Positions 1 through 64,000 of a stretch of 64,000 nt of DNA are shown one piece after another. Source of the stretch: Paralichthys olivaceus. Lineage: Eukaryota > Chordata > Actinopteri > Pleuronectiformes > Paralichthyidae. How positions within the stretch are numbered: position 1 is the first letter of the stretch; each line of letters starts with the position of its first letter. The stretch lies in assembly GCF_024713975.1 (NCBI RefSeq), contig NC_091106.1:14348501-14412500 (forward strand). Reading direction: 5' to 3'. The position numbers and the translations under genes were made by a program. Under the pieces are notes generated by a model that did not search any database, was not told the DNA's origin, and saw only the letters and a list, made by a program, of their open reading frames with translations.

Positions 1-4954
<4,954 letters not shown>

Positions 4955-7900
4955 TGGAGACCTGGAGTGAGAACCAGGCTGGAGGTGCAGTTTCATCTCC
5001 GACCACCATAGTTTAATTATTATTTCTTCACATGGCCAGATTTATGATAGACTGGAGCACAGTCTGGTGTCAGTAAACATAATCCTAACAAGAAAGATAT
5101 GTTTTCAACACCGACTGACTTGCTGAACTGTGATATCAGGAGCAACATGGAGGACAGTCTAGAGCCAGCAAACTGTTGGGGCTAGTGCTCACTGCTGTTC
5201 CCTGGTCATGCATGTCAAATTAAATCAATTCATATTTGTTTATATGCCCAAAATGCATCTTTTTCTATATTTCCTTAATTTGTAGAAGGAAATGTTCTCA
5301 GAAAAATCATCATCATCATGGAGTCTGATCCCAACTTTATTGTGAGAATCTGCACTATATTTAATCATATACCACATAAACAATCATTAACCATTTAATC
5401 ATATACCACACGGTGTAAAGAAAACCAGAAACACCTTTATTTCAAAATAAAAGCTCCTCACAAAATAACACAAACATTAAATATAATCACAGTCCACAGT
5501 AGGTTAGTGCTGAAGAAGCAACAGTAAACTCCCTGTACGTCTAACAACATTCACATGTCCATGTTTATATTTGTGACAATCACTGTTTTTTAGCAGCTTT
5601 AGTAATGTAGATATCTCTGTGGAATACTAGTTTATATTTATAGTGCTGAGTAATATTTGTAGGGATTTTTGTATATGAATAGCAGAAGCAAACACTGAAC
5701 GTGAATCACAGGAATGAAGACGATTGTGAGATGAAACACATCAGTAGGTTTTAGTGCCTGTATTTGCTTTGGCTATCTTCGCAGTTAGTGAAGGAGTGTG
5801 TATTTATTGTCACACCTCACTTCACTGGGAGACATGAGCCAGCTGGCACAGAGACTTGCAGCCATGTTTTCTTCTTAGGACATAAGGCTTGGCTTCCTCT
5901 TCGGAGGCTGAGGGACGCACACAACACACAGCAAAGCCTTGGATGCTGTGAGAGCAATACTGACGCTTGGTTGTCACATGAAAATCCCCAGGTATTTAAC
6001 AGCACTGGTATTATCTGCTTAGAAATGCTTCTTAAAAATTACGCTTCCTGTTGAACCTTACTGTAGCTTTTCCTTTTCCTATTACAGCTGGGAGAATTAA
6101 TTATAAGCCATACACAGACATTATTCAATGACTTTTAGGTTTACGTATTTTAATTTATTAATGAAGAACAAATGTCCATGGTAGATGGGGTTTAACCCAG
6201 ACCAGGAATAATGACATATGCAATATAATGTTTCAATTGAATTAAGTGATGTGGTCGTGATGTTAAGTTGAGTATGATGCTGGAAAACATGTTATGGTTT
6301 AATGAAACAAATAAATATGTGCAATACTTATAGATGGACCAAACTATTAATTATAAATTATGTTGATACCTTTTGATTTCCCACCTATCACTATCTGTGC
6401 ATCGTGTATGTAGCCCACCCTGCTTCCTCAAAGTCTCCAAAGGGGTCATGGCGTTATTTACCCAGAGATCCGCAAATCTCTTGTAACAGTACACATGTGT
6501 GAAGTATCCCTGAACTCACCGAACTCCAGCTGCTGTATGTGACAGGTGAACACGAGCTCCACCATGTTCCAGTGGCACGTTTTCCTCCATGTTGGAGTGT
6601 TTGAGTTGAAACAGGAAAGACATCATCCGACATCGACTCTGCTGGATTCATAAGGTCCATAACCAAGTTTGTTGCAAGGCTCTGATAAGGAAGGATTTTG
6701 AATAGACATATTGAAATATATACAACTTAAAATGATTTATTATTCTGTAATTCCACCACAGGTCACTGAAATTAACCTTTTAGTTAAAACTATCACATTC
6801 ACAGCGACGTAAGCTTAAAATATTTATTGATTTGACAGAAAAAGTTGTAATCATGAAGCCAAAAACTTAAAAACGTACACTTTCATCATTTTTCTTTACG
6901 AGATAACAAATCCTAATTCCACCATGCAACCGGCCCACTAACACTGACACACACTACTGATCTGGAAACAGTAACACGAACAGAAACAATTCAATTTATT
7001 TTAGTTTCTCTGTTTTATTTCTTCAGTTATACTCTATAAATACAGTTTGACAGATATAACCACAGTGATCACCTCTGCTCAGTAGTTTGATTTTTAAAGT
7101 TACATTTACTATAATTTATATAATACAAAAATAAATAGCTCAATTAATATTCTGCTCATGAACTTACAAATACATGATAATCACACTTAACCTTCACATT
7201 GATTAACTAAAGATTTTCCCCTGGAAGTCAGTTGTATGTATATTTCATATCATCCAAATGTAATGTAATGATTTACATACATTTTTGAAAAAGTAATTCC
7301 ACATATATCATTACATGTATTATTGGTGCAATAGACAACAATTTATGAAGACAACATTGTGGGAGCTGCATAGAAGATTGGGGTTTTACAATGTACCATA
7401 ATCTTCAGGAAAACATTAGATAGCAGCATGCAACTTTGCAAATTGACATATAGTGAAACAAATCAGCCATTTGTCACAAGTCACAGACTGATTTTGTCCT
7501 GTCACACTGATGGACGGGCGGTGGTGGAAGTGATCCAGAAATATCGAAGAGAAAATAACATATATATATTTTTCATTTCAATATTTGCTCATTTCATCTG
7601 CAGCTCCAGGTTGTTTTCATTCTCATCCCTCTTTTCTTTGGCTGATTCGTCTCAATTTAGTGCAAAACAAGAATCAAAAGCTCAAATTTGGCTCAAATTT
7701 ATACCTACATATATTTGCTTTTTTTAAACATTTACATTTCCCTTGTATGTTGGATATTAACAGCTGAAAATGTCATATAAAACTGTTATATTCTTCGAGA
7801 ATAAGTTCATTCAATGTTCGTCAACACTTGACAGATTTAACGATACTGTGAACGACACAACAGCTTCACATAACATCTTGTATCACAGTTTCTTTGAAGG

Positions 7901-8021
7901 ACTCAATAAATTATTGCACCACAGAAAACACATTTAAACTCACACCACCACTAGTTTCACCGGCACTGACAGTTTCCTATCATCTACCCCGGTTCTTCAA
8001 AGCTCGGGCCTCTTCCTCTTC
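4955..8021. other. Convergent intergenic region: ogdhl and chat 3' flanks
   Basis: This gap between two convergent genes must hold both 3' UTRs. It is AT-rich with no further gene recognised. An 18-bp direct repeat occurs at 5359-5376 and 5393-5410. Reverse-strand AATAAA hexamers that could serve chat lie at 6995-7000 and 7014-7019, about 1 kb past the chat stop. Confidence 0.6.
5446..5451 (+). terminator. Candidate ogdhl polyadenylation signal AATAAA
   Basis: A canonical hexamer lies 492 bp after the ogdhl stop codon. I chose it as the first clear AATAAA in an AT-rich 3' flank; the cleavage site cannot be proven from sequence. Confidence 0.45.
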
Positions 8022-11000
8022 TCAAGTCTGGGTTTGAGCCTCCACTTGAGTCTGGTCCGGCTTCTTCACCAGAACCTGTGGCAGCGTTTGTTGGTTCCTG
8101 GACGACTCACATGGTCTCTGCTGTGTTTTGCTTTGCCAGTTTGTTTCTGTTTGCGTGTGCGTCTCCAGCATCTGCTCCTTCCTCTGTTTGGTCGGGGTGG
8201 AGACGCAGTTGCATTTATTGCACAGATCCCGCATGTCCAACAGTCCCTGCACCAAACACTTGACAAATTCTGCTGAACATGTCTGTGGGCTCTCATGGAA
8301 ACTGGACACTGAGAAGATGATGTGGTCTGACTGAGGATTGTAGCACGCTCCATATCCGTTTGGAACCACGGGTCCGTAACAGCAGAACATCTCTACAGTA
8401 GTTGGGACCTGAGGGAAGAAAGAAGACTTCAGTGCTGTTTTTATATCTTTTCCTCCACTATTGAGGTTATGTTTCATTTGGCGTTTGATTTTCAGCAGGA
8501 TTTCACAAAAACTGCTGAGCGGGTTACCATGACGCTTGGTGGAAGGATGTAGTGTGGGTCAAGGAAGGACCCATTCAATTTTTGTTCAGATGCAGGATAT
8601 TTTTTTCCACTTTCTTAAACATTTTTCCTCATTTGGGTGAATTTCCTCAGAAGTAATCTGTAGAATGCTGATATCTATAAACAGGTGAAATGTATCCACC
8701 TGGATATTGGTGTGGATTTTGTGAATCAAAATAAGTATTGTAGGGGGTTTATTTATATACGTGCAATTTCAAAATTCCCAATCAAGTTCTGTTGCAGTTA
8801 GAGATTCATTTGTTTCCAGAAGCTAAAATAAAGTGGAAACAAGTCCGGCATGTAGCTACTCTACAGCCACAGAGGACAACAGAGGTGTTTTCACAGGTTG
8901 AGCTTTACTGATGAGTGAACTGAACTAAATTTAATGTTTTGAAATCCGATACCTGACTTGTCGAGAGAATGAACTGGTTACTGATGAGATAGGCTTCATC
9001 TGAAAAAATCTCTGGCTTCTCCATCCTCAGCTCATGTGCAATTCCACGCAGTCCTAGCAGGTGATTGTCTATTGCCATCCCTGTAATGGCCTAGAAAATA
9101 AAACACAGAGGTATATTAGTGAATTTTCATTGATAAGCATCATTGAAATCCTGTTTTTCAGTGGATGAGGTTGGAGAGTAGTTACCCGAATAGTGTAATT
9201 TGTCTGTGCAGCTATGGCACCTCGTAACATCTCCATCTTTTCTGTATCCTGCAGAGGTAAACCACAGAGAATCAATAACAGGCTATTCAATTTCCTTTAT
9301 TTTCAGCATGCATAGTTTTTCATGCTGAGGAACGTGAACACAGACCGAAGTAAAAGATTGAATCTCAGTGTTAAAAGCAAAGACAACTGATGGTTTCAAT
9401 ACATAGTTCAAACTGAGCTTTTACTCTTCATTAAACATGATCCGACTGACTGTAGCCTCTAGAGTGATGGATTTTTGGTGGCTGATAATGATGTTAGGAA
9501 GTAAAAAAATTCCAATACTGAATATATACAGGACATACTAATATATATTTAAAAGAAAATTTGGCAATGTTGCCGAAGATGATTTTATCAAACTCCTGTT
9601 ACAAAAGAAATAATATAAATGACTATAAATAAAAAGACAACAACAACCAAATATATAGAACTTAAAAATAATATAGAAATACATTTTTAACCTTCAGTAT
9701 AAACAAAGAAGGGACATTGTTTCTGCATTCTTTATTCTTTCAAATGTAATGTTCATATCAGCAATAGGCTTTTATTGATCAAATCGGTCACAGCCACAGC
9801 AGCTGTCAGCTCCTACAACAAACTGACACAGTGACGCTATCTTCAGTTGTGTTGAACCAAACTGCAACGCTAAGATTCAGCAAGAGTCTGCACTAAAACA
9901 TCTTACGCTTGTACTCTGCTTCCCATCAGTCATTGCTTTGACGAAGGCCAGGGCTTTGGGGGTGGCTGAGCGGATGTTGTCCACTCTGCCCTGCTGAAAG
10001 CGTCGTATGGAGGCGCTCTCGTACGTAGACACTGGTCTGCCATGACATCTAGAAAGAGAGCGAGATAGTCTTGTTGGTTGGAGACTCGGGTTAATGTGAT
10101 ACATCAGAATCAGCCCTGTTATATTTAGCTTTGTCTTACCGGTAGTACGCCAACTGAAGAGCCACCTGAATGTAGGCATCTGGACTTATTTTCTGCTTCT
10201 TGATGAACTCTTTCCCATATTCGTAGAATTTGTGGACATTCATGTCCAGATTTCTCACCAGCCTGAGGAAATTAAAACAAAGCATGCTGTGATTTGAAAG
10301 CTGTCATGGGTTTGTTTGATTTAAAAGAAAGTACAGTAAACACTCAGACCTTTGGAGCTTGTCGGCAGAGGAGGCGAGCAGCTTGTGCACCTCTGGAGTA
10401 CATTTCCAGCGGAGTCTGCGCGGTGCAGGCAGCTCGCTCACACTCGCAGCTCTGACCAGCTTTGATGGGCTGCCAATCCTGACGTCAGATCAGAATATTG
10501 CCCAGTTTAGCATTTTATTTAGGTTAATCTGGTGACTTAAAGCATATGCCATACCACATATTCGGCATTTTAAAGATACAACTGCATTTCATCTCTTACA
10601 TGTATTTCAGTAGATACTCTGTGCACTGAACCAGGACGATTCCCTCAAATGGTGAGTGTTCACAAACGACTCCACAGCAGCCGTCAGCTCCTACAACAAA
10701 CTGACACAGTGACGCTATCTTCAGTTTTGATGAACCAAACTGCAATTCTAAGATTTCATCCCTATTGTGGGTGCAGCTTCATTAATACTTCCTCATATAC
10801 ATATCATATATGCAAATTATTTAGAAAGGAGGCATCCAACTCTTTATATATTCGATATTAATCATGTAGTTTATTCAAGGAATCTGAATTCTTCATCAAA
10901 ACATCTCCATCATGCTGATATCATGTCTTAAGCTCAGGGTTTGTAATCCAGTGGGAACGTCAACTCTCTACCAGAATTCCTTTAAGTGTAGAATCTGAAT

Positions 11001-12671
11001 TTGCCTTGTGATCTGCGAATGACACTGACGCTGTGAGAGATGATTTTGTTCATCAGTTTTGTCTGTCACGTGTCTCGGAAATAAAAGTAGTATATTGATC
11101 CGGCTGTGAAGCGTCCACCATCCAGCCATTTTATCATTGTTATCATTCTATTTTCTTTTTTAAATGACCATTCTTCAACCAGTTCTCAAAGTTAAATCAG
11201 GGCACACAGGTCAAAGAAACAAAAACTCAAGAAGCCTGACCTGATAACTTTGCTCACTGACCTGCATTGGTTTGTCGTACCAGCGGTTTCCACCATTCTT
11301 GGCCACACCTCCTCCGTGCAGCATCCACATGGCACGCGTGGTGTCGCTCAGCTCGGGGCCGCTGGCATCATCCAGACAAACCAGACACAGACAACGCTCG
11401 ATCATGTCCAGAGAATCCCTGTTTGTTGACTCTAGAGCGTAAAACAAGTAAAAAATGTCTATTTGGAACCAAATTTGGTAACATTGAGGGTTTTTGTCAG
11501 AAAATGTATTATCTCCATTCATAATGTACCTCTCATTAACACTCTGCGAGATTCTGCCCACTCTGTCCGTCCATCTGAAGTGAGAAGACCTATGGGTGGG
11601 AGCTGCTCCTCTTCATTGTCGGCCATCTTGACAATTTTGTCCAGCTGAGTCAACAGATCTCTTTCATTCAGGCGGCGGAAGTTGATCACCACATCCAGGA
11701 CGAAGAACTGGACACAGGTTTAGATCAGACACAAAATGTTTCTGTGCATTGGTGTCACATGTGTTTCTTTAAGATTGAATCTAAGCTGTGGGCAGGATGG
11801 GTAATTTGTTTCCTAATGACACTGACACTTATATTGGATTAGATATGATAAACGTGTAGCACTTCCGAAATAATAATTTGGGTAAATTACAAGATTGATC
11901 TTAATTTTAAAGCAATAGATTTCTCTCAATTATTAGAATATACTCAATCTAATGGGGCAAGAAACACAAATGATCAGTGCCGCACAGCCAGATTATCAAA
12001 ACCACTTTTTTGTGGAGTAGATAAAGTGAACACACATGAAATATTGATAATAATCCTTGCAGACATTAAAAACCTGTATGTCTAACTTCTCTATTTTCCA
12101 GCTCCATCAGACCTGGATGTAGCACCTTGATGCGATTCCAATACCTACAATAAACTTGGTGAGTACAGCATGATTATTACATGCAAAAAATGCAAATATG
12201 TCTGATTTGTATTTTTTGAGGTGCTGACGATGACATGAGTAAAAGCAGGTTAATAAGGAGTTGTTGACTCAGTTTATACCCACACTTCTAAATTCATGCT
12301 GTTGCCAGGGATCCCAAAGCACTTGGTGGGAAGTGACAGAAGAAAAAAGCCTGAAGCATGAGACTTAATAAAAGATGAACTAGATGAATCTGAAGTTGAC
12401 CTTATTGTTTTTATATTTACAAAATAATATAATATAAAATTACGAGTTAAATAGTTGAAAATGTTGATCCGTTATTTTTAAAGGTGCTGAAGTACAAATA
12501 TCAAGCATGTTATGGATTATAACTCAACAGAGATGACTTGCAGCCCAGAGGTCTGGTAATTACTGTGTAGGAGATAAGTTTACTCTGTGCCTGCAGAACC
12601 TGTTTACTGTACCATCAGACACAAGTGAGTGACACAGATGTAGAGTCTAATTACCAGCCAAAACAGCAGAG

Positions 12672-12733
<62 letters not shown>

Positions 12734-13239
12734 TTGATATGGAAATGAAAGCTGAGATCAAAGATTAGTATGGCCCAACCATAAACTGAAAATAAAGATG
12801 GACAACGTGTCTCCTCTTCCTCCCACCAATGAAGCTAAATTATCCCTGATACAAACGCTGCCATCTTTCCATTTAGAGGCAGATTCTGCAATCTGCAGTA
12901 CTCAAGGGTCAGAACAACATGTTGACGGACATTGCAGCTTGTCCAAGCACCTCGAGTTAATTACTTTGACTGTGTTATGTGGTTGAAAAATCTAGTAAAA
13001 GCAACTCGTTGTGATCGGTTTGTCAAATTCAGGATTTGCTTTTTCATTTTGTCTGACCTGCTTTTTACAAGCCACAATGATGTGTTCAGGTTCTGGCATC
13101 ACACTGCTTTCCTGGGCCACTAGTGTGTCCCTCTCTGGTCCCGGTAGGCGGTAGGAAGTGAAGAGGCGATAGTACTGCTCCATACACATCGGGGTTCCAG
13201 CCAGCTGACCCCGGGCGTAGTCCACAGGCAGGGCACGTC

Positions 13240-13302
<63 letters not shown>

Positions 13303-14809
13303 AACAGAGCTGTCACACCTATTTTTGCATACATATATTAAACTATTAGTTCTCTCGCTGTGCTCTAACTTACGCATCTAGAAGCGTTTTGTATTCCAAA
13401 ACACCGGACAGTAAGTGTGCAGCAAACCTAGGAAAGAAAACATTGTTTTGTTCAATACACAACAACAGACAAAACACAGACACTCACACACAGTACTTGA
13501 TCACTCCTCCTCATTGCGTTCTATTCTCAGTAATTCTCCATTTATTGTGTGTCAACATTATAATTCTTTATGTAAATCATGTGTTTAAGGAGCTGGTGCC
13601 AGATCAATACCATGTTAACCAAACCACAGACTCTGTTGTCTTTAACCTTGCCACCAGCAGCCAGGCCTCAGACCGCAGGACACTCTGGGTAATGACCCCA
13701 TCTGTCAATGTGTGGCAAGGAAGTGTTCAGTTTTTCTATAATCGATCAGAGTTGGTGTCCGAGTCATTTGTACAGTTCACTCTCATTTCTCAAGTCTTTA
13801 TGCTGTAATAAACAAACATTACCTGTGAAGTGATTTTTACAGTGTGTTGCAGTTGCTTCTTGTTTACAGCCTGTTTTGTATTTTTCTCGGCTGTGCAGTG
13901 CCTCATACCTCAAAGAGTCGATGGGAGCCTTGAAGTTCTGCAGGGGGAAGACCATCGCAGGGCTGGAGTTGACAGGCAGAGCCAGTCTGTTGTTCAGGTA
14001 CATGTCATTCAGCCAGAAGTCGTACACCTAAACAGAGGGAATCACCTTAAGGTAAGATCTCTTAGGAATAGTGATCCAAAGGTGAGTAAACAGGGAGCAC
14101 TACATTTAAAAATAAAAGGCGTGTGTTGCACTTATTGTCCTCAGTGATCCTATTGTTTAAAATTACTTGTTTTGTACAAGTGACTATTCTGTGAGTCTTG
14201 GTCGTTTTATGTATTTACCCAGTTAGCTTCTTTTTCCCTCCTCTCCTTGAGTTTGCTCTGCAGTAGTTCTCCCACTCCTCCAGGGGCTCCAAACTCCTTC
14301 ACTGTGTTTTGGGTCTTATTAAACTGCTCCTCTGTGAGCAGGTGCTTCATGCACCTCAGGTACGTGTCCAGTGTGTCTTTCAGGGAGGGGAGCGGCAGCT
14401 TCGGCAGACCCTGAACAGAGTGGTGATGAAAATCAGAAAAAGAATCAAAAAATAAATAAATGTGTGGCTACACATCAATTTAAAGGGTCTGAGAATCAGC
14501 TGACACATGCATTACATCACTGTACCAAGAAAATAAATAATAATCAAGATAAATAATTTTACTTTTGAACTAAGAAACTGACTCAAAACAAGTTCACTTA
14601 AATAAATATCAAAATATAGTCATTATTCTTTTAGGATTCCTCCTTGACTATGTCGTCATCTTATTAATACTTTTACTTTCATACTTTTACATCCCTAATT
14701 TATTTAAAAACATTTACAAAAAAACATATACATGCATATAAGTCACATATAAGATATTTACATCCTCTCCCCCTGAATCTTTGGAGGGCTCTCGGTCCAG
14801 AACCGGCAT
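8022..14809 (-). CDS. chat: Choline O-acetyltransferase
   Basis: The enzyme transfers acetyl from acetyl-CoA to choline in the cytosol of cholinergic neurons. The 14 coding exons in transcript order are 14762-14809, 14219-14410, 13909-14027, 13374-13427, 13058-13238, 11530-11707, 11262-11431, 10600-10700, 10350-10478, 10140-10262, 9907-10048, 9186-9248, 8953-9090 and 8022-8408. They total 2025 bp (674 aa plus stop) with continuous phase. The choline/carnitine acyltransferase fold is evident: [30 protein letters not shown], catalytic His329 in [46 protein letters not shown] and [25 protein letters not shown]. The start gives [11 protein letters not shown] and is the only ATG feeding exon 2 in frame. 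The C-terminal tail (about 60 residues, Gln/Thr-rich) is longer than the short tail I recall for mammals. Untranslated 5' exons are not resolved. The introns hold a dispersed repeat, a partial exon copy and two TG/AC tracts. Teleosts may have a second chat copy; which one this is was not tested. Confidence 0.95.
8494..8690 (+). repeat. Dispersed repeat family A, copy 1 (truncated)
   Basis: This copy shares blocks such as GGATTTCACAAAAACTGCTGA, CTTGGTGGAAGGATG, GGTCAAGGAAGGACCCATT and CCACTTTCTTAAACA with the other family A copies listed at 25140, 47085, 51085 and 60250. It sits in the chat intron between exons 13 and 14. The borders are approximate, and the 3' part fades out. Confidence 0.7.
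9794..9877 (-). repeat. Duplicated fragment of chat exon 8 with its acceptor
   Basis: These 84 bp match 10672-10755 at 79 positions (about 94%). The parent segment covers the first 29 bases of exon 8, its AG acceptor and 50-odd bases of upstream intron. The copy lies in intron 11, starting about 30 bases past the exon 11 donor. It keeps the AG and the opening codons (FVVGAD) but no donor, so I do not treat it as an exon. Confidence 0.9.
12674..12732. repeat. (TG)n microsatellite in chat intron 5
   Basis: A 59-bp perfect TG run on the + strand (CA on the chat transcript strand) lies between exons 6 and 5. Confidence 0.95.
13242..13299. repeat. (AC)29 tract abutting the chat exon 5 acceptor
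   Basis: There are 58 bp of perfect AC on the + strand. On the chat transcript strand this is (GT)29 followed by only TTAG before exon 5 begins at 13238. The usual polypyrimidine tract is therefore replaced by alternating TG. Confidence 0.95.
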
Positions 14810-16605
14810 GTTGGCGGTGCAGAAGGAAAGTCAGGCAGCAGGTTGATTCATGAGACAGACTCTATGTCCACAAATAAAATAAGACCAGTGTAAAGTTCTG
14901 AGACGTGAAAGCAACAGACACGTGACAACATCTCACTCTTGTGGGAATATTTAAGAGAAATTTTAAAAATCAAAAATGTGCCACTGCTCTGAATAAACTG
15001 TGCAAGAAACCGAACTTTTTTACTGCATGATAATCCAGATTATCTTTTGCATTTGATGTTGTCATGCTACCGGAATAATACCAATAAACTAAACTTACCT
15101 TATTAAAAATGATCAATCACTTAAAAAATAACATTTTACTCACCAGCCTGAAAAAACGTCATTCCCACTCGTCAGGAAAAATCAGCTTTGTCCATCTTGA
15201 CTTTTATATCTTACTACTTCTTCGGTCCTTTGTAATTTTAAAGCATCTTTCAAATTCCCAACATGGCAAGTGCGTAACTCCCTCGCTGGCTGAGGGGAGA
15301 TGCTGAGAGGGTACCTCACCCCCCTGCACGGCCGCCAGGCTCCTCCCAGAAGTCCTGCCATTCGCCGAGAAGTTTATTTGGCGCTTCACATCTTCACTGC
15401 ACCTTATTTAGACGCCGGCTGTAACTCAGGGGCTGCGCACATGCTGCTGTGGTGCTGAGGAACAAATCGTGGATGTGGCATGGACCTCTTCCTTTTGACT
15501 TTTGTAAAACTTAGGCACTTTTCCTTCAGCCTGGAAGCTTTTATTGCTTCCACCTCTCTGCATCTGATTTAATCGGCGCTGTGTGTTTGATATTAAATGC
15601 AAAGTGTGCCCGTTTTGGACAAGAAACCATTTGCTTATGCACAATATCAAACTCAGAACACCATGAGATTATTATCACATTTTATTTCAATCTATTCAAA
15701 CCGTTTTTATTTACATAAATTATTTATATATATATATATATACTGGATGTTCACTGCTTACTGATAAGATTCACAAAACTACCTTATAATAAAGGCATTC
15801 GTTAACATGAATTAATTGGTCTTTAAATTTACCTGATGAAAAAAAAAACTCTTATTATAAAAACATATGCTAAGTATCGTTGTAATTGTATATTTGTTGG
15901 TGTGGAATATTTCACCTGTAAAGGAAAATAAATGTGTTTTATTATGTCGAAATAACTCATTTAATGTTTTGCCTAAATGAATAATTCCCATGATCTGTGA
16001 CATTCACATAATACTGATTTAATTATGTACATGAATATACACGTATGTACAGTCGTGGGTCATACAGTGAGGCTTTGCATTCCAGAAGTACATCATCCAA
16101 AAATAAAATAAAACATCAAGACGCAGATTTCAGCTAATTTCCATCTGGTTTAACTTTCTAACTGTTTAGTGACACGCGGTATTGCATATTGAGTTTAGCA
16201 GCACAACTCTGGCGAAAAGAAAATACAGGTTACATTTAAAGACGCATACAGTACATTATAATTGTTCTTTTTTTTGTTAAAATACATGTACACATAGTCC
16301 CTGAATACGAGTCGGCTTCTGATACAGTGGCAAATAGTGTTAATTCATGAATAGACATTTAATCCCAACAAATCTTTCACAATACACTCTCACTTGAAAG
16401 ATGAACACACGCCAGCGAGCGCCTTTCTACTGCAGAAAGCTTGAAGCTACTTGATTTGACAACATACCCGCAGGGACTGTCACCCAAAGACAGTAAATAA
16501 TTTATGTCGTTACACAATCCTGATCGTGTTATGCAATTGATCGGACGGGATGCACACAATTCTACATGGGCACTTTGATAGTTTTACACTCTGTTAAAGG
16601 TCCTT
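14810..16605 (-). other. slc18a3 3' flank and chat upstream sequence
   Basis: This stretch lies between the transporter stop and the first chat coding exon. By analogy with other vertebrates it is part of a chat 5' intron and holds the slc18a3 3' UTR. It contains a short (TA)n run near 15721-15741 and several reverse-strand AATAAA hexamers, for example 15681-15686. No other gene was recognised. Confidence 0.6.
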
Positions 16606-18165
16606 TTACGCAAACTCTCCTCCCGAGGATTCCTCCTCTGAATACGACCGTTGCGCAAAGGTTTCGATGCCATTCTCGTCGAGGGTTGTACACAAACCCT
16701 TTCTCTTCTTCTCCCGTTGCTCCATTTTAATTGTGTCGTACAGTCCAGTCGGACCGTCCTCTAGGAGCATGTTTCTCTCGGAGAACGAAGGCTTCATCTG
16801 CATCACGTTCTTCAATAGGAGGAGAGCCGGTGCGTAAAGCACATTGGCGAGGCCCATGCCCAAGTTGAGCTGAACGAAGCCCAGGTCGTGCACTATCTGT
16901 CCGGCCACCACGGGCCCCAGCGCGTAGGCCACGCAGTAGGAGATGTCTGCGATGGCGTACACGCTCCCATACACCGACACGTGTCGCACATCCACCAGGA
17001 AACCCAGTGTGGGCAGCAGCGCCGTGTCCACGAAGGCGATGCCGAAGCAGATTCCGCACAGCGGGATCATGAGCTGTCCAAAGTTTTTACAGGCGGGCAC
17101 CGTGCAGGAGCTGGCGCCTATGAACACCATACCTATAGCCCCATAAAACCACTGGAGATGAGGGTACTTGGCTGCTAGTTTGACTGTGAGATACACACCT
17201 AAAACATGAGGGAAGAATGCAGGGAACCATGTCATGCCGATCTCCCACTGGCTGGAATGCATGTTTTCCTCCATCCAGTTGGCGATGGTGGGCTCCAGGA
17301 AGGCGAGAGGGATGTTACAAATAGTCAGAGCACCAGCCACTACAGCTATATATGGGTCAATCATCAGTTTATATATGGGAGTGCCCACTGGCATGTTTTC
17401 TCTCTCTCGGTTCGAGAAGGGTTTCAGCACAATCAGACACAACACGCCATCTACGAGACAGATGCAGGCCAGGATCAGAAAGGGCACCCGCTTCCCTGCG
17501 AACTGATAGAGCACCCCTCCAAAGGGGGGCGCCACAAGACTCCCAAAAGAGATGAAGGCCAAGGCGATTCCCAGCGCTTTGCTCCTCTCCTTCTCCTCCG
17601 TGTACCTGTCTGCGATCAGCGCGATCCCAGCAGTGTCCGCGAAAGCCGAGCCGAGGCCCTGCATGCTGCGCGCCAGGAACAGAGTCGCGTAATTGTCGGC
17701 GAAGGCAAATGTGAGAGTGGAGAGGAACATGACATTGAGTCCGATGAACAGCGGGATATCATACCCGACCCTGTCAATGAAGGTGCCACTTAGCGGGTTC
17801 ACCAGGAGCTGCAGGATGGCCTTGGAGGCGAACAGAACACCTATCTGTAGGTCGAAGTTGCCTTTAGTGGCTCTGTGGATGGTGCTGTTGGTGGAGTTGG
17901 TGTGCACTAGTACGTCTTGGGCTCGATCCGCTGCGTTCTGTAGCTCTTCAAGGTAATCGGGTATAATTGGCACAATCACCATGTAAAGCATGTTGTCTAA
18001 CAAAAGTGCTGTACAGACTATTACTAGAATAATCCGCTTCTGTCGCTCTGGGTCTTGGATCACATTGCCCAGTTGTTTAGTTCTTTCACCCATCTGGGAC
18101 AGTTTGGAGGCGGCAGATTGTGCCAAATTAGCGCCGTGTCCCTCTGTGGTCTCTTCCGGCTCCAT
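16606..18165 (-). CDS. slc18a3: Vesicular acetylcholine transporter (VAChT)
   Basis: This proton/acetylcholine antiporter of synaptic vesicles is a 12-helix major facilitator. It is a single uninterrupted ORF of 519 codons plus stop, as in other vertebrates where VAChT is intronless inside the chat 5' region. TM1 spans about residues 44-69 ([20 protein letters not shown]). Two N-glycosylation sites follow at N90 and N93 in the first luminal loop, which is short compared with mammals. Family motifs include [34 protein letters not shown] and [20 protein letters not shown]. Acidic helix residues seen are E291 (LAFLEPTIA) and D380 ([13 protein letters not shown]). The cytosolic tail carries the endocytic dileucine motif [10 protein letters not shown] at about 464-472 and GLYD. 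The start MEPEETTEG is the first in-frame ATG. The gene shares strand and neighbourhood with chat and is probably co-regulated with it. Confidence 0.97.
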
Positions 18166-19009
18166 GATTTTCTCCTTCTCTGGCTCAAGTCCTGTCTTTT
18201 AAAAGATTTAATCGTCTGGTTGTTTTGTCTATAAATTTACGCACGGTTGGCACATTGGTCCCGTCTTTATTTCCCTTCCTTTTCTTCTGCGGCACCGGGA
18301 GTCCGACTAATGAGCTAGATAACTTTCTTCTGCTTTACCTCTTCTCTGTCCCCTGCGCCGTCCGTCATCGCACGCGCATTTCGATTCTCGTGACTTGGAC
18401 ACGTTGTATCCCCAGTTGCTTCATTGTCTCATATTCCGTCATTCAGGCGAAGTGCCGGTCTCGAACAGCGCTCACAGATTTGAGGGAGTCACCTGCAGCT
18501 CTCTGTGCCAGCCCGCTCCTTGTTTTAGGTCCTTGTGCGCTGCGTCCCTCCGGTTCCCACACTCTCCCATGCAGCTGTCTCCAGTCACCCGTTACGCAGA
18601 GAGCTAAGTCATCATTTCACATCAACGGGACTGCTTTTTGACGGCATTACCAGGGATACACACTGCAGTTTGTTGGCTCCCATAGGTGCCCCCTCCCTCC
18701 TCCCTCCTATCCTCGCCGATGGCTGTGACGCACGGCCCTGCTGCTCTCCAGCAGATCTTTTATGCTAATTAAACACAAAATCCCGAGTGCACGCTGCTGC
18801 CCAGTCACTTGCTTCAGAGCAGAGACCATGGTGCCCGCTCCAGCTTCTGTTTTACCTGATCTTCTCAATTTCAAATGACAGTTATCAGCAGTTTTGATTT
18901 CCTAAAAGTAAAAGCATTTGCTAAAACACTCGCTTTAGACTTAGTGTGGACACATTGACATAATGAAACCTGCAGTTTTCAAACTGGAGCTCAGTGGAAA
19001 CACTGCTGC

Positions 19010-19097
19010 AAAGAAATACTCTAAAGAAATACTCCAAAGAAATACTCTAAAGAAATACTCTAAAGAAATACTCTAAAGAAATACTCTAAAGAAATAG
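19010..19097 (+). repeat. 13-bp tandem repeat (AAAGAAATACTCT), six full copies plus a partial
   Basis: Six near-perfect units (one T-to-C change in the second) run from 19010 to 19087, followed by a 10-base partial unit. The array ends 33 bp before the RE1-like element. Confidence 0.95.
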
Positions 19098-19129
19098 CAC
19101 ACATTTAATTGTGAAAAGAACTGTTTCGA

Positions 19130-19158
19130 TTCAGCACCACATTTCCGCGGACAGCTCC
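19130..19158 (+). promoter_or_regulatory. Wide-spaced RE1/NRSE-like element (candidate REST site)
   Basis: The left half-site TTCAGCACC (19130-19138) is perfect. The right half-site GGACAGCTCC (19149-19158) has one mismatch to GGACAGCGCC. They are 10 bases apart instead of the canonical 2, i.e. 8 bases wider; expanded spacings of this order are reported for REST. The element lies 965 bp upstream of the slc18a3 start. Mammalian cholinergic loci have an RE1 upstream of VAChT and CHAT. A CRE-like TACGTCA follows at 19164-19170. Confidence 0.55.
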
Positions 19159-19791
19159 ACGGAGTACGTCACTCAAAGCAGGATTTCTTCTCCTCTCCAA
19201 ATAAAACGTGTTTGTTCAGTCACCAACAGGAAAACGGTTTGTTGAGGTGAGTTTAGGTTCAATAATGTGTGAAGTGTAACAGAGAGAAAGGGGAAGAGAA
19301 ACTCAGAATGTCCGATCCAGGAAGTTCGACCCTGTTTCACTTCTCCATGTGTGACTGTGGCTGAAAGAGAAACATCTTACTGATTATACTGATGTCCGAG
19401 GCAGATCCTCAAAATCATTGGAACATGCGAGAAAAATGGGAAACAATTCATAAGAAATCACTCATATGCGAGACTCGTCCTAATCTACATTTCATTTCAT
19501 TATCTACCTTTACTTTGCTTTCAAATTGTGTTCTTTTGCACAAAATGAATTCCACTTAACCATTTTACCCACTTCCTCTCTTTCTTCACTAATCTAGAAA
19601 GAAAAGAAATTCAGAATTTTAAAATGAAATGTTGAAAAGAAGATCACATGTGTTTTGACATGTGATCTTATGGTTTTATCTGTAAAACTATTCCTCGTTC
19701 ATTTTAGGAAAACTTCAGGAGATCTTATTAGTTCCACTTCAAACCTGCATGAAACGAGAGGACTGGAGGTTCAAATAAATGTGGCTGGACA

Positions 19792-20422
19792 CTGCCATCT
19801 AGCGGCGTGGATCAGGTTCAGCAGTTGTCATTGTGATTGACTCTACAACATGTAACATCTACTGATGAGTTGTTTCTAGGTATTTACACCTGTTAGAATT
19901 ATATTTAAATCGGGGGAAATGAATTAGAAATAGTTTAAGTAATTTTACTTCATTAGGAGAGAGTCTGTTTTTGTGTTTTTATTCAAACCTGGTTTAGATT
20001 CGTCCTATGTGCTTTCAGAATAAATACATTTTGTATAGTGACACTTGGATCGTCAGCTTTTGCAGGAGGCCACAGATCTGCTACATGAGATAGAGCAGTA
20101 CTGACACCTAGTGGAGGAAATGTGAACTGGTCTAGGAACATTTGAAATAAGAGAAGTGGGCTCTGCCAAATTTCTTCCAAACAGTTAGTTGTACATCTGA
20201 CTATGAAACACCAGCTACTGGTTGTTGTAGATTAACATTAAATGTTATGATATTTGAAAAAAGTAACAGTGATCAAATTGAAGAGACTTTGTCTTTTTGT
20301 GAATGGAATCATGTTTTCAGTTATTCAGTAACCAATCATTTCACTTTAAAATTTCAGCCGAACAATCTTCCTCTGGTTTTCTCCTTTAGTGTCACATCTC
20401 CTCGTTCAGCCAGTAGATGTCC
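19792..20422. promoter_or_regulatory. Cluster of three CTCF-like motifs
   Basis: Compared by eye with the CTCF core CCASYAGRKGGCR: the reverse complement of CTGCCATCTAGCGGCG (19792-19807) has one mismatch. The reverse complement of 20101-20115 reads CCACTAGGTGTCA with one mismatch. CCAGTAGATGTCC on the + strand (20410-20422) has two. The cluster lies between the cholinergic and retinal modules. No score was computed. Confidence 0.3.
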
Positions 20423-21866
20423 TCATATCCTTAAACATGTGCAGTAAATACCAGCTGTAGGATTTCAAAATGTATAATTTGATACTGTAATGATGTACTC
20501 ACGGCCTCTACTCTGTATCTTAACTGTTAGATAAAGATACAAATATATTCAAAACAATTATTAAACTCAAACAAGAAGATTTAGGTTTTTATTTGACGAA
20601 AATACTATTCATCGAGTGTTTGACTAAAGTTCTTACTCAGAGAACGAAAGGTTTCTAATAGCAAGTCGCTTACACAAAACAAATTCATTAAAATACCTAA
20701 TTCAACACAAATGTGCAACAGACAACTCCAGACAAGAGGTGCAGGCTCTTAGATGACCACAAGGGGAAAGTAAAGGGACAGAAGAAAGAGAAACAGGTAT
20801 TATAACAAATAATGAACATCATAGTACAGACAATAAAAAGTGTATTCTTTCATTATACTTAAAATCATCAAAAAAGCACCATACTCATTATGTTGCTCAC
20901 TATGTTATTTGTTTGTTTGATTGTCTGGACTGATTTGAACCAAAGTTGGTTTAGGGGTTGGGCACTGGAAGAACCCAGACTACATCCTCTCTCCTTTTAT
21001 TTTTCTATTACAAGAATTAAACAAACATGTGCAGGATTGTTACGCCCGTCAGAGGAATGATCTCTACTAAGTTTCAATCAATTACACAATTCAAATTAAA
21101 TTGACAGTGCTTAATATGTGATTTACAAAACATTGGATGTTAAAAAAAGAATTCAAAATTAATTAAAAACATTCAGATTTAGAGACAAATACACACCAAA
21201 GCAATCAATAAGACAACAACAAAATAAAGTTAAGATGATGAGTTTATATATAATCTATACTAAAAATGATCTTAACTGTCCCACTGTGTTAAAATAAGAG
21301 TGTTTTAGGGTTCATGATACAAAATTAGTAAATTGGCTTCAATGTAATGCTGCCATTAATGCATATTGGGATGACAAGCAAAAGCAAACAATAGCCATGA
21401 AAAGCATGGGAACCGTGGAAAATATATTTCCCACAACTTGTTAATTAAGCTGTTCTGAGATTTCTGAAAAATGTTTGACACATGATTATATTTATCTTAC
21501 AACCCTGCTTATACATTTAGTCCTCAACTGAATATAATCAACTTCTTTAAACCACCAAACACGCTGTTCTTTCCCCCGACAGAGAAATCCAGCCTGTGGT
21601 CTCACCCCAGAGCTTTTGTTTGATGTAGACGAGTTGAGTCAAGGCAAGAAAAAAAATGTGAGGAATGAAAACAGAAACGGGGCTCCAATATTTTCAGTTT
21701 TATTTTTAGATGACATGTTGCATCATATGGTGAGAGAACAGCTTTGATAATCACATTTATTTCCCCCACTGAACACACTGTGCAGAGCTTATGCAGCGTC
21801 ATGGAGGCCGGAACTCTGCAACAGCTTCTGGTTCACCCAAGAGACTGCTGTGCTCAATCTCTCCCT

Positions 21867-21999
<133 letters not shown>

Positions 22000-23319
22000 G
22001 AAGACGAGATAAACGGACACAAACAGTCTGTGTAAACACATTTCAAATTTGGTCAACTTTGTCATTCTGTTTTTAGCTCGGTGTCCTCTTAAACGTTGTT
22101 GAAGGCGGGGTTGGCTCTACCCTCATAACTGGATTGGCTGTGTTAGGGGATCAACATTTTTGTGCTGTTCTCCCTCGGATTCTGCTCTGATCTGATTTGA
22201 AACTAACTCGGGAGATTCAAGATCACCACGTAATCTTGTGTGCTTGCCAAAGTATTAATTTGCAGCGGTCAAACAAATTCCCAAGCCGCTGCAGCCAAAG
22301 GCACTCGGCCTTAACATCAGAAACAACCCATGACGCACTTGAATGATTACAATGTTAAGTTATTTTTAAGAGATTTAAAATTATAGATAGACTTAACATC
22401 CATTAATCCAGTCGCCTGCTGCAGTAGAGAGACTGAAGTGTTTAGAAACTCAAACTCCTCCTATTATCACTCTATTAAAGTTCACATGCTTTGCATTCCA
22501 GCTGTTAATCTACAGTGGTTTGAGCTTCCTTCAATAAACGCAGTAATACCACCTCTTGATATAAACCTTGCATTTAAAACATCCATCAGAGGGAGGTTTT
22601 CTGAGGAGGTAAAGAAAGGAAAGTTGAAAGGAATGAAGGAGAAGAAGGAAGAGGAGAGGGGAAAAATACAAAGCAGTGTAACAGTACTCGTAGAGAAGAG
22701 TGGAATTTAGCATTTCTTTCATGCATCATCAGTGATATTTCACGCTTTAAAATAACTTGAAACGAGATGTGAAGAACAGCAGGAGACACTAAGAGGGGAA
22801 GAGGGTGGAAAGAGAGAAGGAAAGTCAGAAAAGAATGAAATGGAAATGGAGAAACTGAAAAGTTAACATTTTGGACATACAACAACACTACAACTATTTC
22901 AGGCATGTTAGGAAAGAAATAATCAGACAAACGTCTGCACTCTGCACTGATGACTCCCTGCAAATTGAATTTAACTGTGTCATGTTCTGATCTGATTTGT
23001 CTGACTTCACAAAGAAGAACAAACATTTTATTGATAAATTCATCACTTGGGGGTTTCTAAGATAAGGGAAAGACAGATGTCATCACCCTGAAGGAAATTT
23101 GGACACACACAGTATCTGCTGTTCTACACCAGCTATTGGTTATACACATGCGCACATTGTCAACCAACACATGGCACACTGCCCATTGTACCATTCAAAT
23201 AAATTATATTGCAGTTGGTATAGGCCTTATCATGTGAGTAGTCAAAATGAAATCTGCATTATTGACTCTTAAAGTGGACCAATCAGAACAGAGCTTGTTA
23301 ATTATATGCATGCACTGAA

Positions 23320-23495
23320 TGCAATTTAGCCATTATTAGCATGCTAACATGCCAAACTGATCCAGTGATTATGGTAAACATTGCACCCGCTAAAGCATGC
23401 AAGCTAAATTAGCATGCTAGCTTTGTCATTTGGATCATGCCACCACACTGACATTAACATTTTGATCAAAACACATAGTAGAGCTGCAGCATGAG
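23320..23495. repeat. Teleost TAGCATGCTAAC-type interspersed repeat
   Basis: The sequence repeats ATTAGCATGCTAACATG-like words and ATGGTAAACATTGCACC, followed by GCTAAATTAGCATGCTAGC. This matches a diverged family I recall as common in percomorph fish genomes. The borders are approximate. Confidence 0.55.
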
Positions 23496-23973
23496 CGATT
23501 CTCAGTGTTACTCAATAGCGATACAGCATTTCAAGTTTATCTGATGTTGATGAAAAAAACAGTAAAGTGTTTGTACAGTGCAACAGTCGTCAAATGTGGA
23601 CTCTATAGGCTATGCCAATCAAGGGCAGGGCATTTACATCTATTAATGAGTGGGAAAACTGCATTTAAATAAAATAAGACAGTTTGATTGAAAGCATAAT
23701 CCCTGAAGCTGAATGGATTAAAACACATTTTGTCCATGTGTGAAATCCGATTATTTAATCAAAGCGTAGTGTAGCTGACTGAGTATTCATAATTGACTTG
23801 CAGGATTGCATGTGCATGTACCGTCCCCGCACAAACCATGTGTCAAGATGTGTCACCTTTAGTTTCAGTGAATCAGCAACATAAAAATATCATGATCCAA
23901 GTTCTCTATGTAAACTGAAAGACAGTGATTTCCACATGTGTTTGTATGGACACCAACACCATGCCTTGATCTC

Positions 23974-23975
<2 letters not shown>

Positions 23976-24024
<49 letters not shown>

Positions 24025-24066
24025 GTGCGTGCGTGTGCGTGCGTGCGTGTAAGTAAGTAAGTAAGT
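23976..24066. repeat. Compound microsatellite (TG)n, TGCG variants, (AAGT)4
   Basis: A TG run grades into GTGC/GTGCGTGC variants and then four AAGT units. Confidence 0.95.
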
Positions 24067-25139
24067 CAGGGTGTGAGCAGTGTGAAGCGGTCATAATACT
24101 GTCCACCCTATACTGATAAAAATGAGCGGTTTAATCAATTACAACAGAGCAGTGACGCACAGCTCCACTTTAATCCAGATTACACAGAAACATTAATCGT
24201 GTAAAAATAAAGTTTCATTACAACAAATATGATTTTTTTTCCTCACATGCGGTGTGTTAGGTGTGCATTTGATTTTTGTCTTAAGATTGATTGTGAGTAC
24301 AATATTGTTACATGTCCATTACTAAATCCCACTGTGCAAAAAACAGTATGATCTCAGGGTCAATGAATTGATTGGAAAAGCAGCTGGGTGCAGCATGAAA
24401 GCTGATTGTCCTGTGGCTGCTCAACAAGAGCGTGTGCGTTGGTGTGTATGTGTTTGAGTCTGTGTCTGTGTGTGTGTGTGTAGTCTTATGGCGTTGGTGG
24501 GGTTATATAATCAGCTTCACATCTGACAGTCAAGATCACTGATGGAGAAAAGGAAAGTGTGATGGACCTGAGGCAGAAGACTGACATTTCACCTCGTTTT
24601 CAGTCTGAGGTCGATCACGAGGCGCTGAAATCACCATCTGATTCTGCCAGGGAGGGAAGCGTAGGAAGTGACACTAATTCGTCAAAGTTATGCGCCCCAG
24701 GTCGGGCAGACTGTTCACTACACCCTTCAGCAGAGGGGTTCTGTGAACAAGAAGGATTTTGACTTAGGCTGCTCAGGGGAAAAAGGGGACGGCTGCAACA
24801 TGTTTTTCATTATGTGGGACTTTGGGCCTTTGTGGTACATGTTTTAAAATGTACATTAAATGTTTTAGCTCCAAGTAACAGGGAGTTGTTACCTCATAAT
24901 AAAGACGGTTATCATTACAGAGAGAAACAAGAATTTATTTTAAGCCTTGAATAAAAAGATGCAAAAATAATGCATCAAATATTTTTTCATAAGCCTCAGC
25001 TGCAGTGCAGTCTCACAGATGGCTGCAGACTCTTAGTTTTGTATTATAGATGGACAAAATGAAGACTTTCCAGTTTCCAACAAATTTATTGGGAATTATG
25101 AGTTTAACAAGCAGAATTGCCCCAGTCTGCAGTGAGGCT

Positions 25140-25480
25140 ATGTTTTCTTCTGTGTTTGTTAGTTAGCAGGGTTACACATCATTTACTCAATGGATTTCCA
25201 GGAAATGTTGTGCCGGGGTGGGAAGAAGAACCAATTAAATGTTGGTGTGGTTTCAAATCAGGAGGCAGATCCAGGAAAATTGCAAGAATAGTTTTTTTTT
25301 GTTTTTTATTAACTTTGGAAAAAATCTGCTATTTTTAGAAACAGATAATTATGAGTGGTTGCAATTTGGTGCAGATCCTAATAAAAATCTGGATCTAGTG
25401 AAACTAAGAGTGGTTTCATAAGAGGACTGTTGGGCTTTGGCAGAGGTATAAACTCTACTGAGTACCATTTTAGTTTGTAG
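25140..25480 (+). repeat. Dispersed repeat family A, copy 2 (near full-length)
   Basis: Family words are visible: AGCAGGGTTACACA, CAATGGATTTCCAGGAAA, AGAAGAACCAATTAAAT, GGCAGATCCAGGAAAATTG, GCAATTTGGTGCAGATCC, ACTGTTGGGCTTTGGCAGAGG and CTACTGAGTACCATTTTAGTT. This is the best-preserved 3' end in the window. No coding capacity is seen, so it is probably a non-autonomous mobile element or its remnant. Confidence 0.7.
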
Positions 25481-26056
25481 ACTGTGTGTGTGTGTTGGAT
25501 GAGCTGGGTAAGAACACATCATTTGTGCCCATTTACACCTTTTCAAATCTCCAATCCTGCCTCTTTGTCAGAACAAAATAAACCCTGATGCATCATGCGA
25601 ACAACAAAAAAAAACACTTACTGCAGAGTTGATAGTGCAGGGAGCACACATGATCTGTTGCTTGTTGTTGATTGGGGATGACTGAGAGTTTTAACATTAT
25701 TATCATCCTGTGTTACAATCAGCCTCTATATAGTTGTACTGCTCAGAGAAATACTGATGCATATAACTTTCTTTCTCTCTGGAACAGTCCTGACTCTTTG
25801 ATTCTTTCCGTCTCCTGCACTCGTGCTCATGTTCCTGTGTAATCCTCTCAAAAAGCCCATATGAAAACTTGATTGGTTGACCAGACATAATCCTCTATGA
25901 ACTCTTAAGTACCTGAATATGTTTGATTGTAGGAGAGAGCGAAAGCTGATGAACAAAATGTATAATAAAAATAGCTAACATTAATCTTTGGCCAGTTTGG
26001 CTTAAGTAATTAATCTATGATGACATGTCATTACTAGATAATAATAAACATACATG

Positions 26057-26362
26057 TTCACAACATAAACCAACCCAACAACCAATCCACCCAACAAGAC
26101 ACAAACCCACCCGCCAACCAACACACCAATCCACCAATACACCCATCAACCTACCACAAACAAACCAACCCACCAATCCACCCAACAACACACAAACACA
26201 CCCACCAATCCACCAATACACCCATCAACCTAACCACCAACCGACACACCTCACACCAAACCAAAAACAACACAGCATCCCACCCACCCACCAACCGACC
26301 AACCAACCCGCCAAGACACAAACCAACCAACCAACCCACAAACTCACCAACACGCCAACCAT
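26057..26362 (+). repeat. G-poor CA-rich minisatellite (ACCAACCC-type)
   Basis: About 300 bp is built from CCAACCA, CCAATCCACC, CAATACACCCATCAACCTA and ACACAAAC words. A higher-order unit of roughly 70-85 bp is visible: CCAATACACCCATCAACCTA recurs near 26134 and 26212. The + strand has almost no G. Confidence 0.85.
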
Positions 26363-28950
26363 ATACTGTATATATATGTGACCAGATGTGTATTCGCTTA
26401 CTGTTATTTTACTTTTATTGTTATTGTTCATTTCTTCATTGGCCTGCAGTGGGTTAGGGAGTGAGGCCAGAGTATCTCCTCCCACCAGCTGACAGCTCCA
26501 CATGTCCAGTCGTCCATTTGTCTGGGGACCCTCTCACTCTTTCACTCACGTCATGAAGGTTCTTGTGGAAGTTTTATATTTATTATAGAAATGATAATCT
26601 CCTTAAGACTCATGCATGTAATCTAAATGAATCCATATTTCAGTACATGACATCTGAAAGTCTACTCCACCATGTTTTCCAGCAGATTATTGAATTAACT
26701 GGAATAAATAAGAACAATGCTGACGACACTGAGTCTGGGTTTGTCCTCTGCTCATGTGTCATTACCACATAATTATGCAACAAGCCGCTCCACTGACAGA
26801 CCGTCAACAGTTAATCTGCTTAAAACCCACAACTGGAGGCCTCTACTGTAAATACTGCGACCTCAGGGTGTTATCTTCATCTCACTCGTTGAACGTCTAC
26901 TTCTCTTTGATTGCACTGATACATACGTGGTGGAGGAAACAGTGAGATGCTTAAATAAATGCGCTTAATATAAAATAAAGCTCATTTTAGAATAACATAT
27001 ATGCATTTGAATCACTTAAACACAAATTTACACATCACAGCACAACTGGTTAACAAGGGTTAATTTTATAAAATGTTTTGAATCCTGCTAGGTAGCCTAA
27101 TATATAATAATAATGCATTTTAATTTATTTTTTGATTATATATCTTCAGCAAAGAAACTATCATAGAAAAAAATGTTAAATAAATCTTATGGAGTAAAAT
27201 TATATAGTAGGAAAAAAGACACATATACATATTATACAATACACACATAGCATAAAGGATTATAAAATTGAAATACTGTTAAATTACACTCACACTAGCA
27301 CTGTGTGAAACATTATTATGATAAACACATAAACTGAGTGACCCACTGTTTTCTCTACACAGAGTTAAACAGAAAAGACCAACACAAAGATTTTAGACAG
27401 AATTCATCTTTTATTGATTCTGATAATTATAGTAATATAATAACCCGACTGGATCTCTGCAAGTTAAATAATTTAGTTGAATCACTGTGGAGGATCACCT
27501 CCTGTAAATTATAAACAGCAAATGAACTGAACAAATACATATATGATCAATATTTTCCATCACAATTAAATGAAAATACAAGGTTTACAGGATTTCACTT
27601 AGGACCAATACGTATACAAAATCTATGTAGAACTACATGGTGATTGCACAGAATGGGATCATTGTCATCTGGGCTCTCAACATCTGGAGTCCAGATGTTC
27701 TCCACTAACTAATCTTTAAGATTTCAAAGAACTTCACACTTCAAACTATTTGGACGTGTACATGGGAGAGTTAGGTGTGAACAGGGCAGTTGTATGCTGT
27801 TGAGGATTTTACATTGTGATGTCATAAATCACATACATGCGGCATTTTGTAGATACCGAATGTTTGGAATTCTGTGTCCACTTTGGTTTTTTGGATCAAT
27901 GGCTCTTGTGATGATGTTATTGAATTTAGAAACACGCTGCACTTTGACCCAGAGTCTGATCATGTGTTGTATGTCGATAACATTATCTTGCGCTACACTC
28001 AATCAAATGTCACAGTAGAACGAACACCACAGTGGACTATTTTGGTTTTTGAAACCTACGGTAAGAATATTGATTATATGATAACCAGCATGTTACTGTG
28101 CAATGTTTAACGCTGTGGTTAGACAATACATCCCAAAGAAATGTCAAAGTAAAGCCTAGTTTCTTAAAGGTCATAAAATCACAGGTAGAGAAGTATAGTT
28201 GTTTTATTCAATGATAATTAAGAGTTAATAGGTGAATTTTTAATTTAATCTAAGGCTGAATTGTAAATCTTAATATTCATTTAAACAGGAAACTTTTCAA
28301 TGCAAATACCAAAAGTTAAATCTGACTTCTCTTAAACGTCACACACACTTCTGTCTATATTTCATATGTAAATCTGGAGGCGAGAAGCTCGTCCAGTTAA
28401 TCTATGGCCAGCGACTAATCTCTAACTTGTCGTGGGGGCTGTGTAGTGAAGAATGTTGCTCTTGTTTGGTGGATTAGTGCCGCTCTCCTCTGGATACAGC
28501 GAGCGCTCGCTGCTTCACAGTGCATTTGGGCACATCAGTGACATGCACAGTTTCACATTTCACTGACAGGCGTCATAAAACACAGACAACTGCTGTATTG
28601 AGGCATCAGGTCATTAATCTGTGATATGAGTCGTCTGTTGGGACATTTTTTTTTTTATTTAAATGATTTTTTTAGGGCCTTTCCTCCTCAACTAGAGGAT
28701 ACAAACAGGCAACGTTTTAGAAAAAGGTCTGAATTGCTATTTTGAATTATTTTATAGGATAAATGACAGAGCTCAGATGCCTCTTGGTAATATAAGTGTT
28801 GTCTAGTGGGCTAGATAATTATATCCTACTTCAGCTAAAAGAAAAGCTGGGCTGCATTCAGGTTCCTTAAAACTGTAAATAGCAATATTTGCTGTACTCT
28901 TCTCACTGGGCTCCATCCTGCCCTCTTCATAGGACTGTTTGTATTTTTAG

Positions 28951-28971
28951 TCAACCACCACGGACAGTGTC
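28951..28971 (+). promoter_or_regulatory. Canonical-spacing RE1-like sequence (weak candidate)
   Basis: Sixteen of 21 positions match the RE1 consensus by eye, including an uninterrupted ACCACGGACAG core. The left half-site is poor. It lies about 430 bp downstream of the rgr stop. Confidence 0.25.
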
Positions 28972-29383
28972 AGTTTACAATAAGCATTTTGTTAAGATGA
29001 ATTCAAAATGAAAGTCATCCCCTACTCAGCAAAGAAACTGTATTCAATTTGACACTGACTAGAAGGAAATCACGTGTTTGTTTACTGAATCGTGTATTTG
29101 ACTGTGTGGTACAGTCAGCCACTCACAGGAGGAATTTTTTGTCCATTTAAAGTAGTTTTATAAAATAATATGCTAATTAATTGTTGGTTCACAATGTCCT
29201 TCACAAAAAATCACAACGCAGGAACAGTAAACAATAAGAAAAATTGGGACAGACGTGTGCGGAGGGGTCAATGGCCACCATTGTTCAAGACACGACACGT
29301 TCACGTATACACTCACAGAGACATCGAGGTACCTGCGAGAAACCACCAGGACAGAAAGTGTGTGCTAATTATTGCATGCTCAG

Positions 29384-29389
29384 TTTATT
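29384..29389 (-). terminator. AATAAA hexamer overlapping the rgr stop codon
   Basis: The last sense codon and stop (AAA TAA) followed by A spell AATAAA. A TG-rich stretch (TGTCCTGGTGG) lies about 30 bases downstream on the transcript strand. If used, the 3' UTR would be only about 20 nt. Another AATAAA lies about 730 nt downstream near 28653, so use is uncertain. Confidence 0.35.
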
Positions 29390-32300
29390 TGGACTTGTTC
29401 TCAATTTGAGGCACATCAATCTTTTCCCCGGTGAGGAACTGCCAGATGCCTCCTCTGTAGTTCTCATTTCCCAAAGCGTACAGGAAGACATTGAAGGTCG
29501 GGGATGTCTTGGCGAGGATAGGAGCCATCTGCAGAAACACACGGATGTTAGCGTTTTAAAAAAGACATTGCGGAGAAGTAAAAGATTCTAAAAATGTTAT
29601 CAAGGAAAATCAGCTGATGGTATATGAGCTGCATTTCAAACTATATACATTAATATGTTTGGATTATGGTGGAATTAAACTGGAGAGCATCTGTGCACAT
29701 GTATTTCTCAGTTGTCCTTACCATCCTGAGCTTAGGGGAGACCAGGGTTGCGTTCTCCACAGCAGCATAGAAAGCCAGGAGGCCGTAGGGGCCCCAGCAG
29801 AACAGCATGGTCTTAAGAGGAGTGTTGGGGTTGAACTGCAGTGGGGGATGTATAGAGAGAGAGAGGTAGAGTGGGGGGGATTAATGGTTACAGGAATGAA
29901 AAGTGGAGAAAAGAAAGAGGGATTGAGAGAGAGGATCAGAACAAAAATGAATAGTTACCAATCAACCATAAAAAGCAAAGGAGACAAAAAATGCCTTGTG
30001 CCTCAGTTTCTTTTTTTACTTGGGGGCGAATCACACGCCAGGGATAAAGTCTGGGATAAAAACAATATCTGTGTTAAGATAATTCGGGCTCAGCGAGAAA
30101 ACAGAAACTGCCAGTGAGTAAGAGGCAGGTTGTTGTAATCCAGGGGTCAAAGTAGACATTATTCTGAGTGAGAGCGTAGGCATGCAAAGTTTAACCCTTT
30201 AATGTTCAGTTGACTCCACATAAAAGGCTTTAAGGTTGAGAAAAAATATATTATACTGCCTGTCTTACATTCAAATTAAAACACTGATTACAATGTCAAG
30301 CACGGAAAACCAAAGAATACACTCGTCGAGGAAGCTAAACTCTTGCAGTCTTAATAATTTTTTTGGGGGGTCGGTGTCGTGAGGTGTCTTCAAGGGATAA
30401 AAACTCTGGAAGAATCGGGTGGTCGGGTGGAAAGCAAAAGGAACCACAAGTCACTGGCATGTTGATTCCTGATTGTTGCTGCTAATTTACTTTTTCTTAT
30501 TTAAAAACATGAATGGTTTGGACGGTGTAGCGAGTCGCCCCTCTGGGATTTAATAAAGCTGTCTGAATCTGAATCACACACATTTCATGGCTGCACCTTT
30601 AATCATATGGAAGATATTCTGCATGTTTTGTGCATTTTTTTAATACACATTTCACCCTGATGTATTTGACGTCTTGAGAAACTGCAGGACCTCCTCTATA
30701 ATTTAAAAGTCCTGAAGGTGAGGAGGAAAACTGTCAGACTGGGCTTGCACTGACAGGCCCAGCAGGAGTCTGAAAAAGACAGGCCAGGGGTTTCTTTGAG
30801 AATAGAGGAAAATCAGACACAACCTCTAACCCTGTCTACCACATTTTTATGACATAGCGTGCACGTTTTGTGCTTGACATTGGGGCAATCAGGCCTTTAG
30901 TCATTACATAATTGCGTTGTTGTGGTGGAGCAATCGGTGTCTCTCCTCCGCTGCCTTTTCATTTGGAATGAAAGCGTTGCTGGCTCACTCAGATGAGTGT
31001 GAGTAATGACCTTACGCAATGTAAAGTGAGGCAACCTGATTCGGCCCCTGAGGAACTCCTCTACTGAATTCTCTATTCACAGATACATTGTTCTCTTCAC
31101 TGCAGACCAGCTACTGTCCGCATTCCCTGGCCGAAGCAGGAGGTTTTCCCCCTGAGGCAATGACCTATATACTGTGTGTTACAGCCTCCACACCCCCCGT
31201 TCACTGTTTTCTGTTGTTGTTACTCTGAAGGACCACGTTGAGAGAGTTGTGCTCACGCGAGGAAGGGATGAAAAGGTTCACAGTGTTTACATGAGCTGCA
31301 TTGTGTTTTTAAGGATTTGCGCATTCGATTTTAACTTTTCTGCTGCCAGTTTCTTGGATTTCAGAGTGATTTCTAAATTCCTCTGCATAATGCATGTAAT
31401 CAAATTTGGGTTTGAAGTAATTGAAGCAAAACTCAGACAATCTTCCTCTGCATTGGCATGTAAACAGAAAATTATGAAAACTCGACTCTAACCCTCACCT
31501 TGGGGTTTCCAGTCTTCTTGAATTTCTGTGCAATGGATTGGTAAGAGGACATGACAACAAACACCTGGATGGCCATGTTGAAGACGCTCATCGGAATCAA
31601 GTAGGACACATAGTTTCTGTTGAAGGAGAAATGAATGAAAAAGGTGTAAGAAAACCTGCTTCCACTTGTATCACATCTGTATTTATCTTGATAGCATGGT
31701 GAGGAGTGGATGCATGGCTAAATTACCTGTCTCCTTTGGTGTAGTCCAGGGTGCAGCAGGTCCTGAGGGGCTCGTAATCGTACTCTCCCCAGCCAATGAG
31801 CGGCATGGCGGACCAGAAGGCGGTGAAGAGCCAGATAAACACAGCCAGGGTGATGGCACTGCTCCACTGCAGCTTTGTCCCTTGAAAGCACAAAGTCAAA
31901 TCATCCTTCGTGACTATTTTAAACACCTCCAGCAAAACATGGATACATGCTTGACATATATATATATATATATATTTTAAGGTGTCAAACACCACTGTTC
32001 AGTCATAGCAGGGCTATTACTTAATCGTGCAATTACAGAGTTACTTGCTGAGCTCGTTAATTAGTGGGAAAGATGTAAGAACAGCTCAGGTGTTGAATCC
32101 CTTCCCTTCCCCTCATATCCTGTTACCAAGGATGGCTAAAAATAAAATAGCAGTGGGGCTGATGGGGGAACACAATAATGTCTCCTAGGCAGCTGTCTCA
32201 TTAAATGTTTTTAGTCAAGGCATTTAGATTTTGCCGTGGATCTTGCTGACCAGCTGGCCTCTTCAGAAGTAAGAGGTCTTAAGATCAGGGGGAAGACAAA

Positions 32301-33643
32301 GGACAAAACCTGTTCAGTGTACGCAACGTGTGTCTTTGTGTGTGTGTGTGTGAGCCACAGAGGAGGGACAGTGGGATGATGTGTTGGCTTCTGTCGTGAT
32401 TCAGGGACTGAGGAAGGTGTTGACTTACTGGTGCAGTACTGGTGGTACCTGTCCCAGGCGATGGCGGCGATGAAGTGGATGCTGGCGAGAGCTGTCACGA
32501 AACCCTGGAAACCGTGAGTCTGGCATCCTTCAGAGCCATATGGCCAGTACCTGCAGATAGAGACATGTGTGAGTGTGTGTGTGAATAGACAAGAGTATTT
32601 AGCCACCAACAAAGAATGGGGATAATTGCTCCCTAGCAGCGTGGGACCAATAGAGATTGTGATCTTGACCAAATACACCAAGAAAACCTTCAAGCAGAGG
32701 CATTTAAGACCATTGATAAATATATTTTTTAAATAACAAAGGGAGGGTATACACTACATATATAAACACACACACACATGTGTATATGGCCTATATATAT
32801 ATATAAATAATCCCTGAATAGTGAGCGCAGCAGCTGTGACCTGATAATAGCTTGAAAATCCTCTGTATCTGCACATCAGGCTCCAGCAGTGGACTGACCC
32901 TCCCACCCTCCACCATTACTCCACCATCTATCGATTACATACAGACCCATAGGTTGATTATTCGCCTGGAGCACTGGTATAACCAGCTGTTATTATCCCC
33001 ACCACGGTATTGTATTTACCCAGATCAGACCTTGATATTTTTTTTATAATATAATGAAAGCAGCGGCCGGTTGCATCGCTCACCTCAGGAAGCTGGAGAA
33101 AGCGGCGATGGTGGCGTTCATGGAGATGCCCATGTCAGCCATGGCTAAGCTGAACACGAGGAAATTGCTGGGGGTCCTCAGCTCCCTGACTTTGAGGAAA
33201 GCAGCGATGGTCACCGCGTTTAGGAAGAAGCCCAGCAGACCTTTGTGCGAAGAGCAAGAGAAAAAAAACAAAACAATTACAAAAACATGAATGGAAATCA
33301 GCGCGCACCACGGCGGTGGCGTCACATGCAGCACCGATACGTTTCCAAACCAGAGGGATCACGTAGTGTTTTTAAAACATCGCACTGCTTTTTTTCTCTG
33401 TTTGTGCACAAACAACACGACGTGGATCTGTGAGCGTAAAGCTGCACATCCTCTCCTTCCGCTGGCTGCAGTGTGCGGTCAGAGCCCAGGTGGGTTCTGG
33501 TCCTGTCACGGGTTAACATCGTATTTGGCTGAAATCCAGCGTAAAAACGCGCACACGCACTCACCCTCCACCAGCAGGCAGGAGCCCAGGGAGAACACAT
33601 CGAAGTCGGAGAAGCCCTCCGGCAGCGGGTACGAAGACACCAT
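29385..33643 (-). CDS. rgr: RPE-retinal G protein-coupled receptor (RGR opsin)
   Basis: This opsin-family seven-helix protein of retinal pigment epithelium and Mueller glia binds all-trans-retinal and takes part in chromophore regeneration. Exons in transcript order are 33565-33643, 33084-33240, 32429-32550, 31727-31880, 31499-31616, 29722-29835 and 29385-29528. They total 888 bp (295 aa plus stop) in continuous phase. Family marks are LRTPSNFLVFSLAMADMG, YWPYGSEGCQTHGFQGFVTA, AWDRYHQYCT (an E/DRY-type motif), GWGEYDYEPLRTCCTLDYTKGDR and YALGNENYRGGIWQ in place of NPxxY. The Schiff-base lysine falls at K255 (PILAKTSPTF), the same number as in mammalian RGR. His91 and the C88/C162 pair are also kept. 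The start is MVSSYPLPEGFSDFD. The introns carry a small (TA)n run at about 31957-31974. It may be the teleost rgra copy, which was not tested. Confidence 0.95.
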
Positions 33644-34056
33644 CCTGAATCCGAGTCTACTCAACAAAGTGCAGCTGTCACAGACTTTTCACTCGTCCGC
33701 GTCCGCTCGTTTACGATGTGCCTCGACGAGACGAGAGGAGAGTCCCGCTTTTTAAAGGCGCATTTCACGTGAAAAGCATGCACTCCATTATGTAAAGCCC
33801 CCTCTCTCTGCGTCGCCCCAATCCGTGCAGGAATGTCTTAATGAACATAACCGCACAAACAGTAACCCTTAATGCGCATTTGTCCGCAATCGTAAAGCCC
33901 TCAATTAGTTTGAGCCCCTGCACAACAAAGCCTTTGTGTCTGCGTCCCCCCGGTGAGGAGGATGCGGGCTGCGCCGGTGTCGAGCAGCCGGACAACACTT
34001 TGGTTTGGGTGCAGCCTCCGTCTCGCTTTAAGGAGACACAACAGGTGTCTCCTCCC

Positions 34057-34057
<1 letters not shown>

Positions 34058-34150
<93 letters not shown>
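34058..34150. repeat. (AC)n microsatellite upstream of rgr
   Basis: A 93-bp perfect AC run lies about 415 bp upstream of the rgr start codon. Confidence 0.97.
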
Positions 34151-34152
<2 letters not shown>

Positions 34153-36886
34153 TAGAATGCTAGAATATATTATCATGGTTCATTGTCCAACGAAATATGC
34201 TGTGCATCTCCAAAACTTTATAATATAGGCTATAAATAGACAAGTAATAAGATTATATATATTGACATTATTATATACATTGACATTAATATATTCTTAG
34301 TTGATTTGATCAAATAGTGCACGATGATAAAGTATTGCACAGTAAAACAGGTCAAACGGTAAAATTGTACGTTGAGGGCAGTTTTTAAGTAGCTCCAGAA
34401 ATCTGTGAATCTCATTCAGGTTATTGTATCTTCTGGTTCCAGATCTATAGTCGTGTCATGATGGAGTTTACTTCAATCATGAAGCTCAGTCCACTTGGTT
34501 TACTGCAACTGTTTCCTCAAGCTTACATACACTGGACAAAGGGTTAAAATATATATTTTATACATTAATTAATTTACTCTGGTGTATGATACAGGACTCC
34601 TGGTTTATTATTCCTAGATTTAGATACTCCAATATGCACATCATTGCTTTGCATCTTATTGATGTAAACACATAATAATAAATGTATCTGATGTATATCA
34701 GTTCATTACATAACCTTGTCCATTCACTGATTGATGACACAAAGTGATTATTGTGAATGCACTGCAGAGGATCTTTATTAATCCACTCACCCACGTGGCT
34801 GGACTCTGTTTGACAAGTGAATATAAAACTCATCAGGTCAGGATTTGTTTTCTGGACGTCTTCTTTGTTTTGTTTTAAAACTATTGTCAGACACACTGAC
34901 GTCAAGAGATTAAACTCCACATCTGCCTGAAATGATGAGGGACAAAACTAAATTGCACTTTTCGGAGCTGCAGACACAACATATGTCTACAGGAGCTCCA
35001 GTCTAGGGTTTAGTGTGTGATATGGGTGAAATCAAATGTGGTGCCAATTTAAAGTCTGTGTTCCTTTTTAGTTTTAGCCGATCGACAAGTGTGTTAATAA
35101 CATGAAATCCTGCCATCATGCAGAGCCTCCCATGGATTTGCTATGTTTCAGTTGCGCCATCATTTGCAGCTTTTCATGCCACAGGACTGAATGAGGGGAA
35201 ACAAGCCGGACATTGTGTGGCTGAGGTTTGTCTCAGTTTGAGGATTATAAGATCAGGAATCTTGTGAAATATAGGTGATCATGCATGAAGTGCTAAATCA
35301 TATGGCAATGCAATTTGTCATGATCGATACGATCCATTATTGTTTTTATAATTGGACACTTATATCAAACAATATTCAGTATAGTCATTGCAGAACTTGA
35401 CAGCAGTTTATTTATATGGCCATAATAAGACAAATAACCATTAATGATTTGTAAGATATAGATAAAGAGAAACAATGAGAATACACTGAAATTGTTTAAT
35501 TTGTTGTATCGAAGTTGATGAAAAACACCCAAATCTCTTTGTCCTGGCTTGACCCCAACATGAATTTAGGTATGCACTTTTTTCTCCCCAGAGATTAAAC
35601 AGGGTTAAAAATAATCCTACATGTAAAGAAATGGTGACACAAGTAAGCATACATATAAAATGTTTGTGCTGGTCATGTGAGGCCTGTTTATTCCAATGTA
35701 ACTTCATCATATCTGTTCCATGTGAGACTTTCTGCACAGTAAGAATGACATTGCAGCTCGAATAAAGTCCAGTCCTCTGGTTCAAACGATATAAAAGGGC
35801 AGCTTTAATGGCTTCAGTAAATAAGATTATCGTCTTGCAGAGCAATGTGGAATGTATACGTTTTTAACACGAGGGAACATTATTGCTCAACACGTTAGTG
35901 GCCTCTGTACAGACCTGCATGGTCCTAAAACCATACATCATGAAACAAGTCTTTCATCCTCTCAGAGGGATTTTAAGTGTTAGAGCTCAATAAAACTAAT
36001 ATTGTAAGGTAATGTGCAGGATGGGTGAGAGGAGAAGCTAATATGTCAGAATGATGCACACAAAACACACAGATGTTGAAGATTTCTAAATTAAGTAACT
36101 CTGTAATCTGTTATTATTCTCACTCTCCTAAACTATTTGTGTTGTAATAAAACCCCTGACCCTGGCTCAGCGGTTAAATCTACGTCAGATGTAAAAGTGG
36201 GTTCCTGCTGCCAAGTTGTTCAAACAAAGTGTGTGTAACTATTTATTCAGTTGCACACTTTGTGATGCCAGGGGGGAAACACAAGGGACTGGTGCCAAAT
36301 AACTTGTGTGTGGTATTTACAAGTGCTATAATTATCAATGTCGCCTTCAGGGTGCCAATTGTGCCTTCAGGCTGTGGACTGAGTTAAAGGTGCCTTAGAT
36401 AAACTACAGCTGCAGTTGACTCCTGGGTAAATTCCTGGGTCAGAGTCACAGCCAGAACATTTTGATTATTTTCATTTCACATTGGAATGTAGTGCAGATC
36501 TCTGTCATGACATTCATAGAATCATTTCCTCTTCATCGATTTGTCTACAAAGTAAACGCTCAGAGTGGAACCTGGAATAGTGAGAGAAGAAGGTTTTTAT
36601 ACAGTATGATAAACAGGAAACGTCTGCCTTTGCTTCTGCAGGAAACAGAAAGTTTGCTGGTTGCACAGATCAGGGTCAACAAGAGGATCATGAACTTTGA
36701 GGTTGCATCGGCCAAGTGCACAGCAACACTCAGGGCATTTGTTAGTTAAAGGTAAAAATTAAAAAAAGATGGTCCAGACGGTTCCTCTTATGCGAGCACA
36801 ACTGTATTTATATATGAGGAGTTATTGTTGAACAGAGCACACAAGCATTGATCAGACATAGGAAAGAGTTCAAGCAAAGTTCATGT

Positions 36887-36915
36887 ATGGACTGTTTACC
36901 AAGTAAACAGTCCAT
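36887..36915. repeat. Perfect 13-bp inverted repeat with 3-base loop
   Basis: ATGGACTGTTTAC and its exact reverse complement flank CAA. It lies about 590 bp upstream of the lrit1 start. No transposon ends or tRNA/ncRNA features were seen around it. Confidence 0.9.
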
Positions 36916-37204
36916 TTCAAACAGGGAGGTTTGAAACCAAAATCTCAATCTTTGCTTTCTAATAGCGGAGCTACTATTTTCTTTAGCGATATTAATATTC
37001 AAAGTCCTCTAAATAAAACAAGGATGACAGTCAGAAAATGAAACATCTGTGGACTGCACAGGCCCCAAGGTAGGAGCCTCAGGCTGTTGTAGGGGCCACC
37101 GTGTGGTAAAACGCAGTGCTGCCCACTCACAGATTAACAGTCATGGCAGGGCTCAAATGAACAAACTACATTTGAGAGAAAGAAAAAAATCCAAACATCA
37201 CAGT

Positions 37205-37326
37205 GGATTATGACCATTTCGGAAGTGTTTTTCTGTGATAATAAATAGGGACGTCTCTGCACAGCCTATCGGATTCCGGGATGCAATACGCATCCAAATG
37301 AAAAGAACGCCAGTCCTCGCTAATCC
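37205..37326 (+). promoter_or_regulatory. Two OTX/CRX-like core sites upstream of lrit1
   Basis: GGATTA at 37205-37210 and TAATCC at 37321-37326 lie 299 and 183 bases upstream of the lrit1 ATG. These are the core bound by CRX/OTX2 in photoreceptor and bipolar genes. Six-base matches are common by chance. Confidence 0.3.
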
Positions 37327-37503
37327 TTGTATATCCTTTTTATCTCGGGACTCATAGCAGTCTGATCACTATGGGACAGCGAAGCGGTGGGACCAAGCCA
37401 TGCGGATGATATTCTTGTAAATGAGAGAAAAAAGCAAGTCTGTCTGACTTCAGAGGGCGCAAACTGGGCGCATGTAGCTGCGTATGCGTAAAAGTGGGCC
37501 AAC

Positions 37504-39386
37504 ATGTTCCTCGTTCTGCTCCTGGGGCTCTACCTGGCCACAGGTGAACTTATCTCCCCAGTGAGCTCCTGTCCGTCGCAGTGCAGCTGTTTCTACCACA
37601 ACCTGAGTGATGGATCAAAGGCCAGGTAAGCATGGGAATTATTTTATATCCCAAAACACACTGCAGTTTGGTTTGGTTTGTGCGTTTCTTTAGAAGTGCA
37701 GGTCTAGTCCTCACACGAGGATATATTTTTTCAGAGAGGTGAACACGTGTACAAAAGATAATTCAGGGAGTGCATGTCGATCCAATTTTATTTAATGCAG
37801 GATTATCTCTCAAAGGCACTTTCAACCCTCCCATTTATGCGTTTTTAAGTGTTTGGATGGATTGGGAATGAGTGTTTTTTCAGAATTATCCACAGGATTT
37901 TAGTGGCATGTGAACTTTTCATTTAGAGTCCAAAACATGATTTAATTGAATTTAATGGTGTTTTTTTCATTTTCCATTTAATTTCATCGTTTCATTTGCT
38001 GTAAAATATATCAATCTGCGTAATTTGCACAGGATGTTGAACATAAATTCACGTGTCTCTTCCTCTTTTAGGAGCGTGATTTGCAATGACCCCGACATAT
38101 CTCTTGTGCCTGTCGGGTTCCCTGTTGACACGTCCAAGCTGCGGATCGAGAAGACGGTCATTCAGCGGATACCAAGCGAAGCCTTTAACTACCTCTCCAG
38201 TCTGGAATTCCTGTGGATGTCTTTCAACACCCTGTCCGCCTTGAATCCGGACAGTTTCCGGGGATTGTTCAACCTGGAAGAGCTTCGCCTGGACGGGAAC
38301 GCCCTCACCGCCTTTCCCTGGGAATCTATCATGGACATGCCCAGCCTCAGACTTCTCGATTTGCACAACAACCAGCTCACCTCGCTGCCCGCGGAGGCCA
38401 CCACTCACATTAAGAACCTCACCTACCTGGACCTCTCCAGCAACAACCTGCTGACCCTGCCTGCAGAGGTGCTCTCCACCTGGCTGGCGGTGAAACCAGC
38501 GCAAGGACCAGAGAGCTCCAAGATGATACTTGGTAAGTGACACCATGTCACTCATGCACCCTTCATGCACCCAATCCCTCAGCTCCAGGTACTGTCAAAA
38601 ACTGTGCGTAAAGGAAGTGGTGTTACATTTACGCAGAGGAATGTTCTTGAACAGCTGGATAACAGCTGCTAAGCAACACATCACTTCATCTTATGATCAG
38701 TAAATCTGACGATGAAATTACATCAATATCGGAGGAAAAACACATTTAGCAAAATATATTTATTGTTTATTATTATTATTAATAATTCAACATCCATTAT
38801 TAAGCATTTATAGAAAGTGTTTACATGTTAAATTTAAAACACTATAATGTAGTTACAAACAGATGACATTTGATATTTGATTGATATTTGTCAATAGCTA
38901 TAACGTCTCCTGACTCTAATAAGTGGAAGTGGAACTGTTAACAAACACTTCCCATTAATAAACATAGCAAAACCTCCTTCTATCTTTTTAAGGCTACATA
39001 AAGCAGATATGAAATATATATATGGTGGTTGTATGAATTCAAAATTTTGAACAGATTTTTCTCTCCTCAAGCTTTTAAACGATCCTTCTGCACCAGTTTA
39101 CTTTAGGACAAAGCTCATATTTTAAGTCAGAGTGGAAAAAGTGAGATTTTCTTTTTGCGTTTTGTTTTCTTTAAATTTTGAAGAAAGATATGCACAACCT
39201 TTCTGCATTTCACATCCCACTGCATGTTGAGAAAACAGAGTTTAAAACGTCCTCATCCTCCGAGCAGTGGACAGCTGCTCCACGTTCAGCTGTCCACCTC
39301 TCTGAGGACAGGTGGGTTAAATGACAGCAAAACCTGACCTTGACCACAAGACCACCACCATCATCATCATCATCATCATTATCATT

Positions 39387-39433
<47 letters not shown>

Positions 39434-41275
39434 TGCCATAGTCATGGTCATAATGTAGTTTATGAATTAAATGTTAATCCTCTTACTGGATTAACATTTT
39501 AACATCCACACCAGCCATCTGCTGGCTGGTCCATCACTTTGCACACAGCTGGATGCTCGTCTTTCCTCCTGTAGCCTCACTTATACCTTCTCCCTCAGGT
39601 CTCCATGACAACCCCTGGGTGTGTGACTGCCGGCTCTACGACCTAGTCCAGTTCCAGAAGTCCCCAACTCTGTCGGTGGCGTTCATCGACACCAGGCTCC
39701 GGTGTTCCGCGCCGGAGAGCGTGTCGGGGGTTCTGTTCAGTGATGCAGAGCTGAGGCGCTGTCAGCTCCCACGTATCCACACCGCCGTGGCGCGAGTCCG
39801 GAGCGCTGTTGGAAACAATGTGCTGCTCCGTTGTGGGACCATTGGAGTCCCCATCCCGGACCTGACATGGCGCAGGACCGATGGACGAGCCCTCAATGGA
39901 ACAGGTGAGTCAGCACCTCTGTGGATGTGGGGGGCTTTCATTGTTTAGAGCTTGAGATAAGATGCTTTTGTCTGCACTATAGTGCTGCTGTTAATTACAC
40001 ACAGAGCAGTGGAGATAGTCAGGTTGTAAGTCTGACTGACAGCTGCAGCCACAACAGTGAGTTCTGCAACACTAATCACCTGCAGCTGTCTATTTACATG
40101 TTTACTAAAGCGGATATTTCTCAGATGCCACAAAATATTTCAATGTTTTCACATTGTCTTTTCTTGTCATCATGTAACAACCGTATTTTCTCTTTTCTGC
40201 TGCAACAGTCCAGCAGGAAACGTCAAAGGAAGGAATCACCTGGTCCATCCTCAGTGTCCCAGCTGTGTCCTATCATGATTCAGGGAAATACATCTGCAAG
40301 GCCACTAACTACGCAGGGAATGCAGAGGCTGTAATTTCTCTCATTGTCTCTAACTCCCCAAAGCCAGAGGGGAATCAAACCAGTAGTGAGAAGAAGGCAA
40401 AAGTCAAGAAATCCAACCAAATAGGCAAAGCTGCCTACCAGGAGAAACTGGTGGCCAGATACTTGGTTCCAACCTCCACCCCTTCATCCCTGCCTGCCCT
40501 GGATCCTGGCCTCCCACCTGGGCTTGGTTCTGAGTCTGATCTAGCCAGTTACAGCCTGGCTGACAGAGCCACACCGGGGCCTGCCACCTCCTCCAACCCA
40601 GATGCATTGCTGGATCTGGAGAAGACAAACCTAAGCAACTTGGCTGCCAACACCTCGTCGCTGCAGCAAGACCCGGACAGGGTGGTCCGCTCAGTGAAGG
40701 TAGTGGGGGACACAGACAATACAATTTCTCTGAACTGGAGAGCCCCTAAAGCCAAGAACACTACAGCATTTAGTGTGTTGTATGCTGTGTTTGGAGAGAG
40801 GGACATGAGGAAGATCAATGTTGGGGCGGGACAGAACCGTGTAACCATCGAAGGGCTGGTGCCCAGGACCAAGTACATTGCCTGTGTGTGTGTGAGGGGG
40901 CTGATCCCAAAGAAGGAGCAGTGTGTGATATTTTCCACTGATGAAGCAGCCAGTGCCACTGGCACCCAGAGGCTGATTAACGTGATTGTGATCACAGTGG
41001 CCTGTATCATCGCAGTCCCACTCACCGTCATCGTGTGCTGTGGGGCGCTGAAGAGACGCATTCAGAAGTACTGGGGAAAGAAGTCCAAGGACATCCAAGA
41101 TTCATATGTGACCTTTGAAACGCTGTCACCTGGTACAAAGGCCAAAGGGCTTGAGGGCGAGTATTTGAACAGACTGAACCCAGAGGAGTCCAACAGGCTG
41201 CTGTCGGCCCGCTCCAGCCTGGACTCTGAGGCCACGGCTAAGATAGAGGGACAGCCCAACGAGTACTTCTGCTGA
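37504..41275 (+). CDS. lrit1: Leucine-rich repeat, Ig-like and transmembrane domain protein 1
   Basis: This type I membrane protein acts at photoreceptor synapses; mammalian LRIT1 modulates cone-bipolar signalling. Exons are 37504-37625, 38072-38532, 39599-39904 and 40209-41275, totalling 1956 bp (651 aa plus stop) in continuous phase. The signal peptide spans about residues 1-22, followed by an LRRNT with CPSQCSC. LRRs include SLEFLWMSFNTLSALNPDSF, LEELRLDGNALTAFP and LRLLDLHNNQLTSLP. The LRRCT begins at about residue 196 (LHDNPWVCDCRLYDLVQF). The Ig domain has Cys in LLRCGTIGVP and Cys326 in DSGKYICKATN. A Pro/Ser-rich linker and an FN3 domain precede a TM segment at about 551-575 (INVIVITVACIIAVPLTVIV) and a cytosolic tail ending NEYFC. 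The last intron falls inside the Ig domain. A TCA-rich tract lies in intron 2. Confidence 0.95.
39349..39434. repeat. (TCA)n trinucleotide tract in lrit1 intron 2
   Basis: An ACC/TCA run with two TTA interruptions lies about 165 bp before the exon 3 acceptor. Confidence 0.95.
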
Positions 41276-42419
41276 CATCATGCTCCAGCTCCGGCTCCTG
41301 CTCCACGCCATCTCCCTCGCACTCAACCACATCCACGTCCCAGCCAACACACTAACATGCATTCACATACCCTTCACCACCCCCACCTGCATGTCCATCC
41401 ACATCCATACCCCCATCACTACCAGTACTCTCACTCTCAGCGACATCCTGACGTCAGTCCCCCTCTCACCCACTCCCATACGCCCACACGTTGGGATTCC
41501 CCCCCACCTGTTCCTCCGCGCTGGATCACGCCACCAACTCCGCCGCCGCAGAGAGCCAACTTCTATCAAAGGACCTTTGCACGCTGCACTATCATGGAAA
41601 TATCAGTTTAGAGAATATTTAACATTTTAATTCACTTGTATTTTAACCAAACATTGAGGGAAACTCACTGGGTTGTCACACATGTATCCACACAGTTAAA
41701 ATTATAAGACATTTGACACAGCATCCAAACACACTCATGCTTTAATGTCTAAAAGAATGTTTTTTTTATTACTAAGCCTGTAAGAGGAAACAAGTCAAAA
41801 AATGAAATTATTATTGTAATTAATATTTAATTTCACTCACAGGGCCCAGCAAAGAAACCTCTGCAATCTCATCTGATTAAAAGGGAACTCAGCGGTATAC
41901 ATTCCATTGTTTATATCATATATGTACGTGTATGATTTGTAAATATGTTACCTGGATAATGTACACACACATATACAGTTATGTCTGTGCCTCTGTATAA
42001 TCTGTCATACGTTCTCAGAGAAGATATACACACAGGCATGGTTCAACAACTCTGGTGAATGAAGAAAAAAGCTGGAGCTGGAGAAAGAAGTACATGAAGG
42101 TCTGAACTATGACACCGTGTAAATAGCGTGGACATGATGCAAAAATGAAATGTTAAAAAAAATATTTCTACTCCTGGCAATGAGACACATACTGAAATAT
42201 CTCTATGTACCTGTTTTGTGCCACCTAGAGGCATCATTACCCCCAATGAGATGTAGATCTGTTCATTTCAATTATATAATTTGAATATAGATAAATAAAC
42301 TTTTATATATACACAACCAGTTAGCATTGCTGTGTGTTTTTACATGTGTCCTTTCAGCTCAACATATTGATCCCACTGATCACAAGGTCTCCATTTGGAA
42401 AACCTTGCCAACATAGGTA

Positions 42420-42456
<37 letters not shown>

Positions 42457-42579
42457 CCAGAGCTGCAGGATCCAGATCTGACACTATTCAACAATTATTA
42501 TTTATGATTATGATTATTTTAATTATTATTATTAATAATAAAAATAAGAATAGTAACCATAATTTGAAGGTCACACAAC

Positions 42580-42620
<41 letters not shown>

Positions 42621-43066
42621 ACTCTCTCTTTTACAGCCACCTCTCTTTTCTCCCCCATTTTATCTATTTCTCTCTAATTTTGTGAGGTCTCCACCTCACA
42701 AAGTACCTTGAGAAAATGTAGGTTGTGATTTGGTGATATACAAATGAAATTGAATTGAATATAAATTCTTTATAAAGGGTGTAAAATGTATTTATTGTCA
42801 ATAATTTAGCAATAAAACACAATTGATTAGTATGAAAAATAACAGTTGAACTAATCAGAAAGTGGTGCCAATTTGAACTGAGTGGGTCAGACGCACTAAC
42901 TCCTTCAAGTGTCAATCCTTCGTGTCTTTCCTAAGAATTAGAAGCTCTTGCTCAGTGCGCTTCACGGTGCGTCAGGGATTAAGTTTAATAGGCTTCTCTC
43001 GTCTCCCGCACTCGACATGTCTTGAGCACGAATGTAGCCCACAACTTCTGGGATTTTTCACGGACT
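41276..43066 (+). other. lrit1 3' UTR and lrit2 upstream region
   Basis: Just past the lrit1 stop is a C-rich run (about 41330-41520, CCATCCACATCC-like words). Two CT microsatellites follow at 42424-42453 and about 42584-42620. A SINE-tail-like stretch at about 42680-42762 (ACCTTGAGAAAATGTAGG, then GTTGTGATTTGGTGATATAC and AAATTGAATTGAAT) resembles a 3' end common in fish SINEs. An OTX/CRX-like GGATTA lies at 42976-42981, about 90 bp before the lrit2 ATG. Confidence 0.55.
42294..42299 (+). terminator. Candidate lrit1 polyadenylation signal AATAAA
   Basis: A canonical hexamer about 1.02 kb past the stop codon lies in AT-rich sequence. It is the clearest signal before the CT repeats. Confidence 0.45.
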
Positions 43067-46061
43067 ATGGACATAATTTGTTACCTGCTAGTTATAGTTG
43101 TGTTGAACATCCAAGCGCATGGAAGCGTCTCTCAATGTTTACACGGGTGCAGCTGTGTGGAGGACCGTCATGGGAGGTGAGACCTGATTTCACGAAGTTC
43201 ACTGTGAGGCAGAGGTATTTGTATCCTGTTTAACTGTGTCACTGGGTGACTGTGGGTGAAGGAGAATATGTTTTTACTGAAAATTACTGAGTGAATATTT
43301 TCTCAATCAAGTCGAGCACTTTTTGTTTCTAACATGTGATCCTAATGACAGCCAACACAGGCGATAAAGCTGTGTGTTCATGAGGCACAGAAAGCAAATG
43401 CTCACTTATCCTATTTCCCTTAAATCACATAGGTCGCTCATATGCATGGAGGAGAACGCGTTTGGGGCCATACCAGGGAACCTCTCAAATGATATGACCA
43501 AAATACGTATAGAAAAATCTCACTTCACTGAAATACCCAGAGGGGCTTTCTCCAGTGCGCCCTCCTTGGAGAACCTGTGGTTGAACTTCAATGACATCAC
43601 ACTCATTAACTCAAAGGGCCTGGAGGGTTTGGGGAATTTGACCGAGCTGCGCCTGCAGGGGAACAAGCTGCGTTCAGTACCATGGACAGCGTTCGAGGAC
43701 ACGCCGGCTCTCAAGATCCTGGACCTGAAGCACAACCAGCTGGACGTGCTGCCGGAGCATGCGTTAAAATTTCTGCCAGGTCTGACTTACTTAGATTTGT
43801 CCTTCAATCGACTTACGGTCATATCAAAGGAGGTCTTTCAAAATTGGCCCCTCTACCAGAAGCTGCAGGGCATGGGCGACCGGGAGGCGACCGCCCTCGG
43901 GGTGAATGTCGTCCTGGCGCTGCACGACAACGCCTGGCTCTGCGACTGCCGCCTGAAGGGCTTCGTGGAGTTCATCAGGTCCCCACCGCCCCCGATTATA
44001 CTGATGAACTCCTACTTGACCTGCTCAGGGCCGGACTTTAGGGCGGGCAAGTTCTTCCACGAGGTCGAGCTGCAGGCGTGTGTGAAGCCGGCGGTGAGCA
44101 GCCCAGCCTCCAACATCAGCCTGCCACAGGGCGCGAACCTTACCCTGCGCTGCCTCGCCAAAGCCCGGCCCGACCCCTCGGTGTGGTGGACATATGGTCT
44201 GAAGATAATCAGAGGATTTCATGGTAAGAGTGTGACACTCGCAGCGGGTCATCCAGGCACCGGCTCCACTGATATCTTGCGGTAAATTAGATACTTAAGC
44301 ACACATTTTAATTGCAGAGACCTCGAACCTCTCCTTAAGGCTAGGAGGGCTAAATCTGGATATTGGCCCACCACTGATTCCCTCAAGCTGCACAACACCA
44401 TCACTGTTGATTAAGTGTTGGAGATTATAGTGCACTGTAGCCTACCTAGTGTCAGCAGTGTTGGGATACTGAGTAATTAAGTAAACATCTGCGTCATTAG
44501 ACTTAACCTTGTGCTTACTGTAGATCAAGCCTGCAAGTTACCAGTCCATCATAAAGTGATAGAAAGCAGGTTGCTGCAGCCAACACTGTCCACACTCTAC
44601 AGATAGTAACACAGCTTCTACTGCTACTGCATGTAATCAATATTATCCTAGTTAGATACCAGAGGTATGCAAACAACCGGCTACCTTTACTTTACTCAAG
44701 CTAAAGCAATCTAAAGTATATCTTCAATACTAGCAAATAAAAGGTAAACTAGTAAAGTTACTGACTTTAAACTAGTAAATAAATGGTTCATTAATCATTC
44801 TATCGTCGAACTCTCAATCATGACAATTTGCGAAAATTGTCAATTGAACTATAATTTTACAACAATTTTGTTCAACACAATTAATAAAAATGAATTTAAC
44901 AATTAACAAAAGCTAATGCTGAAAAATATCTTTTAACATGCAGCCTCACAATTCACATCTATCTTGACGCTTTTGATGTCCAGTATATGTTTGTGTTATT
45001 GTGGCTCATGTGTATGTATATAGGTCATGTTATTGTTCAGCCTTCTACTTTAATAGAGACAAGTGGCCTAAAGCATGGGTTCCCTTTTCTACCTCAGATT
45101 ATTCTAATGTAGAAAAAAGGACCTATTTGATTACATCATTTATGCTTATCTTCTTTCTTTCTGTGAAAACAGATTGAGTTCTATTCTTTAATCTTGCATG
45201 CTCTTTAAACCACACTGGATCCCCTTTTATTTCCTCCCAGAGTCTCAGGAAAGAGTGGATGAGGACACCATCAGATCCCTCCTGGTGATCCCCTCCCTCC
45301 ATGCTGCTGACCGTGGTGTGTACACCTGCACCGCTGTCAACTTCATAGGGAACTCCTCTGTCAGTGTCCTCCTGGATGTTCTCTCTCCTGACAGCTCCCA
45401 CCCGTCAAACCTCCCCGGCGTCCCGGCTGCACCCGGGGTTGGGGATGAAAACGTCTACATTGACATCCGCATCGCCAAACAGACAGTACGTGGCATATCC
45501 ATCGAGTGGTACGCTGCCTTGGACCGTCCCGCAGAAACCTGGTTCACCATCCACTTTGGACGCGCAGATGATAATAAAAAAGAAATGATCTACATCGGCC
45601 CCGGGATCCATTCGTACTCTGTCTCTGATTTGATGCCTGCCTCCAAATATGAAATCTGTGTGACCCTCAAGAATAAGACGCCGCGTCCAGGCCAGTGCAT
45701 TGTGTTTGTAACAGGAAGTGACATCACTGAAATGGAACAGAGGGAGAAACTGATTCATATAATAGTCATAGTTTTAGCCATGGTGCTGGCCGTGCCTATA
45801 GGCATGTACGCGTGTACCACTGAAACTAGGTTCTCCTGTCTGGAGGATGTCATGAAGTTCTGGAAGAGCCAGCAGAGAGAGGGCGGCTCCCACGAGATGG
45901 AGCGGGAGAGGCAGGGCACCTTCGACAGCCTGCAGGCCGCCAGCGACGAGGGCCTGGTTAAGAAGGAATCCAGTGAAGACAGGAAGGTGAGGAGGAGGTC
46001 AGATGACAGAATGATTAAGAGCAAAGCAGACCACAGCAGACTCACAGCTGAACTGTATTAA
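43067..46061 (+). CDS. lrit2: Leucine-rich repeat, Ig-like and transmembrane domain protein 2
   Basis: This is a paralogue of lrit1 with the same domain order and a retinal role inferred from the family. Exons are 43067-43176, 43433-44223 and 45241-46061, totalling 1722 bp (573 aa plus stop) in phase. Exon 1 gives a signal peptide ([19 protein letters not shown]) and the LRRNT start [13 protein letters not shown]. Exon 2 carries the LRRs ([48 protein letters not shown]), the LRRCT ([18 protein letters not shown]) and the first half of the Ig domain ([17 protein letters not shown]). Exon 3 finishes the Ig domain ([12 protein letters not shown]), then FN3 and a TM segment at about 471-493 ([20 protein letters not shown]). 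The tail is charged, with [10 protein letters not shown] near the end. Unlike lrit1, no intron separates LRRs from LRRCT. An alternative 3' splice is possible. Confidence 0.94.
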
Positions 46062-46156
46062 ATTACTGTTTGGTAATTCAGCAAGAAAACATGAAACTGA
46101 CCTTGTAACAGGCCGATGAATCAGTCTGTATCAATTATCTTAGTAAAAGAGATCAG

Positions 46157-46166
46157 AATAAATAAA
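46157..46166 (+). terminator. Candidate lrit2 polyadenylation signals (overlapping AATAAATAAA)
   Basis: Two overlapping AATAAA hexamers lie 96 nt past the lrit2 stop. They precede the possible alternative acceptor at 46268, so the signal and the splice would compete. Confidence 0.5.
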
Positions 46167-46268
46167 TCTGCTGCATCGTGCTGACTTTGATACTGATTTA
46201 CTAGAATATTAAAAAGAATGACTTTCATGTCTGCCTTGGTTTTAATCTCATCTCTTCCTCTGTTCTAG

Positions 46269-46295
46269 GCCGGGGAGGGTGTTGCAATGATGTGA
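46269..46295 (+). other. lrit2: Possible alternative terminal coding segment of lrit2
   Basis: A strong pyrimidine-rich acceptor (ending TCTTCCTCTGTTCTAG at 46268) follows the annotated stop. A codon-boundary donor AAG/GTGAGG lies at 45986/45987 inside the last exon. Joining them in phase replaces the last 24 residues by AGEGVAMM and a stop at 46293-46295. It may also be fortuitous. Confidence 0.3.
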
Positions 46296-47084
46296 ATGAT
46301 GACCATTATGTCGAGAGTGTAATTCAAGAATTACAGTGTAGAGAAAAGTGCCGCAGTTTGCTTCTGTCTGAAATACGACAAGTTGGACGTTTTTGTCATG
46401 AGATATTTAAATGTAAGTGATCACACATTTTTAATTGTTGCTCTATATGAAGCCTTTGTGATTGATCTGAGCTCAAAATGACTTTCTTGCTAACCTGAAT
46501 GGTTTGATTAAGGCTCATCTCACTTACACTGTCAGTTAGTTTGTAAGATTTTTTACTGTAAAATTAAATGCGGAAAGAAAGACATTCTCTTTAACTTGAT
46601 AATGAATATATCGAATATTTAAGCATTTTGTAATTGGAAACATTTCTTTCATTGTTAATTTCATCTTAAATTTAGTTTTTTGTGTATATGTTTGTGTATG
46701 AGGTCATACCATGTGTTGTGGTGACATAGTTCCTTTGCATAGCTGTTTTAATAACAGCATTATTAGTAACAAAACCTCAAACAAAGTGACAAAACCTTAA
46801 ATACTGTACTTGTCCATTTTATATTGTTAAGTTGCCAGCACGCACGCTTCCACCAAATTTAGATTAAATTGATTTATTATTTAAATCATGTGTGTTTGTG
46901 TTTTATCGTTAAGGGCTAATTACTGATGCTTTACCTTGAAAAAAAACTTGAAGGGGCACTAAGTATGTAACTAAAATGGATGTCAGTAGAGTGCCTTTCT
47001 CCACCAAGGCCCAGAGTTCACGTTAAATTCAACCGAGTTGCAACAAATTGCACACACTCATGAATATCAGTCCCCTAAAGGTGC

Positions 47085-47345
47085 CTTATGTTTTTAATCA
47101 AGATCCATTATTATTGTCTAAGGAATCAGTGAAAACTAAGAAAACAACCACTCTCCCAATGTTAAAGAAAGTGAAAAAACATCCAAAATTTGCTTAGCGA
47201 TTTTCACATCCGCACCAAAATTCATTGGGTTCTTCCCTGATCCACACCACGTCCTTCCAGCAAGTTTTGTGGGAATTTGTTTGGTATTTTCTGCATAATC
47301 CCACAAACTAAATAAAGGTGATGAAAACGTAACCTCTTGGCAGAG
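47085..47345 (-). repeat. Dispersed repeat family A, copy 3
   Basis: Reverse-strand matches to family words are seen: CAAGATCCATTATT, CCGCACCAAAATTCATTGGG, TTCTTCCCTGATCCACACCA, GTCCTTCCAGCAAGTTTTG, TCTGCATAATCC and GAAAACGTAACCTCTTGGCA. The 5' end of the family unit lies at the right. The borders are approximate. Confidence 0.65.
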
Positions 47346-50300
47346 GTGGCTCTGGAGGAAAAAAATTTAAATCTGAAATATGCAGAATCATCAGAATCAT
47401 TATTCGGCCTTGAGTTTGACACCTAAAAGGTTTAAACAGAAAGTCATCGATATAAACTGGATGTGTGGAAAGAAGTGTGCATAGAGTTTAATTGCAGAAA
47501 TTGAAGGACCCTGCATTTCTGAAGCTTGATCCATCAGAGTCAAAGTATCTCGTCCTCTGTTAGTTTCATTTAGACCATTTAAGCAATAGGCTTCCTCTAT
47601 ACTCCTTAATTTTATGCAAGTGGACCTCATATATATCTCTTCATTTGATTATGCACAAGGTTACAGGACAAAACCTGTTCACATAATGTTTCTGCATCAA
47701 AGTGATCAGTGACACTAGTTCACATGCAGGAACTTATGAGGGCTGAAAATGATCGACAGTTCATAGTTTATGTCGACGCAGGACTGTGTTTCACTTTCAC
47801 AGTTAGTTACACTGAACTGTAAAGTTTCATTAACGTGTTTAATCCTCTTTGCATCACTGCACATATACGTCACCGTCCTCTACACACACACACCACACAG
47901 CAGCCATGCGTCACACATGATCTGTGCCGACCGACCCAGACAGATGGCACATCGGATATGCCTCGGCCAATGGCATTGTTCATTTGACATAATACCCAAA
48001 CACTGGCATCCTCTCCAATATCCCTTCCTGCCGTCACTTTATGATCAGATCACACAAACCAACCCCCCACCCGTCCTGTCCTCCATCCCCATGTGTTGTC
48101 TGCTATGACGCAAAGAGATCACTTCATCTCTGCCCGGACCCGCTTGCATTGACTTAAGATGAGGGTTTTAAACGACTGGCTGAGATTGGCAGCTCTCATT
48201 TCTGGAGCGCAGGAGCACATCTGCTTTCTTGCCTGTTCAGATGTGTTTATATGATTTGCGTGTGAAGGGATTGATGTTGCTTTTTGTTGTAATCCTTATC
48301 TGCTGTGTATGCAACATGACAATGTTAGTTCTTTAAACACTCCGTCTCAGCTATTTAAGCACAGAGCACATGAATTGTATCTTTATTCAGCCATATCCTG
48401 TTTTTCCTCCTCGCACCTTAATGTTGCATATACTTATTTTTTGTATTTAATCCAGGACAGACGTTTCATTTATTTTACCTTTCAGTTCCTCCATTAGTTC
48501 AAATGCACGCCAGGATTTTTGAACTCATGCATGTGCATTCTTCTCTCATTCTAAAGCATCAATGCACTTTGCAACTTTCAACTCTGTAATCCTCTATCAA
48601 ATAGCCCAGTAATCCTGGCTGCCTCTTACATGGCATAATGCATGATCATTTGGGCAGCTCTTCATATTCCCTCATTCCACCTCAGAGCATTAACAGCTTG
48701 TCGTCACAAAACTTCTTTGTGTGTTTGACATTTCGGACCTAAAATCTGGGTTTGGTTTCTTAAAGATCCTTGGGGACTGCACTGTGCGTGAAAAAGCAGC
48801 ACATGTCACATTTGTGGGAAAGCATTTGTACGTATAATCTGATTTAAATTCATGGGGCAGATTTTAATTTGTCAAATAAAATCCACTGTGTGTCATCATG
48901 ACCATGTGAAAGTTTGCTGCCAGTCGCACACATCTTGTCTGTCCAAACTAGATCAGGGCAGATGGATTGTTGATTTTTCGCCAACGATGCAATATTGTAC
49001 AAAGATGAACAAGTTGGTCCTTGGATTAGAGAGGGTAATCTGCAAATTTAATGTTTTATGTAACTTTGAAAAAAGTGTGCATGTCTGGCTGGTGTCTACA
49101 CAAATACCCAGTGAGTGGTTCAGTGTAACTTAGTAATTGGTAGCACTCACACTGACATCAGAGCAAAGGAGGGTAAAGGGGCTTGTATCAGGATAATACA
49201 TATTTGCAGAAAATTTGCTGAGGTTGAATTTAGAGCAAAAGCAAACAGAATAGGGTTGTGTGAAATTTACATATTCTGCTTGCTCTACTTGAATATAACA
49301 TGTCTTAACACGAGTTACACCAACTTCTCTCCTCTATTGTGTAAATGCAGATGAACAACAATTAGACCAAAAAACCATTGACACTAAAACCTACCTCAAG
49401 TTTGTCTCTCTCCTGTGGTCCAGGCAGCTTTTGCTTTCTCTCCAGAAGAGGGCAGTTCAGTACATTTGCAGACTCATTAAGGAGGTGTTATTCTTAAGGT
49501 GTTTGTCTCGTAGGGCCTCCAAGGCAACAGACTATTAACCTTAGTGACCTGGATTCAGGATGTTGTGCTCGTCCACAGGTCAGTGCCTCACCAGGTTTCA
49601 AATACCAGACCAATCTACTGACTCAGTTATATGTGTGAAAAGAAATTAGTGTGTAACAGAATAAATGGTCTGCTCATTATTGTCAATAATCCATCTGCAT
49701 AATAAACCACGATTCAAATTTGGAAATGGAAAGAATCCATTGATATATGGACAATTTGCTTTCTAAGACTTCACTACATTTATGAGGTGAATATTGTTCT
49801 GTGTACTTCAATATATATATTCCTTTACAGATTTAGCTACAGCTCTGGAAAATCATGAGACCAGCCTAGATCCTGTATACCAGCCATTTAACAGAAATGT
49901 TGTCAGTAGTTTAAATGATGGAAAAAAAAACTGTTCAATTTATTTTAACATGTAGCTATAGTTTGACCAGATAAACTGATAATCTTGCAGTTTTTTTCTA
50001 GAGCTATACATTTCAGATTAAAGATAAAGTGATCAGTTTGTAAAAAATGGTGCACTGGGATATATTAAACTACCTAAAACAGTATAAAGCAGCTAAATCT
50101 GCTTCAATTCAACCATCTACAACATTAAAATACTGCTTTTGTTAATGCATTGGTATGGTGTATTTATACTGTTATATTGAAACATACAGTGACTAATTCA
50201 TATTCTAGTGATAGCTTTAGCCATGGTCCCCATGGTTTTGTAGCAAAAACCTTTTTACTTTTTAATTCACAGTGTGGTGATACTATGTGAGTAAAAAAAA

Positions 50301-51084
50301 CGTCTTCCACTTTATAATTACAAATCATGTACTTTAATTGGTGGTGATTTCAATACAATTGTTGACAGCAAGTGTTTTTTGATAACTGAACACTTTTTTG
50401 ACTGAGTGAAACAGATACATCACCACATACACAACTGTAAACAAACTGCTCTTTAAACACTATTTGGTGCTTTGAACCTGCGCAGTGGGATTAAAAGTCT
50501 TCCTAACGTGATCACTTTGGTCCCCTTCCCTCCGGCTGATCTCTTTAGTCAGTTCAAGTGTCATGAAATCTCTTGTAAGGAGCTTGGTCGGATCCCAAAT
50601 AAACAGTCTCAGTTGTGGAAATCTAAATGACTTCATTCCAGACAAGGGATCTTTCCTGACGAACTTTGTGTTTCAACAAAGGGTTTAAAAAGGTTTGGAT
50701 TTATCTGTTGTAAAATGACAAACAAACTTCAACCAGGAGTTAAATTGAAAGCATGAGTACAGTGTTTTTTTCCCATTATACAGTATGAAAATAACATCAT
50801 TAGTATACAAGAATTTTGCCGTTAGCTGTTTTTAGTGTATTTAAACTCTGAAAAACACACACGCACACACACTTGTACACACACACCCACACACGCACAC
50901 GTGCACACACACACAAAGCACAATTGAAGATTGAGTTCAGTCTCGACTTTGACAAAACAATTTCATCTCAAGATACATTTACTGGCTGTTCTGGAGCTTT
51001 TGATCATTAACTTAGTGTCCATTCAACTGTCAGAAATGGGGACATTTTCATTTCTAAATTCTATTTGTCTTTTTTCATACACAC

Positions 51085-51370
51085 ATAAATATCAAATTTT
51101 TTTCATCAAGATCCATGAATTCCTCTTTTGGAAATTAGTGAAAACGGCAATAAAATCTTACAATGTTCAAGAAAGATGTTATGGTTTCTTCCGTGACTCA
51201 AACCACATCCTTCCACCAGTTTTTGTGGTAATCCATCCTGTAGTTCTTGCATAATCATGCTTACAAACAAACCAACCAACCAACCAACCAACCAACCAAC
51301 CAACCAACCAACCAACCAACAAACAAATGGACAAGGCTGAAAACATAACATGTGAAAACCTCCTATGTGG
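51085..51370 (-). repeat. Dispersed repeat family A, copy 4, with (CCAA)n expansion
   Basis: Reverse-strand family words are visible: CATCAAGATCCATGAATT, CTCAAACCACATCCTTCCAC, AGTTTTTGTGGTAATCCATC and TTCTTGCATAATC. An internal tetranucleotide run (ACAAACAAACC then CCAA units, about 51263-51325) follows, and GAAAACATAAC. The tetranucleotide replaces the TTTGTTTG-like region of other copies. It ends about 100 bp before the cdhr1 stop and may be in its 3' UTR. Confidence 0.65.
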
Positions 51371-51465
51371 AGTTAATGTTTGCAGACTTGCTCTGCTGGT
51401 AAAGACCCCAGAAGCTGCTGGACAGCTACTAAATGGACCCTGAGGTGAGATTGTTTCATCAAGCA

Positions 51466-54400
51466 CTATTGGTGTGAGAGCATCCTCTTCTGCTCCAGCC
51501 TCAGCTTGAGCTCTGAAACTAGTGCTTGGTTCATAGTGTCCTCTCGGGTATTCACCGGCCTTTTCTTGGGTTTGGGTGCCACTGTCGCAGAGATGGTGGG
51601 TACGGCCCACTGCCTCTGCCCTGGGATGTAGGGTGGTGGTGGAGGGGGCAGAGATGGGGCGCAGGGTGGTGGGGGCCAGTGTCTCACAACGCTGTTGACA
51701 TTGTTGACATTGTTGACGGTGTTGACGGTGTTGATGTTGTTGACGTTGTTGTTGTAGTTGATGTTCTCCACAACGACCTCGGGCTCCCGCTCTTCCTCCT
51801 CAATTCTGAACTTCTCTCCGGGGGTTTCCGGCTCCTTGAAGGGGTTTTTGATGTTCCAGGTGTTCTGTTTCCGCTGCCTCCTCCTCACGCGGCGGTTAGG
51901 CAGGATCCGGTTGGACTTTTTGTTGCGCATGAATGTTGCCGTGGAGATGATGACAGTGACTACGACCATGAGACTAATGACACCACCAAGCATGCCTAGG
52001 ATTTGTAAAGGCTTGTTTCTATTCTGCATTATAAATGATCCCCAAGGCCCCCCCTTGAGTTGAGTCTGTAAAAGAGCACAGGGAGAATTCACATCCATGG
52101 GACTGAAGTCATAGTCTGACACACAAAGATTCTTCTTCATATTGTCCCGTGTAATGTCGCACTTTCACTCATTTGGCTGAAATGTCATGTGAGGTGCAAA
52201 ATCCAAAACGTGTATATATATTAAGAATAAAAATACTGCAATGTACTGCATATACCTGTACAAAACCTTTTTTTTCCATAGTCTAGAAAATGTTCAAATT
52301 AAACCTTTTTCAAATATCTATTTTATCAACATTTACTATAATATAATTTTGTCTGGACAAGATCAGAGAGGTTGACCGGGAAACCCATAACAGAGACCAC
52401 TCATGTCTATAGATATGAATTTGATGTGAAAAGAACTAATCTGTTTGTTTTGGTCGTGGTGTCATATTCAAAACATGGAAAAAAGAAAATAGTTTATGTT
52501 GTGCTCCTGTACTCTTTTACAGACACAGCCTTGTTCTACTGCAAAAAAGAATCACTACAAATTCTCAGTACCACAGAGTAAAGACAACAGTGCTACTGTG
52601 CTGATTCTCTCAAGGCAAGCTTCGTTTATGGCACGGGCCTCCTTATAATCTTTCTGATCTTGCCCTGAGCTTGTACACGGGACTTTTTCACAGAGTTCCA
52701 GTAAATAAAAGTTGAAATGATGATTGTCAGTGAAATGGCCAAGGTGACAACGGTCAAACAAATCCCAAACACGGCCCCCGGACGTTTCCTTAGGCCCAAG
52801 AAGTACGAGAAAAATCTCGATTTGATCTGCAAACATGACAATTGCATTTGTGTGAGACTCAGACTCAATAACTGGTGAAACCTGAAATCTGGGAAATTAT
52901 GAAAAGTCTTATTCTGCAGAAAAGCTGCACCTTCCTGCACATTAATCAGATGGTGCAAAGAAAGTATGCAATTTTTTGGAATAAAAAGGCAGAATCTCTT
53001 CATTACTGTTATATAATTCCCTACAACAACAACTATAACACCTGCAATAACATTAAAGCAGCACAAGCTATAAAATGATGTTGATGAACTAATGGTTGCA
53101 AACTCTATTTTTCACATATTTAAAGTGTAAAACCTCAGAAAAGGATTCATCACATCACATCTAACTGTTAAACTGTTATTCATGTATACTTGGTCGTAAC
53201 TTACAGCCTCTGTGATGTCGATCTTGACGACTGCAGTGGTGCTGAAGGATGGCTGGCCTCGGTCTCTGGCCTGCACCACCAGGGACCAGGTGAAGTCCCT
53301 CTGCTTGGTGATGTTCTGAATGATGGCCATTGACTTGATGTAGGACTTCAGCACGATCTCGCCAGTGTCGGCGTCGATGTCGAAGATGTTGTTGTCCGGC
53401 TCAGCTTTCATGATGGCGTACTCGATGACATTGTTGGGCACCTCTGCGTCGTCATCTACGGCCTGCGGAAATGTATTGAATTAAAAACAACGATTTGAAC
53501 ATTATTCAGACTTTCACTTTTTCTTTTAATCTCAAGGGGAGCACATACCTCTATTCTCACTGGCGCTCCGATCACCATCGTCTTCTCGAGGAAGTTGTCG
53601 TTGAAAGCTGGTGGGTGGTCGTTCAGGTCGAGCACCGTCACAAACACCTCAGCCAGGCTGTACTTCCCCTCTGTGTCCTCCGCCTTCACGTAGAAGTTGT
53701 ACTTGGATCTCACCTCTGCATCCAGGCTCGCCCACGGCTGCGTGTAGATGATCCCAGATGTGGGCTGGATCAGGAACCTTTGAATTGAGATGTAATTCAG
53801 AATATTTATTTCAGATTTATCACATGCAGGCGATCGGGTGCATGTTTGTTGTTAGAATTAGTTGAACAGTGGCTTTAGAGGTGTTGCTCAGTGGATGATG
53901 GAGCATTCAAGATGGTTGCACTTTTTATGTGACCTTGGGATTCTAATGCTTGATTTAATGTGCAAACAAGTGAGTGTCTTTCTAAATCTATAAAATAAAA
54001 GGGAATATGTGTATTTCGCAAAACATTGAACTATCCCTTTAAATCGTCACTTTACTGTTCTATTCAAATACATTTATAAGACTTGACCATTAACATACAT
54101 AGCAAGAATGGAAGTGGATCGTTTGACTGACTGACTTGTTTAGTTACCCTTGTAGGTCAGTGCAAGGTAGTCAGTACAGCCGCAAAGTCTATTTTCTCCT
54201 CCAATCCCATTACGGGATTAACGAAGGCAGAGGATGAGCAGGCAAAGATCAGGACAGCACGGTTCTGTGTACACTGAAGTGTTTCTATACAAGATACTAT
54301 CAAAATACATAACATGCTATATTTTTTTGTATCCTTTCTGAGACTAATCTGAGGTGACACAGTTTGAAAATTGTTCTGAGCAAACGAGTACCCACTAAGC

Positions 54401-57400
54401 TAAAACTGTTCCAAATCTCTCCCCTCTGCTTATTTTGGAAATCCTACTCCTGGATGCCATGTGACATCACATATCTCCACTAATTCATTGCTACAGAGCT
54501 CAAAATCTCTACTTAGAAGTCCAAAAATACTCTTTTTTCCATCTACATTTCATCACACAAAGCAAATGGTTCATAGGAAACAGCCAAGAGAGACTAAACA
54601 CGACCCTACAAGGATGTACACCTGAAGATAGGCACTGTGCATTGCAGATATATCTTTGGAATGCAGATCAGGTATTAACTGTGCTAAATGTAGCAGATCT
54701 GTGTGATTCTAACAGCAGGGACATGAAGTGAAAGCTGGAGGTGAACTGTGTGTTATCACTGAGAGAGAACAGTGACCGCTGAGCATTTTTTCTCGCTGGG
54801 TTTAGACTCTGACTAGAAATCTAATAAAAATCGAGATGAGAGAAAATGCCAGTAAATCCTCTGGGGGACCAGGGTGCTTAGGTGCAATAAACTGAACCAT
54901 ATTTCTCATATGAAAAACAAATCTGCTGTCATGTTTCTGCACAGTTTTCAGGCAGCTGCATTTGATTTTCATACACAGTAGTTCTGCATTAAAATTACAC
55001 TTTCAGACTCAGATCCATCTTTTTTGTAAGTTATATTTAAATATAATAAAACTAATCAATGTCCAATTGATACTACAGATAATGTGTAAAGATCTGTGAT
55101 TTTTTTAATGCTTTTTTTTAATTTGCCAGGACATCTCCACCTGATTTTCTCTACAAATATGACAATATGACACATTGACATGATCACAACACATGCTGCA
55201 GTAAATTAACACGTGAAAAAAGCAATCTGACACTTTAAAACGTGGTTTGGTTGATATCTATGATTATCAAAACATACTGCTTATGTCTTCTGTTGTGAAT
55301 GTCCTATTTTGTTTGGCACGGTGGAGCAGTGCGTAGCAGTAATGCCTCATATTATAAAGTTTCCTGGTTTGAATCCCAACTTAGCTAGGGCCTTTCTGTG
55401 TGGAGTTTGCATGGGCTCCTCATGTTTGTTTTCTCCAGTAAATCCTGGTTCCTCCCATAGTCTGAAGACTATGCCAATGGGTACAGGCAGTGTTGCAAAT
55501 ATTCATGTTTGTGACATATTTGACAGATTAACATTACAATTGTGGTGAAAAATAATTTTGACTGTCTGTTCTGCTGTGAACTGCGAGCAATGTTTATATG
55601 TCGAATATGTCACAAACATACTGTAGTTACAACACTCCCTTTACCCATTTAATAATAAAAGCACTTCAGAGTCTCTGTTGACTGAATCCATTCATTTGTT
55701 TTAAGAGCGTAAGATCATGTCTTGATACCACATAACCCAATTTTATTCAGAACCACAGCAGACACATGCGTTGTAATATGCTGGATAGGTTGCCTGCTGT
55801 CCACATGGATTGGCTCCAGTTCCTCCAGCAGCCGTCAAAAGGATAGTGAGTGTAGATAATGGATGTATATGTGTTATTTCAAGGGCAAGATGCCTTTTAA
55901 ATAAATGCATAGATAGAATAATGGTGGTATGTGGATATGAGGAAGTTGAAGTAGGCTCTGGGTCCTTTCTGTCAAAGGCTCCACATTGTCATACTCACAG
56001 TTCAGCCCCGGACCCATAGATAGAGTACTTCACTTCACCCCAAGGTCCTGAGTCTGGGTCTGTTGCCTGGAGACAAACAGAATAGACAAATAATTGAGAA
56101 TAGAATATGATTGAGTAACTTAAGCCAGGGTGATCTGAATGTTCTCTTTAATGGTTTTAGTGCAACATATAGCTCAGTAAGATGAGGCATTGTTTTGGAT
56201 TCACGTCAGGTTAATGAGATATGCTTCTTTTCTCTTTTCTTAACAAACCCCAACATGTTGAGGTTGCATTGAAGACTCTTTCTTAAAACTGAATGAGGGG
56301 AGAGAACTGTCTACCAGCGTGGAGTGAAGTGAATGAATCTGTGCTGGTTTGGAACATGATGTTACTGAGGTCAGCTATAAAAAGACGGATATTTGATGTC
56401 ATAGCGAACATCATCATGGGCATCAGCTAATCTGTCTGTCTGTCGCTGCAGGGATGCCTGTGTGCCATCTCCGTGTGTCCAAGGTCACTTGTTGGCTGTT
56501 CTTTTATCTGATTGAAATTGCCTGGGATCAAGGCAACGAGCCGCTGTGGTGTTCACGCAAGGGGAGGATTTATTAGTGAGCCTCCCTGTTGCTTTGAGCC
56601 TCTGCAGGGCTGATATTAACTGACAAGGGCGAATCGTTTTTAAACTAAATGGCACTGAAAAAAAAACATGTTCACAGTGTTCATGTTATTTCTGTGATGC
56701 AGCTGCATGTGCTACCAAGCATTAGAAAAAAAATCTGGGAATTTGATGTTACACAACTAAATGAAAGTGATAGCCATCTGGCAGCTTACCTCGCCTAGCT
56801 TTTATCTACATGTTTTCATGTATTATCCCAACCCTCCGAGCCCAAAAAGTCCACATTTGGAGAATTAATGGGCAGCTTGGGCATTTTGCTAAAATCAACA
56901 TTCCTCTTTAGCTCAGAGTGACGTACATTGGTGATCGCAAGTATTTTTAGACAGGATGAACGCTCAACTCACCGTGACTGACACCACGTTGGAGCCGCCG
57001 GGTGAGTTTTCTGGAATTCGGGCGATGTAGTAATCTGAGGAGAATTTGGGAGCGTTGTCATTGGTGTCCAGGAGGTGGATGACAATGTCTGCTGTTGCGC
57101 TGAATTTCTCTGGAGTATCAATCTCAACTGCCAGGAGCTGAAGGAGAAAGATTCGAAATAAATAAAATAAAAAAGATGCAGGATGTGTAACGCTGCTATC
57201 TGTTGTTGAAATTCAGTGGCCTACCGCTTCAGCATTTTATAGTTTGTTGTTGTGTTTTCTTATTTGCAGTTGTCATTGTGTTTTCTGTTTTGCACTCTAC
57301 GGCCACATTAGTTAAACATATGCACTTGTAATGCATTTCACCTTGTATGTGAGAAAATGGTGCTTCTCGTAGTCCATGGCGGCCGAGTCCTCCACTAAGA

Positions 57401-60400
57401 TCGTGACCTGGGCCTCGTTCAGCACAGTCTGAGGAACGACTCGCAGCATTCTTCCTGGTCCAATCAGCCTCAGATTGAATTTGGCGTTGGCGCCCTGCAA
57501 GAGCACAACACGTGTCATCGTATTATTTAAAATGTCTCATCTGGGAAATCGTAAAAAAAGTATATTACACATGCATGAACCTATTTATAGTAAGCTGCAT
57601 TTGCTACAAAGCTATCACAAACAAGCAGACGCAGAGCATAATCCATGTCGTATATAGTCCATTCAATCAATATAAAAGCTCTGTGTCCTTTCAGTATTAT
57701 AGAAATGCAATAGGAATCAATAGGATATCATTGGCAGCGATGTATTTCTTGATGAAACGTAATATGTGTGGACTGAGAGAGTTCACCCTGATGTTGTAAC
57801 AGTATTAACAGAGAACACATTTGGTGAGCAGCGGTTGAGGCTCATGCAAGAAGCTGGAAACACAGAGACTTGCATAAGCCGACAAATGGCACAGTTAGCG
57901 TGAACCTTTTAATTTGTGTTGGCACACTCTCAAGTTCATGCAATTTTAAAAGGATTGTCTGTGATAATGGCCGGCTCAGAGCGATTCCACAGACAGAAAG
58001 GTGGACACCAGCGTGCACTCAGTGTTGTGGCACAACGTCTGTTGATTGAATCAGTAGATAACAATGTAATTTGTAATTACGTGAAAAACAATCACTGATC
58101 TGCTCTCCTGGCTGATGGAGGCACTTTTAAAACATCCCTGCACATTAAAACGAAACACATTAATGATCTCACCCACCTGATCAGAGTCATTGACAGTGAT
58201 TTTCAGCCCTCGGAGAATCTCTCCCTCCGGTGGATGCTCGTACATGGTCAACTCAAACATGTTCTGTCGGCCGTGCTCTCCATAGAATGTAGGTGGGTTA
58301 TTGTTCAGGTCCACCACACGGATCACCACCGTGGTTACCCCGTAGTCCATCAGTCTGCCTTCAGGACTCACTTCTGAAGCCTGGAAACATAAAGTCAAAA
58401 TTATGCCCATACGTGTCTCCTATGTGGTCAGTGGACACATGAGCTTGTACGAGATTTTATCTGCCAGTTTCACTATAATAGTTCAACCTTGTGAATCTTA
58501 TTTTTAATCTATATCTAGTCCAAATAAATTAGAAATTCCCTTGTTCATCCCTCCAGATGTAAAGTGAATGAGGGTCTGTTTGATTAAGTCTTTTATTTCA
58601 TTTTAGGTATTTTAACACAAATTCAAAGATAATTTAAAAGCAGCAGAATTATTTTTTTCCCTTGATGAAGTGATACAACTTTATACTTCAGAGAATGTAC
58701 AGTTTGTCTAGTTTGATGTCTGAATGACGTGCGACTCACCCTGACTTTAATATTAAAGATCTCTCTCTTCAGATACATAGGGAAAGTCAGCAGAGCAATA
58801 CGTCCGCTTGTTTTATTGATGCTGAAAACACCATCATCACCTGCAGAGACACACACACAGATATATGAACATATTTCTGAAACAGAATTACTTCAATTTT
58901 CAAATCTTCTTTGAATTAAATTCTTACCATCATCAAAGGAGTAACGGATTGGATTTGGATTCCCCACATCACCATCTTTTGCGCTAACACTGAATATTTC
59001 AGATCCCTGGAACAAAATGTAATAATTAATAGTTAATCAGTAGTGAAACATGACTGATAATTAGTTGTTGAGTTATCATTAGAAGACCAGGATGCAGAGA
59101 TGACCAGTTGGTCATTAAATTATACCTGCAATATTTTTCTCCAAAGAGTCGTCTCTGACTCATCAAAGCTACATGAAATGTCAGGTTGCTAATTATTCTC
59201 CTCTGGATAAAAGTCAGAATGTGTAATCTTTCTCCTCCAGTGACATTTTGTAACCAAGGAGATTAGAGAAAAAAGAGAAAAGCTTTGAAGAAAACAGCAT
59301 CGACATTACTGTGAAATGTCAGCAATTAAAACTGTGTGAGATATGCTGCTTATTATTTATTATGCAAAGAAATAAGTTGCATTCACTATGTCAGTACCTT
59401 GCTATGCTGCGATTGTTTAATATGATGTTATAAAAAGACTAAAATCGTAGCAGAAGGTCACTGGAAGATGTTTCCATACTCACAGGCATTGAGACTTCAT
59501 AAACGTAGCCAAAATAGGGCGTCCCGATAAAAGATGGCGGAGTGTCCTGTGCATCGATCACATTGATCGTCAGAGTAGCAGAGGAAGACAGAAACTGCTC
59601 CTTGCCATTAAAGTTACCACCACCGTCCTAGAAGAAAGGAAACGTGCATGTTAAAATGTCATAGAAGATTGAATCCCTGAACAGGAGTAGTGCACATTTA
59701 TTTGAGATTTTATTTTGTTATATTAATGTTAATAAACAATTATTAACACATATTAAAAAGGTAAATCATCAAAACACGTCTTCCCATCATGAGATCCCCC
59801 ATCAATGGGAGGATCTCTTTTAGCGCTGTTTAAATGTTTTTCAATTGGGACACTAATCATGTATGTTTGTTTTTCTTTTTGTATTCTCAAGGCGTATTTC
59901 CATCCGCAAACCCGATTTTGGAGGTATTTTCAAAACCTGCATTCCTCAAGGTGATACAGGTTATACCGCTTTCTTCTTCTGTCTCTTTTTTGGTACATTA
60001 CTAAGTTTCTTGGAGCAATGTCACCACCAACTAACTGGGACAGCATAAAACTGTCACAGTTTCCTGTGTTGTGTTGTATTATTAGTTTCCCAATAATGAC
60101 ATTTATACACAACCAATCTGCCACTGAAAAACTGTAACAAAACATTTGTTCTGCTAATGATCATTAACTCCACAGAGTTCCTTTAAAAGTATTCTAGAAC
60201 AGAAACCCTGAGCTATACCAATATGTACAGGTAATAAACAATACCTTCAGGAGGTTATGTTTTCAAGCCCGACCATTTGTTTGTGTGTTTGATAGTTAAC
60301 AGGATTACGCAAAAACCACTGATTTTTGCAAAACTTGATGGAACAAGTCAGAACCCATAACATTTTGGCATAAATCTGGACAAAGGATCGAAGAATCTAA

Positions 60401-63400
60401 ATCTTCTTTTTTGTGAATTTTCTGTGAAAACAAATAATGCAAAGAACATTATTACACATTATTCTGCAATTGGGGTGATGATTTAATGATGGGTATTGTT
60501 TTGTTGCCTTATTTACGGGGGCTAGATTGAATTTTAAGGCGACTGTTGGGCCTTGGTAGAGTTATGTGCTCTAAGTGTCACTCTAGTTACCTTTGCAATG
60601 ACAGTCACAAAGTGTGTCTTTGTTTTCTCGTAGTCCAACATTTCTCCAGATCTGATACGAAGGACACCACTGTGTCTGTCAATGGCAAACAAAGTGGACG
60701 GAGGATTCTGTGACAGGGAACAGAAGAAAAGCAGGATTTAAAAGTACACACAGAAAAACAAATACAGTCACATGAGTAAAAGCCTGTCACTGAAACCCCA
60801 TAAACCCCATTTACAACCCAAGAGTGGTCAGATGGCTGCATAAAAACACTCAGTAGCCTCTTGATTTAGGCCACATCCTCTATAAAGTCTATCTCTTTGT
60901 CCATCTGGATGTAAAGAAGCCATATGCTGATGGACAGGGCAGGCAGGTGATAGTTGCTGGGTCCAGATGTGCACCGCCTCACTCATCACTGTTCAGCTTG
61001 GGCCAGCTGTTCTACGGTCCTAATAGTCCAAAGTGCAAACTAACATTCCCCGGCACGCACTGCCACTGCAGCCCTCTAAGCCTCCAATACTTGACACAAA
61101 TGTAATTATGATTAAATCCCCATCGGCATAACTAAACCATCATATTCACTCACATGCAAAAGAGAAAATCTAAATGATTTTATTGTCATTATCAGCACAT
61201 CTATATATACTTTACATGACGTGCAGATTAACTTCAGATGGGGCCAGTTTTAGCCGGTGTTTCATATTTTCAAATGTCTCATCTGTGCTTGTTTGAATGC
61301 TGTTTTCATTAAATACACAAGTCAGAAAGGATTGGATATGAGTGGTTGGTATTTGACTCCTGTCATGTGATACCTGGAGGTAGAAGGTGACTGAGCCCCC
61401 TGAGCCTGTGTCTCTGTCCACTGCCTCGACTCCATAGATGCTGCTACCAGACTCAGTTGTCTAAAATGTGCAACATGGAAAATAACCCAGGTCACAACAT
61501 ATAAGGTTTGAATATTAAAAATATACAAAAGATATTCACTTTGATATATTTTAACAGTAACAAATTGTCTTTACATTTTGCTTGTTGAGAATCACAGAAA
61601 TAAAACATTTACTGCATCTTTGGCTTAACATACCTCCAGCACATCAATGATCGCAGGCATGTTTTGGAATTCAGGCTTCTCATCGTTTGCATCCATTACA
61701 AATATTGTCACTCTTTCCACAACCTGAAAAGAAGATATAGAAGGAGATGATATTCATGGTCATATTATTTTGATTTAATATCAAATGATATAAACACACA
61801 TGGAACGAGCTGTTCACACCTTGCTTCTTCCATCAGTGATGCTCACAAGAACGTCAATGGAATCTTGTTTCTGAAAATGGAACAGTTAGCATGGATCATA
61901 TCTTAGTTTCTTTAAGAATAAGTCTAAATTAACAGTTTAATTGATTGTTTTCTGTTGTTAAAATTTACTTCTCTGTCCAGCTTTTCCACCAAAGTGATGT
62001 TTCCAGATTTGGGGTCGACCCTGAAGTACTCTTTGAAGCCAGGATCAAATGAAAGGCCGTATCTCACCTCATGGCCTTCAGGGTCTGTGCCATTGAGACA
62101 ATAGATCTGTGTACCTAAAGAAACACAACATTTTAAACAAACATAGTTCAGGAAACAAAGTCTTTATGTGTTTATATAAAAAGAATGTGAATCCTAAGTG
62201 TAATCAGATAATATAATATAAGATAAGATAAATAACAAAGAGAACATTAGCACATTAGCCATGAATTGCATGAACAAAAATGAATATTGCACATTTATCT
62301 GGTGCGGTACGTTAACAGTAAACTGTACAAAGCAGGATACTGGTGAAGGAGAAGGAGAAGGAGCAGAGGGACAGCTGCACCACATTCACAGCCAGCAAAC
62401 TGCTCCTGACATCCACAGGTGGAACCAGCAGATGAACGTCTGTGTGAGTACGCACAACTCCACACAACATCTGTTCATCCATCAAAGACTGTTTAACATC
62501 CTGGACTCTCAGATGCTAGCATACAAAACACACCATTTTACTGTTTGATTGTTCCTCTGGCCTATCTACCAATCAGCTGTTTGCACTAAACGTCCTGTGT
62601 GTCAGAGGTGAGTCTCACCGATGGGCGTGTCCTCTGACAGGCTGAACAGGGCCAGGTTCCCGTTGTGGCTGTATGGTCCATTGTCGTAGAAGTAGGGGGC
62701 AAAGTCTGCTTGAGCTGTGGGCGGAGACACGAAAACACAATTGAGTGGTTGAATGTTATAAAGTGAGACTAGGCAGGCTAAAAAAAAAAAAAAAAAAGCG
62801 ATTGCACAAATATTTTGTATATTCAGATTCAAGCATTGACTGCATTCAGACTCGATGAAGACAGACTTTTTGTTAGTTTTTGTGTAACAGGCCATAATAA
62901 CTTGGCATAATGTATCTACTATTAACTACTTTAATATTAAATATTAATGTGTGTCTACCAGCCTAAACAGCACAATCACGTCCATACTGTCAGTACAGGT
63001 AAGATGCATTAAGAGATTTGTTTTCATGGATTTAATTCTTTAACTTCGTGAATAATGTAAATTGTTGTAAATTAAGTAGTTCCAAGCAGAGGGCAGAAGA
63101 TAACATTTTCTCTGAGCCTGACTGGGGTAGCTTCTTCCATCTCACTCATTGTCACACTGGGTCTGAACCTATAGGACGACTTAACATAGTGAACTAGTTT
63201 AACCCAGGAAAGCGTGAAAACAGCTGCTTATAGGGACCAAATTGTCAAACACGAAATCGTAACTTTGTGAGATCCACTATCCTGGGCGTCCCTATAACAC
63301 CAACCATTAATCAAATGTCATGACACTGAGCGGTTTTGCTGTAATTGCTTTATGTTTTCTGATCATTAACCAGAAGCTTTAGTTTTGTTTGCTAATGTTA

Positions 63401-63975
63401 GCATTGATGTGCTACTACTAACATTAGCTCCAACTATTCTCTAATAGTCAAACTGTATTTAACTTTAGCAATTACTTATTAAAGGTGCCTTAAACACTTG
63501 CGTGACATAAGCTGAGCCCTACACTGCGCATGCGTCCTTTGTTTTCTCGGGCACTTTGACTGGGATTATAGGTGACGTCAACCTCCGGAGATACCTTTTC
63601 CATACATATAGACAAAAACAATGCTATTTGTAATATCACAGTAACATGGACTGTGATTTTCTTTTATTTATATCAATAGTAAGTTCATGGTACCTTTGAA
63701 ACTAAATTCATGAATTTTGAATCAGTATAACAGACCTACAGAGTCAAATACACTCAAATAAAAGCAAAAACAATGATTCAACTGAAAAGAGAATTGAAAG
63801 GATAAAATGTATATATAGTCTTCAGCCAAGAAGCCTTTATATGTATCTGAACACTATTTACAATCAGAGCAACATCAGCCCACTGAAAGCAGAGAATCAA
63901 GAGGAGAAACTTACCAAAGCAGGCCTGAACAAACACGAACACCTGTGGTAAATGTAGAATCTTTACATTCTTCAT
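51466..63975 (-). CDS. cdhr1: Cadherin-related family member 1 (photoreceptor cadherin)
   Basis: This single-pass cadherin at the photoreceptor outer-segment base is needed for disc formation. The 17 exons in transcript order are 63915-63975, 62619-62714, 61969-62114, 61820-61870, 61634-61723, 61374-61460, 60591-60707, 59484-59627, 58928-59006, 58740-58840, 58177-58380, 57342-57494, 56973-57137, 55999-56066, 53549-53777, 53205-53462 and 51466-52065, totalling 2649 bp (882 aa plus stop) in phase. The signal peptide is followed by [20 protein letters not shown]. Cadherin calcium-binding linkers are [10 protein letters not shown] (128), [10 protein letters not shown] (about 239), [10 protein letters not shown] (347), [10 protein letters not shown] (466) and [10 protein letters not shown] (about 567). 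The TM segment is at about 704-728, followed by [20 protein letters not shown], an Asn-rich repeat, a Pro-rich stretch and [10 protein letters not shown]. An in-frame upstream ATG at 63993 would add MTSFFR. I chose 63975 for the shorter signal peptide. Large intron 53778-55998 holds a split SINE. Confidence 0.95.
52626..52826 (-). CDS. cdhr1: Alternative transmembrane/terminal exon of cdhr1
   Basis: A 67-codon open segment begins after a good acceptor (CATGTTTGCAG) in phase 0, exactly the phase left by the donor at 53205. It ends with its own stop. It encodes a basic juxtamembrane stretch (FLGLRKRPG), a hydrophobic helix at about residues 701-725 of the alternative protein ([17 protein letters not shown]) and a short basic tail (KKIRR-type, ending RRPVP). 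It aligns to the canonical TM exon 560 bp further downstream ([31 protein letters not shown]). Using it gives a 749-aa protein without the long Asn/Pro-rich tail. Whether it is spliced in was not tested. Confidence 0.7.
   Translation of the reverse strand: MKSRFFSYFLGLRKRPGAVFGICLTVVTLAISLTIIISTFIYWNSVKKSRVQAQGKIRKIIRRPVP
55312..55870 (+). mobile_element. Diverged, split tRNA-derived SINE in a cdhr1 intron
   Basis: The 5' part (55312-55500) has GGCACGGTGGAGCAGTG, a box B-like GGTTTGAATCCCA, GGGCCTTTCTGTGTGGAGTT and TTCCTCCCATAGTCTGAAGAC. This is the head of a widespread fish SINE. Its tail appears 280 bp later (55775-55870: GATTGGCTCCAGTTCCTCC, AAAAGGATAGTGAGTGTAGA, TAATGGATG). About 250 bp of unrelated AT-rich sequence separates the two. 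The borders are approximate. Confidence 0.65.
60250..60590 (+). repeat. Dispersed repeat family A, copy 5, ending at a cdhr1 splice donor
   Basis: Family words run in order: AGGAGGTTATGTTTTCAAG, CATTTGTTTGTGTGTTTG, AACAGGATTACGCAAAAACC, AAACTTGATGGAACAAG, AGAACCCATAACATTTTGG, GGCGACTGTTGGGCCTTGG, AGAGTTATGTGCTCTAAG and GTCACTCTAGTTAC. The last word runs into the donor of the exon at 60591. Confidence 0.7.
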
Positions 63976-64000
63976 CCTAAAGAATGAAGTCATGAAACCG

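Follow-up and report, generated by a model that had tools for sequence, protein, structure and literature searches.

Two homologous terminal membrane exons in the cdhr1 gene of Paralichthys olivaceus and a conserved complementary element proposed to choose between them

In the Drosophila Nmnat gene, a switch between splicing and polyadenylation is operated by RNA pairing, which couples the choice of the protein tail to polyadenylation. The cdhr1 locus of Paralichthys olivaceus described here concerns another gene in another phylum and resembles Nmnat in that RNA pairing would couple tail choice to polyadenylation at an alternative terminal exon (exon A); in cdhr1, the two arms are the 3' splice site of the competing exon (exon B) itself and a site behind the stop codon of the alternative exon. 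Long-range pairings near splice sites are also described for human genes, as conserved complementary regions (PCCRs), which, in the available part of PMC8052449, are generally obstructive, as proposed here, and are depleted at highly used splice sites; 43.2% of the PCCRs overlapping polypyrimidine tracts also block the acceptor, and one of the cases cited is FGFR1OP2, with a looped-out alternative terminal exon. CDHR1 has no occurrence in the main text of PMC8052449. In systems of the Dscam type, RNA pairing likewise helps to select among alternative exons that arose by tandem duplication (PMC8042237 and PMC6027157, in the parts available); unlike them, cdhr1 has two such exons only, both of them terminal, and a single helix with no competing selector set. 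The consulted passages of open-licence PMC articles, retrieved by searches with aims other than duplicated membrane exons, mention neither such exons nor RNA pairing in CDHR1.

The window is a stretch of 64,000 nt (contig NC_091106.1, positions 14,348,501 to 14,412,500 of the forward strand) and contains one copy of the gene, whose identity as cdhr1 rests on its layout, its length and the naming in the preliminary description. The reconstructed gene model (Table 1) has a shared part with an open frame from the signal peptide to a phase-0 donor at 53205 (GCT/GTAAGT), containing five Pfam Cadherin stretches (E 3.4e-64), and two candidate ends, exon A with the acceptor TTTGCAG/ATC and exon B with the acceptor TTTTACAG/ACT. 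Either mRNA has 17 coding exons (16 shared and one terminal), and 17 coding exons are also given for human CDHR1 in the available part of PMC2806159. The resulting proteins, with one stop each, have 749 aa with exon A and 882 aa with exon B. The coordinates, phase, stops and lengths that the preliminary description had assigned to the two exons proved correct when both were re-read, and its two protein lengths were reproduced by an independent gene model built from the signal peptide at 63975. Each terminal exon encodes a single strongly hydrophobic segment (best 19-residue Kyte-Doolittle mean 2.65 in A and 2.71 in B). The tail of exon B has an Asn-rich repeat, a Pro-rich stretch and a conserved C-terminal end, the latter two being absent from exon A.

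Table 1. Features of the cdhr1 locus in the window and of its second copy; positions are those of the window unless preceded by L009.
Feature	Position	Strand	Remarks
16 shared cdhr1 exons, signal peptide to last cadherin repeat	53205..63975	-	683 codons; gene model
Signal-peptide exon, followed by 15 further shared exons	63975-63915	-	gene model
Exon A, alternative membrane exon with short basic tail	52626..52826	-	66 aa and stop, phase 0
Exon B, canonical membrane and long tail exon	51466..52065	-	199 aa and stop, phase 0
26-nt element TGTCTGTAAAAGAGTACAGGAGCACA, presumed 3' UTR of exon A	52500..52525	-	25 of 26 positions identical in paralogue
CATAAA, candidate weak poly(A) signal of exon A	52493..52498	-	one base past the element
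Exon B 3' splice site (polypyrimidine tract, AG, first two exon bases)	52064..52082	-	complementary to the element
Exon A of the C21 copy	L009:6813-7010		65 aa unique end
Exon B of the C21 copy	L009:7750-8292		180 aa unique end

A second cdhr1 locus was found by DNA search of the genome on another contig of the same fish, C21, with homologues of the shared exons of the window copy and with both terminal exons. The sequence downstream of cdhr1 (window 46061-37563) also matches C21, in the same order, and thus the two loci belong to a larger duplicated block that reaches past cdhr1. The teleost genome duplication is about 300 million years old. The two-locus block fits this duplication and the presence of two homologues, cdhr1a and cdhr1b, in zebrafish (PMC13090022, in the part available). 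An in-frame 9-nt repeat encoding mainly Asn, Val and Thr is present in exon B of the window copy (window 51687-51769, with seven overlapping register copies listed); opposite this repeat, the C21 copy has a gap of 25 columns in the protein alignment. A (CAAC)n/(GTTG)n microsatellite lies 3' of the exon B stop at window 51273-51328. The 1.5 kb past this stop (window 49966-51465) is devoid of AATAAA and contains ATTAAA twice, about 1.13 and 1.20 kb downstream; therefore, the 3' UTR of the long isoform may exceed 1 kb.

Availability of two copies of each exon allowed four comparisons of A with B, which gave local scores of 74, 76, 70 and 83 over 47-64 residues, with a maximum of 42 among 58 bacterial membrane segments with flanks used as a control and with none of 2000 part-wise shuffles matching the observed score in any pair. 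Three of the four pairings are gapless over 47-59 residues, and the fourth (64 columns) is gapped near its end; common to all four are a proline, a glycine, an IST motif close to the inner end of the hydrophobic segment and, after this segment, a basic stretch. Moreover, comparison of the two-row profiles of A and B gave an E-value of 1.2e-6 and a probability of 90.8. A search of the 588-Mb genome with the exon A peptide returned five matches: exon A itself (6.7e-37), exon A of the paralogue (5.3e-15), the two exons B ranking third and fourth with E-values that are weak alone (0.15 and 0.25), and one remaining match (E 8). Judged by their sequences, exons A and B are homologous beyond shared hydrophobicity. 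The preliminary description had regarded exon A as a tandem duplicate of the membrane exon from which the long tail was lost. The duplication agrees with the homology and identical phase of A and B; as both gene copies already have both exons, either of the two may have been the original one. Comparison of the four terminal peptides with Pfam (E up to 1) yielded nothing besides a match of the paralogue's exon A to Orai-1, which at E 0.049 does not pass the cut-off and was taken as membrane-helix noise. The exon B protein had no relative in the viral_contigs collection, which is non-vertebrate, so this absence says nothing.

Comparison of the window and C21 copies, two sequences from one genome, showed that exon A keeps 35 of 65 residues (dN 0.365, dS 1.36) and exon B keeps 89 of 173 aligned residues (dN 0.396, dS 1.26); the corresponding dN/dS ratios of about 0.27 and about 0.31 are only rough because dS is near saturation. 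The conservation of exon A as coding sequence is beyond chance, given that the intron before it aligns at shuffle level. Four cadherin exons or parts thereof are tighter (dN 0.096-0.166, with dS infinite in one). The ratios of the two terminal exons indicate roughly equal protein-level constraint on exon A and on B, the canonical end. The relation of synonymous to nonsynonymous rates in exon A, a check suggested in the preliminary description, thus points to purifying selection, and the tail switch with two membrane exons proposed there is supported by the homology of A and B, by the retention of both exons in the second copy and by this selection. The same description had considered that the short end could be conserved rather than new, which fits the human isoforms by layout: in the available part of PMC6201214, the isoforms given for human CDHR1 measure 859 and 745 aa and are identical over 680 aa. 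The unique ends are 179 and 65 aa in human, 180 and 65 aa in the C21 copy, and 199 and 66 aa in the window copy, and the branch point has the matching layout of 680+65 in human CDHR1 and 683+66 in the window copy. Human isoform 2 (NP_001165442.1, 745 aa) is built like the short form here, with the shared first 680 aa followed by about 65 unique ones, and the homology of its unique end to exon A is suggested by position and length only. We regard the alternative end as almost certainly real, with a human counterpart that has probably been annotated already; it is close to certain that exon A is a conserved exon, and it is presumably used in this fish.

The complementary element in the 3' UTR of exon A had escaped the preliminary description and is, we think, the more interesting part. 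It lies about 100 nt past the exon A stop in the window copy and 65 nt past it in the C21 copy. When the two copies were aligned without gaps and compared with 200 shuffles, two blocks between the exon A stop and exon B (shuffle mean 10.6, maximum 14) scored above all shuffles, namely the element (23.5) and the acceptor of exon B (15), the latter being a 15-nt run identical between the copies; the next blocks (12.5 and 11) are inside the shuffle range. The best blocks in the 1 kb past exon B and in the intron before exon A are at shuffle level (reached by 114 and 127 of 200 shuffles, respectively). The B acceptor keeps 13 of the 15 positions from -17 to -3 between the copies, and the 16 other acceptors keep 4 to 9 of 15 (mean 6.06, sd 1.44, longest run 5). 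A search of the 588-Mb genome for the element, with 24 bases fixed and at most 2 mismatches allowed, gave these two places only. Rfam at the gathering threshold gave no matches over 51400-53300, and the element had none in the genome_contigs and viral_contigs collections, whose non-vertebrate content makes the absence uninformative. Two other roles for the element were considered and rejected: a 5' splice site, by the score of its GT (-4.16 in the C21 copy), and the acceptor of an antisense gene, by the lack of an open frame shared by both copies in the following 200 nt of the other strand.

The two conserved blocks are complementary to each other. Self-comparison of the region revealed nine inverted pairs, among them one of 22 nt whose arms (52061-52082 and 52506-52527) are 91% complementary. 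Contiguous complementarity between the element (arm 52524-52506) and the B acceptor extends over 19 pairs in the window copy and over 16 in the C21 copy, including a single G-U in either, and the stem would close loops of 423 and 644 nt, respectively. As a control, each of 32 acceptors (16 per copy, with one exon start misplaced by 9 nt and one exon left out) was compared with the 1195 nt upstream of it for contiguous stems, G-U pairs counting as half. The B acceptors rank first and second of the 32 (18.5 and 15.5), followed by a 13-bp stem at 12.5; the longest other stems are two of 14 bp with four G-U pairs, scoring 12. By duplex energy, the B acceptor of the window copy again comes first (-34.9), and that of the C21 copy is third-equal (-27.5), being beaten by a control at -28.5 and tying with another. 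Of 2000 random places, 2 reach 15.5, and of 544 acceptor-like sites in both regions three score at least 15.5, including the two B sites. The third is an unrelated acceptor-like site at about window 7763 on the minus strand; its score of 19.0 is above that of exon B. Folding of the region gave a mean predicted pairing probability for the 16 core pairs of 1.00 in the window copy and 0.99 in the C21 copy. These pairs are identical in both copies, and the invariance of the helix core means that there is no compensatory change. The locus has two conserved complementary arms, one of them at a splice site, as in a switch of the Nmnat type.

The 3' half of the element, GGAGCACA, is also conserved (window 52500-52507, L009:7093-7100) and lies outside the 16-bp core of the C21 copy, so something else appears to hold it too. 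It could be a poly(A) upstream element, a protein site, or part of a shifted 7-bp register with TGTGCTC. The latter pairing, between GAGCACA of the element and TGTGCTC of the acceptor, can be drawn by eye in both copies, is weaker, and would leave the AG free. UGUA is the binding motif of the polyadenylation factor CFIm. The element contains this motif, which in the C21 copy stands about 41 nt before an AATAAA located 19 nt past the element. From the exon A stop to exon B the window copy has neither AATAAA nor ATTAAA and offers only variants such as CATAAA, which we take to be a weak poly(A) signal. By matrix score, the best possible donor past exon A in the C21 copy has -1.04, against -0.04 or more for the 16 real donors, so that exon A of this copy looks like a terminal exon and not like a cassette. 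In the window copy, three GTs past exon A equal or exceed the weakest real donor (1.84, 0.13 and 0.04).

Taken together, we propose that the duplicated alternative ends are chosen in cis by a helix that masks the acceptor of exon B, a reading that we consider probable. One membrane exon would have been duplicated before the two gene copies separated, giving rise to two alternative terminal exons. Splicing of the donor at 53205 to exon B would produce the long-tailed cadherin, whereas joining it to exon A, with cleavage and polyadenylation shortly after that exon, would produce a short-tailed cadherin that keeps the ectodomain and is likewise anchored in the membrane but has another juxtamembrane stalk and ends in a basic tail of about 24 residues. 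The element in the 3' UTR of exon A would pair with the 3' splice site of exon B and cover the polypyrimidine tract, the AG and the first two exon bases; with the helix standing, exon B would go unrecognised and exon A would be spliced and polyadenylated, and with the helix unformed, or opened by a protein on the element or by polymerase kinetics, exon B would win. A protein bound to UGUA could both promote the 3' end of exon A and keep the helix open. Masking is the plainest model because conserved human pairings generally obstruct the splice sites that they cover (PMC8052449, in the part available). The RNA switch is in our view a strong hypothesis, in which the poly(A) site of exon A, the formation of the helix in cells and the direction of its effect are what we infer.

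The direction is where the closest competing explanation departs from the masking helix, since a duplex beside the poly(A) region of exon A could equally suppress exon A. The helix would then hide the upstream element of that poly(A) site, or loop out the 3' end of exon A, and so protect the long isoform. In line with this explanation, the candidate poly(A) signals follow the element at a distance of 1 nt in the window copy and 19 nt in the C21 copy, and the available part of PMC8052449 proposes that long-range pairing suppresses premature polyadenylation; however, the same helix covers the acceptor of exon B including its AG, and should hinder the very splice that is to be protected, which makes this direction doubtful. 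We consider it unlikely, to a somewhat greater degree, that there is no RNA switch and that the element merely assists polyadenylation of exon A as an upstream element, its complementarity to the B acceptor being incidental. This role would suit the UGUA within the element, the AATAAA that follows it closely in the C21 copy, and the fact that the 3' half is conserved although the common helix core leaves it out, but the conservation of the B acceptor, alone of 17, and the 19 and 16 bp of complementarity between two conserved blocks would be left unexplained.

Two further possibilities deny the protein product of exon A altogether. It might be a poison exon that, once joined to exon B, sends the transcript to nonsense-mediated decay; the stop of exon A lies far before exon B, and the three GTs past exon A in the window copy (best 1.84) would be available as donors. 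A cassette of this kind is unlikely because past exon A the C21 copy offers no donor as strong as the real ones, so that a plausible donor is found in one copy only; moreover, the exon A peptide, including the membrane helix and the basic flank, is under purifying selection, and the human annotation given in the available part of PMC6201214 includes a protein isoform of matching length, all of which renders the poison exon very improbable. That exon A is a decaying, unused relic, for which the absence of a standard poly(A) signal in the window copy could be cited, is scarcely credible, given that the open frame, the splice phase and the protein are kept in both copies at a dN/dS like that of exon B and that a conserved element stands behind the exon A stop.

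The conserved second membrane end means that one ectodomain can be presented with two stalks and two tails. In the available part of PMC7083943, PCDH21 is cut into pieces of 95 and 25 kDa, and hence a different stalk may change shedding; antibodies to the C-terminal domain, as used in mouse in the same study, should miss the short form. The photoreceptor gene concerned is linked to blindness, and if the element is conserved in human, variants in the last intron of CDHR1 would gain a possible reading. The proposed helix makes the choice of isoform testable with a small set of minigenes. We lean slightly towards the view that this is an ancient either/or device, in which one helix would pick both the membrane anchor and the tail of the cadherin in both copies of this fish and possibly across vertebrates.
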